This document shows, in pieces, positions 1-64,000 of a DNA stretch of 64,000 nucleotides. The notes under the pieces are model-generated. The model was given only the letters and a program-made list of their open reading frames with translations. It was not told the origin of the DNA and searched no databases. A program made the position numbers and the translations under genes. The number at the start of each line of letters is the position of its first letter. The stretch's first letter is position 1. Source of the DNA: Kaistia defluvii (lineage in GTDB: Bacteria > Pseudomonadota > Alphaproteobacteria > Rhizobiales > Kaistiaceae); the NCBI RefSeq assembly GCF_026343955.1, contig NZ_JAPKNI010000009.1:1-64000 (forward strand), written 5' to 3'.

Positions 1-105
1 AGGCTCAAGGACTTCCGCCGCGTCGCCACCCGATACGACAAGCTGGCCAGAAACTACCTCTCCGGCGTGCTCCTGGCCGCAATCCGCGCCTACTGGCTCA
101 ATTGA
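1..105 (+). pseudogene. IS5-type transposase, C-terminal fragment (5' end outside window)
   Basis: Frame 1 is open from the first base and ends with TGA at 103-105. It encodes 34 residues that include RRVATRYDKLA, then NYLSGVLLAAIRAYWLN. This matches the C-terminal end of IS5-family DDE transposases (RR.ATRYDKLA..F....AA...W), the helix after the catalytic Glu. Most of the gene lies outside the window, so I cannot say whether the element is intact. No inverted repeat is recognisable in the about 30 bases before the next gene. Confidence 0.7.
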
Positions 106-137
106 GTCCGGACCCTAGAGAAAGGCGGGGCGGGGAG

Positions 138-695
138 CTACTGGCGGGCCAGTTCTTCGGCGCGGCTGCGCTTGCGCAGGCCCTTCTGGCGCTGGAAGGC
201 GACGTCGACCGAGCCGACCGTCATGCCGAGCATCGAGATGACGCCCTTGTTGACGATGCTGTCTCGGCCGGTGCGGCGGATCGTATCCTCGAAATGCAGC
301 TGCAGCTTGCTGCCATTCCTGCCGCGTGTGATCAGGTCGTAGGACATGCGGATGGCGTCCTCGCCCACCACGACCTTGGCCGTGCCGACGACATCGTCGC
401 GCGTGCCGACATAGGTGTTGGGACCGGTCTTGCGGAAATGCCAGGTGCGGCGGTCGAGCGCGCCATTGTCGAAGCGGAAGACCTGGTCGAGCACGAACTT
501 GCCGCCGGCGCTGCGTCCCTTGGTGGTGACGACGAAGCCGCGATCGACCCCGGCCAACTGGCTCTTGAAGCGGCCGACTCCCGTCGCCTCGCCGCGAAAC
601 GCCTCTTCCAGCGTCGGCCCGGCCTGGGCCGTGCCCAGCCCGGCGCCGGAAAGCAGCAGCACCAGCAGGAGGACGAGTGGATGCGCGATCTTCAT
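138..695 (-). CDS. DUF3833 family exported protein
   Basis: The product is 185 residues from the ATG at 695. An upstream in-frame start at 728 would add 11 residues, but MKIAHPLVLLLVLLLSG gives a normal signal peptide from the inner start, probably cleaved near AQA-GPT. The body (TLEEAFRGEATGVGRF, FRKTGPNTYVGTRDDVVG, near-C-terminal MLGMTVGSVDVAFQR) fits DUF3833, small exported proteins with a lipocalin-like beta fold and no known reaction. It is probably periplasmic, since no lipobox cysteine is visible. It stands alone downstream of ptsN in the same direction. Function unknown. Confidence 0.75.
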   Translation of the reverse strand: MKIAHPLVLLLVLLLSGAGLGTAQAGPTLEEAFRGEATGVGRFKSQLAGVDRGFVVTTKGRSAGGKFVLDQVFRFDNGALDRRTWHFRKTGPNTYVGTRDDVVGTAKVVVGEDAIRMSYDLITRGRNGSKLQLHFEDTIRRTGRDSIVNKGVISMLGMTVGSVDVAFQRQKGLRKRSRAEELARQ

Positions 696-794
696 TGCAA
701 AGGCCCCGTGCATGCGCCCGATGCCCATGCCGCAGCCAGTCTAGCCTGAGTTTTTGCGTTTCGTCAGCCTTCGCGGCGCAATCGCCGCCGGAAG

Positions 795-1283
795 TCAGCC
801 CGACGCGCTGACGGGCGCGGCGGCGGCGCTCTCGGTGAGCACGGCAAACAGCGCCGACTGGTCGCTGGAGGCGCGCAGCTTGTTGGCGAGCCCCGGCTCG
901 CGCAGAAGGCGCGCGATGCGGGCCAGCGCCTTCAAATGGTCGGCTCCGGCATTTTCCGGCGCCAGCAGCAGGAAGATCAGATCGACGGGCTGATCGTCGA
1001 GTGATTCGAAATCGATCGGCTTGGGAAGGCGGGCGAACACGCCATGGATCCGCGTCAGTTGCGGCAGCTTGCCATGCGGAATCGCAATGCCGTTGCCGAC
1101 GCCGGTCGAGCCCAGGCGTTCGCGTTGCAGCAGGGTGTCGAAGATCTGCCGTTCGTCGAGACCGGTCAGTTTCGCAGCCTTTTCGGCCAGTTCCTGAAGA
1201 GCCTGCTTCTTGCCATTGGCTTTCAGGGCCGGGACGATGGCGTCCAGGCTGATGAGATCACTGAGGTCCATGACTTGGTTCAA
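795..1283 (-). CDS. ptsN: Nitrogen-PTS IIA component PtsN (EIIA-Ntr)
   Basis: This is an EIIA-Ntr protein, which receives phosphate from NPr in the regulatory nitrogen PTS and tunes potassium transport, carbon/nitrogen balance and stress responses. The phospho-acceptor histidine lies in GNGIAIPHGKL (His70 from this start). The usual N-terminus (DLSDLISLDAIVPALKANGKKQ) is present. Two starts are possible: TTG at 1283, with GAGG five bases upstream, or ATG at 1271, which matches the usual family N-terminus but lacks a good ribosome site. It is the last gene of the rpoN-hpf-ptsN group, a classic arrangement that links sigma-54 to the nitrogen PTS. Confidence 0.93.
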   Translation of the reverse strand: MNQVMDLSDLISLDAIVPALKANGKKQALQELAEKAAKLTGLDERQIFDTLLQRERLGSTGVGNGIAIPHGKLPQLTRIHGVFARLPKPIDFESLDDQPVDLIFLLLAPENAGADHLKALARIARLLREPGLANKLRASSDQSALFAVLTESAAAAPVSASG

Positions 1284-1368
1284 AAATGCCTCGGTTCAAA
1301 CCTTCAAGACCCGTCGTTTCGGCGCACTCCCCGAGCGCGCCGAAATTCCATTCCGAGTTTACGCGGAA

Positions 1369-1959
1369 TTAGCTGACGACGGAATCCCCTTTGCCGGCCT
1401 GGGCCGGGTCGATCCACCCAATATTGCCGTCGCGCCGGCGGTAGACGATATTCACGCCACCATGCCCGGCATGCCGGAATACCACGACCTGCGACTGTGC
1501 CAGATCCATCGCCATCACGGCGCCGGACACCGACATGGTCCGCAGGGCCTTCGTTTCCTCGGCGATGACCATGGGGTTGTAGTCGGCCGCCAGTTCCTCG
1601 TCCTCGTCCGGCGTTGCCGCCAGCACGGTGTAGTTGGCCTCGATATCCTGCGCGCCATTGCGCGGATGATGGTCCTTCAGCTTGCGCTTGTAGCGCCGCA
1701 ACTGCTTTTCGATCCGCTCCGCGGCCTGGTCAAAGGTCGGGTAGATCTCGTGCCCGCGCCCCTCGGCGTGCAGGTCCGCTCCACTGTCGAGATGCAGGGC
1801 ACAGTCAACGCGATAGCCGGTTCCATCACGCTCCAAGACGACACGGCCCGAGAAGCCGCCGGCGAAATATTTGCCGATCGCGTCACCAACGCGGCCTTCC
1901 ACATGCGTGCGGTAGGCGTCGCTGATTTCGATATTCTTACCGGAGATGCGCAGAGACAT
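1369..1959 (-). CDS. hpf: Ribosome hibernation-promoting factor, long form
   Basis: The 196-residue long-form HPF (RaiA/YvyD family) binds the 30S decoding centre and promotes 100S dimers in stationary phase. The N-terminal domain (SLRISGKNIEISDAYRTHVEGRV) is followed by an acidic linker. The C-terminal dimerisation domain (VVFRHAGHGGVNIVYRRRDGNIGWIDP) is characteristic. The ATG at 1959 is preferred because MSLRISGKN is the conserved family start; the frame stays open to 2058 with non-conserved sequence. It lies between rpoN and ptsN on the same strand. About 270 bases separate it from rpoN, enough for its own promoter, though no clear one was identified. Confidence 0.93.
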   Translation of the reverse strand: MSLRISGKNIEISDAYRTHVEGRVGDAIGKYFAGGFSGRVVLERDGTGYRVDCALHLDSGADLHAEGRGHEIYPTFDQAAERIEKQLRRYKRKLKDHHPRNGAQDIEANYTVLAATPDEDEELAADYNPMVIAEETKALRTMSVSGAVMAMDLAQSQVVVFRHAGHGGVNIVYRRRDGNIGWIDPAQAGKGDSVVS

Positions 1960-2233
1960 GGATTTCTCGTACCCCTTGGTCGTCGTTGCGAACCGAAGCT
2001 CCCTCGCGCAATCGCGTGAAGCAGCCCCGTCGGGCACGTCGCGTTCCGGCGTCACCAAGGCCTGCCGACTTCGAGCCGATTTCCTCCCGGCTCAGAGGCC
2101 TCGGCTGCCGTTGGCGCCGCGCCCTTCTAGGGACAGCATGCCGGGAAGTCAAGAAAGGCGGCCCGGCAAGCAATCTCCCTGTGTTGAAGCTGGTCCTTCT
2201 GCGCCCGCAAGGCAAGGGGCAGACGCCTAAACT

Positions 2234-3781
2234 TTAAGTCGCCAGAAGGGCTTGCTTTTCCCGGCGGCGCTGAACGGAGGAGGGAATCCGCAACGCTTCG
2301 CGGTACTTGGCGACGGTGCGCCGCGCAATGTCGATGCCGGAATCACGCAGCATCTTGACGAGTGTATCGTCGGAAAGAACATCATCCGGTGTCTCGCCGT
2401 CGATCAGCGCCTTGATGCGGTGGCGGACCGCCTCGGCCGAGTGCGCCTCGCCGCCCTCGGACGAAGCGATCGAGGCCGTGAAGAAATATTTCAGTTCAAA
2501 CACGCCGCGCGGCGTCGCCATGTACTTGTTCGAGGTGACGCGCGAGACCGTCGATTCGTGCATGGCGATCGCCTCGGCCACGGTCTTCAGGTTGAGCGGC
2601 CGCAGATGCGCCACGCCCTGGGCCAGGAACGCGTCCTGCTGGCGCACGATCTCGGTCGCCACCTTCAGGATCGTCTTGGCCCGCTGGTCGAGGCTCTTCA
2701 CCAGCCAGTTGGCCGTCTGCAGGCACTCGCTCAGATAGGTGCGGTCCTCGCCCTTCGAATGGCGCGCGACATTGGCGTAGTAGCTCTGGTTGACCAGCAC
2801 GCGCGGCAGCGTGTCGGTATTGAGCTCGATGCGCCAGCTGCCATCCGGCGCGGCGCGCACCACCACGTCCGGCACCACGGGATGGATCGGCGCCGAGCCG
2901 AAGGCGCTGCCGGGCTTGGGGTTGAGGGCGCGCAATTCGCGCAGCATCTCGGCCAGGTCCTCGTCGTCGACGCCGCAAAGCCGCCTCAGCGCGGCGTGAT
3001 CGCGACGGGCGACAAGATCGAGATGGGCGAGCAGAATCGCCATGGCGGGGTCGTAGCGGCCACCTTCGCGCAGCTGGATGGCCAGGCAATCGGCCAGATC
3101 CCGCGCACAGACGCCCGTCGGCTCGAAGGTCTGCAGCACGGCCAGGACCTGCTCGACCAGCGCCAGCGGCGCGCCCAGGCGGGTCGCGACGGCCTCCAGG
3201 CTGCCGCGCATGTAGCCGGCCTCGTCGACCTCGTCGATCAGCGCCTGGCCGATCAGCCGCAGGCCGGGGTCGGTGACGGCGAGGCCGAGCTGGTCGCCCA
3301 GCGCGCCGGCCAGCGACTTCTCCTCGGCGACGAAGGCCTCGAGGTTGTAATCGTCGCTGCTGACCGAATGGCGATCGGACGGGGTCGCCCAGGGATCGGG
3401 GGCCGGCATGGCCGCGCCCTCGCCCGCCGGGGCGCCATGGTCGTCGGGAAAGACATTGGCGAGGTCGGTATCGAGCCGCTCGGCGATCGCGTCGGGCGAG
3501 ACCTCCAGCCGGGTCTCCAGCCAGTCCGGCCGGTCGTCGGCGACATCGCCGGCGATGTCGCGATCCTCGGCCGCGTCCGACGCGCCCTCGACCGGCAACG
3601 CGATGCCGGCGCTGTCGTCACGCTCGTCGCGCTCGAGCAGCGGATTGCGCTCGAGTTCGGCATCGACATAGGCGACGAGGTCCAGATTGGAAAGCTGGAG
3701 CAGCTTGATGGCCTGCATCAGCTGCGGTGTCATCACCAGGGACTGGCTCTGCCGAAGCAGGAGTTTTTGTGAGAGAGCCAT
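2234..3781 (-). CDS. rpoN: RNA polymerase sigma-54 factor
   Basis: The 515-residue protein carries all three sigma-54 regions. The glutamine/leucine-rich activator-binding region I is at residues 1-50 (MALSQKLLLRQSQSLVMTPQ, ending ELERNPLLERDE). An acidic region II covers about 55-150. The core-binding domain follows, and the RpoN box ARRTVAKYRE that reads the -24 element lies near the C-terminus. Sigma-54 needs AAA+ activators and directs nitrogen assimilation and other regulons. The upstream lptB and downstream hpf-ptsN are the conserved neighbours in this order. ATG start at 3781. Confidence 0.97.
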   Translation of the reverse strand: MALSQKLLLRQSQSLVMTPQLMQAIKLLQLSNLDLVAYVDAELERNPLLERDERDDSAGIALPVEGASDAAEDRDIAGDVADDRPDWLETRLEVSPDAIAERLDTDLANVFPDDHGAPAGEGAAMPAPDPWATPSDRHSVSSDDYNLEAFVAEEKSLAGALGDQLGLAVTDPGLRLIGQALIDEVDEAGYMRGSLEAVATRLGAPLALVEQVLAVLQTFEPTGVCARDLADCLAIQLREGGRYDPAMAILLAHLDLVARRDHAALRRLCGVDDEDLAEMLRELRALNPKPGSAFGSAPIHPVVPDVVVRAAPDGSWRIELNTDTLPRVLVNQSYYANVARHSKGEDRTYLSECLQTANWLVKSLDQRAKTILKVATEIVRQQDAFLAQGVAHLRPLNLKTVAEAIAMHESTVSRVTSNKYMATPRGVFELKYFFTASIASSEGGEAHSAEAVRHRIKALIDGETPDDVLSDDTLVKMLRDSGIDIARRTVAKYREALRIPSSVQRRREKQALLAT

Positions 3782-3900
3782 TCTTCGGCAGCGAATCCCG
3801 GATGTGGTCCAAGGCTTTTTGCCCTATGGCCACGGACCGTCCCGCCCGGTGGCCCAAGACTTGCTTGGTTCATCCATTCGTATCGCAAGCCGCGCCGGCT

Positions 3901-4674
3901 TCAAAGCGTAAACTGCTCTCCGAGATAGAGCCGTCGCACGTCCGGGCTGGCAACGATATCCTCCGGCCGGCCTTCCATCAGCACCTCGCCGGCGTGGATA
4001 ATGTAGGCGCGGTCGATCAGACCCAGCGTCTCGCGCACATTGTGGTCGGTGATCAGCACGCCGATGCCGCGCTGGGTCAGGTGGCGGACCAGCGTCTGAA
4101 TGTCGCCGACCGCGATCGGATCGATGCCGGCAAAGGGCTCGTCGAGCAGCATGAAGGCCGGGCGGCTGGCCAGCGCGCGGGCGATTTCGCAGCGCCGGCG
4201 CTCGCCACCGGACAGCGCGATGGCCGGCGACTTGCGCAGATGGCTGATGTGGAACTCCGCCAGCAACGAATCGAGTTCTTCCTCGCGCTTGTGGCGGTCG
4301 GGCTCGACAACCTCGAGCACGGCCATGATGTTCTGCTCGACCGTCATGCCGCGAAAGATCGAGGTTTCCTGCGGCAAATAGCCGATGCCGAGGCGCGCGC
4401 GGCGATACATGGGCAGGTTTGTGACGTCGTTGCCGTCCAGTTCGATGCGGCCGTGATCGGCCTGCACCAGGCCGGTGATCATGTAGAAGATCGTCGTCTT
4501 GCCGGCGCCATTGGGGCCGAGCAGGCCGACCGCCTCACCCCGCGCCACGGCGAGACTGGCCGAATTGACGACGCGGCGGCGGCGGTAGCTCTTGCCGATG
4601 CCATGGGCGACGAGCCAGCCGGGACCGCCGGCGTCCTGGGCATAGCGGGTGACTTGCGGCTCGGCGGCGCGCAT
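3901..4674 (-). CDS. lptB: LPS export ABC transporter ATP-binding protein LptB
   Basis: The 257-residue cytoplasmic ATPase powers LptFG to extract lipopolysaccharide from the inner membrane. Walker A is GPNGAGKT (residues 53-60). The Q-loop is GIGYLPQETSIFRGMTVEQN, the signature LSGGERRRCEIARAL, Walker B FMLLDEPFAGIDP and the switch His is in ITDHNVRETL. The LPQETSIFR stretch is diagnostic of LptB. About 22 extra N-terminal residues precede the usual start, and the ATG at 4674 has no good Shine-Dalgarno sequence, so the exact start is uncertain. It follows lptC-lptA on the same strand after about 190 bases that show no gene. Confidence 0.95.
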   Translation of the reverse strand: MRAAEPQVTRYAQDAGGPGWLVAHGIGKSYRRRRVVNSASLAVARGEAVGLLGPNGAGKTTIFYMITGLVQADHGRIELDGNDVTNLPMYRRARLGIGYLPQETSIFRGMTVEQNIMAVLEVVEPDRHKREEELDSLLAEFHISHLRKSPAIALSGGERRRCEIARALASRPAFMLLDEPFAGIDPIAVGDIQTLVRHLTQRGIGVLITDHNVRETLGLIDRAYIIHAGEVLMEGRPEDIVASPDVRRLYLGEQFTL

Positions 4675-4864
4675 GGCGGCAAGATCGGCCGTTGCCGGTC
4701 CCCGGCGCTTGAATAGGCTCGAAAAAATGTCCGGCGCTCCGTTCGATGCCCCGGCGCTGCCGGCTGCTGTTTGTCATCGGGACGATCCCTGCGGGATTCC
4801 GGCGTCCAGCGACGCCCCGCATCGGGCCGCCGCGACACGGCCGCCCGATGGCGCTACGCGACGG

Positions 4865-5509
4865 CTAGGGCGTCTTGCCCGGCGCCGAACCCGGCGTGAA
4901 GATGCCGCGAATCCGGGCGCCCGGCTTCTGGTCGACGCGGGCGCGGCCGGTGGTCATGTCCCAGGTCAGCTTGTTGCCGGTGATGACGTTGGGGCCCTGG
5001 CTCAGCACGACATTGCCCGAAAGGGTGACGAGCTTGCCGACCATGTCGACGACGGCGGTGTCGCCGGTCGCGGTCTGGGCGCCGGAATTGACGTAGACCT
5101 TGCCGCTCGCCTCGATGCGGGTGAAGCTGCCGGCGCCGGGAAGGCTGCCTTCGAGCTGCGATGCCTCCTTGGCGGCAGGCTTTGCATCGGCCGCGTCCGT
5201 CGCCTTGGCATCCGCAGCCTTGGCATCCTTGGGCGCCGTCTTCGAACCGGCCGAGAAGATCGAGATCTTGCCGGCCTTCAGCACGCTGTCGCCGCGCGTG
5301 ACGGTGACGTTGCCGGTGAAGGTGGAGATCCGCTGCCCGTCCTTTTCCACCACGTCGAGCGAATCCGCCTCGACATTGACCGGGCCCTTCTGGCCGGTCT
5401 GGAAACCCTTGAACAGATCGGCGGACGACTGCGCCCGGGCTTCGACAGCGCCAAGCGCCATCGGCAGGAAGGCGAGTGCAAAGACGAGGCGGTGGGACAG
5501 TTTTGTCAT
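4865..5509 (-). CDS. lptA: LPS transport periplasmic protein LptA (OstA-like)
   Basis: The 214-residue product has a signal peptide (cleavage near VEARA-QSS) and an OstA/LptA beta-jellyroll that bridges LPS across the periplasm between LptC and LptD. The motifs PVNVEADSLDVVEKDGQRISTFTGNVTVTRG and ASGKVYVNSGAQTATGDTAVVD are typical. An unusual Ala/Lys/Asp-rich stretch (about residues 90-125, repeating DAKA-like units) splits the domain between two strands. Its ATG overlaps the lptC stop by four bases (ATGA), indicating translational coupling. Assignment is secure from both sequence and context. Confidence 0.92.
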   Translation of the reverse strand: MTKLSHRLVFALAFLPMALGAVEARAQSSADLFKGFQTGQKGPVNVEADSLDVVEKDGQRISTFTGNVTVTRGDSVLKAGKISIFSAGSKTAPKDAKAADAKATDAADAKPAAKEASQLEGSLPGAGSFTRIEASGKVYVNSGAQTATGDTAVVDMVGKLVTLSGNVVLSQGPNVITGNKLTWDMTTGRARVDQKPGARIRGIFTPGSAPGKTP

Positions 5510-6219
5510 TCGATCACCGAAGGTGCGGCGGGCTGCGGGGAAGGCGAGTCGGCAGGGGCAGAGTATGTCACCTTTACCCCATTTCTGAACAGAACGCGCT
5601 TGCCGCGATCCTGAACTTCGACGCTGTTGGCCTGGATGCGGCTTCCCTGGGCGGTGAAGTCGATCGGCTGGTCGGAGCGCATGGTGCCGGCCTTCATGTC
5701 GATGTCGGCGTTCTGCAGCGTGCCGGCAATGCCGGTCGAGGTCGACAACGTGATCGCCTTGTCGAGGTACAGGCGCTGCTTGTCGGCATAATAGGTGCCA
5801 GTGGTCGCCACGACCTTGGCCGTGCCGCCGGCATCGTCCATGCCGATGGTGGCGCCGATCTTCTGCAGCGTGACGACCTTGGTATCCTTCAGCGACTGCT
5901 CGGCCCGGTCGGCCTTGAGCTCATAGGCGCGGCCATTGTTGGTGAAGCCCGAGACATGCGGGTTTTCCATCACAACGGCGTTGTTGGTCACGTCGATCGA
6001 GCCGAACGAGACGCCCTCCGGCAGGCTCGGCACGAAATAGGTGAAGACGAAGAAGGCGCCGGCGACCAGCACGCTGACGGTGGGCAGGGCGATCTTGAGG
6101 ATGCGCACGAAGCGGCTGTGGCGCATGGCCGCGCGATAGCGTGTGTCGACGCCCGGGCGGGCGTCCACATATCGGCCAGGGCCTCCTGCTGACCAGGTCG
6201 GGTCAGTCGACGCGCTCAT
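5506..6219 (-). CDS. lptC: LPS export system protein LptC
   Basis: The 237-residue bitopic inner-membrane protein docks LptA to the LptB2FG exporter. A basic N-terminus (RHSRFVRILK) leads into one membrane segment at about residues 40-62 (IALPTVSVLVAGAFFVFTYF). A periplasmic LptC/OstA-like domain follows (GSIDVTNNAVVMENPHVSGF, SQPIDF-like motif, GSRIQANSVEVQDRGKRVLF). A cytoplasmic extension of about 38 residues precedes the membrane segment, as is common in Hyphomicrobiales. It is first in the lptC-lptA pair and overlaps lptA by four bases. Confidence 0.92.
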   Translation of the reverse strand: MSASTDPTWSAGGPGRYVDARPGVDTRYRAAMRHSRFVRILKIALPTVSVLVAGAFFVFTYFVPSLPEGVSFGSIDVTNNAVVMENPHVSGFTNNGRAYELKADRAEQSLKDTKVVTLQKIGATIGMDDAGGTAKVVATTGTYYADKQRLYLDKAITLSTSTGIAGTLQNADIDMKAGTMRSDQPIDFTAQGSRIQANSVEVQDRGKRVLFRNGVKVTYSAPADSPSPQPAAPSVIE

Positions 6220-6321
6220 GCACTCTCCGCTCTTTCATCGCTTCCCCGCCGCAGCGAGCCTGCGACACCATATGGATATCCGACGGCGCAAACCAAGGCG
6301 CGACGCAACGTCGCCCTGCGT

Positions 6322-6936
6322 TCAGGAATGCGCGAAGATATCCTGTTCCGGCCAGCCTGCAAGGTCGAGCGCCGCGCGCGTCGGCAGGAAGCGGAAGCAG
6401 GCCTCGGCCAGCTCCGTCCTGTTCTCGCGCGCCAGGCGCTCGTCGAGCCGGGTCTTCAGGCCATGCAGATACAAGACATCGGAGGCGGCATAGGCAAGCT
6501 GCGCCTCCGTCAGCTTCTGCGCCGCCCAGTCGGAACTCTGCTGCTGCTTCGACAGATCGACGTCGAGCAGTTCCTTGACCAGATCCTTCAGGCCGTGCCG
6601 GTCGGTATAGGTACGGGTCAGGCGCGAGGCGATCTTGGTGCAATAGACCGGATTGACGGTGATGCCGAAGGCATGACCAAGCACGGCGACGTCGAAGCGG
6701 GCAAAATGGAAGATCTTGGTGACGCCGGGATCGGTCAGCAGCTTGACCAGGTTCGGCGCTTCGCGTTGGCCCTGCGCGATCTGCACGACGTCGGCCGAGC
6801 CGTCGCCCGGCGACAGCTGCACGACACAGAGCCGGTCGCGATGCGGATTGAGCCCCAGAGTCTCGGTATCGATCGCGACCGATGCGCCATAATTCGAGAG
6901 ATCGGGCAGATCGCCGCGATGCAGGCGGATCGTCAT
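6322..6936 (-). CDS. Ribonuclease D-like 3'-5' exonuclease (DEDDy)
   Basis: The 204-residue single-domain DEDD exonuclease resembles the catalytic domain of RNase D but lacks the HRDC domains, the usual short form in alphaproteobacteria. Exo I is IDTETLGL, Exo II KIFHFARFDVAVL and Exo III YAASDVLYL with the DEDDy tyrosine/aspartate arrangement. It probably trims tRNA or other small RNA 3' ends. The frame is open to 7251, but similarity begins at MTIRLHRGDLPDLSNYG, so the ATG at 6936 is chosen. It is divergent from the oxidoreductase gene at 7067. Confidence 0.88.
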   Translation of the reverse strand: MTIRLHRGDLPDLSNYGASVAIDTETLGLNPHRDRLCVVQLSPGDGSADVVQIAQGQREAPNLVKLLTDPGVTKIFHFARFDVAVLGHAFGITVNPVYCTKIASRLTRTYTDRHGLKDLVKELLDVDLSKQQQSSDWAAQKLTEAQLAYAASDVLYLHGLKTRLDERLARENRTELAEACFRFLPTRAALDLAGWPEQDIFAHS

Positions 6937-7066
6937 GACAGAAAAAATCCTCAGATTTCGGAAGCGTTTGCGTTTTCCTAGCGAAGCATGTCGACTTCTG
7001 CAATGACGCAGGTCACAGCGACGCGGGTGCAGCGCCCCGAAGCCGCGCAGACGGAGGAACGCCACC

Positions 7067-8113
7067 ATGCCCAACCCGCCCGGCGAGCCCGCCACCGACC
7101 CGGTGCGCTGGGGCATTCTGAGCACCGCCCGCATCGCCCGCCAGCGGGTCGTGCCGGCCATGCTGAAGAGCCCGTCGACGCGTGTCACCGCCGTCGCGTC
7201 GCGCAGCCTCGACAATGCCCGCAACTTCGCCGCCGCCTTCGATATTCCCAAGGCCTATGGCTCGTATCAGGAACTGATCGACGATCCCGAGATCGACGCG
7301 ATCTACAATGCGCTGCCCAACCATCTGCATGTCGAGACGACCCTCGCCGCCGCCGCCCGGGGCAAGCATGTCCTGTGCGAAAAGCCGATCGGGCTCGATC
7401 TCACGGACGCGCTGCGGCTGAAGGCCGTGCCGGCCGGGATCCTGGTCGGCGAGGCCTTCATGATCCGCCACCACCCGCAATGGCAGGAGGTGCAGAAGCT
7501 CCTCGCCGCGGGCCGGATCGGCACGATCCGTGCCGTACAGACCTTCTTCGCCTTCCTGAACGTCGACCCGGCCAACATCCGCAACCGGCCAGAGACCGGT
7601 GGCGGCGCCATTCTGGACATTGGCTGCTACGCCATCGCCTCGGCCCGGCTGATCTTCGGCGCCGAGCCGCTGCGCGTCCTGGCGCTGATCGACCGCGACC
7701 CCACGATGCATACCGACCGCACCACCTCCATCCTCGCCGATTTTGGTGGCGGCCGGCAATTTTCGGCGACGCTGTCGACCCAGGCCTTCCGCTATCAGCG
7801 CGTCGGCATCGTCGGCAGCGAGGGGCGGATCGAGATGGAGACGCCGTTCTCTGCGCCGACCGACGAGAAGTCGCGGATCCTGCTCGACCTGCACGGCCCG
7901 GGCCAGCCGGCCGAGACCATCACCTTCCCCCCGGTCGACCAGTATGCCCTGCAGGCGGAGGCATTTTCGCGCGCGGTGCGTGGCACGGGACCGTGGCTCT
8001 ACGGGCTCGACGATGCGCTGGCGAACATGGCGGTTCTGGACGCGCTTTTCCGCTCGGAACGGTCGGGAACGTGGGAGAAACCTCAGCGTCTGGCTGCGGC
8101 AACGGGACCGTGA
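7067..8113 (+). CDS. Gfo/Idh/MocA family NAD(P)-dependent oxidoreductase
   Basis: The 348-residue protein has an N-terminal Rossmann fold (VRWGILSTARIARQRVVPAM), the cofactor/catalytic EKPIG motif at residues 105-109 and the substrate-side motif GGAILDIGCYAI. DIGCY is the variant seen in dimeric dihydrodiol- and xylose-dehydrogenase-like members, where tyrosine takes the catalytic role. The substrate is probably a sugar or cyclic diol but cannot be named. A strong GGAGGA ribosome site sits ten bases before the ATG. It is monocistronic, since the next gene has its own heat-shock promoter starting 20 bases past the stop. Confidence 0.88.
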   Translation: MPNPPGEPATDPVRWGILSTARIARQRVVPAMLKSPSTRVTAVASRSLDNARNFAAAFDIPKAYGSYQELIDDPEIDAIYNALPNHLHVETTLAAAARGKHVLCEKPIGLDLTDALRLKAVPAGILVGEAFMIRHHPQWQEVQKLLAAGRIGTIRAVQTFFAFLNVDPANIRNRPETGGGAILDIGCYAIASARLIFGAEPLRVLALIDRDPTMHTDRTTSILADFGGGRQFSATLSTQAFRYQRVGIVGSEGRIEMETPFSAPTDEKSRILLDLHGPGQPAETITFPPVDQYALQAEAFSRAVRGTGPWLYGLDDALANMAVLDALFRSERSGTWEKPQRLAAATGP

Positions 8114-8132
8114 AGGATCGGTTGCCGACGTT

Positions 8133-8161
8133 CTTGAAGCGCCGGCCCGGCACAACCATAT
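8133..8161 (+). promoter_or_regulatory. Candidate RpoH (sigma-32) heat-shock promoter
   Basis: CTTGAA at 8133-8138 and CCATAT at 8156-8161 are separated by exactly 17 bases. This closely fits the alphaproteobacterial RpoH consensus (CTTGAA, 17-18 bases, CCATNT). It lies about 80 bases before the hsp20 ATG, leaving a leader that folds (next entry). Confidence 0.75.
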
Positions 8162-8163
8162 TG

Positions 8164-8239
8164 GGACCACGGGAAGGTTCCCGTCGGATGCCTCGTGGAG
8201 GGTCCGGTTACAAGGTCGCTTAGTGAAAGGACTTTGTGG
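8164..8239 (+). promoter_or_regulatory. ROSE-like RNA thermometer in the hsp20 leader
   Basis: The hairpin next to the start codon pairs GUC-G-CUU (8215-8221) with AAGGAC (8227-8232), with loop 8222-8226 and a bulged G at 8218. The anti-SD strand contains UCGCU, matching the ROSE consensus U(U/C)GCU, and sequesters AAGGA, the only good ribosome site for the ATG at 8240. Upstream, ACGGGA/TCCCGT forms a stable first hairpin, and GGACC (8164-8168) can pair with GGTCC (8201-8205). This matches known ROSE elements of rhizobial small heat-shock genes. Temperature response is inferred. Confidence 0.7.
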
Positions 8240-8668
8240 ATGTCGCGCGTTTCCGCGTTCTCCAGTCCGTTGCTTCTGGGATTCGACGAGATCGAACGGG
8301 TTCTCGATCGGGTCGCGAAGGCATCGGGCGACGGATATCCGCCTTACAACATCGAGCGGATCACCAAAAACGGTGCGCGCGACGAGTGCCTGCGGATCAC
8401 GCTGGCCGTGGCCGGCTTCAGCCGCGAAGCACTCGAAGTCACCGTGGAAGAAAATCAGCTCGTCATCCGCGGCCGCCAATCCGATGATCGGGAGCGGATC
8501 TACCTTCACCGCGGCATCGCGGCACGACAGTTCCAGAAGACCTTCGTGCTGGCCGACGGGATCGAGATCATCTCGGCGGAGTTGAAAGATGGACTACTTG
8601 CCATCGATCTCGCCCGGCCCACGCCGGAGCGTGTGGTGCGCAAGATCGAGATCGGCGTTCGCGACTGA
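8240..8668 (+). CDS. Small heat shock protein, Hsp20/alpha-crystallin family
   Basis: The 142-residue holdase chaperone of the IbpA type binds unfolding proteins in the cytoplasm. The N-terminus SRVSAFSSPLLLGFDEIERVLDRVAK and the alpha-crystallin domain (YNIERITKNG, LRITLAVAGFSREALEVTVEENQLVIRGRQ, the GLLAIDLARP motif with the C-terminal partner segment) are typical of rhizobial class A sHsps. The ATG at 8240 is chosen because an AAGGA site lies eight bases upstream and inside the thermometer hairpin; the frame extends to 8195 without signal. It is followed after 39 bases by the DUF1150 gene and probably co-transcribed. Confidence 0.93.
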   Translation: MSRVSAFSSPLLLGFDEIERVLDRVAKASGDGYPPYNIERITKNGARDECLRITLAVAGFSREALEVTVEENQLVIRGRQSDDRERIYLHRGIAARQFQKTFVLADGIEIISAELKDGLLAIDLARPTPERVVRKIEIGVRD

Positions 8669-8707
8669 GGTCGCCGGTCCTTCTCGCTCTCAATGAGGAG
8701 ACATATC

Positions 8708-8956
8708 ATGTCTGCACGTATCGCCATTTCGCCCGAGAGCCTTGCGGGCCTCGGCAACGGCCAGATCGCCTATGTGAAGGCGGTCCAGTCCGAGAATATC
8801 CGCGACCTGTTCCCCGATGCGCCTGAACTCGCAGCCGGCCAGAAGTTCTGGGCCCTGCTCGACGCGCGCGGCACGCCGCTGATGATTTCCGACAGCCGCG
8901 ACGCGGTCGTCATGAACGCGCACGAAAACGACCTCGAAGCGGTGAGCCTGCATTAG
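8708..8956 (+). CDS. DUF1150 family protein
   Basis: The 82-residue protein belongs to DUF1150, a short family conserved in Hyphomicrobiales and usually encoded right behind small heat shock genes. The conserved stretches AYVKAVQSE and FWALLDARGTPLMISDSRDAV are visible. No signal peptide or membrane segment is present. A strong GAGGAGA ribosome site precedes the ATG at 8708. The shared heat-shock operon suggests a stress-related role, but no function is known. Confidence 0.88.
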   Translation: MSARIAISPESLAGLGNGQIAYVKAVQSENIRDLFPDAPELAAGQKFWALLDARGTPLMISDSRDAVVMNAHENDLEAVSLH

Positions 8957-9014
8957 GCTCGCTTCCCCGCCGCGCCGGCCTCCCCCGGCGGCGGCGGACT
9001 ACCAGACGATGCCA

Positions 9015-9060
9015 GGCATCGGATCCTTCCCGCGGGAAGATCCGGTGCCTTTTGCATTTT
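9015..9060 (+). terminator. Rho-independent terminator of the hsp20-DUF1150 operon
   Basis: A very long near-perfect inverted repeat (GGCATCGGATC ... GATCCGGTGCC around TTCCCGCGGGAA) is followed by TTTTGCATTTT. It lies 58 bases past the DUF1150 stop. Confidence 0.88.
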
Positions 9061-9154
9061 GGGGGACGGCCCGGTTGTCTTGACGGTCATGGGGCGGCGC
9101 GCCCCTCCCTCGCCGCCCGAACCAGGTCCGGACGGCTTTCTGCATTCAACCAGG

Positions 9155-11572
9155 TCAGGAACGCAGGACGCCCTGCGTCGCCTTGCCGACCTGGGCGACG
9201 ATCTTGGCGGCGACTGCCTCGATCTCTTCGTCGGTCAGCGTCTTCTGCGTCGGGCGCAGCGTCACCTCGATGGCGATCGACTTCTTGTCCGCGCCGAGCG
9301 CCGCGCCCTCGAACACGTCGAACACCGAGACGCTGGAGATCAGCGCCTTGTCGGCGCCCTGCGCCGCCTTGACCAGCTTCGCCGCCTCGACCTTGCGATC
9401 GACGACGAAGGCGAAGTCGCGCGTTACCGGCTGGTAGGGCACCAGTTCCAGCGGCGGCTTGGTCTTGGTCGGACGGGCGCGCGGCACGGGAATGGCGTCG
9501 AGCAGGATCTCGAAGCCGACCAGCGGGCCGGAAACGTCGAGCGCCTCCAGCACGGAGGGGTGCAGTTCGCCGAACCAGCCGATGATGTTCTGCGGACCCA
9601 ACTGGATCGTGCCGGAGCGGCCGGGATGGAACCAGGACGGCGCGCCCGCGACGATCTGGAACTTGTCCACCGGCGCGCCGAGCACGTCGAGCAGCGCCAG
9701 CGCGTCGGCCTTGGCGTCGAACACCGAAACCGCCGGCGCCTTGCCCTGCCAGTGGCGGCCGGCGCCGTTCACCGTCGCGCTCAGGCGACGGATGCCGGTG
9801 GCCGCGGTCAGCTGGTCTGTCGGCCTGGTGCCGCGGAAGATCTGGCCGACTTCGAACAGGGCCAGATCGGCGACGCCGCGATCGGCATTGCGCTGGGCGG
9901 CCAGCAGCAGGCCGGGCAGCAGGCTTGGCCGCATGTCGGACAGGTCGGCCGCGATCGGATTGGCCAGCGCCAGTTCCGGCTTGCCGCCGCCAAAGGCTTC
10001 GGCCACCGGCTTCGCCACGAAGGACCATGTCACCGCCTCGACCATGCCGCGCGCCGCGAGGCCGCGCTTGGCGCGGCGGGTGCGGGTCTGGGCCAGGGTC
10101 AGGACCGGCTTGGTGACGTTGTCCGACTTCGGCAGGGGCGTCGAGGGCACGCGGTCGACGCCGAGGATGCGCATGACTTCCTCGACCAGATCGGCCTTGC
10201 CGTGGACATCCGGCCGCCAGGACGGCACGCCAACGGTCAGCGACGGCGCGCTACCCGAAACGGAGAAGCCGAGCGCCGTCAAAACGTTGCGGATCTCGTC
10301 CTCGGCCGGATCGATGCCGGCCAGGCGCTTCACTTCCGTGACCGGGAAGGCGATGGTGAGATGCGGCTCCGGCACGCTGCCGGACACCACGACCTCGCTC
10401 GCCTCGCCGCCGCACAGATCCTGCACCAGGCGGGTCGCCAGCTCCAGGCCAGGCAGCATGAAGGCCGGATCGACGCCGCGCTCGAAGCGGTAGCGCGCAT
10501 CCGAGTTGATGCCGAGCTTGCGGCCGGTCTGGGCGATGTTGAGCGGGTCCCACAGCGCCGATTCGATCAGCACGTCGACGGTGTTCTCGTCGCAGCCGGA
10601 AGCCGCGCCGCCCATGATGCCGCCGAGCGACTCGATGCCATTGTCATCGGAGATGACGACGATCGACGGGTCGAGCGCATAGGTCTTGCCGTCGAGCGCG
10701 AGCAGGCTTTCGCCTTCCTTCGCCCGGCGCACGACCAGATCGCCCTTGACCTTGGCCGCGTCGAAGACGTGCAGCGGGCGATTGCGGTCGAAGGTCAGGA
10801 AGTTGGTGATGTCGACCAGCGTGTTGATCGGCCGGAGCCCGATGGCGCGCAGCTGGCGCTGCAGCCATTCCGGCGAGGGGCCGTTCTTGACGCCGCGCAC
10901 CAGGCGCAGCGCGAAGGCGGGCGTCAGCGACGGCGTGTCGCCAAAGTCGAGATGGACGCGGACCGGCGACGGGAATTTTCCCGCGACCGGAGCGACCGAG
11001 CGATCCTTCAGCGTGCCAAGGCCGGCGGCCGCCAGATCGCGCGCCACGCCGTGGATGCCGAGGCAATCCGGGCGGTTCGGCGTGATGGCGATGTCGATGA
11101 CGGGATCGCCGAGGCCGGCATAGTCGGCGTAGGGCTGCCCGACCGGCGCGTCGGCTGGCAGTTCGATGATGCCGTCATGATCTTCCGACAGCTCCAGCTC
11201 GGCCGCCGAGCACAGCATGCCGTGGCTCTCGACGCCGCGGATGGTGCCCACCGTCAGGGTGATGTCCTTGCCGGGGATGTAGGTGCCGGCCGGCGAGAAG
11301 ACGCTCTTCATGCCGGTGCGGGCGTTGGGCGCGCCGCAGACGACCTGCACGGGATCGCCCGAGCCGGTATCGACCATGCAGACGCGCAGCCGGTCGGCAT
11401 TGGGGTGCTGAACCGCGGAGACGACATAGGCGATGGTGAACGGGGCGAGCAGCTTGGCCTTGTCCTCGACGCCCTCGACCTCGAGCCCGACGCGGGTCAG
11501 CGCATCGGTGATCTCGTCGAGCGAGGCGGTGGTCTCAAGATGCTCCTTGAGCCAGGAAAGCGTGAATTTCAT
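9155..11572 (-). CDS. pheT: Phenylalanine--tRNA ligase beta subunit
   Basis: The 805-residue PheT of the alpha2-beta2 PheRS contains the EMAP-like tRNA-binding domain (about residues 40-150, [16 protein letters not shown]), the B3/4 editing domain, the B5 domains ([16 protein letters not shown]) and the C-terminal FDX-ACB anticodon-binding domain ([19 protein letters not shown]). Length is normal. It lies ten bases behind pheS with the ATG at 11572, in the standard infC-rpmI-rplT-pheS-pheT order. A long open frame on the opposite strand is only GC-skew shadow. Confidence 0.97.
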
Positions 11573-11582
11573 GGGTCTTTCC

Positions 11583-12665
11583 TTACGAGCTCAGGCCGCC
11601 GACGAGCGTCGGCAGGTCCAGCGGACGGAAGCCGTAATGATTCAGCCAGCGCTGATCGGCGTCGAAGAAGGCTCTGAGGTCCGGCATGCCGTATTTCAGC
11701 ATGGCGATGCGATCGATGCCCATGCCGAAGGCGAAGCCCTGGTAGACGTCAGGATCGAGGCCGGCGAAGCGGATGACGTTGGGGTGGACCATGCCGCAGC
11801 CGAGGATTTCCAGCCAGTCGTCGCCCTCGCCGAAGCGCACTTCATTACCGACGCGCTTGCAGCGGATGTCGACTTCCATCGACGGCTCGGTGAAGGGGAA
11901 GAAGGACGGGCGCATGCGCATCTCGACCTTGTCGACCTCGAAGAAGGCGCGGCAGAACTCTTCCAGCAGCCACTTCAGGTGACCGATATGGCTCGACGTG
12001 TCGATCACCAGGCCCTCGACCTGGTGGAACATCGGCGTGTGGGTCTGGTCGCTGTCGTTGCGATAGGTGCGGCCGGGCGCGATGATGCGGATCGGCGGCT
12101 TCTCGCGCTCCATGGTGCGCATCTGCACCGGCGAAGTATGCGTGCGAAGCAGCAGGCGGTCGCCGTTCTCGTCCGGATTGAAGAAGAAGGTGTCGTGCAT
12201 TTCGCGCGCCGGATGGCCGACGGGGAAATTCAGCGCGGTGAAATTGTAATGGTCGGTCTCGACATCCGGGCCCTCGGCGATGGCGAAGCCGAGATCGCCG
12301 AAGATTGCCGTGATCTCGTCGATCACCTGGGAGATCGGATGGATGCGGCCCTGCTCGATGGGGCTCGGCCGGAGCGGCAGCGTGACGTCGACCGCTTCCG
12401 ACGCGAGGCGCGCGGCGAGGCCGGCTTCCTTCAGCGTGATGCGGCGGGCGGTGAGGGCTTCGGCGACACGGTCGCGAAGTCCGTTCAGCGCCGGTCCCAT
12501 GACCTTGCGCTCTTCCGGCGTCATGGCGCCGAGGCCCTTCAGCCGCTCGGAGACGGAGCCCTTCTTGCCAAGGGCTGCGACGCGGATGGTCTCGATGGCG
12601 GCTTCGTCGGAAGCGCCGTCAATGGCCGCGCGGATGTCGCGTTCGAGAAGTTCGAGATCGGACAT
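11583..12665 (-). CDS. pheS: Phenylalanine--tRNA ligase alpha subunit
   Basis: The 360-residue class II catalytic subunit has an N-terminal coiled-coil arm (residues 1-85), motif 2 ([14 protein letters not shown]) and motif 3 ([22 protein letters not shown]). The ATG at 12665 is chosen over the one at 12677: GAGGA lies five bases upstream, and MSDLE.LE is the family N-terminus. pheT follows after ten bases. rplT is upstream by about 170 bases containing a 7-bp GC hairpin (12812-12829) without a T-run, possibly attenuation or partial termination. Confidence 0.97.
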
Positions 12666-12836
12666 GTCATTCCTCATGGGCGCCCGTGGAGCGCCGGATC
12701 ATCGTCAGTTCGATCCGAAGAGGAATGCTCGCCGGATCACGCCAAACGCCGCAGCCGCTGTTCAAGCGGCGGCGGCGCGGTTGCGTTCCGGCCCCGGAAA
12801 GTCCGGCAGGAGGCCGCCCGGAGGCGGCCGCCCAAC

Positions 12837-13211
12837 TCAGGCGGCCTGCTTCTGCAGCGCGCCCTGAGCCTGATCGACCAGCGCCTTGAAGGCTGCCGGC
12901 TGGCTGATTGCCAGTTCGGCCAGCACCTTGCGGTCGACTTCGATACCAGCCTTTGCGAGGCCATCGATAAATCGGCTGTAGGTCAGGCCCTCGGCAACTT
13001 CGCGGACGGCCGCGTTGATGCGCTGGATCCAGAGAGCGCGGAAATTGCGCTTCTTGGCCTTGCGGTCCCGGAACGCGTACTGGGCGGCCTTATCGACGGC
13101 TGCCTTGGCGGTCCGGATCGTATTCTTGCGACGGCCGTAGAAGCCCTTGGCGCGCTTCAGGACCTTCTTGTGCTTGGCGTGGGAGGTTACGCCCCGCTTA
13201 ACTCGCGACAT
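12837..13211 (-). CDS. rplT: 50S ribosomal protein L20
   Basis: The 124-residue protein has the full-length L20 signature ([28 protein letters not shown], then [21 protein letters not shown]). L20 binds 23S rRNA early in large-subunit assembly and in many bacteria represses its own operon. It lies 28 bases after rpmI on the same strand. Confidence 0.98.
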
Positions 13212-13239
13212 GGTTCAAACTCCAGGTAAGGGGGACGGT

Positions 13240-13434
13240 TCAGCCGTTCAGGAACTGCTTGACGATCTTCGCATCCGCATCCGAAAGCACGGTGGTGCCG
13301 CGTGCATTACGGATAAACTTCGCGGTGCGCTTGATCATGCCATGGCGCTTGCCTGCCTGGCCTGCCTTGACGCGTCCGGTACCGGTGAGCTTGAAACGCT
13401 TCTTCGCGCCGCTCTTGGTCTTCAACTTGGGCAT
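13240..13434 (-). CDS. rpmI: 50S ribosomal protein L35
   Basis: The 64-residue protein reads [20 protein letters not shown], then [18 protein letters not shown], the family pattern. Two ATGs occur, at 13443 and 13434. AAGGA lies eight bases upstream of the second, and MPK.KTK is the universal L35 start, so 13434 is used. It is first in the rpmI-rplT pair, behind a promoter at 13606-13634. Confidence 0.97.
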
Positions 13435-13605
13435 TTTGCTCATCCTTAATCATGCTGCCGAGATGAGAACCACCCTCGCCCGTCTTGCAACGGGCGACTG
13501 AATGGTCGCTTCGGCATGGAAGCATTCGTGAGCCGACGCGGCATGCCCTGAGAAAATCGTCAACGAATTGACGTTCCTCGCGCCGGGCGGCTCGGAAACG
13601 GCGGA

Positions 13606-13634
13606 TCTATAGCGGGAGACGATGGGCGTGGCAA
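13606..13634 (-). promoter_or_regulatory. Housekeeping promoter for rpmI-rplT(-pheST)
   Basis: On the minus strand TTGCCA (13634-13629) and TATAGA (13611-13606) are separated by 17 bases, a good sigma-70 fit. It lies in the 307-base gap between infC and rpmI and would give a leader of about 165 bases before rpmI. That length leaves room for L20-type feedback, but no pseudoknot was established. No gene is seen in this gap. Confidence 0.6.
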
Positions 13635-13741
13635 GGTCCTGATGAAAGGGCGGGCCGATGATTCCGGTCCGCCGACTTGTCAGGCCTGCAAAGCCATGGG
13701 GCGACGTCCCTGCGAACGTCGATCCCGGGCTGCGTATCCGC

Positions 13742-14281
13742 CTAGCGCGGGGCCAGAACCATGATCATCTGGCGGCCTTCGAGCTTCGGTTCCGCCTCGA
13801 CCTTGGAGATCTCGGCCGTCTCGTCGCGAACCCGCTCGAGAAGCTTCATGCCAAGATGCTGGTGCGCCATTTCGCGGCCACGGAAGCGGAGCGTCAGCTT
13901 GACCTTGTCGCCCTCTTCGAAGAAGCGCTTGATCGCCTTCATCTTGACCTCGTAATCGTGGTCATCGATGGCGGGGCGCATCTTGATCTCTTTGACCTCG
14001 ACGACCTTCTGGTTCTTGCGAGCCTCGTTGGCCTTCTTCTGGGTCTGATATTTGAAGCGGCCGAAATCAAGGATCTTGCAGACCGGCGGCTCGGAATTCG
14101 GCGAGATCTCGACGAGGTCGAGGCCTGCTTCCTGGGCAGCAGCCAACGCATCCTGAATCGGGGTGACGCCAACATTCTGGCCGTCTTCACCGATCAACTG
14201 AACTTCACGGACACCACGAATATCGCGGTTGATACGCGGCCCATCCTTAGTGGGTTCCTGCGCTTTGAACGGACGGCGAAT
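13742..14281 (-). CDS. infC: Translation initiation factor IF-3 (ATT start)
   Basis: The 179-residue IF-3 has N-terminal domain sequence [22 protein letters not shown], the linker region, and C-terminal domain [32 protein letters not shown]. No ATG, GTG or TTG gives a full-length protein; the first TTG falls inside the conserved IF-3 core. The conserved rhizobial N-terminus [15 protein letters not shown] is preceded exactly by ATT at 14281-14279, with GAGGAG about ten bases upstream. A rare start codon is the classic device by which IF-3 limits its own synthesis. The gene heads the infC-rpmI-rplT-pheST block. Confidence 0.93.
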
Positions 14282-14501
14282 GGGGGCACTCTCCTCTAAC
14301 GTTAATGAATCTGGCCGGATTGACTAAATGGGTACGGTCCCCTTGTTTGGCTAGGCCCCGGATTCGGAGGCGAGACAAAAAGCGGACACGTGGGTCAAAG
14401 ATCCCGGACAGCCCGGCAAACCTCTGCCAAGCTGCCGGGAAAGTCAACCAAAAGCCGCCATTCCGCCCCCTCCGGGCGCAGCGCGGCGCATATTTCGAGT
14501 C

Positions 14502-15281
14502 GTGGATGAGAAATTGATACAGCCAGAACCCCGAACCATCCCCGTCGGCACCGGTGCCGAGGCGCGCGAGATCGCCGTGCTGGCGCGACCGGGACAGGCG
14601 CCCGGCGTGCTTTTTCTCGGCGGCTTCATGTCCGACATGATGGGCTCCAAGGCCGAGGCGCTCGACCAGTGGGCGGCGGAAACCGGCCGGGCGCTGACCC
14701 GCTTCGACTATTCCGGCCATGGCCGCTCGGGCGGCGACTTTGCCGACGGCACCATCACCCGGTGGCTGGAAGAGGCCCGCGCCGTGCTCGACCAGGCGGA
14801 AGGACCGCAGATCCTGGTCGGCTCGTCGATGGGCGGCTGGATCGCGCTGCTGCTGGCGCTGGAGATGACCAAGGCCGCGCCCGGCCGCATCGCCGGGCTG
14901 GTGCTGCTGGCGCCGGCCGTCGACATGACGCGCGACCTGATCCACGCCCGCATGACCCCGGCCGAGCGGGCCGAGATGGAGGCGACCGGCGCGCTCCGGC
15001 AGCCCAGCGCCTATTCCGACCAGCCCTATCTGATCACCCGGAAACTGATCGACGACGGCGAGAGCCATCTTCTCGGCCACAGGCCGGTTGCGCTCGGCGC
15101 GCCGGTCCATATCATCCAGGGCGTCCTCGACGAGGAAGTGCCGTGGCAGGTCGCGATCGACCTTGTCGCGCAGCTCGCCCAGGACGATGTGGTGCTGACG
15201 ATCATCAAGGATGCCGGCCACCGGCTGTCGCGGCCGGAGGATCTCAAGAAGCTGATCGCCGCGGTCGAGGCGATCGCCTGA
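14502..15281 (+). CDS. Alpha/beta hydrolase
   Basis: The 259-residue serine hydrolase has the nucleophile elbow GSSMGG (Ser109), the early FDYSGHGRSGG strand-loop, a likely acid in GVLDEEVPW and the catalytic His in KDAGHRLSR. It resembles the small carboxylesterase/palmitoyl-thioesterase (ABHD10-like) group. Physiological substrate unknown. It begins with GTG at 14502, the frame's first usable start, and is divergent from infC. The sulfite-oxidase-like gene follows after 58 bases in the same direction. Confidence 0.85.
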   Translation: MDEKLIQPEPRTIPVGTGAEAREIAVLARPGQAPGVLFLGGFMSDMMGSKAEALDQWAAETGRALTRFDYSGHGRSGGDFADGTITRWLEEARAVLDQAEGPQILVGSSMGGWIALLLALEMTKAAPGRIAGLVLLAPAVDMTRDLIHARMTPAERAEMEATGALRQPSAYSDQPYLITRKLIDDGESHLLGHRPVALGAPVHIIQGVLDEEVPWQVAIDLVAQLAQDDVVLTIIKDAGHRLSRPEDLKKLIAAVEAIA

Positions 15282-15339
15282 GCGGAATTTTGCGGGGAAC
15301 CGGGATGCCGGATCGCCCGAAACAGGATCGGAGCAAGGC

Positions 15340-15945
15340 ATGGCGACACGCGGCTTCATCGGCAAGCGGCCCACCGACGGCGTCGGCGACAGGCTGCCGC
15401 CGGGTCAGTACCTGACCGAGGACTTCCCCGTCCTCTCGGCCGGACCGACGCCGCGTGTCGGGCTTGCCGAGTGGCGCTTCACCCTCAAGGACGGCGTCCG
15501 GCCGGTGATGAGCTGGGACTGGGAGGCCTTCAACCGGCTGCCGCAGTCGAAGCTGACGCGCGACATCCATTGCGTGACGAAATGGTCGAAGTTCAATACC
15601 GCCTGGTCCGGCGTGATGGTCGACGACATCCTGGCGGAGGCCGGCATCGCCGCGCCCAGCGAATGGACGCTGGCGCATGCCTATGACGGCTACACCACCA
15701 ATGTGCCGACCGAGGATCTGGTCGGCGGCAAGGCGATGGTGGCGACGCATTTCGAGGGCAAGCCGCTGATCGCCGACCATGGCGGCCCGGCGCGGCTGCT
15801 GGTGCCGCATCTCTATTTCTGGAAATCGGCCAAATGGGTGAACGGCCTGCAGTTCACCCGGCGCGACGAGGCTGGATTCTGGGAGCTGCGCGGCTATCAC
15901 ATGCGCGGCGACCCGTGGCGCGAGCAGCGCTTTACCGGAGATTGA
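15340..15945 (+). CDS. Sulfite oxidase-like molybdopterin oxidoreductase
   Basis: The 201-residue protein belongs to the oxidoreductase molybdopterin-binding (sulfite oxidase/YedY) superfamily. The molybdenum-ligating cysteine is Cys78 in IHCVTKWS. Other conserved parts are GLAEWRFTL, AYDGYTTNVP and GGPARLLVPHLYFWKSAKWV. There is no Tat or Sec signal, no heme domain and no dimerisation domain, so it is a minimal cytoplasmic member. The next gene encodes a flavin reductase nine bases on, its probable electron partner. Substrate unknown. Confidence 0.88.
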   Translation: MATRGFIGKRPTDGVGDRLPPGQYLTEDFPVLSAGPTPRVGLAEWRFTLKDGVRPVMSWDWEAFNRLPQSKLTRDIHCVTKWSKFNTAWSGVMVDDILAEAGIAAPSEWTLAHAYDGYTTNVPTEDLVGGKAMVATHFEGKPLIADHGGPARLLVPHLYFWKSAKWVNGLQFTRRDEAGFWELRGYHMRGDPWREQRFTGD

Positions 15946-15954
15946 GATTCCGCC

Positions 15955-16716
15955 TTGAGCAGCCTTCCCGACATTGCGCCGCAGCCCGCCCGGCTGGTCT
16001 GGCAGCCGGCCGCCGTGGTCGCGATCACGCGCGAGACACCGCGCGTCAAGATCTTCCGGCTGAAGCCGGCGGACTGGCATGGCTTCACCGCCGGCCAGCA
16101 TGTCGACGTGCGCTTGACGGCACCGGACGGCTACCAGGCCGAGCGCAGCTATTCGATCGGCTCGGCGCCGGACGGCAGCGGCGAGATCGAGCTGGTCATC
16201 GACCTCATCGACGAAGGCGAGGTGTCGCCCTTTTTCCATGAGGTCGTGGAAATCGGCGACGAGATCGAGATCCGCGGACCGATCGGCGGCCATTTCATCT
16301 GGCGCGCCGAAGATGGCGGCCCGCTGCTGCTGATCGCCGGCGGCTCCGGCCTGGTGCCGCTGATGTCGGTGCTGCGCTACCGCGCCCAAGCGGCGCCCGA
16401 AATCCCGGCGGCGCTGATCTATTCCGCCCGCCGGCGCGAGGACCTGATCTGGTGCGGCGAGCTGCTGCGCCGCGCGGCCGAGGATCCGAATTTCAGCCTG
16501 TTCGCGACGCTGAGCCGCGAGACGGCCCCGACCGAGGGCATCCGCCACGGCCGGATCGACCGCGCGCTGGTGGACGCCGCGCTGGAGAGCCTGCCGGCTC
16601 CGCCGAAAACCACCTTCCTCTGCGGCTCCAACCCCTTCGTCAGCGCTGCCTCGACCTTCGCGCTCGATGCCGGAATCCCCTTCGCCAGCATCAAGGCCGA
16701 ACGCTATGGGGGCTGA
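15955..16716 (+). CDS. Ferredoxin/flavodoxin reductase-like FAD protein
   Basis: The 253-residue FNR-family protein has the FAD-binding motif ERSYSIGS, the NAD(P)-binding loop LLIAGGSGLVPLMSVLR and the C-terminal FLCGSNPFV. No 2Fe-2S domain is attached, so it passes electrons between NAD(P)H and a partner, most likely the adjacent molybdoenzyme. The start is TTG at 15955; no ATG lies near the conserved N-terminus. Its end overlaps the next gene by 11 bases. Confidence 0.88.
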   Translation: MSSLPDIAPQPARLVWQPAAVVAITRETPRVKIFRLKPADWHGFTAGQHVDVRLTAPDGYQAERSYSIGSAPDGSGEIELVIDLIDEGEVSPFFHEVVEIGDEIEIRGPIGGHFIWRAEDGGPLLLIAGGSGLVPLMSVLRYRAQAAPEIPAALIYSARRREDLIWCGELLRRAAEDPNFSLFATLSRETAPTEGIRHGRIDRALVDAALESLPAPPKTTFLCGSNPFVSAASTFALDAGIPFASIKAERYGG

Positions 16717-17746
16717 GCCGCACGCGATCGTGGCCTCTGCCGTCCCCGAGACCATCGACGCCCGCGCCACCGACGACGTGCTCGCCTTCGCGGCCCATCT
16801 CGACTGCACGGCAGCGGCCTGGCTCGACAGCCTCGGCCCGGGCGCCCGGCGCGACGGCAGGCGCGTCGCCTATGTGCTGGTCGGCACGGCGGAATATGCG
16901 CTGGGCCTGGACGTGCTGGTGCGCTCGCTGCGCGCCGTCACCGACCTGCCGATCCTGCTTCTCGCGGCTGGCGGCTGGAAGCCGGCGTTTCAAGCCCCGA
17001 ACCTGGCCGTGCTGGCCGTGCCGGAAATCGTCAAGCTGGACCTGGAAGGAAGCATGGCGGCGCGGTTTCGCCGCACACTGACCAAGCTCTGGACGTTCGG
17101 CTTCGTCTCGCTCGACCGGCTGGTTTATCTCGACGGCGACTGCCTCGTGCGGCAGCCGATCGACGACCTGTTCGACGGGGCGGGCTTCGCCGCCGCGCCG
17201 GACCTGCTCAGCAACCAGCCGTTTCCGGTGTTCAACTCCGGCGTCTTCGCGCTTTCCCCGGATCCTGCGCTACGCAACGCGCTGTTCGAAGGCCTGCCGG
17301 CGACGCCTTCCTTCGACGGTGGCGACCAGGGCATCCTCAACGCCTTGCTCGGCAACGATGTCCGCTGGCTGCCGATCCGCGACAATTACCTGCGAACCTA
17401 CGAGCCGATCCTGTCGAGCGCGGCCAGCGCGGCGCGCGTCCTCCACTATTCCGCCAAGAAGCCCTGGACGGTTGCCTCCGAAGCGGTCGGCGACCCCGCG
17501 CTGCTGGGGCTCGATGATGTCTGGACCGAAAGGCTCGATCGCGCCGGGCTGATGGCGATGGTCACCGCCTGGCGGCGCAGCGTCGCCGACAGCGAGATCG
17601 CCGCCAATGCGGCGCTCGGGCGGGTCGAGGCGGACCTCGCCCTCCAGCGCCGCCGGTTCAACCGGCTGATGCGCCGCGTGCTGGCCGGCCTCGGCCTCGT
17701 CGCCCTGTTGCAACTGGCCCTGCTCGGCGTGTGGCTGTTCGGCTGA
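16706..17746 (+). CDS. GT8-like glycosyltransferase with C-terminal membrane anchor
   Basis: The 346-residue protein has a glycogenin/GT8-like GT-A fold. YVLVGTAEYALGLDVLVRSL (about 56-75) is the nucleotide-sugar-binding start and YLDGDCLV has the metal-binding DxD (143-145). VFNSGVFALSP, DGGDQGILNALLG and VLHYSAKKPW follow. A single hydrophobic segment ends the protein (VLAGLGLVALLQLALLGVWLF), so it is probably tail-anchored with the catalytic domain in the cytoplasm. The ATG at 16706 overlaps the reductase gene. The frame extends upstream to 16667. The acceptor is unknown. Confidence 0.82.
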   Translation: MGAEPHAIVASAVPETIDARATDDVLAFAAHLDCTAAAWLDSLGPGARRDGRRVAYVLVGTAEYALGLDVLVRSLRAVTDLPILLLAAGGWKPAFQAPNLAVLAVPEIVKLDLEGSMAARFRRTLTKLWTFGFVSLDRLVYLDGDCLVRQPIDDLFDGAGFAAAPDLLSNQPFPVFNSGVFALSPDPALRNALFEGLPATPSFDGGDQGILNALLGNDVRWLPIRDNYLRTYEPILSSAASAARVLHYSAKKPWTVASEAVGDPALLGLDDVWTERLDRAGLMAMVTAWRRSVADSEIAANAALGRVEADLALQRRRFNRLMRRVLAGLGLVALLQLALLGVWLFG

Positions 17747-18628
17747 TCAGCCGCGCCAACTGCCATCCTTCCAGAGCGCGGCGATCCCCTCGCGATAGGT
17801 CGGATAGGCAAGCCGCACGCCGAGATCGGCGGCGAGGCGCTGGTTGCCGACGCGCTTGTTCTCGCCATAGAAGGACCGCGCCATCGGCGACAGATCGGCG
17901 GTCTCGAAATCGATCGCGGGCGGCACGGGCTTGCCGGCGATCGCGGCCGCGAAGGCCACCACGTCCTGCGGCGGACCCGGCTCGTCATCGGTGACGTTAA
18001 ACACGCCGGAAGCCTTCTGCGCCGCCCCGGCCGCCACCGCGGTCGCGATATCGGCCACATGGATGCGGTTGAACACCTGCCCCGGCTTGACCAGGCGCCG
18101 CGCGGTTCCCTCCGCGATCTGCACCAGCGCGTTGCGGCCGGGACCATAGATGCCGGACAGGCGGAACAGCGCCACGGGCACGTGGCGTTCCTCGGCGAGG
18201 ATCTGCCACTCCGTCTCGGCCCGCACCCGCTCGACCGAGCGGCCGGACTGCGGATTGGGCGGGGTCGCCTCGTCGACCCAGGCGCCGCCATGGTCGCCAT
18301 AGACGCCGACGGTCGAGAGATAGCCGATCCATTCGAGGTTTTCCGCGCCGATCAGCGCCTCGCGCAGCAGGGCGATCACCGGATCGCCGGCCGTGCCCGG
18401 CGCGATCGACTGCACGACATGCGTCGCCCGCCGGGTCGCCGCGATCACCGCGTCGCTGGCAGTCTCGCCGTCGAAGACCAGTGCGTCGATGCCAGCCTCG
18501 CGCAATCGCGCCGCCTTCTCTTCCGTGCGGACCGTTCCGCCGACCGAGGCGTAATCGCCCTTCACCCGCTGCGCCAGCGCCTGGCTCGAAAAGCCCAGCC
18601 CGAAGATGAAGAGGTGCTTGCCGGTCAT
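17747..18628 (-). CDS. NAD(P)-binding epimerase/SDR family protein (YeeZ-like)
   Basis: The 293-residue extended SDR-like protein has an N-terminal Rossmann motif variant (HLFIFGLGFSSQALAQRV) and a short active-site segment YLSTVGVYGDHGGAWVDE. FNRIHVADIATAV and GVFNVTDDEP follow. This is the YeeZ/NAD-dependent epimerase-like group, whose substrate is not established. Its stop directly abuts the stop of the convergent glycosyltransferase gene with no bases between. Confidence 0.82.
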   Translation of the reverse strand: MTGKHLFIFGLGFSSQALAQRVKGDYASVGGTVRTEEKAARLREAGIDALVFDGETASDAVIAATRRATHVVQSIAPGTAGDPVIALLREALIGAENLEWIGYLSTVGVYGDHGGAWVDEATPPNPQSGRSVERVRAETEWQILAEERHVPVALFRLSGIYGPGRNALVQIAEGTARRLVKPGQVFNRIHVADIATAVAAGAAQKASGVFNVTDDEPGPPQDVVAFAAAIAGKPVPPAIDFETADLSPMARSFYGENKRVGNQRLAADLGVRLAYPTYREGIAALWKDGSWRG

Positions 18629-18708
18629 GCTGTCTCCGCGGGCCTGGGAAGGAAACCCGGTCTATCGCCCATCCGGGCGGGCGTACAAGCCCCTTCGCGG
18701 CGCGGTCC

Positions 18709-19221
18709 TCAGGCGTGGCGGACGGAGGCCAGCGCCTGGGTCAGGGCGGTCGCGAAGGATTCGCGATCGTCCGGATTGAGGAAACCGCCGATCGCAAGCC
18801 GCCTGCCATGCGAGGCGAGCGCCATGCGGATGATGCCCCAATCCGGCACGCGCTCGACCTCCAGCCGGGCCCAGTAGGGATTGAAATCGAAGGCCTCGGC
18901 ACGGCCGTTCGGCGCGATCCGGCGCACCGTCAGGTGCTCCTGCGTCATCTCGACGATCTCGCAGGCGCGGGCCGAGCGATAGTTGAGGCGGAAGGCGAAC
19001 TGGATGGCAAGGATGTCGAGCCCGAAAAAGGCGGCGATCGGCCAGGCGCCCATCGACCAGAACAGCAGCGCGCTGCCAAGGCAGGTGAAGACGACGACCA
19101 TCATCAGCGCCGCGAAGCCGCGCGGGGTCAGCGATCGGTACGGCGTCAGCGTCGCCCGGAACAGCACGTTTCCGGGCGCCTGCGGCGCGGTCTGCGGCAT
19201 GTCGACATTGCGGTCGCTCAT
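18709..19221 (-). CDS. DUF2244 domain membrane protein
   Basis: The 170-residue protein has two close membrane segments (about residues 35-75: GFAALMMVVVFTCLGSALLF, then WPIAAFFGLDILAIQFAFRL). The cytoplasmic domain SARACEIVEMTQEHLTVRRI, FNPYWARLEVE, then LASHGRRLAIGGFL typifies DUF2244, with no known function. It is transcribed divergently from nth; the two start codons are only 22 bases apart, so the promoters must overlap each other or lie within the genes. Confidence 0.85.
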   Translation of the reverse strand: MSDRNVDMPQTAPQAPGNVLFRATLTPYRSLTPRGFAALMMVVVFTCLGSALLFWSMGAWPIAAFFGLDILAIQFAFRLNYRSARACEIVEMTQEHLTVRRIAPNGRAEAFDFNPYWARLEVERVPDWGIIRMALASHGRRLAIGGFLNPDDRESFATALTQALASVRHA

Positions 19222-19243
19222 GGGGTGTCAGTATAGAGGATGT

Positions 19244-19948
19244 ATGTCCGATGCACAGCCTCTCCCGCCATCCGCGCCACCGCGCCGCAAGGCCCCGCGC
19301 GCCCTGAAGCGCTTCACCAAGGCGGAGGTGGCCGAGGTGTTCGCACGCTTCGAGGCGCGCGACCCGGAGCCGAAGGGCGAGCTCGAAAGCGTCAACACCT
19401 TCACGCTGCTGGTCGCCGTCGTGCTGTCGGCGCAGGCGACCGACGCCGGCGTCAACAAGGCGACCCGGGCGCTGTTCGCCATCGCCGACACGCCGGCCAA
19501 GATGCTGGCGCTCGGCGAGGACAGCGTGCGGGACTACATCAAGACGATCGGCCTCTACCGCACCAAGGCTAGGAATGTCATGGGTCTCTGCCGGCAATTG
19601 GTGGAACTGCATGGCGGCGAGGTTCCCGATGACCGCGCCGCGCTCGAAGCGCTGCCCGGCGTGGGCCGCAAGACGGCGAATGTCGTGCTCAACATCGCCT
19701 TTGGCCATCCGACCATCGCCGTCGACACGCATATCTTCCGGATCGGCAACCGCACGGGCCTCGCCCCCGGCAAGACGGTCGAGGCGGTGGAAAAGGAGCT
19801 GAACCGGATCATCCCGGCGCGATACATGCTGCACGCGCATCACTGGCTGATCCTGCACGGCCGCTACGTCTGCAAGGCGCGCAAGCCCGACTGCCCGGTC
19901 TGCCTCATCAACGACCTCTGCCGCTACCCGGACAAGACGCTGGCATAG
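19244..19948 (+). CDS. nth: Endonuclease III (DNA glycosylase/AP lyase)
   Basis: The 234-residue enzyme excises oxidised pyrimidines and nicks the resulting abasic site. The helix-hairpin-helix LPGVGRKTANVVL holds the catalytic Lys143, and Asp161 lies in AVDTHIFR. The 4Fe-4S cluster ligands are C210, C217, C220 and C226 (C-X6-C-X2-C-X5-C). The ATG at 19244 has GAGG six bases upstream; the open frame extends back to 18983 but that part is antisense to DUF2244. A lysine/arginine-rich N-terminal tail of about 20 residues precedes the core. Confidence 0.95.
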   Translation: MSDAQPLPPSAPPRRKAPRALKRFTKAEVAEVFARFEARDPEPKGELESVNTFTLLVAVVLSAQATDAGVNKATRALFAIADTPAKMLALGEDSVRDYIKTIGLYRTKARNVMGLCRQLVELHGGEVPDDRAALEALPGVGRKTANVVLNIAFGHPTIAVDTHIFRIGNRTGLAPGKTVEAVEKELNRIIPARYMLHAHHWLILHGRYVCKARKPDCPVCLINDLCRYPDKTLA

Positions 19949-20018
19949 CCGGGCTTTTCGCGCGCCCTGACCAACCCGGGCCGGCCGTCATCCTCGCGAC
20001 AGCGAGCGCTCCGATCTC

Positions 20019-20141
20019 CAACATCCTGAGGCGCTTTGCGTAGCGAAGCCTCGAAGGACGCACCGCATCAGGGCAAATCTTGATAACGGCGCGCTCTGCG
20101 TGCTTCGAGACGGCCCTCCGGGCCTCCTCAGCATGTTGAGG
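20019..20141. repeat. Imperfect inverted repeat, REP-like palindromic element
   Basis: In the 234-base gap after nth two arms lie in opposite orientation, 20019-20063 and 20097-20141. Each has CAACAT-C/G-CTGAGG at the outer end and CTCGAAG-G/C-ACGCA at the inner end. The middle of each arm is itself a small palindrome (GCTTTGCGTAGCGAAGC, GGCCCGGAGGGCC). Elements of this composition are dispersed in many Hyphomicrobiales genomes, usually between genes. No gene is seen here. It could act as a bidirectional transcription stop, though no T-run is present. Confidence 0.65.
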
Positions 20142-20182
20142 AGGGTGTTATGCGAAGGTCTACCTTGGGAGGCGAAAAAGCC

Positions 20183-20635
20183 TCAGATCCCGATGCCACG
20201 CGCCATCATCGACGCGAAGATCACCACCAGCACCAGCATCGCCGTCTCGGCATGCACCAGCCGGCGCACGCCGGCGATCTCGGCCGCCGAGGGTGCGAAG
20301 CCCGGCTCGGCCCTGGCCCGCTTGCGCCAGGCGAGGATGCGGCGCGTCGGCTGGATCGAGATCACGCCCAGCGCCGCGAAGGCGAGAATCTTCGCCCAGA
20401 ACACGGGATTGCCGATATAGAATTCGGCGCCCTTCAGGCCGAGGAACACCCGGCCGAAACCCGCCAGGATCAGCAGCGCCGCCGCCCCGCCATAGATCGC
20501 ATCGACCCAGCCGAGCTTCTCCAGCGCCGCGCCGGCCAGCCCCGGCTTCAGCAGCATCAGTTCCATCGTCAGCACGGTGACGATGGCGAAGACGAGCAGG
20601 AAATGGGCGATAGCGAGCAGCAGATCGACGAGCAT
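20183..20635 (-). CDS. DUF2214 family integral membrane protein
   Basis: The 150-residue protein has four predicted membrane helices (LLLAIAHFLLVFAIVTVLTM; AIYGGAAALLILAGFGRVFL; FWAKILAFAALGVISI; AETAMLVLVVIFASMMARGI). AHF near the N-terminus and GFGRVFLGLKGAEFYIGNPVFWAK match DUF2214, related to the CopD-like membrane domain. Function unknown. GGGGGA precedes the ATG at 20635. Confidence 0.85.
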   Translation of the reverse strand: MLVDLLLAIAHFLLVFAIVTVLTMELMLLKPGLAGAALEKLGWVDAIYGGAAALLILAGFGRVFLGLKGAEFYIGNPVFWAKILAFAALGVISIQPTRRILAWRKRARAEPGFAPSAAEIAGVRRLVHAETAMLVLVVIFASMMARGIGI

Positions 20636-20674
20636 GAGAATGTCCCCCGTGGCGCGGAACCCCGAACCGGCCGC

Positions 20675-21361
20675 CTATCCTGTCGAGATTTCGGCCGGGC
20701 GGGAACCCGTCACGCGCTTGTGCACATGCGTCATGAAGGCGGTGGCGAAGAGCGGCGTCAGCAGGTTGAGGATCGGGATCGCCAGGAAGGCGGCGATGAC
20801 GAATCCGGCGAACAGCACCGTCACCGCATTGTCGCGCCGAAGCTGCCTTGCTTCCGCGACGGGACGAAAGCGCGACGCGGCGGATTCAAAGAATTCGCGC
20901 CCGAGCAGATAGCCATTGCCGAGGAAGAAGGCGACGAGGTTGACGCCCGGGATCAGCAGCAGGAACAGGCAGACGATGTTGACCAGGATCACCGTCGCGG
21001 TGAAGCCGAGCGTCGAGACGACGCTGTCGATGAAGGAAAGCCCCCGTCCCGGCGGATCCTGCGGATAATGCGTGGTCTCGACCACCGCCGCGATATCGTC
21101 GGAAAACAGGCCCGCCATCAGCGCCGAGACCGGCGCGATCAGGAAGCCGAGGCCGATGACCAGCCCGAAGCCGGTAACGATGGCGACCGAGGTGTTGATC
21201 CAGGGCTGGCTCGGCCAATCGGCGAAATGCACCACCAGCGCCTGCAGGCCGAACCAGACGCCGATCAGCAGCACCAGGGTGAGCCCGAGCGTCTTCCACA
21301 GCACGGCGCGGAAGGGCGGCGTCCAGATATCGCTGAGAGCCAGCCAGGCAGCCGAAAGCAT
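20675..21361 (-). CDS. EI24/CysZ-like membrane protein
   Basis: The 228-residue multi-pass protein belongs to the EI24 (CysZ/etoposide-induced 2.4) family. The conserved block GRGLSFIDSVVSTLGFTATV, followed by LIPGVNLVAFFLGNGYLLGREFFE, is characteristic, and four or more hydrophobic helices are visible. In enterobacteria CysZ imports sulfate; here there is no sulfate context, so the substrate is open. The ATG at 21361 is chosen for its GGGGGAGG ribosome site and MLSAAWLALSDI start; the frame runs to 21418. The gap to the DUF2214 gene is 39 bases, possibly one operon. Confidence 0.85.
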   Translation of the reverse strand: MLSAAWLALSDIWTPPFRAVLWKTLGLTLVLLIGVWFGLQALVVHFADWPSQPWINTSVAIVTGFGLVIGLGFLIAPVSALMAGLFSDDIAAVVETTHYPQDPPGRGLSFIDSVVSTLGFTATVILVNIVCLFLLLIPGVNLVAFFLGNGYLLGREFFESAASRFRPVAEARQLRRDNAVTVLFAGFVIAAFLAIPILNLLTPLFATAFMTHVHKRVTGSRPAEISTG

Positions 21362-21436
21362 GTTTGGAACCTCCCCCGATCGACGCACGCAGATAGGATG
21401 CGGCCTCGCCCCGCGCAAGGCAACGCGCGCGGGCGC

Positions 21437-22480
21437 TTACGGGCGCGGCGAGATCCCGACTTCGCGCAGGAGATCGAGCGTCGCCGCGACGACCGGGGCG
21501 ACGGGAATGTCCGTCATGGCGGAACCGCCAAAATCCTGCGCGCGCACGATGCGCGAGGCCGGCGTATTGGGTGCCCAGCGCTCCGGCTTGGTCGGACCGA
21601 ACAGGCTGACCACCGGCACGCCGGCGGCGCCGAACAGATGACCGAGGCCGCAATCATTGGCCACCAGCAGTTTGATCGAGGGCGCCAGCGCCAGCGGCGC
21701 GTCGAGCTTTCCACGCGGGGCTTCGATCGCCATCGCCGTCATGTCGACGACGTCGACATCCGGCGCCGTCTCGGCCAGCACCGGCAGCGCCGCGCGCTCG
21801 TCCGGCCCGGCGAGCAAAACGGGCCGGTAGCCAGCGGTCCGCAGTTCCCGCGCCAGCGCAACAAAACGTTCGAGCTGCCAGTTCTTCCAGGCCTTGTTGC
21901 TGCCAAAGGCAAAGCCGATCCAGGGCTCCGGGGGCGGCAGAATGGTTGCCGCCAGCGCTTCGGCGCCGGCGCTCGCGGCGATCCGGCCCGTGGCATCGAC
22001 GGTATCGAACGCCTGATGCGCCAGGTTGAGCGCGCGTTCCCCGATATGGGCCGGCCGCCGCCGATCCCACCAGGGCGCGCCGACGCGGCGGTTCAGCCCG
22101 GGCAGGCAGACGTAATATTCGTCCGCCGTCAGCGCCAGCCGCGCCGCCAGCACACTGGCCACGCGGGTGCGCGTATCGAAGATGGCGCTGAAGGCCGGCA
22201 ATTGCTTCAGCGTGCGAAACCCCTGCAGCAGCGGTTCCGTGAAATGCAGCTGCGACATCACCCGGGCGATCTCGCCCTCGACATAGGGCAGGACGGCCGC
22301 CTCCATGGCGGTGTCATGCGCCGAGATCCACCAGATGGCGCGATCCGGCCGGGCATGGCGGATCGCCCTGAGCAGCGGCAGCTTGAGGATGACGTCGCCC
22401 AGCCCCTCGCGCTCGACGATCACCGCGATCGGACGGTTCGCGGCGGAGTCTCCGGTGGTCTGGCTCATCATCCTGCCCAT
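21437..22480 (-). CDS. Glycosyltransferase family 9 (heptosyltransferase-like)
   Basis: The 347-residue GT-B enzyme of the ADP-heptose:LPS heptosyltransferase family has an N-terminal GLGDVILKLPLLRAIRHARP. The C-terminal donor site reads FAFGSNKAWKNWQLERFVALA, then LLVANDCGLGHLFGAAGVPVVSLFGPTKPERWAP. Family members extend LPS core or related glycans. The start is uncertain between ATGs at 22480, 22471 and 22468, none with an ideal ribosome site. The N-terminal motif lies about 25 residues in, so all are plausible. Confidence 0.85.
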   Translation of the reverse strand: MGRMMSQTTGDSAANRPIAVIVEREGLGDVILKLPLLRAIRHARPDRAIWWISAHDTAMEAAVLPYVEGEIARVMSQLHFTEPLLQGFRTLKQLPAFSAIFDTRTRVASVLAARLALTADEYYVCLPGLNRRVGAPWWDRRRPAHIGERALNLAHQAFDTVDATGRIAASAGAEALAATILPPPEPWIGFAFGSNKAWKNWQLERFVALARELRTAGYRPVLLAGPDERAALPVLAETAPDVDVVDMTAMAIEAPRGKLDAPLALAPSIKLLVANDCGLGHLFGAAGVPVVSLFGPTKPERWAPNTPASRIVRAQDFGGSAMTDIPVAPVVAATLDLLREVGISPRP

Positions 22481-22621
22481 TCCAATATAGTGCGTGCCGC
22501 CGCGCGCCGGTACGGCGGGAACCGTCCGCGGCGCACTCTGTGAGGTGCGTTTGTGTCGGGCTTGCGACGAGCCGCCGCGCGACACGGCCAGACGCAGCGT
22601 TTCTCCCGCGCCGCAGGGTGG

Positions 22622-22649
22622 TTGCACGGCGAACGACCGACTGTATAGT
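22622..22649 (+). promoter_or_regulatory. Candidate promoter of the adenosine kinase gene
   Basis: TTGCAC (22622-22627) and TATAGT (22644-22649) are separated by 16 bases, about 55 bases before the ATG. A sigma-70-like fit, not tested. Confidence 0.5.
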
Positions 22650-22703
22650 CCGCCTCCGTCACTCCCGCCGGCCAAGGGCCGCTTGCTCTATCAGGATTTT
22701 CTC

Positions 22704-23705
22704 ATGACGGAAGCCCGCTACGACGTTCTCGGCATCGGTAATGCGATCGTCGACATTCTGGCGCGGGCGGAAGAGGACTTCCTGGTCGAGCAGCAATTGT
22801 CCAAGGGCTCGATGCGGCTGGTCGACATGACCGAGTCGAAGCGGCTCTACGCCGCCATGGGTCCTGCGATCGAGGCATCGGGCGGCTCGGCCGGCAATAC
22901 CGTCGCCGGCGTCGCCTCGCTGGGCGGCAAGACCGCCTTTGTCGGCAAGGTCGCCGACGACGAGCTGGGCGCGATCTATGGCCACGACATGCGTTCGATC
23001 GGGGCCACCTTCGACGTGGCGCCGCTGGTCGGCGGCGCGCCGACGGCGCGCTGCATGATCTTCGTCACGCCGGATGGCGAGCGGACGATGAACACCTATC
23101 TCGGCGCCTGCCATGCGCTGACCCCGGACGACATCGACCCGGTGCTGTTCGCCGATACCAAGATCACCTATTTCGAAGGCTTCCTCTGGGATGCGCCCTC
23201 GGCGCGCGACGCCTTCTTCAAGGCGGCCGACATCGCCCATTCCGCCGGAAGGCAGGTGTCGCTGACGCTTTCCGACGCCTTCTGCGTCGACCGCTTCCGC
23301 GGCGATTTCCTGCGCCTGCTGCGCGACGGCACGATCGACATCCTGTTCGCCAACGAGGTCGAGCTGAAGTCCTTCTACGAGACGTCGAGCTTCAACACGG
23401 CGCTGAAGGCGCTGCGCCAGGATTGCCGCATCGCCACCGTGACGGTCGGCGCCGAGGGCTCCTATGTCGTGACGCCGGACGGCATCGAGCATGTGCCGGC
23501 CACGGTGGTGGAGGACGTGGTCGACACGACCGGCGCCGGCGACCTCTACGCCTCGGGCTTCCTCTACGCCGTCGCCAAGGGCCTCGACCTCCGGACGGCG
23601 GCGGCGCTCGGCTCGCTGGCGGCCGGCGAAGTGATCAACCATATGGGCCCGCGCCCGGCGACCTCGCTGATCGACCTCGCCCGCCAGTCCGGCTACGCAC
23701 TCTAG
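22704..23705 (+). CDS. Adenosine kinase, PfkB family
   Basis: The 333-residue ribokinase-fold enzyme has an N-terminal YDVLGIGNAIVDILA, the substrate-side GGSAGNTVAGVASLGGKTAFVGKV and the C-terminal PfkB signature DTTGAGDLYASGFLY with the catalytic Asp. The long form with TMNTYLGACHALTPDDID matches adenosine kinases conserved in alphaproteobacteria, which salvage adenosine to AMP. The ATG at 22704 has AGGA upstream and begins the conserved sequence; the open frame extends upstream without similarity. Confidence 0.9.
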   Translation: MTEARYDVLGIGNAIVDILARAEEDFLVEQQLSKGSMRLVDMTESKRLYAAMGPAIEASGGSAGNTVAGVASLGGKTAFVGKVADDELGAIYGHDMRSIGATFDVAPLVGGAPTARCMIFVTPDGERTMNTYLGACHALTPDDIDPVLFADTKITYFEGFLWDAPSARDAFFKAADIAHSAGRQVSLTLSDAFCVDRFRGDFLRLLRDGTIDILFANEVELKSFYETSSFNTALKALRQDCRIATVTVGAEGSYVVTPDGIEHVPATVVEDVVDTTGAGDLYASGFLYAVAKGLDLRTAAALGSLAAGEVINHMGPRPATSLIDLARQSGYAL

Positions 23706-23852
23706 TTTTCCGCAGCGGATAGGGTGCCGCGCCCCCCCGAACCGTAGCGGCGCAGGGCGGTGGTGCTTGGGGCCGTTCGGAGTGGGGTGAGGTAGGCGGC
23801 TCAGAGTTTTCCCCAGCCCCGAATTATCCCGAACGATCGCATCGTCTCGTGA

Positions 23853-23881
23853 TTGACAAGCCCCCGGCCTCCCCGTATTCA
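23853..23881 (+). promoter_or_regulatory. tRNA-Leu promoter
   Basis: TTGACA (23853-23858) and TATTCA (23876-23881) are separated by 17 bases, ending ten bases before the tRNA. A consensus -35 at the right distance from a stable RNA gene makes this a strong call. Confidence 0.75.
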
Positions 23882-23890
23882 TCCCCCCGC

Positions 23891-23975
23891 GCCCAGATGG
23901 CGGAATTGGTAGACGCGCACGGTTCAGGTCCGTGTGACGAAAGTCGTGGAGGTTCGAGTCCTCTTCTGGGCACCA
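23891..23975 (+). tRNA. tRNA-Leu (anticodon CAG)
   Basis: The 85-base class II tRNA has a 7-bp acceptor stem GCCCAGA/TCTGGGC, discriminator A and an encoded CCA (23973-23975). The anticodon stem-loop CACGG-TTCAGGT-CCGTG places CAG at 23925-23927. The long variable arm and TTCGAGTCC T-loop are present. It reads CUG leucine codons, which are abundant in this GC-rich genome. Confidence 0.97.
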
Positions 23976-23982
23976 ATTTCAC

Positions 23983-24027
23983 GCAAAAAGCCCCGTATTC
24001 CGAACAGGATGCGGGGCTTTTGCTTTT
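23983..24027 (+). terminator. Rho-independent terminator of tRNA-Leu
   Basis: GCAAAAAGCCCCG (23983-23995) pairs with CGGGGCTTTTGC, followed by TTTTT. The remaining bases to 24269 hold no recognisable gene. Confidence 0.85.
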
Positions 24028-24269
24028 TGGGATCCTCGCGGCTGCCCACCTAGTCGCTGGCGCCGTTGAGCCATGGCCGCCAAGCAGCGCCGCATTTCGA
24101 ACCGCTGCGGATAAGCCGTTAGACGAGCTTAGAACGGACTCCCCCAGCACCGCCGAGATGCAGGAGGTTGCATCCACGCCGAGCCCCCTCTCTGACCCAG
24201 CATTGCGAGCGCGAGCGCGAGCAGGGCCGTCAGGGCCCCAGTTCAGCAACCAGGAAGCCCGGCCGCCGC

Positions 24270-25205
24270 TCAATGCGCATCTTGCGCCAGCGCATCAAGG
24301 AGATTGGCGACGGCGCGCACGGTCGAGCGCTCGACCGAGGCGTCGGTGAAGCCGCCGATATGGCTGGTCAGCACCACCTTCGGATGATCGAGCAGCGGCG
24401 AGGGAGCCGGCGGCTCGGTCTCGAACACGTCGGTCGCGTAGCAGGCCACTTGTCCGGAATCGAACGCCCGGAGCAGCGCCTCGGCATCGACCAGACCGGC
24501 GCGCGCCGTGTTGACCAGCACCGTCGCCGGCTTCATCGCGGCGATCCGCTCGGCCGTGAGCAGCGGCCGGCCGTCCTCAGGCAGCGGCGCGTGCAGGCTA
24601 ACTGCGTCGACGCCGGTCATCGCCCCGTCGAGATCGACGCGGGAAAAATTCGAATGGACGATGCGGTCGGCATTGGCGAAGGGATCGTATCCGCGCACCT
24701 TGGCGCCGAGGTCGAGGCAAAGCTGTGCCATCGTCGCGCCGATCGCGCCGAGGCCGACAATGCCGATGGTCGCATCGCACATCTCGCGGCCGATCTGGCG
24801 CGGCCATTCACCCTTGCGCATGCCTTCATGCGTCCAGACGATCTGGCGCAGCCCCGCCAGCGTCAAGGCGAGCGCCAGCTCGGCGACGCCGCGCGCATTG
24901 GTGCCCTCGGCCCGGCGCAGCTCGATGCCGCGATCCTCGATCGCGCGCAGCGGTAGATTGTCGACGCCGGTGCCATTGCGGCTAATGACCCGCAACCGGT
25001 CGGCGGCCTGCAGCACGCGCTCGCTCACCGGCTCGACGCCGGCAAGCCAGCCGACGCAGCCGGGCAGTGCCGCCATCAGCGTCGCCTCGTCGGGGGTGGC
25101 ACCCGGCGCCGGCATGGCCAGGCTGTAGCCGGCCGCCTCGAGCCTGGCGAGCGCCGGATGGCCGCCCTTCGACAGCGAGCGCGGCGTGATCAGGATCCGG
25201 TTCAT
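24270..25205 (-). CDS. D-2-hydroxyacid dehydrogenase (NAD-dependent)
   Basis: The 311-residue protein of the D-isomer 2-hydroxyacid dehydrogenase family (phosphoglycerate-dehydrogenase-like) has the nucleotide-binding motif GLGAIG at 151-156 and NGTGVDNLP. Catalytic elements are Arg in VNTARAGLVD, Glu in DVFETEPP and His in LTSHIGGFT. It is the last gene of a four-gene leftward operon, two bases behind the shikimate-dehydrogenase-like gene. It probably oxidises a sugar-acid intermediate of the pathway encoded here. ATG start at 25205. Confidence 0.88.
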   Translation of the reverse strand: MNRILITPRSLSKGGHPALARLEAAGYSLAMPAPGATPDEATLMAALPGCVGWLAGVEPVSERVLQAADRLRVISRNGTGVDNLPLRAIEDRGIELRRAEGTNARGVAELALALTLAGLRQIVWTHEGMRKGEWPRQIGREMCDATIGIVGLGAIGATMAQLCLDLGAKVRGYDPFANADRIVHSNFSRVDLDGAMTGVDAVSLHAPLPEDGRPLLTAERIAAMKPATVLVNTARAGLVDAEALLRAFDSGQVACYATDVFETEPPAPSPLLDHPKVVLTSHIGGFTDASVERSTVRAVANLLDALAQDAH

Positions 25206-25207
25206 CG

Positions 25208-26158
25208 TCAGCGCCCCGTCGCCCGCGCGGCGATGGCGGCTATGGCGTCGAACTCGGGACCGGAGACCGGGATCTCGATGTCGAACACTTCGGCGATCAC
25301 CTGGGTCCAGCCATGGATGAAATAGGTCCATCCATCCTCGACCTGCAGCTGCCGCTCCTTCTCCTGCGCGTGCGCCTGGTCGAGGAAGACGAGATCGCCG
25401 CGATAGTTGAGCTCCCAGACCACGGCCCCCTCGGGAAACACGCCGTTGTCGGTGAGCGGCGAGCCAGGCGCGTCCTTGCCGAGGCCGGTGGCGTTGACGA
25501 CGAGGCTGCCCGGCTTCAGGCCGGCCAGGATCGCGTCATTGTCCTCCGGCCGGGGCGCCAGCCGATATTCGACCGGGATGTCGGTACCGATGGCACGATG
25601 GATCGCCTCGATATGGTCGAGGCGCGCCTGCGAGCGGTTCGAGACGACGATGCGCGAGGGACGGTCGGCGCCGCGCGAGGGCTGCATCAAGTGCCAGGTC
25701 AGCGCAATGGTCGAGCCGCCGGCCCCCATCGAGAACAACTCTGCGCCGGTATCGGCGAAATGGTTCGGCAAGAGGAAACCGTCGATCGAGAGGCCCGACG
25801 AGATCGGGTCCTTGGCATGGCAGATCAGCCGGCCGCCGCGCTTCGAGAGGCAGCTCGTCTCCTCCATCAGCAGCGCATGCGGGTCGATCTCGTCGAACAT
25901 GTCACGGCAGGCGGCGAAGAGATCGAGCTTGTGCGTGGTCACCAGCGCGCCGAGCGAGAGCGGATCGTCCCTCAGGAAGGCGACCGCCTCGCGATAACGC
26001 TCCGGCTCGTCATGCGGCACGAAGTCGATGCCCTGGATCGCGACGTCGCCGAGGCCGAGATGGCGCGCCCATTCCGGAAACACCTTCATGATCGAGGATT
26101 TCGCGGTGGTGACGCCGATGAAATAGAAGGTCGGTCGCGTCGCGGGCTGGTAGCTCAT
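25208..26158 (-). CDS. Shikimate dehydrogenase-family protein, divergent (substrate unknown)
   Basis: The 316-residue protein has an AroE-like two-domain layout. Catalytic Lys77 in LVTTHK and Asp117 in CHAKDPISSG correspond to the Lys-Asp pair of shikimate dehydrogenase. A nucleotide-binding loop (SMGAGGSTIALTWHL) and NRSQARLDHI follow. The usual shikimate-carboxylate SxSP site is replaced (GVTTAKSSIMKVFPEW), so shikimate is an unlikely substrate. The gene sits in a sugar catabolic operon, not with aro genes. The ATG overlaps the aldolase stop by four bases (ATGA). I infer a polyol or sugar-acid dehydrogenase. Confidence 0.75.
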   Translation of the reverse strand: MSYQPATRPTFYFIGVTTAKSSIMKVFPEWARHLGLGDVAIQGIDFVPHDEPERYREAVAFLRDDPLSLGALVTTHKLDLFAACRDMFDEIDPHALLMEETSCLSKRGGRLICHAKDPISSGLSIDGFLLPNHFADTGAELFSMGAGGSTIALTWHLMQPSRGADRPSRIVVSNRSQARLDHIEAIHRAIGTDIPVEYRLAPRPEDNDAILAGLKPGSLVVNATGLGKDAPGSPLTDNGVFPEGAVVWELNYRGDLVFLDQAHAQEKERQLQVEDGWTYFIHGWTQVIAEVFDIEIPVSGPEFDAIAAIAARATGR

Positions 26159-26802
26159 GAGTTTCCCCGGATTTCGGCGATGCGCGCCACGGCGGCGCGC
26201 GCATTGGCGGTGATCTTCGGCCAGTTGCCGGCGGCAATGTCGGCGCGCGTGGCGATCCACGTGCCGCCGACGGCGGCGACTTCCGGAATGGCGAGCCAGT
26301 CCGCCAGATTGGCCATGCTGACGCCGCCGGTCGGATTGAAGCGGATGCCGGTGTGGAGATAGGGGGCTGCGATGTTCTTCAGCATGGACGGCCCCCCTGC
26401 TGGCATGGCCGGGAAGAACTTCACCATCCGGCAGCCGGCGCGAAGGGCTGCCTGGAGGTCGGTCGGCGTCATGATGCCGGGCGCGATAGGAAGGCCGCGT
26501 TTGGCGGCATGGGCGAGCACGCCGGCGTCGAGGCCGGGCGACAGGGCGAAGCGGGCGCCGGCATCGGCCGCCTGGTCGAGCTGCGCCTCGTCGAGCACCG
26601 TGCCGGCGCCGACCAGAAGCTCCGGCCGCGCCCTGGCGATCGCCTCGATCGTGGCGCGCGCGGCGGCAGTGCGGAAGGTGATCTCGGCGACCGGCAGGCC
26701 GCCCTCGATCAGCGCGTCGGCAAGCGGCAGAGCGGCGGCCGGATCGTCGAGCGCGATCACCGGCACCACCGCATGGGCGGAAAGGGCATCGAAGATGGAC
26801 AT
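26155..26802 (-). CDS. KDPG/KHG-type aldolase (Eda family)
   Basis: The 215-residue class I aldolase has the Schiff-base Lys128 in GCRMVKFFPA and the general acid/base Glu40 in VAEITFRT, with GAGTVL, PG and GGV phosphate-loop motifs (RFNPTGGVSMANLADWL). Family members cleave 2-keto-3-deoxy-phosphosugar acids to pyruvate plus an aldehyde. The ATG at 26802 is used, since the frame extends to 26886 without similarity. It is second in the leftward operon, five bases behind the isomerase and overlapping the next gene by four. No 6-phosphogluconate dehydratase is nearby, so ordinary Entner-Doudoroff use is not implied. Confidence 0.9.
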   Translation of the reverse strand: MSIFDALSAHAVVPVIALDDPAAALPLADALIEGGLPVAEITFRTAAARATIEAIARARPELLVGAGTVLDEAQLDQAADAGARFALSPGLDAGVLAHAAKRGLPIAPGIMTPTDLQAALRAGCRMVKFFPAMPAGGPSMLKNIAAPYLHTGIRFNPTGGVSMANLADWLAIPEVAAVGGTWIATRADIAAGNWPKITANARAAVARIAEIRGNS

Positions 26803-26807
26803 GGCAC

Positions 26808-27428
26808 TCAGTCCTGCGTGGCGAGAATGGCGTCGATCTCGGCTTTTGTGCGCGGCCGATAGTCGGCGTTCAGCACGGCTTTCCATGAGGCGCCATCGGC
26901 GACGATGCGCGTCGCCATGCCGCCGGAGCGGGCGATCAGCCCGTAATCCTGGCCGGAATCGCTCGGGTAGCAGAAGCTCATGACGAGGGGCGAAGCGCCC
27001 GTATTGACCGAGCGGTGGATCCAGAGCGGCGGCACATAGACCATCACGCGCGGTCCGATCTCGAGGATCTTCGTCTCGCCCTCCGGCGATTCGAGCAGCA
27101 TGAGCCCCTCGCCCGCCTCGCCATAATACGTCTCGGGGCGGTTGCCGATCGCGTGGATATGGCCGCGCGTGACGAAGAACTCGTCGCCGATCCTGCCCGG
27201 CTCCATGAAGGTGGTGCCGAAGATCAGATCGCCGCGCGCGGCGGCGGGGCGCACTTCGTGGACGGTGTAGACGACGCGGTCGCCCCCGCGGGCAACGGAG
27301 TCCGCGAACGCGGCTTTGTCGGCGTAGATCCCGTCGAGATCGGCGAGGCGCTTCTGGTAGCGGCCGGTGGCGGCGGATAGCACGCCACTGGCCGGATCGA
27401 TGCGGTGGGATGTGGGGGCAATGGCCAT
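26808..27428 (-). CDS. Cupin-type glucose-6-phosphate isomerase (archaeal type)
   Basis: The 206-residue cupin of the PGI family known from Pyrococcus and some bacteria is unrelated to the usual Pgi. The metal site is visible: His90 and His92 in TRGHIHAI, Glu99 in NRPETYYGE and His138 in PPLWIHRSVN. EPGRIGDEFFVTRGH is diagnostic. It interconverts aldose and ketose phosphates; the true substrate here may be another hexose phosphate. It heads the leftward operon. The ATG at 27428 has GGAG six bases upstream. An annotation as KduI would be wrong at the motif level. Confidence 0.85.
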   Translation of the reverse strand: MAIAPTSHRIDPASGVLSAATGRYQKRLADLDGIYADKAAFADSVARGGDRVVYTVHEVRPAAARGDLIFGTTFMEPGRIGDEFFVTRGHIHAIGNRPETYYGEAGEGLMLLESPEGETKILEIGPRVMVYVPPLWIHRSVNTGASPLVMSFCYPSDSGQDYGLIARSGGMATRIVADGASWKAVLNADYRPRTKAEIDAILATQD

Positions 27429-27710
27429 AAGGGTCTCCAAATCGGTAGCAACACTACTCAATCGGTATCGCAATGCAATTGATTTGGATGCAGCTCGATT
27501 AATTTCGGATGGTTTCGATACAAATTGATCTTGATACCCGAAAATTATGTAGTATCAGTACGTAGCCGGCGCGGATGGTGTCGGCGCTTGCCGGGCGCAG
27601 GCGTCCTCGCCCAACCACGTCGGCCTCGCTCGTCGGGCTACCGAATTTCGGGAAACAAAGCGGCAGATGGCAAAGAGCCAAGCCGCGCTCACCGCTCTGG
27701 GAGGAGCTTC
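27429..27710. promoter_or_regulatory. Divergent promoter/operator region of the sugar locus
   Basis: This 282-base gap is clearly AT-richer than its surroundings. AATCGGTA occurs twice as a direct repeat exactly 20 bases apart (27440 and 27460), the second extended to AATCGGTATCG. An inverted near-copy, CGATACAAATT, lies at 27516-27526, followed by TTGATACC at 27531. These look like operator half-sites serving both operons. Candidate rightward -35 boxes are TTGATC (27525) and TTGATA (27531), with TATCAG at 27553. The regulator is probably the RpiR protein encoded at 31486, by inference only. Confidence 0.5.
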
Positions 27711-28772
27711 ATGACCCACACCATCGCCAAGTCGGCCCCGGGCCTGCGCGCATCGTTGCTGGCGCTCGCTTCCGCCGCCGCCCTGTTGACGGCAGCCGGC
27801 GGCGCCCTCGCCGAGGACGTTGCACCGATTGCCGGCCGCCCCGAGCCCGTCGCCAACGAGGCCGGCACCAAGGCCAAGATCGCGATCATCGGCTTTGCCA
27901 ATAATCCCTACTGGGTCGCGGTCCAGAAGGGCGCCGAGACCGCCAATGACGTGCTCAAGTCGCGTGGCGGCGAAGTGCGCTGGATCGTCGGCGGCGCCAA
28001 TATCGACGTGCCGACCGTCAACCAGGCGATCAATGCCGCCGCCACCCAGGGGTATAACGGCATCGGCTTCTTCATCGCCGGCGAAGGCAATTGCGCGCTG
28101 GTCAAGAAGCTCGTCGACGAGAAGAAGATCGCGATGGGCGCCTACAACACCCTGTTCCCCTGCGTTGAAGAGGCCGGTGGCGTCATCAACTATGCCCAGG
28201 ACCAGGTCACGGCCGGCAAGAACGCTGCCGCGGAACTGATCAAGGCGGTCGGCGACAAGGAAGGCAAGGTCGGCGTCATCGTCAGCCAGTTCACGGCGCC
28301 GGGCTCCGAGCAGCGCCGCAAGGGCTTCGTCGAGGGCTTGCAGGGCTCGAAGCTGACCGTCGTCAATGACGGCATCGAGGCCAAGGACTCGGCCGGCGCC
28401 ACTTTCGCCGCCGCCAAGGACTTCCTGACCTCCACGCCGAACCTCGTCGCGCTCTATGCGACGGCCGGCGGACCGTTCGGCGCGGCCCAGGCCGTCAAGG
28501 CGGCCGGCAAGCAGGATGCCGTCAAGGTGATCGGCTACGACTTCACCAAGGAGAATGTCGCCGCGATCCGGGATGGCAGCATGTTTGGCGTCACCGGCCA
28601 GGACGAGTTCGGCCAAGGCTACAATGTAGCGATCGCGCTGTTCAACAACATCGTCGCGCAGCAGAAGGCCGAACCGGTTCTGCAGCCGGCCGTCAGCCTG
28701 TTCATGACCAAGGAAACGGTGGACCAGCTCGACCCGGACAAGCTCCCGCTCGGCACCGTTCCGAAGCTCTGA
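27711..28772 (+). CDS. Sugar ABC transporter substrate-binding protein
   Basis: The 353-residue periplasmic protein has a signal peptide (hydrophobic about 15-34, cleavage near GALAE). A ribose/galactose-type periplasmic binding fold follows (IAIIGFANNPYWVAVQKGAE, GGANIDVPTVNQAINAAATQ, VIGYDFTKENVAAIRDG). About 20 residues rich in Pro/Ala separate signal and fold. It delivers the inducing sugar to the permease encoded two genes on. GAGGAG lies six bases before the ATG at 27711. The ligand cannot be read from sequence. Confidence 0.92.
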   Translation: MTHTIAKSAPGLRASLLALASAAALLTAAGGALAEDVAPIAGRPEPVANEAGTKAKIAIIGFANNPYWVAVQKGAETANDVLKSRGGEVRWIVGGANIDVPTVNQAINAAATQGYNGIGFFIAGEGNCALVKKLVDEKKIAMGAYNTLFPCVEEAGGVINYAQDQVTAGKNAAAELIKAVGDKEGKVGVIVSQFTAPGSEQRRKGFVEGLQGSKLTVVNDGIEAKDSAGATFAAAKDFLTSTPNLVALYATAGGPFGAAQAVKAAGKQDAVKVIGYDFTKENVAAIRDGSMFGVTGQDEFGQGYNVAIALFNNIVAQQKAEPVLQPAVSLFMTKETVDQLDPDKLPLGTVPKL

Positions 28773-28793
28773 GCGAAAAGACTAGAGTTCGTC

Positions 28794-30383
28794 ATGCAGG
28801 ACCGGGTTGAACGTATGTCCATCGAAGATGAAATCGCCCTCGAGGTCGTCTCCGTCGACAAACGCTTCGGCTCGGTCCATGCGCTTTCGAATGTCAGCAT
28901 GCGGTTTCGCCGTGGCAGGGTCACGGCCCTGCTCGGCGAGAACGGCGCCGGCAAGTCGACGCTGATCCGCGTCTGCTCGGGCGTCCACCAGCCGGACTCG
29001 GGCGAGGTTCTCGTCTCGGGCAAGGCGGAGCGGATGTCCGGATCTCTGGCTGCCAAGCGGATGGGCATCGCGGTGGTGCAGCAGGAGCCGCAGCTCGTCA
29101 GCCAGATGACGGTTGCTGAAAACATCTTCCTGGCCCGTCTTGGCTCGCGGGCGGGCACCGGCCTGCATCATCGCACCGGATTGGTCGGGGAAGCGGAGAC
29201 GCTGCTCGCGGGTCTCGGCCTCGACAAGGAGCTCCCCGATCTCGGTGGCCGCTGCGCCGGGCTTTCGGCGGCCGAACGCCAGCTTGTCGAGATCGCCCGG
29301 GCGCTTGCCGCCGACCCGCACGTCCTGTTCCTCGACGAGCCCAATTCCAGCCTGACCCGCAAGGAGACGGACCGCCTGTTCGACATCGTCCGCCGCCTGC
29401 GCGATCGCGGCACGGCCGTTGTGCTCGTCAGCCATCGTCTTGGCGAGGTCTACGAAATCTCCGACGAGGTCATCGTCATGCGCGACGGCCGCAAGGTGGG
29501 CGAAGGATCGGTCGACGCGCTGCCGAAGCAGCAGGCCATCCAGTTGATGGCCGGCGAGCGCCTGAAGGCGGCGCTCGATCTCGCCGAGAGCGCCACACCG
29601 AAGGCGTCGCCCGCCGACGCCGCGCCCGTTCTTTCGGTGCGCGACGCTTCGGGGCTCGCCTTTTCCAATGTCTCCTTCGATATCCAGGCGGGCGAGATCG
29701 TCGGCATGGCCGGGCTCGTCGGCTCCGGCCGAACCGAGATCATCCGCGCCATCATCGGCGCCGACCCGCTCTTTGGCGGCGACGTCCGCCTCAACGGAAA
29801 GTCCGTGCGCTTCGGCTCCCCCCGCTCGGCGCTGCGCGGCGGCATCGCTTTCATCACCGAGGAACGGCGCACCTCGGTCTTCTACGGCCACAGCATCAGC
29901 TTCAACCTGACGTCGAACGTGCTGGAGCGGTTCGGCCACTTCGGCTTTTTCAGCGAACGCAAGCGGCGCGCCTTCGCGCAGGAGAGCGCGAACGAGATCG
30001 GCGTGAAGGCCGACAATGTCGATGTCGGCATCCGCACGCTTTCCGGCGGCAACCAGCAGAAGGTGCTGCTCGCCCGGGCGCTCGCTTCCAATCCGTCGCT
30101 GCTCATCCTCGACGAACCGACCCGCGGCGTCGACGTGCGCACCAAGGCGGACATGTATCGCCAGATCCGCACCCTCGCGCATGAAAAGGGACTGGCGGTG
30201 TGGTTCGTCTCCTCCGAACTCGACGAGATCCTCCAGCTGGCCGACCGCATCGTGGTGGTGCGCGGCGGCGAGGTCGTCGACAGCCTCGCCCGGGGACCGG
30301 AGGCGGCCCGGGTCGTCGCATCGGCGCTGGGCGAGAAGATCGAGGACGCCGCGACCACCGTTCTCACATCGGGCATGGCCTGA
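28794..30383 (+). CDS. Sugar ABC transporter ATPase (two nucleotide-binding domains)
   Basis: The 529-residue RbsA/XylG-type protein carries two fused ABC domains. Domain 1 has Walker A GENGAGKST, a signature reduced to LSAAERQLVEIAR and Walker B VLFLDEPNSSL. Domain 2 has a degenerate Walker A (GLVGSGRTE), the intact signature LSGGNQQKV and Walker B LLILDEPTRGVDV. This asymmetry is normal for the family. The start is at ATG 28794; a second ATG at 28815 is also possible. It lies 21 bases behind the binding protein and is followed directly by the permease. Confidence 0.93.
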   Translation: MQDRVERMSIEDEIALEVVSVDKRFGSVHALSNVSMRFRRGRVTALLGENGAGKSTLIRVCSGVHQPDSGEVLVSGKAERMSGSLAAKRMGIAVVQQEPQLVSQMTVAENIFLARLGSRAGTGLHHRTGLVGEAETLLAGLGLDKELPDLGGRCAGLSAAERQLVEIARALAADPHVLFLDEPNSSLTRKETDRLFDIVRRLRDRGTAVVLVSHRLGEVYEISDEVIVMRDGRKVGEGSVDALPKQQAIQLMAGERLKAALDLAESATPKASPADAAPVLSVRDASGLAFSNVSFDIQAGEIVGMAGLVGSGRTEIIRAIIGADPLFGGDVRLNGKSVRFGSPRSALRGGIAFITEERRTSVFYGHSISFNLTSNVLERFGHFGFFSERKRRAFAQESANEIGVKADNVDVGIRTLSGGNQQKVLLARALASNPSLLILDEPTRGVDVRTKADMYRQIRTLAHEKGLAVWFVSSELDEILQLADRIVVVRGGEVVDSLARGPEAARVVASALGEKIEDAATTVLTSGMA

Positions 30384-30384
30384 C

Positions 30385-31458
30385 ATGAGCGCCGCGCCCA
30401 AGGAGCCCGCACGCAGAGGCGGCCCCGAAACCATGATGAACAAGGGTAATAGGATGAGTATCGCCAGCCTGAAGCGTCTGCCTCTGCTCAGGGGCCAGGA
30501 GGCCGGGCTGATCGGCGTGATCCTCGGCCTTTCGATCGCCTTCTCCTTCGTCAATCCGAGCTTCCTGACGACGGACAATCTGCGCAATGTTCTGGTCGCG
30601 GTGGCCGTGGTCGGCATCATGTCGATCGGCCAGTGCTTCGTCATCATCGCCCGCGAGATCGATCTTTCCGTTGGCTCGGTGATGGGTCTCAGCGGGCTCT
30701 GCGGCGCCTGGCTGATGGCGGCCGGCCTCAATCCGTGGCTCGCCATCGTGCTGGCGATCGGCGTCGGCGCCACCGCCGGCCTGGTCACGGGCCTGATCGT
30801 GGTGGTGTTCCGCGTCAATTCCTTCATCGCGACGCTCGGCATGCTTTCGGTCGCGCGCGGCCTGACCCAGGTGATTTCCGGCGGCCTGCCGATCATGGTC
30901 GACCCGTCCGTGATGTTCATCGGCCAGGGCACGTTCTTCGACATCCCCGTCCAGGTGCTGATCTTCGTCGGCCTCGGCATCATCTGCCAGTTCATCCTGA
31001 CCCGCAGCGTGGTCGGCCAGCGCATCGTCGCCGTCGGCGACAATGACGAGGCGGCGCGCCTTTCCGGCATCCCGATCAACACGACGCGCATCGCCGTGTT
31101 CGTCGCCAGCGGCGCGCTCGCCGCCATTGCCGGCATCGTCTACACCACGCAGGTCAGCGTGGCGGAGGCCCAGGCCGGCACCGGGCTCGAGCTCGACGTG
31201 ATCGCGGCCGTCGTCATCGGCGGCGCCAGCCTCTCCGGCGGGCGCGGGTCGATCCTCGGCGCGATGCTGGGCGCCTATCTGCTCGGCGCGCTGCGCAACG
31301 CCTTCATCCTGCTGGAACTCTCGCCCTTCCTGCAGCAGATGAGCGTGGGCATGGTCATCGTTCTCGCCGCCATCTTCGACCAATTCCGGCAGGGCTCTTT
31401 CCGGCATGCGAACGTCATGCCATCGTTCCTGCACATTTTCCGCTCCCGCACGCGGTAG
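30385..31458 (+). CDS. Sugar ABC transporter permease
   Basis: The 357-residue integral membrane protein of the BPD_transp_2 (RbsC-like) family has about eight to ten helices. The family segment AREIDLSVGSVMGLSG and the coupling-region AVIGGASLSGGRGSILGAMLGAYLLG are present. The ATG at 30385 comes just after the ATPase stop. Starts at 30433, 30436 and 30454 would remove a hydrophilic leader (AAPKEPARRGGPETMM) and are equally possible. It completes a three-gene ribose-type importer. Confidence 0.92.
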   Translation: MSAAPKEPARRGGPETMMNKGNRMSIASLKRLPLLRGQEAGLIGVILGLSIAFSFVNPSFLTTDNLRNVLVAVAVVGIMSIGQCFVIIAREIDLSVGSVMGLSGLCGAWLMAAGLNPWLAIVLAIGVGATAGLVTGLIVVVFRVNSFIATLGMLSVARGLTQVISGGLPIMVDPSVMFIGQGTFFDIPVQVLIFVGLGIICQFILTRSVVGQRIVAVGDNDEAARLSGIPINTTRIAVFVASGALAAIAGIVYTTQVSVAEAQAGTGLELDVIAAVVIGGASLSGGRGSILGAMLGAYLLGALRNAFILLELSPFLQQMSVGMVIVLAAIFDQFRQGSFRHANVMPSFLHIFRSRTR

Positions 31459-31485
31459 CGCCGGCCGGATCGGCTCAGGGATCAA

Positions 31486-32376
31486 ATGACGATGCAAACT
31501 CACGTCTCCGCCTTTGTGGGCGGGACCGGCAACATCCTCGAAGTTGCCCGTGCTCTGCGCGATGAACTGAGGAAATCCGACCGCAAGGTCTGCGATGCGA
31601 TCATCAGCGATCCGCGTCGCATCCTGTCCTCGACCGTGGCGGAGACGGCGCAGCTTGCCGGCGTCAGCCAGCCGACCGTGATCCGCTTCTGCAACGCGAT
31701 CGGCTGCGACGGCTTCCAGGATTTCAAGCTTCGCCTGGCGCAGAGTCTGGCGCTCGGCGTGCCGGCGACCCATTCGGTGATCACCGATGCCGACAGCCCG
31801 AACGAAGTCGCGCGCAAGATCTTCGACTACACGATGACCAGCCTCGACTGGGCCCGCAACCGCCTCGACTCGGCGGCGCTGGTCCGTGCCGTGGAAGCGC
31901 TGGTGCTGGCGCCGCGCATCGAGTTTTTCGGCTTCGGCGCGTCGGGCATCGTCGCCATGGACGCCCAGCAAAAGTTCCCGATGTTCGGCGTTCCCTGCGG
32001 CGCCGAGATCGACTCGCACCAGCAGGTGATGGTCGCCTCGTTGCTGAAGCCCGGCGACGTCGCCGTCGCAATCTCCAATACCGGCACGACCCGCTCGACC
32101 GTCGAGGTGGCCAAGCTTGCGCGCGAGAACGGCGCCACCGTGATCGGCATAACCGGCAATGAGGGCCCTCTCGCCGACGCCTGCGACATCGTCCTGCTGA
32201 CCGAAACGCTCGAAAACACCAACATCTATACCCCGACCATCTCCCGCATCGCCGCCCTTGTCGTCGTCGATATCCTGTCGACGGCCGTGGCGCTGCGGCG
32301 TGGCGAGGCGCATGTCGAAAGCTTCAAGCGGATGAAGAAGACCCTGAGCCAGATGCGATCGACTGCCCGGATCTGA
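31486..32376 (+). CDS. RpiR/MurR family transcriptional regulator
   Basis: The 296-residue regulator has an N-terminal helix-turn-helix domain (about 1-95, STVAETAQLAGVSQPTVIRF) and a C-terminal SIS phosphosugar-binding domain (about 120-270, VVAISNTGTTRSTVEVAKLA, GATVIGITGNEGPLADACD). It probably senses a phosphorylated intermediate made by the kinase of this locus and controls the divergent promoters at 27429-27710. AGGG precedes the ATG. Whether it represses or activates cannot be told. Confidence 0.9.
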   Translation: MTMQTHVSAFVGGTGNILEVARALRDELRKSDRKVCDAIISDPRRILSSTVAETAQLAGVSQPTVIRFCNAIGCDGFQDFKLRLAQSLALGVPATHSVITDADSPNEVARKIFDYTMTSLDWARNRLDSAALVRAVEALVLAPRIEFFGFGASGIVAMDAQQKFPMFGVPCGAEIDSHQQVMVASLLKPGDVAVAISNTGTTRSTVEVAKLARENGATVIGITGNEGPLADACDIVLLTETLENTNIYTPTISRIAALVVVDILSTAVALRRGEAHVESFKRMKKTLSQMRSTARI

Positions 32377-32471
32377 CGGCAACGACCTTCCGGGACGACC
32401 GGCGCGCCGTGGCATCCCATGCCCGGCCTGCCGAGCGAAACCACAACCCCTTAAAAAGCGGCGATCCCATC

Positions 32472-33206
32472 ATGTCCTCTACCCCGACGAGCCTCAGCGC
32501 CACCGACCTCGCGCAGAGGATCGATATCAGCGCGGTGCAGGCCTTTCACACCGAGGCGGATGTCCGCGCGCTCGCAGCCCTCGCCATGGAGAACGGCTTC
32601 ATCGCGGCGCATGCGCTGCCGAACTTCGTGCCGCTGCTCCGTTCGCTCATCCCACAGGGAGGCGCCACGCTGGTCGGCGGGCCGATCGGCTTCCCGTCGG
32701 GCGGCCACATGACCGCGATCAAGGCGGCAGAGGCTGCCGCGCTGCGCGAGGCCGGCGCCGACGAACTCGACATGATGCTGAATGTCGGCCGGCTCAAGTC
32801 GGGCGACCTCAACTATGTCCGCGACGAGATCGCCGCGGTGCTCGAAGCAGTCGCGCCCGTTCCGCTGAAGGTCATCCTCGAGCTTCACCACCTGACCGAT
32901 GCCGAGATCGAAACGGCCGCCGACATCGTCGCATCAAGCGGCGCGGCCTTCGTCAAGACCGGCACGGGCTGGACGCCGGCCGCGGCGACGCTGCCGCGCA
33001 TTCGACGCATCGCCGCCGTGGTGGCGGGACGCGCCGGCATCAAGGCCTCGGGCGGCATCCGCGATCTTCCGACCATCGCCGAGATGGTGGCGATCGGCGT
33101 CACCCGCTTCGGCATCAACACGGCCTCGGCCATCGAACTGGTGCGCGGCATCGACGCCCTGCCAGGCCAGCGGCTGGCGATCGTCCCCGTCGGCGAGAAG
33201 GCCTGA
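32472..33206 (+). CDS. DeoC-type (deoxyribose-phosphate) aldolase
   Basis: The 244-residue class I aldolase of the DeoC/LacD superfamily has Schiff-base Lys162 in AFVKTGTGW, Asp100 in DELDMMLNVGRLKSGD and the second lysine in GIKASGGIRD, so the DERA catalytic set is complete. DERA cleaves 2-deoxyribose 5-phosphate to acetaldehyde and glyceraldehyde 3-phosphate. Next to an FGGY kinase and away from nucleoside genes, it may act on another phosphorylated ketose. The ATG at 32472 begins the conserved part; the ribosome site is weak. The kinase gene follows after three bases. Confidence 0.88.
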   Translation: MSSTPTSLSATDLAQRIDISAVQAFHTEADVRALAALAMENGFIAAHALPNFVPLLRSLIPQGGATLVGGPIGFPSGGHMTAIKAAEAAALREAGADELDMMLNVGRLKSGDLNYVRDEIAAVLEAVAPVPLKVILELHHLTDAEIETAADIVASSGAAFVKTGTGWTPAAATLPRIRRIAAVVAGRAGIKASGGIRDLPTIAEMVAIGVTRFGINTASAIELVRGIDALPGQRLAIVPVGEKA

Positions 33207-33209
33207 TCC

Positions 33210-34724
33210 ATGGCCCGCACGGTCCTCGCACTCGATCTCGGCACGGGCGGCGTCAAGTCGGCGCTCTACGACGCCAGCGGTGTCTGTCTTGCCGAGCGGG
33301 TGCAGACCTATCGCACCTATTTTCCGGCGCCCGGCCTGCACGAGCAGGACCTTGGCGAATGGTGGGATGCGGTCTCGACCAGCATCCGCGCGCTTCTCGG
33401 CGCCGAGGGTGTGGATCGCTCGTCAGTGGGCGCGGTCAGCATCTCCGGGCACAGCCTCGGCTGCATTCCGCTCGGAGACGACGATCAGCCGCTGATGCAG
33501 CGCGTGCCGATCTGGTCGGATGCGCGCGCCGATATCGAGGCCGAAGCCTTCTTCCGCCGCTTCGACTATGAGCGCTGGTACGGCCTGACCGGCAACGGCT
33601 TTCCCGCCCCGCTCTATCCGATCTTCAAGATCCTCTGGCTGAAGGCGAACCATCCCGAGATCTTCGCGCGAACCCGTTCGATCGCCGGCAGCAAGGATTT
33701 CATCAACCTGCGCCTCTGCGGCCGCCATGCGACGGACCCGTCCTACGCGTCGGGCAGCGGCGCCTATGACCTGCATGCCCGAGCCTTCTCGGCCGAGATC
33801 CTCGATGCCGCCGGCGTCGACCGAGACCTCTTCCCGACAATCGTGCCCTCGACCGCAATTCTCGGCACGATCCTGCCCGGGATCGCCGCCGAGCTTGGCC
33901 TGCCGGCCGATCTCGTGGTCGTGGCCGGCGGCGTCGACAACAGCTGCATGGCGCTCGGCGCGCGCACCTTCTCCGAAGGCGATTTCTACGGCTCGATGGG
34001 CTCCTCGAGCTGGCTGACGATCTCGTCCGCGAAGCCGGTGCTCGACAGCCGCGTCCGCCCCTTCGCCTTCGCCCATGTCGTGCCGGACCAGATCATCTCG
34101 GCCACCTCGATCTTCTCGTCCGGCACCAGCCTTGCCTTCGTCAAGGACATGCTGATGCCGGGTGAAGCCGTCGGCTATGACGAGGTGTTCACGCTGGCCG
34201 CCAGCGCGCCCTTCGGCGCCAACGGCCTTCTGTTCGTGCCGACACTCGGGGGAGGGACTAGTTTCGAGGGCGGGCAGGATGTTCGCGGCGCATTCGTCGG
34301 CCTCGATCTCGGCCATGGCCGGGCCGACATGCTGCGCGCCACGATCGAAGGCATCGCGCTGGGGCTGCGGGTCGCGCTCGACGAATTGCGACGCCTTGCC
34401 GGCGTCAGTCGCAAGATGACCATCGTCGGCGGCGGCGCGCGCAGCGCGGTGATGCGGCAGGTGTTGGCCGACATGCTGGATTGCACGATCGTGAAGACCT
34501 CGATCGACCAGCAATCCGCCTCGCTCGGCGCCGCGGCGCTGGCGATGGTGGCGACCGGAAGCTGGTCCGACATGAGCCCGCTTATCCGACTGCACGTGGT
34601 CGAGGACCGCCATGAGCCGGACGCCAGAACGGCGGATCTGGCCGGACGAATGGTGCAGGCCTATCGGGCGGCCGCCGAGGCCCAGCGGGCCCTGGCCCCC
34701 CTGCTCGCCGGTCTCCGCGCCTGA
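33210..34724 (+). CDS. FGGY-family carbohydrate kinase (xylulokinase-like)
   Basis: The 504-residue kinase has an N-terminal phosphate-1 motif VLALDLGTGGVKSALYD, active-site region IWSDARADIEA and the FGGY C-terminal motif region GGGARSAVMRQVLADMLDC, then QQSASLGAAALA. It is closest in layout to xylulokinase, but FGGY members act on many ketoses, polyols and lactones. As last gene of the rightward operon it presumably phosphorylates the imported sugar before aldol cleavage by the preceding DeoC-type enzyme. No gene follows in frame; a decayed region starts immediately. Confidence 0.9.
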   Translation: MARTVLALDLGTGGVKSALYDASGVCLAERVQTYRTYFPAPGLHEQDLGEWWDAVSTSIRALLGAEGVDRSSVGAVSISGHSLGCIPLGDDDQPLMQRVPIWSDARADIEAEAFFRRFDYERWYGLTGNGFPAPLYPIFKILWLKANHPEIFARTRSIAGSKDFINLRLCGRHATDPSYASGSGAYDLHARAFSAEILDAAGVDRDLFPTIVPSTAILGTILPGIAAELGLPADLVVVAGGVDNSCMALGARTFSEGDFYGSMGSSSWLTISSAKPVLDSRVRPFAFAHVVPDQIISATSIFSSGTSLAFVKDMLMPGEAVGYDEVFTLAASAPFGANGLLFVPTLGGGTSFEGGQDVRGAFVGLDLGHGRADMLRATIEGIALGLRVALDELRRLAGVSRKMTIVGGGARSAVMRQVLADMLDCTIVKTSIDQQSASLGAAALAMVATGSWSDMSPLIRLHVVEDRHEPDARTADLAGRMVQAYRAAAEAQRALAPLLAGLRA

Positions 34725-34799
34725 ATGGCGGAGCCGGTCAGGGACAGCATGGCTATCTGATCAACGTCTACCAGCTTCGTCCGGAAAGCCGGGGCGAGG

Positions 34800-35023
34800 T
34801 CTCTGCCGGAGGCGGTCGCGGCAATCGAGGCTGACGACGCCATCCGCGTCGTGCTGGTGCGCGGGCCGGTGGGCGCGCCTTCAGCGCCGGTGCGGATATC
34901 CAGCGAATTCGCGCATGGCTACTCCGATCCCGGCCGCACCGAGGCCTGTAGGGCGGCGGTCCGGGCCGCGCAGGCCGCGCTTTCCAGGCTTTCGTCGAGA
35001 AGCGGAAGCCGAATTTCGGCTGA
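34800..35023 (+). pseudogene. Enoyl-CoA hydratase/isomerase remnant
   Basis: Three pieces of a crotonase-family protein lie in order but in three frames. They are LPEAVAAIEADDAIRVVLVRG (34803-34865), RAFSAGADIQRIRAW (34874-34918, the CoA oxyanion-hole motif) and a C-terminal FQAFVEKRKPNFG followed by a stop (34981-35023). A full member is about 260 residues; here only about 75 codons remain. At least two frameshifts and a large internal deletion have occurred. No upstream start is recognisable. The next 312 bases (35024-35335) hold no supported gene. Confidence 0.75.
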
Positions 35024-35335
35024 ACATCGCCCCGCTCAGCCGGAGCGGCCTCGCCCCAGCGGATCGCTTGCCGATCTGATGGCCCAAGCATCGAATGCCG
35101 TTGCAGCGCTGTGCGTGGTTGCAGAAGGGCATGCTCGCGCCCTTGCCCGGCGCGCGCCATACGCGAGCCGGCACAACCGGGATATGATACGCTTCCCTCG
35201 CTGGGGCGGTGAGACCACCGCGCGGTCACGCCGTCAGGAACGGATGTGCGAAAGCGGCAGATGTCCCTGCCGGGAACCGACACGTCAGAACCGCGCAGCA
35301 GCGTCCTGGGCTGCCCCCTTGCGAAGGAGCGCATC

Positions 35336-36172
35336 ATGCCGAATGCCCGTCTCGCCTACATGCCCCTCATGACCTACCCGGACATCGCGCCGGACGAATC
35401 CATCGTCGCGGCCGTGGCGCTGGCCGAGGCGCTCGAATGCGAACTGCATGCCGCCACCTTTTCGGTCGAAATCCCCCCTGTGTCGTCGCCGATGGGCGGC
35501 TTCCTGCTGAATATTCCAGCCCTCATCCGAACGACCGAAGAGAACAGCCTCGCTGACTGCAATCGCCTTCAGGCGCTGATCCAGCAGCAGGCGGCCCGGA
35601 TCAAGGTGCAAGTCTCCAGCCGGAAGCTGATGCTGGGCGAGGCCGGACAGGCTGCGGCCGTCCAGGCCCGTTATTTCGATTTCGCGCTGTTGCCCTGGGC
35701 CCGGGACAGGCCCGTCCTGCAGGAACTGGCGGAAGCGATGATCTTCGAATCCGGTCGCCCCGCCATCCTGGTTCCCCCATCGGCCACGTCGGCGCCCATC
35801 CGGCAGGTGGCGATCGCCTGGGACGGCAGCCGCGTCGCCGCACGCGCCGTCGCCGACGCCCTGGCCTTCGTGACGAGGGATGTGGAGGTCCTGGTCCTGT
35901 CGGTTCCCGACGAAAAGTCGCTGCAGGGAAACGATATCGCGGAGGCCCTGACATCGTCGCTGGCCCGACGCGGCATCACGGCCCGCAGCCGGACCGTCCC
36001 GCTCGCCGAAAGGGAGATCGCGGAGGCGCTTCAGGACGCCGCGATGGAAGCGGGCGCGAACCTGCTGGCAATGGGCGGATTCGGCCACACGCGCATTCGC
36101 GACTTCATCCTGGGCGGCGCCACCAAGGGCGTCCTCTCGGACCTGCAGATGCCGGTCCTGCTTTCCCACTGA
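35336..36172 (+). CDS. Universal stress protein (UspA family, double domain)
   Basis: The 278-residue protein appears to be two tandem Usp-like domains. The C-terminal domain is clear: APIRQVAIAWDGSRVAARAVADAL, AGANLLAMGGFGHTRIRDFILGG and GVLSDLQMPVLLSH, including the GGxGHxRxRxxxxG ATP-loop pattern. The N-terminal half (ARLAYMPLMTYPD, FDFALLPW) is diverged and lacks the ATP loop. AAGGAG precedes the ATG at 35336. It is monocistronic and flanked by decayed genes. It probably acts in stress or hypoxia survival, as for the family. Confidence 0.88.
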   Translation: MPNARLAYMPLMTYPDIAPDESIVAAVALAEALECELHAATFSVEIPPVSSPMGGFLLNIPALIRTTEENSLADCNRLQALIQQQAARIKVQVSSRKLMLGEAGQAAAVQARYFDFALLPWARDRPVLQELAEAMIFESGRPAILVPPSATSAPIRQVAIAWDGSRVAARAVADALAFVTRDVEVLVLSVPDEKSLQGNDIAEALTSSLARRGITARSRTVPLAEREIAEALQDAAMEAGANLLAMGGFGHTRIRDFILGGATKGVLSDLQMPVLLSH

Positions 36173-36194
36173 CGGTGGCCACGAAAAGCGCATC

Positions 36195-36294
36195 GACCGG
36201 CCGGCATCGCGGCGTGGACGCGCAGCAGGCCGGCCATCGCGAGGTCGGACCAGAGCGAGCCGGCCTGTCGATGGCGGCGCGGCGCCCCGGCCAT
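36195..36294 (-). pseudogene. Remnant of an aldo/keto reductase 3' end
   Basis: The minus strand encodes DRQAGSLWSDLAMAGLLRVHA, nearly matching the C-terminus of the intact reductase at 36760-37785 (DRPVPASLWSDLKMAGLLRADA). Nucleotide identity is obvious around GCAGGCCGGCCATC and GGTCGGACCAGAGCGAG. Only the last 30 or so codons are present, without start or core. It may be a decayed tandem paralogue or a recombination scar. The rest of 36173-36384 holds nothing else I recognise. Confidence 0.7.
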
Positions 36295-36384
36295 GACGGG
36301 TTGGGTTTGACGTCCGTCACGTTTCCAGAATCAATAGGCCCACCTTAGGGAACGCTCGGCAGCGGGCGCTTGGGCGGGGCAGAC

Positions 36385-36714
36385 ATGACGTGGATCTGGA
36401 GCGGCCGAGGCAAGCCGCTGGACATCTTCCTGGTTCTCGCGGCGATCGCTGCCCTGGCCTGGATCTCGGCGACGCCCGCAAACGCCTGTTCGGGCTGCGG
36501 CTGCCGCGGCGGGCCGGGCTATCGCGGGCCGAATGGGCGATGCGTCAGTTGGGCCAATATCGGCCGGGTCTGCGGCTCGCCGCCGAGCGAACGCTGTTCG
36601 CCGGAGGGGCCGAATGCCGGCGCCGAGGAGGCGGCCCGGCAGGGCGCGCGCCTTCGAGGCCTGGAACCCGCCAGCCGCCCGCAGGACACGCCGCCCGAGC
36701 CGAAGCCGGAATAG
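36385..36714 (+). CDS. Small cysteine-rich exported protein, hypothetical
   Basis: The 109-residue protein has an N-terminal signal-like helix (DIFLVLAAIAALAWISATPANA, cleavage after ANA). A short Cys/Gly-rich segment follows (CSGCGCRGGPGYRGPNGRC, then VCGSPPSERCSPEG) with seven cysteines in about 40 residues. A hydrophilic Ala/Pro/Glu tail ends it. The cysteine spacing could form disulfides in the periplasm or bind metal. I do not recognise the family. The ATG at 36385 is chosen for the signal peptide; the gene stands alone. Confidence 0.55.
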   Translation: MTWIWSGRGKPLDIFLVLAAIAALAWISATPANACSGCGCRGGPGYRGPNGRCVSWANIGRVCGSPPSERCSPEGPNAGAEEAARQGARLRGLEPASRPQDTPPEPKPE

Positions 36715-36759
36715 TCTGGATCAGCCGGCGGTGGCGCGCGCCACCGCCGGCCGTATGGG

Positions 36760-37785
36760 TCAAGCCGGAGTCGGGGCGTCGGCGCGCAGCAGGCCGGCCA
36801 TCTTCAGATCGGACCAGAGCGAGGCCGGCACCGGCCGGTCGAAGGCGGCGCGGTTGCGCCTCGTCTCCTCGGCCGAGACCGAGCCCATGACCAGCGAGGC
36901 GACCGCGGGGTGGCCGAGCGGGAACTTCAGCGCCGCGTCGGCAAGCGTCACGCCATGCGCCTCGCACACCTTCTGGATCGCCGCCACCCGCTCCAGGATC
37001 TCCGGCGGGGCGTCGCGGTAATTATACTTGGCGCCGGGCACGGGGCCGGTAGCGAGGATGCCGGAATTGAACACGCCGCCCAGCATCATGCCGATGCCCT
37101 TCTCCTGCGCCAGCGGCAGGAAGCTGTCGAGCGCCGGCTGCTCCAGCAGGGAGTAGCGGCCGGCCAGCAGCATGGCGTCGAAATCGCCGGCGCGGGCGAA
37201 GCGCTCGCACATGTCCGCCTCGTTCAGGCCGACGCCGATCGCGTCGATCACCTTCTCCGAGCGCAACTGCTCCAGCGCCTTGTAGGCGCCCTCCATCGCG
37301 GCCTTGAAATGGCCCTCGACCGCCGCCGCGCCATGCGAATAGACGTCGACGTCATGGATCAGCACGATCTCGATCCGGTCGACGCCGAGGCGGATCAGCG
37401 ACTGCTCGAGCGAGCGCATGGCGCCGTCATAGGAATAGTCGAGCCGGGCGGGATGCGGCTGGCCGCCAGCGAAGTTCGGCGGCTGGGTGTTGCCATCGGC
37501 GGGCTGGTGCAGCGGGTCCATCCAGCGACCGACCTTGGTCGACAGCACGAAGGACTTGCGCGGCACGCCGCGCAGCACGGTGCCGATGCGGTGCTCGGCC
37601 AGGCCGTGGCCGTAGAAGGGCGAGGTGTCGTAGAGCGTGACGCCGGCCTCGACGGCCGCCGCGACGGCGCCGCGGGCGGTTTCGTCATCCAACCGGTGAT
37701 AGAGGTCGCCCAGCGGGGCGGAGCCGAAGCCGAGGGTCGTGACCGGAATCCCCGTGCGTCCGAGCGGGCGCGTCTCAAGTGCCAT
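36760..37785 (-). CDS. Aldo/keto reductase (D-threo-aldose 1-dehydrogenase-like)
   Basis: The 341-residue TIM-barrel oxidoreductase has an N-terminal LGRTGIPVTTLGFGSAPLGDLY, catalytic Asp/Tyr in TLYDTSPFYGHGLAEHRIG, Lys in VLSTKVGRW and His in IVLIHDVDVYSHG. The group includes L-fucose/D-threo-aldose dehydrogenases and pyridoxal 4-dehydrogenase, acting with NAD(P). Substrate is not resolved. A truncated copy of its C-terminus lies 500 bases beyond its 3' end. ATG start at 37785. Confidence 0.88.
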   Translation of the reverse strand: MALETRPLGRTGIPVTTLGFGSAPLGDLYHRLDDETARGAVAAAVEAGVTLYDTSPFYGHGLAEHRIGTVLRGVPRKSFVLSTKVGRWMDPLHQPADGNTQPPNFAGGQPHPARLDYSYDGAMRSLEQSLIRLGVDRIEIVLIHDVDVYSHGAAAVEGHFKAAMEGAYKALEQLRSEKVIDAIGVGLNEADMCERFARAGDFDAMLLAGRYSLLEQPALDSFLPLAQEKGIGMMLGGVFNSGILATGPVPGAKYNYRDAPPEILERVAAIQKVCEAHGVTLADAALKFPLGHPAVASLVMGSVSAEETRRNRAAFDRPVPASLWSDLKMAGLLRADAPTPA

Positions 37786-37974
37786 GGCGTTTCATTCCCT
37801 TTGTCTTTTTGGAGCACGGGAAATGACTGCCGCGACAGCGGCGACCGCGCCGGTCCGGCTTCGGTCGCGTCTGGCTGCGGCGAAAGCCTCCCGTCCTCCT
37901 CGCGGCGACAGGTTTCTCGATGACCGCCGCCGGCGTCAAGCCAAGATCGCGAACGGACACGAACGAGCGGACGT

Positions 37975-38001
37975 GAAAAGGCCGCCCTCATCGGGCGGCC
38001 T
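37975..38001 (-). terminator. Rho-independent terminator after the DUF1344-like gene
   Basis: On the minus strand AGGCCGCCC and GGGCGGCCT form a 9-bp stem with a 5-base loop, followed by TTTT. It lies about 60 bases past the stop at 38058. The remainder of 37786-38057 shows no gene. Confidence 0.85.
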
Positions 38002-38057
38002 GGAGAGACATCGAATACCCGGAAGGCAGAACGGACCGCCGCGGCCATCGAGTCACA

Positions 38058-38342
38058 TCATCTCGTGTTGATGCCGCTGCCGTCCGAAAAGCTGCTGTCC
38101 TCCTGGAGACCGACGGTGCCGTTGTCATTCTTGGTGACGATCACATGCTCGCCGCCATAGACGCCGCGCAGCAGCATCGGCTGGCTGACCTGGAACGTGC
38201 CGGCGCCCTCGACGGTGACGGTTCCGGTGGAGGGATTCACGTTCGAGACGACGCCGCCATAGGTCTCGGCCGCGAGGGCCGGTCCTGCAGCGAGCAGACC
38301 GGCGACGGGAAGAAGAAACAGGATCTTGCGCATGATGTTCAT
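38058..38342 (-). CDS. Small exported DUF1344-like protein (paralogue 1)
   Basis: The 94-residue precursor has a signal peptide (MRKILFLLPVAGLLAAGPALA) and a mature part of about 65 residues: ETYGGVVSNVNPSTGTVTVEGAG, then GEHVIVTKNDNGTVGLQEDSSFSDG. The short beta-rich body resembles DUF1344 exported proteins of rhizobia. It is paralogous to the product of 38922-39191 (same EHVIVT.N.NGT.G.QEDSS core). Starts at 38342 and 38333 are both possible. A strong terminator follows. Function unknown. Confidence 0.75.
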   Translation of the reverse strand: MNIMRKILFLLPVAGLLAAGPALAAETYGGVVSNVNPSTGTVTVEGAGTFQVSQPMLLRGVYGGEHVIVTKNDNGTVGLQEDSSFSDGSGINTR

Positions 38343-38921
38343 CCGTTGTTTGCCCCCACGATAGAGACATGGCGCTGGCCGGACGGCCGACAATCGGCGA
38401 CAGGCATCATGAACAAATTTTAATCCGGCATCCATATAATTGGCTTGGGTGCTGAATCGACCGGGGCCTCCGAAACCGCAGGATCCCGCCGTGAATTACC
38501 GATGCGGCTTGGCGCCAGCCTGCAGATCGCGGCAACAGCACCGACGGTTGAGAGCGGAAAAACGCGCCTTTCCGGGCCGAAGAGACGCCCTCCTGCTGTC
38601 CCGCCGCGCGATCATGAACCGGATCGCAGCGAGGTCGGCGCGCAGCCGTTCGTGTCCGGCTTGGGCAGCGATAGCTTTCGCCGAGGCAAATTCCATCCCC
38701 GCCGCCCCAAACGCGCGCCCACGCCGGCAAGAGCCCGGCTGGCAAGAGCCCGGCCGGACGCCTCGCCTATTCGCGCGAGGCGAAAGCGCGGCGGCGGAAC
38801 GGGAGGGAAGGGTATCGATTTCCGTCGACGCCGCGCGCCGGGGCGGGTTCCCCCGTCCCGGAAACGCGCCCGCCTTCCTCAAGCCTGTCGCCAGGCGCCT
38901 CGGCGGCGGGAAAGGAGCGGA
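38343..38921. other. Gene-free gap between the two small paralogues
   Basis: Open frames here are arginine-rich GC shadows without recognisable domains or good ribosome sites. A short direct repeat (GGCAAGAGCCCGGC, two adjacent copies near 38727-38757) is the only structure seen. The promoter of the first paralogue must lie at the left end. Confidence 0.4.
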
Positions 38922-39191
38922 TCAGTAGTCGCCGGCACCGGCATAGGAACTGTCTTCCTGGACGCCGATGGTGCCGTTGTTATTGAGGGTCACGATGACA
39001 TGTTCGCCCGGAGCGAGATTGCGCAGCAGCCGTGGATCGGCAACCTGGACGGTGCCGCCACCGACAATCGACAACTCGCCCGTATACGGGTCGGCCCGCG
39101 CCACCACGCCGCTCATCGTTTCGGCGGCAAGGGCCGTGCCGGGCACGAGGAGCAGGCCGGCAAAGAGAAGAAACAGCAGTTTCTTGTTCAT
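38922..39191 (-). CDS. Small exported DUF1344-like protein (paralogue 2)
   Basis: The 89-residue precursor has a signal peptide (NKKLLFLLFAGLLLVPGTALA) and a mature part TMSGVVARADPYTGELSIVGGG, then LAPGEHVIVTLNNNGTIGVQEDSSYAG. The architecture and C-terminal core match the protein encoded at 38058-38342, so the two arose by duplication. A GGAG site lies eight bases before the ATG at 39191. It is divergent from the cytochrome gene; the 307 bases between them contain no other gene. Function unknown. Confidence 0.75.
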   Translation of the reverse strand: MNKKLLFLLFAGLLLVPGTALAAETMSGVVARADPYTGELSIVGGGTVQVADPRLLRNLAPGEHVIVTLNNNGTIGVQEDSSYAGAGDY

Positions 39192-39498
39192 GGCTGATCT
39201 CCAACGTTTCGTTTCGGAGCGCCCCTCGCGCCCTATACCGGACGCCGGTCTCAACATGGGGATTCCGCGCCGCAGCCTCAAAAGATCTCAAGGGAATGTG
39301 AACGCGCCGGTGGGCAGCAGGGCTTCGCCGGAAGCCAACGCCCTGCCAGGACCGGGGCGCCCGGCGCGGCGGAACGTTTTTGGGCGAAGCGGGTGTCGGT
39401 TCGTGTAAAGAAAAGGCGAGCGACAGAGCATTGCAGCCTTCCCCATGCCCATGGCAGGCGGAAGGGCTCCAGAGTGGCAGCAGGCGGGGATTTCAGAA

Positions 39499-39816
39499 AT
39501 GCGTTTGGCGACGATGGCTTGGTTGGGAGCGGGCCTGCTGGCGCTTTCGGGCGCCGCGCAGGCCGACGATGCCGCAGCGGCGCGCGGCGCGAAGGTCGTC
39601 GAGCAATGGTGCCGGATGTGCCATCTGCGCGCGCATGACAAGCCCGACAAGACCATGGCGCCGCGCTACGAGGACATCGTCCGCCGCCCCGGCCGCGACG
39701 AGGCCTATTTCACCCGCTTCCTTGCGGAGGATCATTTCCCCATGACGATCTATCGGCTGTTTGACGACGAAAAGCGCGACGTCGTGGCTTATCTGATGTC
39801 GCTGAAGACGCGCTGA
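39499..39816 (+). CDS. Small periplasmic c-type cytochrome
   Basis: The 105-residue precursor has a signal peptide (residues 1-21, cleavage near AQA). A single heme c motif CRMCH (C38, C41, H42) is followed by a probable axial Met in DHFPMTIYRL. The C-terminal helix DVVAYLMSLK is typical of class I cytochromes. It would carry single electrons in the periplasm; no partner oxidase or dehydrogenase is adjacent. The ATG at 39499 (GGGGA upstream) starts the signal peptide; earlier in-frame starts add unrelated residues. Confidence 0.88.
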   Translation: MRLATMAWLGAGLLALSGAAQADDAAAARGAKVVEQWCRMCHLRAHDKPDKTMAPRYEDIVRRPGRDEAYFTRFLAEDHFPMTIYRLFDDEKRDVVAYLMSLKTR

Positions 39817-39917
39817 GCCAACAAATCCGGCCCCGGCCGGAACTTCCCGCGACCCGATCCGCCCCGGCCCATTCCAGGTGTCGGGGCGGGCGACACGCCA
39901 GCCAACCCCAGAACGCG

Positions 39918-39942
39918 AAAAGCCGCCCGGAAGGGCGGCTTT
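39918..39942. terminator. Terminator between cytochrome c and tRNA-Ala (bidirectional)
   Basis: AAAGCCGCCC and GGGCGGCTTT form a 10-bp stem with a short loop. The minus strand continues with TTTTCGC, so it serves tRNA-Ala best, and it may also stop the cytochrome transcript. Confidence 0.75.
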
Positions 39943-39972
39943 CGTTCGCTTCAGTTGCCTGAAGGGTGGAAT

Positions 39973-40048
<76 letters not shown>

Positions 40049-40165
40049 ACTCGTTCCAGAAGTCGGAGGGGTTGGGACCCCCCCGGAACGGCGCAACTCT
40101 TAAGCCGCGCTCTTTTTCAAATCAAGCGCCAATTCCAAAAATCGAACCGGTGCCTGTGGATAGCC

Positions 40166-40555
40166 TCAGGACTCCTCGTCCTCGACGCCACCGATGATGT
40201 CGGCAACATCGTCGCCTTCCTCTTCCTCGTCCTCGATGAAGACATCGTCGGCCTCGTCATCGGCGATTTCGACGTCGTCGTCATCGCTCTCGACCGCGAC
40301 GGCGCCGCCCGAAGCCTCTTCATCGGCTTCCTCGAGGCTGACGAACTCGGCGCCCTTGGCGACGTCGTCCTCGACCTCTTCGTCCTCATCGTCCGTCACA
40401 TTGGCCGGACGCGCCTTGGCCGGTCCGCTCTCGAAGAACGAGCGGGGATACGAAACGCCCGTAAAGGGCGAAACGATTGGATCTTTGTTCAGGTCGTAGA
40501 ACTTCTTGCCCGTCTCCGGGTCGACCCGCTTGGTGCCGAGTTCCGCTTTCGCCAC
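40166..40555 (-). CDS. TIGR02300 family acidic protein
   Basis: The 129-residue protein has a conserved N-terminal head (AKAELGTKRVDPETGKKFYD, LNKDPIVSPFTGVSYP) and a long Asp/Glu tail (about 60-129). The FYDLNKDP motif defines TIGR02300, found across alphaproteobacteria without known function. GTG at 40555 is preferred: GAGG lies six bases upstream and MAKAELGTKR is the usual start; the ATG at 40567 has no ribosome site. It is divergent from aroA, the conserved position. Confidence 0.88.
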   Translation of the reverse strand: MAKAELGTKRVDPETGKKFYDLNKDPIVSPFTGVSYPRSFFESGPAKARPANVTDDEDEEVEDDVAKGAEFVSLEEADEEASGGAVAVESDDDDVEIADDEADDVFIEDEEEEGDDVADIIGGVEDEES

Positions 40556-40574
40556 GTCGTGCCTCATCGGTTAA

Positions 40575-42754
<2,180 letters not shown>

Positions 42755-42800
42755 TTGAACGTTTTACGGCGCCGGAAGGGCTGAAATCGGCCAGTTTTGC

Positions 42801-42828
42801 CTTGCCGCATGGGCATCAAGCCTATATA
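42801..42828 (+). promoter_or_regulatory. Candidate rpsA promoter
   Basis: CTTGCC (42801-42806) and TATATA (42823-42828) are separated by 16 bases within the 285-base gap between cmk and rpsA. A leader of about 205 bases would result. S1 commonly represses its own translation through such a leader, but no defined structure was established here. Confidence 0.45.
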
Positions 42829-43039
42829 GAGCCCCAGATCCGCGAAGTCTCGACGTCGGTCCCCATCCCCGGATGGAGGCCTGGCGGCTGGAATTCATGG
42901 AAAAACACCCGAATCCAGGTCCGGAAGCGTCGGTCCGCCACATGCGGTTGCCCCGATTTCCGTCGAGGGCAGGATCGAGATCTCGGGTTTCAGCAACACC
43001 AACCGCCGACGCATGCCAGAAATGGCACCAGGAGATTTC

Positions 43040-44740
43040 ATGGCTGTTACCAACCCGTCCCGCGAAGATTTCGCCGCCCTTCTTGAAGAGTCCTTCGCCA
43101 ACGAAGACCTCTTTGAAGGCAGCGTCGTCAAGGGAACGATCGTCGCCATCGAGAAGGACCTCGCCGTCATCGACGTCGGGCTCAAGACCGAAGGCCGCGT
43201 GGCGCTCAAGGAATTCAATGGCCCGGGCCGCGACAACGCGCTCAAGGTCGGCGATGTGGTCGAGGTCTATCTCGAGCGCGTTGAAAATGCTCTCGGCGAA
43301 GCCGTTCTCTCGCGCGACAAGGCTCGCCGCGAAGAGAGCTGGATCCGTCTCGAGGAGCAGTTCAACAAGAACGAGAAGGTCACGGGCGTCATCTTCAACC
43401 AGGTCAAGGGCGGCTTCACCGTCGACCTGGACGGCGCCGTTGCCTTCCTGCCGCGTTCGCAGGTCGACATCCGCCCGGTGCGCGACGTCGGCCCGCTGAT
43501 GCACACGCCGCAGCCCTTCCAGATCCTCAAGATGGACAAGCGTCGCGGCAACATCGTCGTCTCGCGTCGTACCGTGCTTGAAGAGACCCGCGCCGAGCAG
43601 CGTTCGGAGCTCGTCCAGAGCCTCGAAGAAGGTCAGATCATCGAAGGCGTCGTCAAGAACATCACCGATTACGGTGCGTTCGTCGACCTTGGCGGCATCG
43701 ATGGCCTGCTGCACGTCACCGACATCGCGTGGCGCCGCATCAACCATCCGACAGAGGTGCTCTCGATCGGCCAGACCGTCCGCGTGCAGATCATCCGCGT
43801 CAATCACGAGACGCACCGTATCTCGCTCGGCATGAAGCAGCTCGAGGCCGATCCGTGGTCTGGCATCGAAGCCAAGTACCCGGTCCAGGCCAAGTTCTCG
43901 GGCCGCGTCACGAACATCACCGACTACGGTGCGTTCGTCGAGCTGGAGCCGGGCATCGAAGGCCTGATCCACGTCTCCGAGATGTCCTGGACGAAAAAGA
44001 ACGTTCATCCGGGCAAGATCGTCTCCACCTCGCAAGAGGTTGAGGTCATGATCCTCGAAGTCGATCCGGTGAAGCGTCGTATCTCGCTCGGTCTCAAGCA
44101 GACCCTGTCGAACCCGTGGGAGAGCTTCTCGGAGAAGTTCCCGATCGGCACGATCGTCGAAGGCGAAGTCAAGAACAAGACCGAGTTCGGTCTGTTCATC
44201 GGCCTCGACGGCGACGTCGACGGCATGGTCCACCTGTCGGATCTCGACTGGAACCGTCCCGGCGAGCAGGTCATCGACGAGTACAACCGTGGCGATATCG
44301 TCAAGGCGCAGGTTCTCGACGTCGACATCGACAAGGAGCGTATCTCGCTCGGCATCAAGCAGGTTGGCGGCGATCCGTTCGTCGAAGCTTCCGGCGAGCT
44401 GCGCAAGGGTGCCGTTGTCACCTGCGAGATCACGGCTGTGACCGAAGGCGGCCTGGAAGTCCGGATTGCGGATTCCGACCTGACCTCCTTCATCCGTCGC
44501 GCCGATCTGTCGCGTGATCGTTCGGAGCAGCGTCCGGAGCGTTTCGCCGTTGGCGAGAAGGTCGACGCCCGCATCACCAACTTCGACAAGAAGGCCCGCA
44601 AGGTCGCCGTCTCGATCAAGGCGCTTGAAATCGCCGAAGAGAAGGAAGCGGTTGCGCAGTTCGGCTCGTCGGATTCGGGTGCGTCGCTCGGCGACATCCT
44701 CGGCGCTGCCCTCAAGGCACGCCAGGGCACCGACGAGTAA
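43040..44740 (+). CDS. rpsA: 30S ribosomal protein S1
   Basis: The 566-residue protein is a chain of six S1 (OB-fold) domains. Repeats such as [39 protein letters not shown] and [16 protein letters not shown] recur at about 85-residue spacing. S1 brings mRNA to the 30S subunit. The ATG at 43040 (GGAG six bases upstream) begins [18 protein letters not shown], the rhizobial N-terminus; the frame extends back to 43013. Codon use is visibly biased to CGT/CGC and CTC/CTG as in highly expressed genes. Confidence 0.97.
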   Translation: [566 protein letters not shown]

Positions 44741-44765
44741 TCGTCACCGCCTTTCGAACTCAAGG

Positions 44766-44800
44766 AAACGCCCCGGCTCGTCCGGGGCGTTTTCGTTTTG
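44766..44800 (+). terminator. Rho-independent terminator of rpsA
   Basis: AAACGCCCCGG and CCGGGGCGTTT form a strong stem with a short loop, followed by TTTTCGTTTT, 26 bases after the rpsA stop. Confidence 0.92.
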
Positions 44801-44918
44801 GGCGGCTATTTTTTCGAAATCGCCAGTGCCGACAATTGCTTGGCACGGTCTTGTTTGATTTCGCAGTGCAAAACATATAACCCGTACAGGGTCTTCGAGA
44901 TCGACCGGGAGCGCATGG

Positions 44919-45923
44919 ATGAGCATCGACGCGGATCAGATCCTGGATCGCCGACGCCTGAGGCGAAAACTCACGACCTGGCGTGTCGTGGCCTTCGTGG
45001 CGGCGGCGCTCGCCATTGTCGGCGGCGGCCTGCTCGCGGCCGGTCCCGATGCGCTGGGCGGACGCTCGCGGCCGCATATCGCGCGGCTGACCATTTCCGG
45101 CTTCATTTCCGAAAACCGCGCCGAACTCGACCTGATCGACAAGATCGGCAAGAGCGACGCCGTCCAGGGCGTCATCGTCTCGATCAATTCGGGCGGCGGC
45201 GCCACCGCGGGCGGCGAAGCGCTCTATGACGCGATCCGCAAGCTGTCGGACAAGAAGCCCACGGTTGCCGCCATCCGCACCGTCGGCGCCTCCGCCGCCT
45301 ACATGACCGCGATCGCCGCCGACCATGTCGTCGCCTACCGCACCTCCATCACGGGCTCGATCGGCGTGCTGTTCCAGTCGCCGGAAGTGAGCGAGGCGAT
45401 GGCCAAGCTCGGCATCAAGCTGACCGAGGTGAAGTCGTCGCCGCTCAAGGCCGCGCCCTCGCCCTTCGCGCCGCCCACGCCCGAGGCGCTGGCCGTGATC
45501 GACTCGATGATCCGCGATACCTACAACTGGTTCGTCGACATTGTCGCCGAGCGCCGCAATCTCGACCGGCCCAAGGCGCTGCAACTGGCCGATGGCCGCG
45601 TCTTCTCGGGCCACCAGGCGCTCGAAGCCGGCCTGATCGACGAAATCGGCGGCGAGGAGACGGCGATTGCCTGGTTGACGACCAAGAAGGGCGTCGATGC
45701 GCGGTTGCGCGTGGTCGACTGGGAGCCGGAAAGCAGCGGCAGCCCGTTCTCCTTTTCCAGCGCCGCCTTCGTCTGGCTGGCGCGCCAGGCCGGCTTCTCG
45801 CCCGACCTTCTCTATGCTTCCGGCGTCGCGGGCCTGCTGCCTTCCAGACTCCAGCTTGACGGTCTCCTATCCGTTTGGCACGCTCCTACCGGTCTGAACG
45901 ACGCTGAGGGGGCGCCGCGGTGA
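44919..45923 (+). CDS. sppA: Signal peptide peptidase SppA (short form)
   Basis: The 334-residue membrane serine protease has one N-terminal membrane segment (about 22-41) and a single S49 domain. Catalytic Ser125 lies in [11 protein letters not shown] and Lys177 in [31 protein letters not shown] is the substrate-strand region. It degrades cleaved signal peptides in the inner membrane, working as an oligomer. The gene overlaps ihfB by four bases (GTGA), so the two are coupled. Confidence 0.93.
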
Positions 45924-46204
45924 TCAAGTCCGAACTGGTGCAGAAGATCGCCGAGCAAAATCCGCATCTCTATCAACGGGATGTGGAGCACATCGTGAAC
46001 TCGATTCTCGACGAGATCATCGATGCGCTGGCCCGAGGCGACCGGGTCGAGCTCCGTGGCTTCGGAGCTTTCTCCGTGAAGAACCGCCCGGCGCGACAGG
46101 GCCGCAACCCGCGCACCGGCTCGAAGGTCGAGGTCACGGAAAAATACGTGCCGTTCTTCAAGACCGGCAAGGAGATGCGCGAGCGTCTCAACGACGAGGA
46201 CTAG
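45920..46204 (+). CDS. ihfB: Integration host factor subunit beta
   Basis: The 94-residue DNA-bending protein pairs with IHF alpha. The HU/IHF core ([36 protein letters not shown]) has the DNA-intercalating proline arm, and [17 protein letters not shown] ends it. IHF assists sigma-54 promoters, recombination and replication initiation. GTG start at 45920 overlapping sppA. Confidence 0.96.
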
Positions 46205-46316
46205 ATCACGACCGGTTCGACAGGTCGCGCGCCAGCGCCTTGAACCAAACGTGATCTGGAATGTTATTGGCGCAGGCACTAGCCGGATTTCCGGCGTCCG
46301 GCTCGAGGCAATGTTG

Positions 46317-46661
46317 ATGAAGAAGTTCCTTGCGGTCGTGATCCTGGTTCCGATCGCAATCATCGCGGTGGCGCTCTCGGTCGCCAACCGCCATGCCGTG
46401 GCGCTGTCGCTGGATCCGTTCAATTCGACAGATCCCGCCGTCGTCATCAGCATGCCGCTGTTCGTCCTGGTCTTCGGCGCGATCGCGCTCGGCGTCCTGA
46501 TCGGCGGCGTGGGCGCATGGCTCGGCCAGGGCCGATGGCGCCGCCAGGCCCGCAAGCTCCGGCACGAGTTGCAGGACACGCGCCTCGAGAACACCCAGTA
46601 TCGCGCCGCCGCCAGCGCCAGCCCGGCGACCACCCTGCCCGCGCCCCGCCGCGTCGCCTGA
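46317..46661 (+). CDS. LapA-domain inner-membrane protein
   Basis: The 114-residue protein has two membrane segments (about 3-22, KKFLAVVILVPIAIIAVALS; about 44-68, VISMPLFVLVFGAIALGVLIGG). A basic cytoplasmic tail follows (GRWRRQARKLRHELQDTRLE, probable coiled coil). This is the LapA/YciS layout; in enterobacteria the family helps regulate LPS synthesis. The ATG at 46317 has GAGG eight bases upstream. It stays between ihfB and trpF across the order. Confidence 0.85.
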   Translation: MKKFLAVVILVPIAIIAVALSVANRHAVALSLDPFNSTDPAVVISMPLFVLVFGAIALGVLIGGVGAWLGQGRWRRQARKLRHELQDTRLENTQYRAAASASPATTLPAPRRVA

Positions 46662-46685
46662 ACGGCGGAATCCCGCCCCTTCCGC

Positions 46686-46701
46686 CTTTTCACGTGAAAC
46701 G
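46686..46701. other. parS-like ParB-binding palindrome
   Basis: The 16-mer at 46686-46701 holds TTTCACGTGAAAC (46688-46700), matching 13 of the 16 bases of the chromosomal parS consensus TGTTTCACGTGAAACA. The mismatches are at the outer ends. It sits in the 290-base gap between lapA and trpF, where no gene is seen. It is the only such site I found in the window. parS sites cluster near the replication origin. Confidence 0.6.
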
Positions 46702-46951
46702 GGCTGCCGTGCACCCCGGCATGGCCCTGCCGCGTGGATGCAAACCGCGCCTTTCCCGGCACGGTGCGGACGGCCTTCCGCCAGCCCCACGTCAGGCGTC
46801 GTGCGATCCGCTCCGGGAAACGCCGGGGCGATCGCGGACTTTCCATCGCGGACTTTCCTTGGACTTGCCGCCTCTTTCGTGCCAAACCGTTGCGCCAAAC
46901 CATGACCGTGACATCGCCGCCGCTCGTGAACCCATGGCTGATCGTGAATCC

Positions 46952-47640
46952 ATGACCGTGACCGTCAAAATCTGCGGCCTCTCGACCGAGGAGACGCTCG
47001 ACGCCGCGCTGGACGCCGGCGCCGACATGGTCGGCTTTGTGTTTTTTCCCAAGAGCCCGCGCGCCGTTTCGAACGAGCGCGCCCGGCAGCTTGCCGACCA
47101 GGCGCGCGCCAAGGCCGAGATCGTCGCGCTCACCGTCGACATGGACGATGCAGCGCTGGCCGCGATCGTCGAAACGGTGCGGCCGGACTGGCTGCAGCTG
47201 CATGGCGGCGAGAGCGTCGAGCGTGTCGCCGAGATCCGCCGCCGCTTCGGCCTGCCCGTCTTGAAGGCGCTCGGCATTCGCGAGGCGGCCGATCTCGCCG
47301 GGATCGGCGCCTATGCCGCTGTCGCGGACCGTCTGCTGCTCGACGCCAAGCCGCCCAAGGGCGCGACGCTGCCGGGTGGCAATGGCGTGTCCTTCGACTG
47401 GCACCTGCTGGATGCGCTTGACCCCGGCCTTGCCTATATGCTTTCCGGAGGCCTCGACGCCGGCAATGTCGCGCAGGCGCTGGCGGTGACGCAGGCCTCC
47501 GGCATCGATGCTTCCTCGGGCGTGGAAAGCGCGCCCGGTATCAAGGATCCCGACCGGATCCGCGCCTTCATCGCCGCCATTCGCGGCTTTCGACCCAACC
47601 CTGACCACAGCCGGGCTATGGCCGGCGAGAGGATTTCGTC

Positions 47641-47644
<4 letters not shown>
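46952..47644 (+). CDS. trpF: Phosphoribosylanthranilate isomerase
   Basis: The 230-residue TIM-barrel enzyme is the third step of tryptophan synthesis. Catalytic Cys is in VKICGLST, Asp in LLLDAKPP-like strand 6, with [25 protein letters not shown] and [18 protein letters not shown] (phosphate-binding end). The ATG at 46952 begins TVTVKICGL; an ATG at 46934 would add six residues. It overlaps trpB by four bases (GTGA). Confidence 0.95.
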
Positions 47645-48864
<1,220 letters not shown>

Positions 48865-48994
48865 CCGATGCCGGCGGCGCGGCTCCCGACCTGTTCTTCC
48901 CCTCCCCCCGAGGGAAGGGTAAAGAGGGCACCGTTCCGCGTTTCGCTTCCCCGTCGACTTGACGTCACAAAGCATCGAGCCTAGGCCCATTGTC

Positions 48995-49837
48995 ATGACT
49001 GAAACCCGTATCGATCGCCGCTTCGCGGCCCTCAAGGCCGAGGGCCGGCCGGCGCTCGTCACCTTCATGACCGCCGGCGACCCGGATCCCGCCACGACGC
49101 TGGCCCTGCTGAAGGCGCTGCCCGGCGCCGGCGCCGACGTGATCGAGCTCGGCATGCCGTTTTCCGATCCGATGGCCGACGGCCCGGCGATCCAGGCTGC
49201 GGGCCTGCGCGCGCTGAAGGGCGGGCAGACGCTGGTCAAGACGCTCGACCTCGTGCGTGAATTCCGCCAGTTCGACGACGCCACGCCGATCGTGCTGATG
49301 GGCTATTACAACCCGATCTACAGCCACGGCTCGGAAGCCTTCGTCGCCGAGGCCAAGGCCGCCGGCGTCGACGGGCTGATCATCGTCGACCTGCCGCCGG
49401 AAGCCGATGACGAGCTCTGCATCCCGGCGCTGGAGGCGGGGCTGAACTTCATCCGCCTCGCCACGCCCACCACCGACGACAAGCGGCTTCCCGCCGTGCT
49501 CGAAAACACGTCGGGCTTCGTCTACTACGTCTCGATCAACGGCATCACCGGTTCGGCAGCCCCCGACGCTTCGCGCGTCGCCGAATCCGTTGCACGGATC
49601 AAGCGTCACACCCATCTACCGGTTGCCGTCGGTTTCGGCGTCAGGACAGCCGAGCAGGCAGCAGCGATCGGCGCGAATGCCGATGGCGTCGTGGTCGGCT
49701 CGGCGATCGTATCGGCCATTGCGGCCTCGCTCGACAGCGAGGGCCGTGCCACGGCCGCCACCATACCCGCCGTCCTGGCCCTCGTATCCGAGCTTTCGGG
49801 CGGCGTTCGCGCTTCCCGCAAATCGGTCGCCGCCTGA
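48995..49837 (+). CDS. trpA: Tryptophan synthase alpha chain
   Basis: The 280-residue TIM-barrel lyase splits indole-3-glycerol phosphate. Catalytic Glu51 lies in [16 protein letters not shown] with Asp62, and [13 protein letters not shown] and [13 protein letters not shown] complete the phosphate site. The ATG at 48995 is the conserved start; ribosome site weak. The gap to trpB holds a GC hairpin-like stretch (CCCTCCCCCCGAGGG). Confidence 0.97.
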
Positions 49838-49851
49838 ACAAGGATTACGCG

Positions 49852-50778
49852 ATGAACTGGATCAACGACGTCGTTCGTCCGAAGATCAAGAGCCTCCTGA
49901 ACAAGCGCGAGGTTCCGGAAAACCTCTGGATCAAGTGCCCCGAGACCGGCGAGATGGTGTTCCATCGCGACCTCGAGGCCAACCATTACGTGATCCCGAA
50001 TTCGGGCTATCACATGCGCATGAGCGCGCCGAAGCGGCTCGCCTATTTCTTCGATGACGGCCAGTATGAATCCATCGCCGTGCCGGAAGTGGCGATCGAT
50101 CCGCTGAAGTTCCGCGACGAGCGCCGCTATACCGACCGCCTCAAGGACGCCCGGACCAAGACCGGCCTGCAGGACGCGATCCTGGTTGGCGCCGGCACCG
50201 TCGAGGGCGTGCCGATGGTCACCGCCGTGCAGGATTTCGACTTCATGGGCGGTTCGCTCGGCATGGCCGCCGGCGAAGCGGTCATCGCCGGCATGGAAGC
50301 GGCGCTGAACCGCAAGCAGCCCTTCGTGATGTTCGCCGCCTCCGGCGGCGCGCGCATGCAGGAAGGCATCCTCTCGCTGATGCAGCTGCCGCGCACCACC
50401 GCCGGCGTCATCGCGCTGCGCGAGGCGAAGCTGCCCTATATCGTCGTGCTGACCAACCCGACCACGGGCGGCGTCACCGCTTCCTATGCCATGCTGGGCG
50501 ACATCCAGATCGCCGAGCCGGGCGCGCTGATCGGCTTTGCCGGCCCGCGCGTGATCGAGCAGACGATCCGCGAAAAGCTGCCGCCCGGCTTCCAGCGCTC
50601 GGAATTCCTGCACGAGCACGGCATGGTCGACCTGGTCGTTCACCGCCATGAACTGCGCCAGACGATCGCGCGGCTCTGCGGAATCCTGACGCCGCAGCCG
50701 GCCAAGCCGATCGACAAGCCCGAAGCCAAGGCGAAGGCGAAGTCCGCGCCGGCACAGGATGTCGCGCTGGCGTCCTGA
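49852..50778 (+). CDS. accD: Acetyl-CoA carboxylase carboxyltransferase subunit beta
   Basis: The 308-residue AccD works with AccA to carboxylate acetyl-CoA for fatty acid synthesis. The crotonase-fold core is intact ([63 protein letters not shown]). The N-terminal zinc ribbon is degenerate: where E. coli has CxxC...CxxC, this reads [10 protein letters not shown], then [10 protein letters not shown], so only one of four ligand cysteines remains. This is shared by rhizobial AccD proteins as I recall them. A low-complexity Lys/Ala tail ends the protein. It lies 14 bases after trpA. Confidence 0.95.
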
Positions 50779-50874
50779 TCGGCGTCACACAACGCCCATC
50801 AGACCATCACGGTCGGCGGCCCCCGGGCCGCCGCCGGCATTGCGTGGAACCTCGCCACGCCACGGGATCGCGTC

Positions 50875-52206
50875 ATGGACCGCATCATGGACCGCAGCAC
50901 CGTCATCCTGGAGCGCCTGTTCCAGCTCCACCCCAAGGAAATCGACCTCTCGCTCGACCGGCTGAAGCCGCTGATGGCGAAGCTCGGCGCGCCCGAGACG
51001 AAGCTTGGCCCGGTGCTGCATATCGCCGGCACCAACGGCAAGGGCTCGACCACCGCCTTCCTGCGCGCGATGCTGGAGGCGGCCGGCCTCTCCGTGCATG
51101 TCTACACCTCGCCGCATCTCGTCCGCTTCCACGAGCGCATCCGCCTCGGCAAGCCGGGCGGCGGCCGCTTCGTCGACGAGGCGGAGCTGGTCGACACGCT
51201 GCTCGACATCGAGAAGGTCAATGACGGCGCGCCGATCACGCATTTCGAGATCACCACCGCCGCCGCCTTCAAGCTGTTCGCCGACCATCCGGCCGATGTG
51301 ACGCTGCTGGAAGTGGGCCTGGGCGGGCGCTATGACGCCACCAACATCATCGACCATCCCGATGTCGCCGTGATCACGCCGATCTCGGTCGACCACGAAA
51401 AGTTCTTCGGCGGCGCGCTGGACGGCATCGCGCATGAGAAATCCGGCATCATCAAGCGCGGCCGCCCGGTCGTGGTGGCGCCGCAGCCGGGCATCGTGCT
51501 CGACGTGATCGAGCGCGACGCGGCGCGGCTGCGCGCCCCGACCTTCATCGGCAACCGGGACTGGGTGGCGCATGCCGAGCGCGGTCGGCTGGTCTACCAG
51601 GACGAGGACGGGCTGCTCGACCTGCCGCCGCCGCGCCTGCCGGGCCGGCACCAGTTCGTCAATGCGGGAGCGGCCATCGCGGCGCTGCGCAAATCGAGCC
51701 TCGACGTGCCGACGGCGGCGATCGAGGCCGGATTGCAGAACGTCGAGTGGCCGGCCCGGATGCAGCGCCTGACCAGCGGCAAGCTGGTCGACCAGGCGCC
51801 GGCGGAATCCGAGATCTGGCTCGATGGCGGCCACAACCCCGGTGCCGGCGTGGTCATCGCCGAGGCGATCGCCGACCTCGAGGAGCGCGTGTCGCGGCCG
51901 CTCTACCTGATCGCCGGCATGCTGGTGACCAAGGACCCGGTCGGCTTCTTCCGCCCCTTCGCCGGATTGGCGCAGCATGTCTATACGGTGCCGATCGAAG
52001 GCTCGGCCGCCGGGCGCGACCCGCTGGAGCTTGCCGCCGCCGCCGAGGCCGCCGGCATCCCCGCCGAGGCGACGTCCGGCGTCGAGGCGGCACTCGCCGC
52101 GATCCGGAAGCTGCTGCCGCCCGGCATCGCGCCCCGGATTCTGATCTGCGGCTCGCTCTATCTCGGCGGCACGGTGCTGGCGGCGAACGGAACGCTACCA
52201 AAGTGA
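50875..52206 (+). CDS. folC: Bifunctional folylpolyglutamate/dihydrofolate synthase
   Basis: The 443-residue Mur-ligase-like enzyme adds glutamate to folates. P-loop GTNGKGST (52-59), omega loop SPHLVRFHERIR, THFEITTAAAF, EVGLGGRYDATN and the C-terminal domain IWLDGGHNPGAG are visible. The start is ATG 50875 (GGGA about ten bases upstream) or 50887. It follows accD in the conserved trpFBA-accD-folC order and meets trxA tail to tail. Confidence 0.95.
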   Translation: MDRIMDRSTVILERLFQLHPKEIDLSLDRLKPLMAKLGAPETKLGPVLHIAGTNGKGSTTAFLRAMLEAAGLSVHVYTSPHLVRFHERIRLGKPGGGRFVDEAELVDTLLDIEKVNDGAPITHFEITTAAAFKLFADHPADVTLLEVGLGGRYDATNIIDHPDVAVITPISVDHEKFFGGALDGIAHEKSGIIKRGRPVVVAPQPGIVLDVIERDAARLRAPTFIGNRDWVAHAERGRLVYQDEDGLLDLPPPRLPGRHQFVNAGAAIAALRKSSLDVPTAAIEAGLQNVEWPARMQRLTSGKLVDQAPAESEIWLDGGHNPGAGVVIAEAIADLEERVSRPLYLIAGMLVTKDPVGFFRPFAGLAQHVYTVPIEGSAAGRDPLELAAAAEAAGIPAEATSGVEAALAAIRKLLPPGIAPRILICGSLYLGGTVLAANGTLPK

Positions 52207-52247
52207 CCGGAAGCGGTCGCTGCTAACCCGGCCATCAACCCAGACGA

Positions 52248-52274
52248 GAACGGGGCCCATCGGGCCCCGTTTCC
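52248..52274. terminator. Bidirectional terminator between folC and trxA
   Basis: ACGGGGCCC and GGGCCCCGT form a perfect 9-bp stem with a 3-base loop between the convergent stops. The flanking T/A runs are short. Confidence 0.7.
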
Positions 52275-52299
52275 ATATTGCAAATCTGTCGGCAAGCGA

Positions 52300-52620
52300 T
52301 CAGATCGCGCCCTTGATCCAGTCAGCCAACCGGCTCTTCGGCGCGGCGCCAACCTGGATCGAGGCCGGCTCGCCATCCTTGAACAGGATCAGCGTCGGGA
52401 TCGAGCGCACGCCATAGCGCACGGCAATTTCCGGATTCTCGTCGATGTTGAGCTTGGCGATGGTCACCTTGCCCTGCATTTCGGTCTGGATCTCTTCCAG
52501 CGCCGGGGCGATCATGCGGCAGGGACCACACCATTCCGCCCAGAAATCGACAACAACCGGGCCGGATGCACCCAGAACGTCGGCGTCGAAGGAACTATCC
52601 GTTACTTTGGCAGTCGCCAT
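52300..52620 (-). CDS. trxA: Thioredoxin 1
   Basis: The 106-residue disulfide reductase has [10 protein letters not shown] (active cysteines 31 and 34), [25 protein letters not shown] with the cis-proline, and [12 protein letters not shown]. The ATG at 52620 has GAGG eight bases upstream. It lies downstream of addA and convergent with folC, as in other Hyphomicrobiales. Confidence 0.96.
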
Positions 52621-52696
52621 GGCAAGCCTCAAATGGGATGGAGGAGAGTGGTTCTAAGGTAGGAACCCGCCTCTTGCCGGTCAAGGCAAAGGGATT

Positions 52697-55600
52697 TCAC
52701 GCCGCGGTAATGGCAGCCATGCGACTATCGAGCAACTCCGACGGGATCGCCATCAACAGCGGGATCTCGGTCCAGAGCAGCGCCGTTTCGATCGGCCGGT
52801 CGGGATAGAGCGTCTGAAGCAGCGCCCGGTAGAGCGCCAGCTGCGCCAGATGGGCGTCCGGCACCTCGGAGAGCTCCCGCGGCGCCGGGCGGTTGGTCTT
52901 GTAGTCGACCAGGATCACCCGGTCCGGCAACACGACGAGCCGGTCGATCCGACCGGAGACGGACGCCGTGCCGCTCCGGGTCTCGATCGATCCGGCGATC
53001 GGCACCTCGGCGCGGCTCTGCGGCCCGAACAGGGCGGAGAAGCTGTCATCGTCGAGGATCGGCAGGATGCGCTCGAGCAGGCCCTGGCGGGCGCTCTCTG
53101 GCCATTCACGGCCAACCACCTCCAGATAGCGCGTGGCGATGGCGGGGCGCTGCTCGGGCGGCTGGTCGGGCAGCGCCTGCAGCAGGCGGTGGATGATCCG
53201 GCCACGATCGAGCGCCGTCAGCGCCGCCGGATCGAGCCTTGCATCCAGCGCCGTTACCGGCGGAAAGGCCGGCTCGGCCTCCGCGAACCCAACCGCAGCC
53301 GAAGGGGTCAGTCGCTTCGGCTGGGTGGGCGGCGGCGGCGGATTTTCAGCCAGCCAGTCGGGCAGCGGCGCGATGGGGCGCTCGCCGGACCCTGCCGTCT
53401 CGGCGGCCGGCGGCACCGCCTGGCGGCTCCAGTCCTGCCGCCATTCGATCGTGTCGAAGCTTTCGCTCGGCAGCTCGACCGGCACGATCCGGCCATCGAC
53501 GCCAAGCGCCTTGCCGACCAGTTCGTGCCAGAGCAGATCGGCGCCGGTATTCGCCTTGACCGTGCCGCAGACGATCAGGTGATCGCGCGCCCGTGTCAGC
53601 CCGACATAGAGCAGCCGGCGATATTCTTCCCGCGCCTTGTCGCGCAGCGTGTCGATCGCCTGCTCGACAATCCTGGGCTTCCGGGCGCCGGGCGCGACCC
53701 AGATCAGCGGCGCGCCATCGGCATCGTCGGGATCCTCGGCCAGCGCAACGATCTTCGGGTCATGGCTCGCATGCACCGGCTTGGAACCGGTATCGACGAG
53801 GAAGACGATGTCGGCCTCGAGCCCCTTGGCGCCATGCACGGTCATGACGCGGATCTCGTCGCGGGCGAGGTCGGCGTCGCGCTTGATCTCGGTCGCCGCC
53901 TCGCGCATCCAGCCGACAAAGCCCTGCAGGGACGGCACCGAGGCCTGCTCATGCGCCAGGGCCTGCGCCAGGAACTCGTCCAGCACGTCGTCGGCCTCGG
54001 GGCCCAGCCGGGCCAGCAGCCGCTTGCGGCCGCCATCGGGCCCGAGGATGCGGGCGAAGAAGGCGTAGGGGCTCATGAACTCGGCCCGGCTGCGCCAGGT
54101 CTTCAGCCGCGCCGAGGCGGCCATCGCGGCCGGATCGGTCGAGCGGTCCAACGCATACCAGAGCGAGCCGCCGCGCGGATGCGCCAGCTCGAACAGCTGC
54201 TCCTCGGTGAGGCCGATCAGCGGGCTCTTCAGCAGCGCGGCGAGCGCGAGGTCGTCGCGCGGCTGCAACAGGATCTCCGCCAGCGCCAGCAGGTCGAGCA
54301 CGGCGATATGGCTTGCCAGCGCCAGCCGGTCGGCGCCGGCGACCGAGAGGCCCGCCGCCTTCAGCGCGCGGTTGATCGCGTCGGTCTGCGGCCCGCGCTT
54401 GCGCGTCAGCACCAGGATGCCGCCCTCGCGGATCGGCTTGCCGGTCGCGGCGATCGTCGCCTTGTCCCGCTTCCAGCCGGCGACGGTCTCGGCGATGCGC
54501 TCGGCCAGCCGCACTTCCGGGCTCTTTTCATCGAGCCGGTCGAGTGGGGTGTGCCAGTCGTCCGGCTGCGGCGGCTTGTCGGCCTCGATCGGCGGCCAAT
54601 AGGTGACGCGGCCCGGATCGAGCCGGCGCGCCGCGGCATGGACCGGGGCCGCCTTTGCCTGCGTCAGGCCGGCATGGGCGTCCTCGGGGCGGAAGATCGC
54701 GTCCACCGCGGCCAGAACGTCCGGGGTCGAGCGGAAGGAGAGCTGCAGTTCGAGTTCGTGGAACAGCGCGCCCGCCTCGCGCGCCCCCCGGCCGATCGCC
54801 TCGCGCTGCCGCGCAAACCACGCCGGAACCGCGCCCTGGAACGAATAGATCGACTGCTTCTCGTCGCCCACGGCGAAGAAGGTGCGGATGATGTCGCGCG
54901 CACTCTGGCCCGAGAAGAACTCGCCGGCCAGCCGCTCGATCACCTGCCACTGGCGAGGACTGGTGTCCTGCGCCTCGTCGACGAGGATATGGTCGAGGCC
55001 GCGGTCGAGTTTGTAATGCACCCAGGCGGCGGCGTCCGAACGCGCCAGCAGATTGGCGGTCTTCACCACCAGATCCTGGAAATCGAGCGCGCCGCGCAGC
55101 TGCTTGGCCCGCTCATAATGGCCGATCACCGCGTCGCCGAGGATCAGCAGCGCACTGGTGACGGCATAGGCCTCGGCCGCGGCGATGCGATCGAGCAGGA
55201 ACTCGATGCGCTCGCGCTCCGCCTGCAGTATTTCTTCGAGGCCAGGCCAAGCGGTCCGGACGCCCTTGGCCGTCAGGCTGCCGACCACGCGAAGATCACC
55301 ATCCTGCTTCATCCAGAAGCCGAGCCAGGCTGCCGCGCGGCCTTCCATCGTCTCGGCCGTCAGGATCGGCGCCAGGCGCGCCGCGCTCTTCTGGTCATTG
55401 ACGCCGCTGGCCGAAAGCCGGTCGACGAGCTGCTTCAGCTCGGCCTCGTCGAGGGGGATTTCCGAGCCGATGCGCTCGCGCAGGCTTTCCGCCGTCTCGC
55501 CCGAGCCGAGGCCGAGCGCCCGGCGCAGATCGCGCAGGCCATTGGCGAGATCGCCCGACCGGACGATGAACTCGCGCACCGCATCGCGCGAGGCGACGAT

Positions 55601-56203
55601 CGCCGCCAGCGCCGCATCGATGCCCTGGTCACTCGCCGCCTCCAGCACCCGCGCAAAGGCCTGGCCCTCCGCCGTGTCGGCCTCCAGCGAGGCGCGCGCG
55701 ATCACCTGGCGCTGCGCTTCGGCGATCAGGATCGACGCGCCGCGATCCTCCAGCACCTCGAAGCTGCCCGCGACATTGGCCTCGAACGGGAACTGGTGCA
55801 GCAGCCTTTCGCAGAAAGCGTGGATGGTCTGGATCTTCAGCCCGCCCGGCGTCTCCAGCGCCCGGGCGAAGAGCCGGCGTGCGGTGATCCGATGCCCCGG
55901 CAAAGCGGGCGCGCCCTGATAATCGGCCAGGATCGCCGCCAGTTCCGCGTCGGGCATGGTCGTCCAGCCGGCGAGGATCTCGAACACGCGGCTCGACATT
56001 TCCGCCGCCGCCGCCTTGGTGAAGGTCAGGCACAGGATGGAGGACGGGTCGGCGCCATTGAGCAGCAGCCGGATGACGCGGCGCGCCAGCACATAGGTCT
56101 TGCCCGAGCCGGCATTGGCGGAAACCCAGGCCGAGGCCTCCGGATCCGTTGCCCGCGACTGGGTATCCCTCGTCTTGTCGTCGACCGAGATCACGCCGCT
56201 CAT
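52697..56203 (-). CDS. addA: AddA helicase-nuclease subunit (double-strand break repair)
   Basis: The 1168-residue UvrD-like helicase plus RecB-type nuclease has Walker A ANAGSGKTYVLARR near the N-terminus, motif Ia LCLTFTKAAAAEM, motif II DEAQDTSPRQW, motif III SIYSFQGAVP, motif V MTVHGAKGLEADIVFLVD and the C-terminal nuclease motif VILVDYKTNRP. With AddB it resects double-strand breaks for RecA loading. The ATG at 56203 overlaps the addB stop (ATGA); longer frames to 56236 are antisense-like. Confidence 0.95.
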   Translation of the reverse strand: MSGVISVDDKTRDTQSRATDPEASAWVSANAGSGKTYVLARRVIRLLLNGADPSSILCLTFTKAAAAEMSSRVFEILAGWTTMPDAELAAILADYQGAPALPGHRITARRLFARALETPGGLKIQTIHAFCERLLHQFPFEANVAGSFEVLEDRGASILIAEAQRQVIARASLEADTAEGQAFARVLEAASDQGIDAALAAIVASRDAVREFIVRSGDLANGLRDLRRALGLGSGETAESLRERIGSEIPLDEAELKQLVDRLSASGVNDQKSAARLAPILTAETMEGRAAAWLGFWMKQDGDLRVVGSLTAKGVRTAWPGLEEILQAERERIEFLLDRIAAAEAYAVTSALLILGDAVIGHYERAKQLRGALDFQDLVVKTANLLARSDAAAWVHYKLDRGLDHILVDEAQDTSPRQWQVIERLAGEFFSGQSARDIIRTFFAVGDEKQSIYSFQGAVPAWFARQREAIGRGAREAGALFHELELQLSFRSTPDVLAAVDAIFRPEDAHAGLTQAKAAPVHAAARRLDPGRVTYWPPIEADKPPQPDDWHTPLDRLDEKSPEVRLAERIAETVAGWKRDKATIAATGKPIREGGILVLTRKRGPQTDAINRALKAAGLSVAGADRLALASHIAVLDLLALAEILLQPRDDLALAALLKSPLIGLTEEQLFELAHPRGGSLWYALDRSTDPAAMAASARLKTWRSRAEFMSPYAFFARILGPDGGRKRLLARLGPEADDVLDEFLAQALAHEQASVPSLQGFVGWMREAATEIKRDADLARDEIRVMTVHGAKGLEADIVFLVDTGSKPVHASHDPKIVALAEDPDDADGAPLIWVAPGARKPRIVEQAIDTLRDKAREEYRRLLYVGLTRARDHLIVCGTVKANTGADLLWHELVGKALGVDGRIVPVELPSESFDTIEWRQDWSRQAVPPAAETAGSGERPIAPLPDWLAENPPPPPTQPKRLTPSAAVGFAEAEPAFPPVTALDARLDPAALTALDRGRIIHRLLQALPDQPPEQRPAIATRYLEVVGREWPESARQGLLERILPILDDDSFSALFGPQSRAEVPIAGSIETRSGTASVSGRIDRLVVLPDRVILVDYKTNRPAPRELSEVPDAHLAQLALYRALLQTLYPDRPIETALLWTEIPLLMAIPSELLDSRMAAITAA

Positions 56204-59200
56204 TCGCCGCCCTCCTCGGCGTCGCCCAGCGCCCATTCCCGGATCCGGGCGAGATGATCGTAGGGGCTTTCGAAACGGGTCTCGAACATCGGCCGGGCGC
56301 GGGAGACATAGGCGCGCTTCGGATCGTCAAAGGCTTCGATCAGCGAATAGAGCCGCGCCCTGGCCTCGTCACCGAGTTCATCGGCCGTCTTGTCCTTGGT
56401 GACCGCCGAGGAGAAGGGATCGCCCTTGCCGACCTTGCCGAGGCCGATCCAGCCGAGCGTGGACACGGAGACGCCGGCCTCGACCTGATCGAAGCCCCCG
56501 CCGCGCGCCATCGCCACTTCCAGCGCCAGCTGCGGCGCGAGGCCGGTCGAAAGCTGCTTGGCGCTTGGCGGCGAGCCGGTCTTGAAATCGAGGATCTCGA
56601 GCGAGCCGTCGAGCCGGATATCGACGCGATCGGCGCGGCCGGTGAGCTTGAATTCGCCGGCCGGCGCGGGGAACGCCCAGGCGCCGCCGATCTCGGCATG
56701 GCGGTGGGCGACCGAAGCCCGGCTCGCCTCCCAGCCGATGAACCATTCGGCGATGACGAGGAAGCGCGGCCACCACAAAGCGTAGACGGCCGGGAACGCC
56801 TCGATCCGCGCGAAGACGCGGCGGCCGATGATCGTCAGCGCCGTCAGCGCCGAGGCGTCGAACGGGCCCTTCCATTCCTGGATGAAATCGCCAAGGGCCT
56901 CATGGATCAGCGTGCCGCGCAGCGCCACGTCCGGCACCACGCCGATCGGATCGAGCGGGTCGAGCTTCAGGATGCGACGGGCATAGATCGCATAAGGATC
57001 GCGGATCAGCGTCTCGATCTCGGTGACCGACAAGCGGCGTGGCCGGGCCTCCAGCGGCGGCAGCGGCGCGGGGCGGCGGATCGGCACCGGGCGGGCCGTG
57101 CGGTCGAGCGCACGCGCCCAGTCGAGATAGCGCAGTCCGCGGCCGGCCAGCGCCTTAGCCTCGCTCTTGCCTAGGCGCGCCAGCAGGCGCTGCAACCAGC
57201 GCGCGGCGACGGTGGGCGTGCCGCCGCGACGCTCGGCACGGGTGACGACAACTTTGCCGGCTGACAAGGCGCTGGTGAAATCATGCGCCGACTGGCCGAG
57301 CTTGCGCTCCGGCGCTTCCAGCCCCAGCTCGGCCCGCATCGAGCGCGACAGCCAGGGGTCGGTGCGGGTCTCGGACGGCCAGACGCCCTCGTCGAGCCCG
57401 CCCAGCACCATCAGATCGACCTGCTGCAACCGGGCCTCGAGCGTGCCCCAGATGAACAGGCGCGGATCGGAGCCCGGTCGGGCCGGCACGCCTACTCCGG
57501 CCATGGTCGCGTCGAGGAAGCCCGGATATTCGTAGCCGGCCATATCGAGCGCCTGGGCATCGTCGCTCATCAGGCCAGCGAGAAGGGTCGCCAGGGCCTG
57601 GCCGGATTCCTCGGCCCACAGCACGTCGGCGCTGCCATCGTCGCGCGCGGCGACGAGGTTGAGCGCGGCGACGACGGCCGATGTCATCGCCTTGGCGTCG
57701 GAGGCACTGACGCCTTCCATGAGTCGGCTAAGCGGCTCGATCGCCTCGGCCATCCGGCCGGCGAGATCGCGCGCCGCCTGCCACTCGGTCGCGCCGAGCC
57801 GCTTGACGGCCGCCGGCGCATAGCGCGCGGTCGGCAGGTCCGCCTCGGCCCGGTCCAGCGCCTCGACCAGCCCGTCGAGGCCGTCGGAGAGCAACTGGCC
57901 GCGAAACAGCACCAGGTCGAGAATATCGATCGCGGCGCGACAGGCCGCGCGACCGAGCCCGAACGAGGCGAGCGGATGCTTGGCGAGCGCCAGCAGATCG
58001 ACCGGCGCGCCGTTCGACTTCGCCGCCGCGACCAGCAGACGCGCGAGCGTGCCGGGCGACGAGGTCATCAGCGGACGGCCGGCGGAATCATCGACCGACA
58101 GTCCGAAACGGCCGAGCTCGATGGCAACGCGGCCGGCGAGGCGACGATCCGGGGTGACCAGCGCCGCCGTCCGGCCCGGCTCGCGGATCGCCTCGCGCAT
58201 GGCAAGCGCGATAGCGACCGCCTCTTCCTGCTCGGTGCGGGCGACAACCAGCGCGACATCGCCGATGGCCGAGGCCGCGACCGGCGGCGCGGTGGCCCAG
58301 TCCTCGGTGGTCTCGGCCGGGCGCATCGCTTCCGAAATCAGGCGGACGCGCTCGGCCATGTCCGGCGTCATCGCGCCGAGCGGGACGATCGCGTCGCGTT
58401 CCACGCCGATGGTCTCGATCAGATGCTTCAGGCCGTATTGCGGATGGCCGGGCGCCGAGCGGGCCGGCGCCGCGAGGCCGCCGATCGCCACCCAGCCATT
58501 CGCGTCGAGCTCCGTATCGATGCCGGGCATGACCACGGCGCCGTTCGGCAGATGGGCAATGACCGAGAGGAGCTCCGCGACGGCGGGAATCGAGCCGGTC
58601 GAGCCGGCGGCGATGACGAGGCCGCGCGGCGGCGAGGCTTCGAGGCGGGCGGCGGCGGCGCGCAGCAGATGATCGCGGCGGACGGAGGGATCGGCAAGGC
58701 TGCGCTCGCTCAGGAAGGCCGGCCATTGCTCGCCGACGATGCGCAGGAAATCGAGCGAGATCTGCCAGTAGCGGGCGAGGTCGTCGGGAACCAGCGTCTC
58801 CAGCTTGTCCCAGGCGATGCCCGTCGTCTCGATGTCATCGATCAGCCGGGCGAGGTCGCCGGCGAGATGAAACGCATCGGCGGCCGAAGCCGGCACCAGC
58901 ACGCGGTCGTCCTCGGAGAGCGACAGCAGTTCGCGCCGCACCGCCCGGCCCCAGGCGAGCGTCAGCCGCGTCAGCACCAACAGGCGGTCGAGGCGGGAGA
59001 TCGCCTCGGGCAGGACAAGACGGCCATCCGGATCGTCGGCGGCGGCTTCGAGGATCTGGTCCTCCTCGTCGACATCGCCGATCGGCCGGATCGCCGGCAG
59101 GATGGCGGCGCGGCCGCCGAGCCGCTCCAGGATCTCGGCATGCAGCGAGCGCGCGGCGCGGCGGGTCGGCACGAGAATGGTGATATCGGCGAGCGCCAGC

Positions 59201-59319
59201 GGATCCTTAGCCGGATTCGCAATCGCCCCGAACCGGCCCGAGAACAGCGCGTCGACCAGGGTCGGCAGGAAGGGCGTGCCCGGCGGGATCGTGAAGACGC
59301 GCGGGTCCGACCTTGCCAT
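56200..59319 (-). CDS. addB: AddB helicase-nuclease subunit (double-strand break repair)
   Basis: The 1039-residue alphaproteobacterial-type AddB has the N-terminal helicase-like ILVPTRRAARSLHAEILERLGG without a Walker A lysine motif. The C-terminal RecB-like nuclease reads SLEILDFKTGSPPSAKQL. The cysteines that ligate the 4Fe-4S cluster in Bacillus AddB are not visible; the protein has almost no cysteine. It couples to addA by a four-base overlap and lies six bases after the nucleotidyltransferase stop-side neighbour. Confidence 0.93.
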   Translation of the reverse strand: MARSDPRVFTIPPGTPFLPTLVDALFSGRFGAIANPAKDPLALADITILVPTRRAARSLHAEILERLGGRAAILPAIRPIGDVDEEDQILEAAADDPDGRLVLPEAISRLDRLLVLTRLTLAWGRAVRRELLSLSEDDRVLVPASAADAFHLAGDLARLIDDIETTGIAWDKLETLVPDDLARYWQISLDFLRIVGEQWPAFLSERSLADPSVRRDHLLRAAAARLEASPPRGLVIAAGSTGSIPAVAELLSVIAHLPNGAVVMPGIDTELDANGWVAIGGLAAPARSAPGHPQYGLKHLIETIGVERDAIVPLGAMTPDMAERVRLISEAMRPAETTEDWATAPPVAASAIGDVALVVARTEQEEAVAIALAMREAIREPGRTAALVTPDRRLAGRVAIELGRFGLSVDDSAGRPLMTSSPGTLARLLVAAAKSNGAPVDLLALAKHPLASFGLGRAACRAAIDILDLVLFRGQLLSDGLDGLVEALDRAEADLPTARYAPAAVKRLGATEWQAARDLAGRMAEAIEPLSRLMEGVSASDAKAMTSAVVAALNLVAARDDGSADVLWAEESGQALATLLAGLMSDDAQALDMAGYEYPGFLDATMAGVGVPARPGSDPRLFIWGTLEARLQQVDLMVLGGLDEGVWPSETRTDPWLSRSMRAELGLEAPERKLGQSAHDFTSALSAGKVVVTRAERRGGTPTVAARWLQRLLARLGKSEAKALAGRGLRYLDWARALDRTARPVPIRRPAPLPPLEARPRRLSVTEIETLIRDPYAIYARRILKLDPLDPIGVVPDVALRGTLIHEALGDFIQEWKGPFDASALTALTIIGRRVFARIEAFPAVYALWWPRFLVIAEWFIGWEASRASVAHRHAEIGGAWAFPAPAGEFKLTGRADRVDIRLDGSLEILDFKTGSPPSAKQLSTGLAPQLALEVAMARGGGFDQVEAGVSVSTLGWIGLGKVGKGDPFSSAVTKDKTADELGDEARARLYSLIEAFDDPKRAYVSRARPMFETRFESPYDHLARIREWALGDAEEGGE

Positions 59320-59325
59320 CGTGCC

Positions 59326-60069
59326 TCAGGCTGCGCTTTCGGAGACCGACATCTCGGCCTCGCGGATCGCTTCCGGTGTGCCGACATGCAGCCAGGTGCC
59401 GTCCATGCGGATGCCATACAGCCGGCCGGCCTCGATGGCCCGGTCGAACAGCACATTGAGCGAGAACGAGCCCTGCGGCGCATCGGCGAACAGGCGCGGC
59501 GACAGGATGGCGGTGCCGGAATAGACAAAGGGCGCGACGGTGCGCTCGATGCGGCGGGCGAGCCGGCCGTCCTTGTCCATGATGAAATCGCCGGGGCCGG
59601 GATAGCCGATCGCGGTGACGGTCGGCGCCAGCATCAGCAGGGCGTCCATGCGGCTGTCGTCCCAGGCGCGGGCGAGCCAATCGAGATTGGGGCGCGGCCC
59701 CTCGATCCAGAACGAATCGGAATTCATCACGTAGAACGGCTCGTCGCCGAGCAGCGGCAGTGCCTTGGTGATGCCGCCGCCGGTCTCCAGCAGCGCGCCG
59801 CGCTCGTCCGAGATGAGGATCTTGGGCGCCTTGCGCTTCTTGACGTGGGTCTCGACGAGATCGGCGAGGTAGTGGACGTTCACCACCACCTCCTCGACAC
59901 CCGCCTTGGTCAGCCGGTCGAGCGCGTGATCCATCAGCGAGCGGCCCGCGATCTCGATCAGGGGCTTGGGAACGGTTGCCGTGACGGGCCGCATGCGCTT
60001 GCCGATGCCGGCCGCGAGCACCATGGCCCGCTTCGGATGGATCGGCGTCTTTGAGGGGGAGGTTGGCAT
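59326..60069 (-). CDS. murU: MurNAc-1-phosphate uridylyltransferase-like nucleotidyltransferase
   Basis: The 247-residue NTP_transferase protein has the signature MVLAAGIGKRMRPVTATVPKPL, VVNVHYLADLVETHV and GTWLHVGTPEAIREAE. In this exact neighbourhood, next to an AmgK-type kinase, it corresponds to MurU, which makes UDP-MurNAc from MurNAc-1-phosphate in cell-wall recycling. A general sugar-1-phosphate nucleotidyltransferase role cannot be excluded. The ATG at 60069 gives the family start; the frame extends to 60159 into the preceding gene. Confidence 0.85.
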   Translation of the reverse strand: MPTSPSKTPIHPKRAMVLAAGIGKRMRPVTATVPKPLIEIAGRSLMDHALDRLTKAGVEEVVVNVHYLADLVETHVKKRKAPKILISDERGALLETGGGITKALPLLGDEPFYVMNSDSFWIEGPRPNLDWLARAWDDSRMDALLMLAPTVTAIGYPGPGDFIMDKDGRLARRIERTVAPFVYSGTAILSPRLFADAPQGSFSLNVLFDRAIEAGRLYGIRMDGTWLHVGTPEAIREAEMSVSESAA

Positions 60070-60130
60070 ATCGGTCTCGGGCAGTTCCGTTGTTCTTGGC
60101 TGTATCGCCGGCCGCCTCGCGCAGAGGCCG

Positions 60131-61633
60131 TCAGTCGTCCAGCGGCAGGTATCGTTCATACCAGAGCGCCAGGCCGGAAAGAACCGGATGGCGCAGGCAC
60201 CGCTTCAGATAGCCCCTTACACGGGGAATGTGACGGAGATATTGGGGCTTGCCGGCCGCCGCCGCCAGTCGGGCAAAACCGCCCAGCACCTTGGTCGCGC
60301 GCTGCGCGCCCGAGATCGCATAGGCCTCGCGGAAGGCCGCCTCGTCGAAAGCGCCCAGCGCCTTGCGCGCAGCGACATAGCGATCGGCAAGCGCGGTTTC
60401 CAGCGCCGGCTCGACCGAAACGCGCACATCCTGCAGCAGCGAGGCGACGTCATAGGCCGAGGCGCCGATCATCGCATCCTGATGATCGAGAATGCCGATC
60501 CGGCGCAGGCCCTCGCGCTCCGGCAGCCAGAGCAGGTTGGGCGAATGGAAATCGCGCAGCAGCCAGCTCTTCTCGGTCGCGTCGATCCGGGCGAACAGGT
60601 CGCGCCAGACGGCGACAAACTCGGCTTCCGCCTCGTCGGACAGAGAGGCGCCGGTCGCGTGCCTGGCGAACCAGCGCGGCAGCAGGTCGACCTCGATCAT
60701 CAGCGCTTCAGCATCGAAGGGCGGCACGATGTGGCGGGTGCCGTCCGGCAAGGGCAGCTCGACCGGACGGGGCGTCGCGTGCAGGGCGGCCAGCACGTCG
60801 ACGGCCACGCCATAGCGCTCGGCATCCGGCTGTCCGTCGACCAGCACGCCCTCATCGCCCAGATCCTCGACCAGCAGCAGCCCGGCCGGCATGTCGGCGG
60901 CGAGGATCGCGGGCGCCGAGAATCCGGCGGCGCGCAAGCCGTCGCTCATCGCCACGAAAGGACGGACGGTCGTGGCGCGGTGGGCGAGATCGTCATAGGT
61001 GCGGCCATCGCGGACTATCGGGCCCGGCGGCCGTTCCGGCGCGTCCATCAGCACGGCGCGCCTGCCTTCTGGCGCCTCGACCCGCTCGTAAGCGCGCGTC
61101 GAGGCATCGCCCTGCAGATGACGGCGGGAAGCCCCGGCAAAACCGCCCTGATCGAGAAAAGCGCGGATCGCCAGCGTGCGTTCCAGCCGCTGCGGCCAGT
61201 CGCCGCCACCCGACAGCGTCGCCATCCGGCCGGCGCCATGGATGTCGAGCGCGATCTCCAGCCGGTTGGCCGGGAGGCTTTCCTCGGCCCGCTCCGGCCA
61301 TTCGACCAGCACGACGCCCTCGCTCACTGCCTCGTCGAAACCGATCTCCTGCATCTCGTCGATCGAGCCGAGGCGGTAGAGATCGAAATGGGCGATCGGC
61401 AGGCGGGTGTCATAGGTCTGGACGATGGTGAAGGTCGGGCTCGGCACCTCATAGGCTGCATCCGCCGCCACGGCGCGGATCAGCGCGCGGGCAAAGCTCG
61501 TCTTGCCGGCGCCGAGATCGCCACGCAGCGCGATGACATCGCCAATGGCGAGCTTGGCCGCGACATCCTCCGCCAGGCGGAGGGTCGCCGCCTCATCCGG
61601 CAGCTCGACCCGGATCGGCTGCAGCGTGCTCAT
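60131..61633 (-). CDS. TsaE-AmgK fusion: t6A ATPase plus sugar phosphotransferase
   Basis: The 500-residue protein has two parts. Residues 1-160 are TsaE, with P-loop RGDLGAGKTSFARA (38-45), PSPTFTIVQTY, HFDLYRL and VLVEWPER; TsaE drives the TsaBD complex that makes t6A37 in tRNAs. Residues about 165-500 are an aminoglycoside-phosphotransferase-like kinase of the AmgK type, with LLRDFHSPNLLW and GILDHQDAMIGASAYDVASLLQDVRV, which phosphorylates MurNAc/GlcNAc at C1. The ATG overlaps the kinase stop upstream by four bases. The murU-like gene downstream supports the AmgK role. Confidence 0.9.
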   Translation of the reverse strand: MSTLQPIRVELPDEAATLRLAEDVAAKLAIGDVIALRGDLGAGKTSFARALIRAVAADAAYEVPSPTFTIVQTYDTRLPIAHFDLYRLGSIDEMQEIGFDEAVSEGVVLVEWPERAEESLPANRLEIALDIHGAGRMATLSGGGDWPQRLERTLAIRAFLDQGGFAGASRRHLQGDASTRAYERVEAPEGRRAVLMDAPERPPGPIVRDGRTYDDLAHRATTVRPFVAMSDGLRAAGFSAPAILAADMPAGLLLVEDLGDEGVLVDGQPDAERYGVAVDVLAALHATPRPVELPLPDGTRHIVPPFDAEALMIEVDLLPRWFARHATGASLSDEAEAEFVAVWRDLFARIDATEKSWLLRDFHSPNLLWLPEREGLRRIGILDHQDAMIGASAYDVASLLQDVRVSVEPALETALADRYVAARKALGAFDEAAFREAYAISGAQRATKVLGGFARLAAAAGKPQYLRHIPRVRGYLKRCLRHPVLSGLALWYERYLPLDD

Positions 61634-64000
61634 TCAGCGGCAACGGCCAGCTCGGTCGGCCGGATCGGCAGATGCACGCTGACCTCGGTGCCGCGCCCTT
61701 CCTCGGAGCGGATGCTGACGGTGCCGCCATGCAGCTCGACGAAGCTCTTGACGATGGCCAGGCCCAGGCCGGCGCCGCCGCGCGCCGAGCCGGCGGCGCG
61801 GCTTTCGAAGCGGTCGAACACCGAATCGAGGAACTCCGGCGGAATGCCCGGCCCCTGGTCCTCGACGCTGAACACGATCGCATCGGCCGAACGCTCGGCG
61901 CGAAGCACGATCGAGCTGCCATGCGAGGAGAAGCCGACCGCGTTGGAAAGCAGATTGTAGAGGATCTGGCGGACGCGCTTCTCGTCGGCGACGAAGCTGC
62001 CGATGCCGGACGGGATATGAGTCTGCAGCACCAGCTGCGATTCCTGCAGCCGGTCGCGCACGCCCTCGATCGCCGCGGCAACCGTGCGCTCGACATCGAC
62101 CTCGCCGAGATCGAGGGCGATGATGCCGGCATCGACGGTGGCGAGATCCAGGATGTCGTTGACGATGGCGAGCAGCGAGCCGCTCGAGGACAGGATGTAG
62201 CCGGTATATTCCTGCTGCTTCTCCGTCAGCGGCCCGATCGAGACATCGGAGAGCAGCTGGGTGAAGCCGATGATGTTGGTCAGCGGCGAGCGCAGCTCGT
62301 AGGACACGTGCTGGATGAAGGCGTTCTTCAAGCCGTCGGCCGCTTCCAGCGCGTCATTGCGCTCGGTCAGCGCGCGCTCGACCTGCACCGTGTCGCTGAC
62401 ATCGATGAAGGTGACCATGGTCTGACCGCCCGGCAGCGGCACGGTGGCATAGTCGATGACCCGGCCGTCGGAGCGTTCCATCCGGCCCTGGGTCGGCGCC
62501 CTGCCCTCGTCGAGGCCGGCCACCGAGGTGGTGAAGCGCGTCCACGCCTCGGGCGCATCGTGCAGGCGCCGGCAGGCGCGCTCGATCTCGCCGATATGGG
62601 GACGCGTCGAGAGAAATTTCTGGTCGAGATGCCAGATGCGGGCAAAGGCCGGGTTGTCGAGGCGCAGGCGGCCATCCGAACCGAACACCGCCACCCCCTC
62701 CGCCAGATGGTCGAGCGTCTCGCCCTGGACCTGCGACAGCGCATTGTAGCGGCTCTCGAGCGCCAGCTGCTCGGTGACGTTCTCATAGATCCAGGTAATG
62801 CCGCCCTGCGGATGCGGATTGGCGAGCACGCGCAGCGTCTGGCCATCCGGCAGGTGCCACCAATGCTCGCGCGCGTCGAGCGACTGATAGGCGGTGAGCA
62901 GCTCGTTGCGCCAGCTCTTGAAGTCGGCCTGTTCCGGCAGCTTGCGGCTGGCGCGCATGCGCTCCAGCACGGCGCTTTCATCCGGCTGGCCGTCGAGGAA
63001 GCCGGCATCGAGGCTGAAAAGCTCGCGGAAGGCGGCGTTGTAGGAGCGCAGACGCCGATCCGAGCCGAAGACCGCGACCGCGGTGGCGAGCTGGTCGAGG
63101 GTTCGCGCATGGAACTCGACCAGGCGCTTCATCTGGCTCTGCACCGTCTCCAGCTCGGTCGCGTCGATCGCGATGCCGGCGCTTCCGGTGCCGGAAACGA
63201 CGTCGACCACGTCGAAGATGCGACGCGCGCCGGCGACGATCGCCGGAAGCCGGCGCTCGAACACGGGCTGCTGGTCATGACCGGCGCCGATCGCCTCGCG
63301 ACCGGCGGTATCGAGAAATTCGAGATTGCGGCTGGCTGCGTCCGCGGCATCCTGCGCCTCGACCGCCCGCGCGAACGCGTTGTTGACCCAGGACAGCTTG
63401 CCGTCCTTGCCGCGAATCCAGACCGGCATCGACGTCGCCTGGAGCAGCGCGCGCATCGCCTCGACATCGCCGGTCAGGCGCTGGTGCCGCGCCTCCAGCT
63501 CGGCCAGGGCGAGCCGGTCGCCGGAAAGGTCGCGGAAGCGCGCCACGGCGCGGCCGCCGGCCGTGCGGCCCACCGCCTCGATGAAGCGGCCATTGGCGGT
63601 CTCGAGCGCGATGGTGAAGGTATCGCCGCGACGGCGCAATTGTTCCAGCGCCGCATCCAGGCGGCCGGCGGCGTCGGGCGTCAGCCAGGTGCCGAAGGCG
63701 AGGAAGGCGGCGCGCTCCTCGGGAGCGGCGCAGGCCTTGGGCAGGCGGCCCATCACCAGCGGCGGCTCGCCGGGCGCGCTCCAGGCGACCAGGCGCTGGT
63801 CATCGGCGTCGACCAGCGCTTCGGCCCGGTCGGCCGTGGCCTTGAGATCGGCGAGACGGTGCTTGAGGGCGGCGTTCTCCGCCTCGGCGCGAGCGCGCGC
63901 CCGCAACAGCGCCACGGCGCTGAGCACCGAGAAGGCGACGACGCCGAGCAGCGCACTCGCCATCGCGGTCTTGCCGGCATCCAGCGATCCCGTCGAAGGC
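61630..64000 (-). CDS. Multi-PAS sensor histidine kinase (5' end outside window)
   Basis: The frame is open to the window edge, so the start is not seen; 790 residues are visible. A hydrophobic segment (ALLGVVAFSVLSAVALL) precedes several PAS modules (MPVWIRGKDGKLSWVNNAFA; AVFGSDRRLRSYNAAFRELF; AVFGSDGRLRLDNPAFARIW). The dimerisation domain follows with phospho-acceptor His in FIQHVSYELRSPLTNI. The ATPase domain has the N-box VRQILYNLLSNAVGFSSHG, G1 VEDQGPGIPPEFLDSVFDRF and G2 GGAGLGLAIVKSFVELHGG. The H-box resembles the DivL/PleC-like group. No response regulator is adjacent. Coupled to the next gene by ATGA. Confidence 0.92.
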   Translation of the reverse strand, partial: PSTGSLDAGKTAMASALLGVVAFSVLSAVALLRARARAEAENAALKHRLADLKATADRAEALVDADDQRLVAWSAPGEPPLVMGRLPKACAAPEERAAFLAFGTWLTPDAAGRLDAALEQLRRRGDTFTIALETANGRFIEAVGRTAGGRAVARFRDLSGDRLALAELEARHQRLTGDVEAMRALLQATSMPVWIRGKDGKLSWVNNAFARAVEAQDAADAASRNLEFLDTAGREAIGAGHDQQPVFERRLPAIVAGARRIFDVVDVVSGTGSAGIAIDATELETVQSQMKRLVEFHARTLDQLATAVAVFGSDRRLRSYNAAFRELFSLDAGFLDGQPDESAVLERMRASRKLPEQADFKSWRNELLTAYQSLDAREHWWHLPDGQTLRVLANPHPQGGITWIYENVTEQLALESRYNALSQVQGETLDHLAEGVAVFGSDGRLRLDNPAFARIWHLDQKFLSTRPHIGEIERACRRLHDAPEAWTRFTTSVAGLDEGRAPTQGRMERSDGRVIDYATVPLPGGQTMVTFIDVSDTVQVERALTERNDALEAADGLKNAFIQHVSYELRSPLTNIIGFTQLLSDVSIGPLTEKQQEYTGYILSSSGSLLAIVNDILDLATVDAGIIALDLGEVDVERTVAAAIEGVRDRLQESQLVLQTHIPSGIGSFVADEKRVRQILYNLLSNAVGFSSHGSSIVLRAERSADAIVFSVEDQGPGIPPEFLDSVFDRFESRAAGSARGGAGLGLAIVKSFVELHGGTVSIRSEEGRGTEVSVHLPIRPTELAVAAE

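Follow-up and report, generated by a model that had tools for sequence, protein, structure and literature searches.

A recurrent gene set around a shikimate-dehydrogenase-like enzyme in Kaistia defluvii looks like an undescribed rare-sugar pathway

In the Kaistia defluvii DNA analysed here (the window, 64,000 nucleotides from the start of contig NZ_JAPKNI010000009.1), two divergent operons carry a conserved gene set that looks like an undescribed route to import, phosphorylate, oxidise and split a rare sugar. If so, the 294 stretches related to its shikimate-dehydrogenase-like enzyme (SDHl) that a pattern scan, probably an undercount, detected in a one-genome-per-species collection, many of them in rhizobia and other plant and soil bacteria, would belong to a sugar pathway masked by misleading names (shikimate dehydrogenase, phosphoglycerate dehydrogenase and glucose-6-phosphate isomerase). 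It would also provide functions for an AroE-fold family lacking a Pfam entry and for a UlaG-like hydrolase, and explain why a cupin-type phosphoglucose isomerase (cPGI) is kept next to a normal one in the Kaistia genome. An earlier sequence-only reading had been unable to match the enzyme set to a described pathway, and a literature search on the gene set, rare-sugar loci, possible substrates and precedents, in which subscription journals were thinly covered so that the pathway may exist there, gave no description of the set among the titles and abstracts listed. For cupin PGI in Sinorhizobium, the cupin term was not found among the literature matches listed.

Organisation of the locus

The leftward operon occupies positions 24270-27428 and the rightward one 27711-34724 (Table 1). 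The gene calls and spacings were checked by translation which, together with the HMM family matches, agreed with the two operons and gene families named in the sequence-only reading. On the leftward side, cPGI is separated by 5 bp from the KDPG/KHG aldolase gene (Eda), which overlaps SDHl by 4 bp, and a 2-bp gap precedes the D-2-hydroxyacid dehydrogenase gene (2HADH), in line with the spacing of 0-5 bases or overlap given before. In cPGI, the metal-site motifs (GHIH...E...H) are conserved and align with those of solved PGIs. The control region had been described as shared and AT-rich; it is indeed shared, and AT-richness is limited to its cPGI-proximal half. GC content there is 0.417 for 27420-27539 and 0.483 for 27480-27599, and all remaining intervals of 27000-28199 lie between 0.60 and 0.76. 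An aldo/keto reductase gene was also noticed at 36760-37785, 2 kb past the FGGY kinase gene.

Table 1. Features of the locus and its flank in the window
Feature	Position	Strand	Evidence
tRNA-Leu(cag), adjoins MBL truncation	23891..23975	+	
Short frame starting with approximately the first nine codons of the UlaG-like metallo-hydrolase (MBL)	24230..24280	-	
2HADH, phosphoglycerate-dehydrogenase-like	24270..25205	-	PF02826 163.4 bits
SDHl, shikimate-dehydrogenase-like AroE-fold oxidoreductase without Pfam family	25208..26158	-	K79 and D119 invariant
KDPG/KHG aldolase (Eda)	26155..26802	-	PF01081 201.9 bits; TIGR01182 232.8 bits (cut-off 156.05)
cPGI	26808..27428	-	PF06560 173.9 bits (cut-off 20.7)
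Divergent control region common to both operons	27429..27710	.	282 bp
RccR-type palindrome	27548..27562	.	10/12 positions of TGTARTNNNAYTACA
Sugar-binding protein (Peripla_BP_4), own type, not 4RY9-like	27711..28772	+	HMM
Ribose-type ABC importer ATPase	28794..30383	+	HMM
Ribose-type ABC importer permease	30385..31458	+	HMM
RpiR/SIS regulator, HexR-like	31486..32376	+	SIS 71.9 bits; HexR model NF008451 284.7 bits (cut-off 296)
Divergent DeoC-type class I aldolase	32472..33206	+	TIGR00126 172 bits (cut-off 117.3); lysines kept, phosphate loop changed
FGGY sugar kinase, xylulokinase-like	33210..34724	+	FGGY_N 174.8 bits; xylulokinase-type 312.7 bits (cut-off 380.25)

Recurrence of the gene set across genomes

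Conserved co-occurrence across Hyphomicrobiales had been proposed as a check, and SDHl was found together with a close-type cPGI in 18 of 397 genomes, one more genome having SDHl only. These 18 contain the close cPGI type; from the 21 genomes with PF06560, two with a different type (G015 and G322) and one with a weak match (G336) were excluded. In 4 of these 18 genomes, the two genes lie at a distance from each other or on different contigs, so that their linkage is common, not universal.

We tabulated 105 loci, some of them duplicates; 14 whose flank on one side fell short of 7 kb were removed, and dereplication at 90% identity reduced the remaining 91 to 51 SDHl loci, counting the window. 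As named loci, the 80 best of the 294 stretches were taken, with a bias towards close relatives. Presence was counted by tblastn, since overlapping frames were called wrongly by the ORF caller at several loci. Among the 51 dereplicated loci, cPGI was present in 48, MBL in 47, the RpiR regulator in 46, 2HADH in 39 and Eda in 34 (33 of them also with 2HADH), while sorbitol-type transporters occurred in 13 and GldA-type dehydrogenases in 14. Chance clustering is ruled out by the co-occurrence and the recurring gene order, and the recurrence of the set agrees with the earlier view of a coherent sugar locus.

Proposed pathway

Gene content and order, co-occurrence, folds, aligned catalytic residues, the palindrome and the loss of MBL were observed directly; we infer all substrates given below, the sequence of the reactions, the cofactor and the effector. 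We tentatively read the two operons as a pair that serves the breakdown of an imported ketose, a full ketose-to-Eda scheme that we consider possible, at somewhat less than an even chance. The ketose would be taken up by the ABC importer and receive a terminal phosphate from the FGGY kinase, and the resulting ketohexose-6-phosphate would be converted by cPGI to an aldohexose-6-phosphate. SDHl would oxidise the latter, probably with NADP+ and most likely to a 6-phospho-lactone, which the UlaG-like MBL would open; in the window, where MBL is missing, either another lactonase or spontaneous hydrolysis would be needed, or the route would be impaired. The D-2-hydroxyacid would then be converted by 2HADH to a 2-keto acid phosphate, and Eda would split this into a C3 keto acid and glyceraldehyde-3-phosphate. 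The substrate of Eda could be either a 3-deoxy acid, giving pyruvate, or a non-deoxy acid, giving hydroxypyruvate, and in the latter case a dehydratase would not be needed. Many relatives probably start from a hexitol, which is first oxidised to the ketose. Both 2HADH and Eda were absent from several SDHl loci (e.g. L027, L032, L034, L112 and L115), and the last two steps are therefore not universal.

The binding protein common in relatives had PDB 4RY9 as its nearest solved relative (E 1.5e-109), a structure reportedly solved with D-talitol, and that of the window is of another type.

The shikimate-dehydrogenase-like enzyme and the lost metallo-hydrolase

SDHl matched no Pfam family up to E 0.01 in a Pfam HMM search, no Pfam AroE match was found up to E 1 in 43 SDHl members, and the curated shikimate dehydrogenase model gave 33.9 bits against a cut-off of 413; the AroE fold spans the full length of the protein. 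In an alignment with 1nvt, K79 and D119, which are invariant in the 43 sequences, fall on its HK and TD motifs, and we take them to be the catalytic Lys-Asp pair of shikimate dehydrogenase. Ser104 and Lys118, invariant in the same sequences, occupy Asn and Thr positions of the AroE alignment that presumably contact shikimate. SDHl is similar to shikimate dehydrogenase and is probably a different enzyme: it differs from the AroE and YdiB shikimate and quinate dehydrogenases in the residues at the shikimate-contact positions and in a score far under the family cut-off. Ordinary shikimate or quinate metabolism is ruled out by the low scores, the altered ligand-contact positions and the gene context.

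Another member of the AroE superfamily, 5-ketofructose reductase (7cok/7col; PMC7954740), has the same fold; SDHl, like it, is probably of NADP type, and a sugar substrate is plausible. However, the profile match to 7cok was weak (E 0.0062) and not better than that to other AroE-fold enzymes, and SDHl, unlike the reductase, sits in a kinase/isomerase operon, which suggests that its substrate is phosphorylated. The statement in the sequence-only reading that no sugar-1-dehydrogenase is present was premature, since SDHl followed by the lactonase-like MBL could fill that step.

That reading was right about the genes it listed and incomplete as to the set, because the window has lost MBL, a gene of 47 of the 51 loci. 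About nine codons are left at 24254-24280, beside tRNA-Leu, the similarity of this remnant to relatives stops at about 24250, and no MBL was found in the whole genome of the window, where the best match reached 32% (E 4.8e-4). The best solved match of MBL was isothiocyanate hydrolase 6brm (E 2.1e-9), with UlaG behind it (E 1.6e-8), and its curated scores were far under the cut-offs (43.9 bits versus 306 for UlaG). UlaG, the L-ascorbate-6-phosphate lactonase, is thus a distant relative of the gene that flanks SDHl in relatives, and sequence comparison points weakly to a lactonase role for MBL.

Contrary to the ketose scheme, SDHl could oxidise a ring carbon and not C1, as in shikimate or 5-ketofructose chemistry. 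In an alternative that we regard as unlikely, it would oxidise a secondary alcohol (C3 or C5) of a sugar phosphate, like these relatives, and the keto-sugar phosphate would then be broken by MBL and the aldolases, the simplest case being a redox epimerase; the presence of a UlaG-like hydrolase (47/51 loci) together with 2HADH (39) fits this poorly.

Relation to the Entner-Doudoroff pathway

With the Entner-Doudoroff lower branch under HexR/RccR control, the locus shares a KDPG-type aldolase, a HexR-like RpiR regulator and an upstream RccR-type palindrome. RccR is a KDPG-responsive RpiR regulator, and its published site is matched by TGTARTNNNAYTACA (PMC5489143). This palindrome was found upstream of cPGI in 29 of the 48 cPGI-bearing dereplicated loci, and 19 of the 48 upstream regions scored 10 or less; the copy in the window is imperfect. 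The motif pattern was set after a pattern-free listing of exact palindromes, with a HexR-type consensus in mind, so the scan was not blind, and some of the random control stretches may overlap real sites. RpiR, which falls under the HexR cut-off, would work via the TGTAGT palindrome and sense a KDPG-like intermediate.

The locus differs from the lower branch in having an added 2-hydroxyacid dehydrogenase and no ILVD/EDD dehydratase, and the places of Zwf and Pgl are taken in the locus family by the AroE-fold dehydrogenase and, in relatives, by the UlaG-like hydrolase. The earlier claim that no dehydratase is present was borne out for the ILVD/EDD family: a family search gave seven ILVD_EDD matches in the genome, all on contigs other than that of the window (C21), which rules out a classical Entner-Doudoroff pathway inside the locus. 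One of them (C1:932757) and an Eda gene (C1:936518) are about 3 kb apart, and the genome has three KDPG-aldolase homologues other than the locus Eda.

These seven genes, and the gene pair on C1, would suit a parallel upper Entner-Doudoroff pathway, which we consider quite unlikely. Here, cPGI would convert fructose-6-phosphate to glucose-6-phosphate, SDHl and MBL would be an unrelated glucose-6-phosphate dehydrogenase and an unrelated 6-phosphogluconolactonase, Edd from elsewhere would act with the local Eda, and the substrate would be an ordinary ketohexose or hexitol. The membership of cPGI in the glucose-6-phosphate isomerase family and the KDPG type of the regulator and palindrome are in its favour, and it accounts for the loci without 2HADH and Eda. 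However, it gives no account of 2HADH, of its GlcD-like counterpart or of the tight Eda-2HADH pairing, and a canonical PGI is already encoded in the Kaistia genome, where the Eda of the locus would also be redundant.

The ketose scheme has a more far-reaching form, which we consider rather doubtful: SDHl would found a new group of NADP-dependent sugar-phosphate dehydrogenases in the AroE superfamily, within an undescribed dehydratase-free route of kinase, cPGI, SDHl, MBL, 2HADH and Eda acting on a non-deoxy 2-keto acid phosphate. In such a route the C2-C4 stereochemistry would be erased, and one core could thus serve many rare hexuloses and hexitols, with exchange limited to the importer, the polyol dehydrogenase and the kinase, as the loci suggest.

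The DeoC-type aldolase and its partner kinase

The active-site lysines and Asp of the DeoC-type aldolase align with those of 1j2w and are conserved in all 17 rows compared (a single locus accounts for two of these); we take them to be the Schiff-base lysine, the second lysine and the Asp of deoxyribose-phosphate aldolase (DERA). In comparison with 1j2w, the enzyme departs from the motif at the DERA cysteine, and the loop at the GTSSG position reads GINTAS in the window, with GINT in 13 SDHl-locus rows and GMS or GIS in the other four. In DERA, the GTSSG-type loop binds phosphate. Thus, the enzyme is like deoxyribose-phosphate aldolase in its TIGR00126 score over the cut-off, both lysines and Asp, and unlike it in the loop and the cysteine motif. 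With the phosphate loop altered, deoxyribose salvage by DeoC alone is unlikely.

The same loop bears on a 3-deoxy or 2-deoxy sugar pathway, in which a deoxy-ketose would be phosphorylated, isomerised and oxidised to KDPG for Eda, and DeoC would split a 2-deoxy aldose phosphate. Such a pathway accounts for a locus without an ILVD/EDD dehydratase, and the KDPG-type regulator and the DeoC score above the family cut-off agree with it; nevertheless, the altered phosphate-binding loop argues against it, the sorbitol-type transporters (13/51) and GldA-type dehydrogenases (14/51) do not point to a deoxy sugar, and we regard it as very unlikely. The AI-2 Lsr system (LsrK, LsrF) also combines an FGGY kinase, a DeoC/LacD-type aldolase (PF01791) and a ribose-type ABC importer, but the regulator of our locus is of RpiR type, and AI-2 processing is ruled out by the score of the FGGY kinase, 156.5 bits where the cut-off for LsrK is 528.

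From the two aldolases, the sequence-only reading had concluded that one imported compound is split by two routes or yields two cleavable intermediates. One compound with two routes is possible, but in SDHl loci DeoC and the FGGY type of the locus always came as a pair (13 of the 105 loci have both, as do 6 of the 51 dereplicated ones). The aldolases are parts of two separate modules, the second made up of DeoC and its partner FGGY. In the ketose scheme, this pair would be a second kinase-aldolase module joined to the ketose pathway. Among nine genomes with a DeoC relative, four have no SDHl match, and their kinase is nearer to the other FGGY type.

Gene content and recurrence of the locus

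The divergent operon pair proposed in the sequence-only reading was present as described. The leftward operon consists of a cupin phosphoglucose isomerase (cPGI), a KDPG/KHG aldolase (Eda), a shikimate-dehydrogenase-like oxidoreductase of the AroE fold (SDHl), which had no Pfam match in the profile search, and a D-2-hydroxyacid dehydrogenase (2HADH), with gaps of 5 bp and 2 bp and one 4-bp overlap; the rightward operon comprises an ABC importer, an RpiR/SIS regulator (RpiR), a DeoC-type class I aldolase (DeoC) and an FGGY sugar kinase (FGGY), in this order. The 4.9-Mb genome, placed in Hyphomicrobiales by its relatives, also encodes a canonical PGI and three further KDPG-aldolase homologues, thus two central enzyme functions are encoded again in the locus. 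The genome search revealed seven ILVD_EDD dehydratase genes, all on other contigs and none in the locus. An aldo/keto reductase encoded 2 kb past the FGGY gene could belong to this pathway as a dehydrogenase acting on a sugar or an aldehyde.

Coordinates of features in the window and in related loci
Feature	Source	Position	Strand	Remark
tRNA-Leu(cag)	window	23891-23975		adjoins the MBL break
tRNA to truncated MBL	window	23891-24280		
End of homology to relatives	window	about 24250		about nine codons into MBL
Palindrome	window	27548-27562		
Aldo/keto reductase	window	36760-37785	-	PF00248, 152.6 bits
Short cupin PGI	L161	about 7960-8523		
Short cupin PGI	L164	about 7951-8511		

The co-occurrence search across Hyphomicrobiales, suggested together with the initial reading, indicated that the set is real and recurs: among 397 genomes, SDHl was found in 19 and PF06560 in 21, and all 18 genomes with a close-type cPGI (>170 bits) carried SDHl. 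In the one remaining SDHl genome (G015), the SDHl is divergent (61%), a cPGI of another type lies elsewhere, and 0 of 14 other tested partner families adjoin the SDHl (locus L040). SDHl thus counts as accessory within the window's genus, where 4 of the 11 listed genomes have it. Among named genomes, a scan yielded 294 SDHl relatives; the best 80 of these were kept and, judged by record title, are mostly from Alphaproteobacteria, but also from Caballeronia, Burkholderia, Paraburkholderia, Propionivibrio and one Mycobacterium-labelled contig, the closest genus-named locus among the 80 being on a Bosea-labelled metagenome contig (L042, 87% identity). Locus L115, labelled Mycobacterium sp. KBS0706, has a tested gene set identical to that of the Inquilinus locus L112; its label may be wrong. 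For the locus of a more divergent SDHl (57.8%) on a Shinella zoogloeoides plasmid (L123), the annotation lists two genes for sugar phosphate isomerases/epimerases, a member of the inositol monophosphatase family and a galactitol-1-phosphate 5-dehydrogenase.

Two modules

Partners were counted in 51 dereplicated SDHl loci flanked on both sides by 7 kb or more, the window among them (full table, 105 loci). The counts were 48 for cPGI, 47 each for the UlaG-like metallo-hydrolase (MBL) and FGGY of either type, 46 for RpiR, 39 for 2HADH, 34 for Eda, 6 for DeoC and 5 for a GlcD-like oxidase. In these loci 2HADH accompanied Eda in 33 of 34 cases (p 2.7e-6), and GlcD-like oxidases occurred mainly where 2HADH was absent (4/5, p 0.009). 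Neither DeoC nor the window's FGGY type occurred without the other (the same 6 of 51 dereplicated, and the same 13 of all 105 loci), and the pair showed no association with Eda in the dereplicated loci (p 0.65). DeoC relatives (48-50% identity) were present in four Hyphomicrobiales genomes without any SDHl match (G370, G310, G243 and G282; L156-L159), together with RpiR, an ABC importer and a kinase closer to the other FGGY type; an aldo/keto reductase was also seen in L156 and L157. In four genomes cPGI and SDHl were far apart or on separate contigs; the two read, L162 (G121) and L163 (G050), have close-type cPGI neighbourhoods away from the SDHl operon, with their own FGGY kinase, a GldA and a 4RY9-like importer. 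Taken together, these association patterns, the DeoC/FGGY loci lacking SDHl and the separation of cPGI from SDHl mean that the locus combines an oxidative module (cPGI, SDHl, MBL, 2HADH, Eda) with a kinase-aldolase module (FGGY, DeoC).

L161 and L164 carry a second type of cupin PGI, which is shorter. In L164 its neighbours belong to CoA-transferase family III and to the AMP-binding acyl-CoA ligase type, an odd context for an isomerase.

Loss of the MBL gene

MBL follows 2HADH in all four close relatives examined (L023, L024, L025 and L041; SDHl 87-92%), whereas homology of the window to them stops inside MBL. Elsewhere in the genome, the strongest match to MBL has 32% identity (E 4.8e-4). Thus, the window represents the operon after loss of MBL, which is among its best-conserved genes. 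An assembly error retains some residual likelihood, though the contig, of 181 kb, continues on both sides of the break. Three other dereplicated loci lack MBL: L029 (a DeoC locus), L040 and L112. In the four relatives, nothing matched the stretch between the tRNA and the MBL remnant by blastn, and the arrangement resembles an excision or integration scar.

Regulation

Exact gapped palindromes upstream of cPGI were listed first, in 89 regions, and TGTAGT-N3-ACTACA was among the commonest (6/89). Of the 89 regions, 46 match the pattern TGTARTNNNAYTACA at 11 or 12 of 12 positions, versus 1 of 1780 shuffles; after dereplication, 29 of 48 regions do so, versus 15 of 960 random stretches from the same loci. 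The window palindrome matches 10 of 12 positions, a score also reached by 42 of 1780 shuffles. The published RccR sites, TGTAGTTTTACTACT and TGTAGTAAAACTACA, share the form of this palindrome (PMC5489143), whereas the published Pseudomonas HexR site, TTGT-N7/8-ACAA, differs from it. Both RccR and HexR answer KDPG (PMC5489143, PMC5902321). The window RpiR is HexR-like, with a score slightly below the HexR cut-off. Together with the RccR-form palindrome, this likeness to KDPG-responsive regulators supports, short of proof, a KDPG-like intermediate in the pathway.

Proposed pathway and substrate entry

In the most economical order, import would be followed by phosphorylation by FGGY, isomerisation by cPGI, oxidation by SDHl, lactone opening by MBL, oxidation by 2HADH and cleavage by Eda. 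For the first steps and the last one, the assigned roles are usual within the enzyme families; those of SDHl and MBL are suggested by fold, context and distant kin (the top solved match of MBL was an isothiocyanate hydrolase, with UlaG second). From a 2-keto acid that is not deoxygenated, the product of Eda would be hydroxypyruvate and a dehydratase would be unneeded; from a 3-deoxy acid, it would be pyruvate. The data do not decide between this order and a parallel upper Entner-Doudoroff branch, oxidation of a ring carbon by SDHl, or a deoxy-sugar route. Operons for sugar catabolism that end in a KDPG-type aldolase are a known kind of system. The literature searched, with most subscription papers outside its scope, contained no published account of this gene set; within it, the enzyme set and the AroE-superfamily member are undescribed, and the pathway chemistry probably so.

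At least three kinds of importers serve the SDHl loci. The window's own binding-protein type was found in 2 of the 51 dereplicated loci, a different type common in relatives (nearest solved structure PDB 4RY9) in 26, and a sorbitol-like type in 13. GldA-type dehydrogenases occur in 14 of the 51 and SDRs are frequent, and neither was called within 17001-41000 of the window, so the compound imported there is probably the ketose itself. Loci L027, L032 and L034 are of the same kind as L080 and L093; past RpiR, as scanned in L093 and L034, stand an inositol-monophosphatase-family gene, a calcineurin-like phosphoesterase and a UgpB-like importer, which suggests a phosphodiester substrate for this branch.
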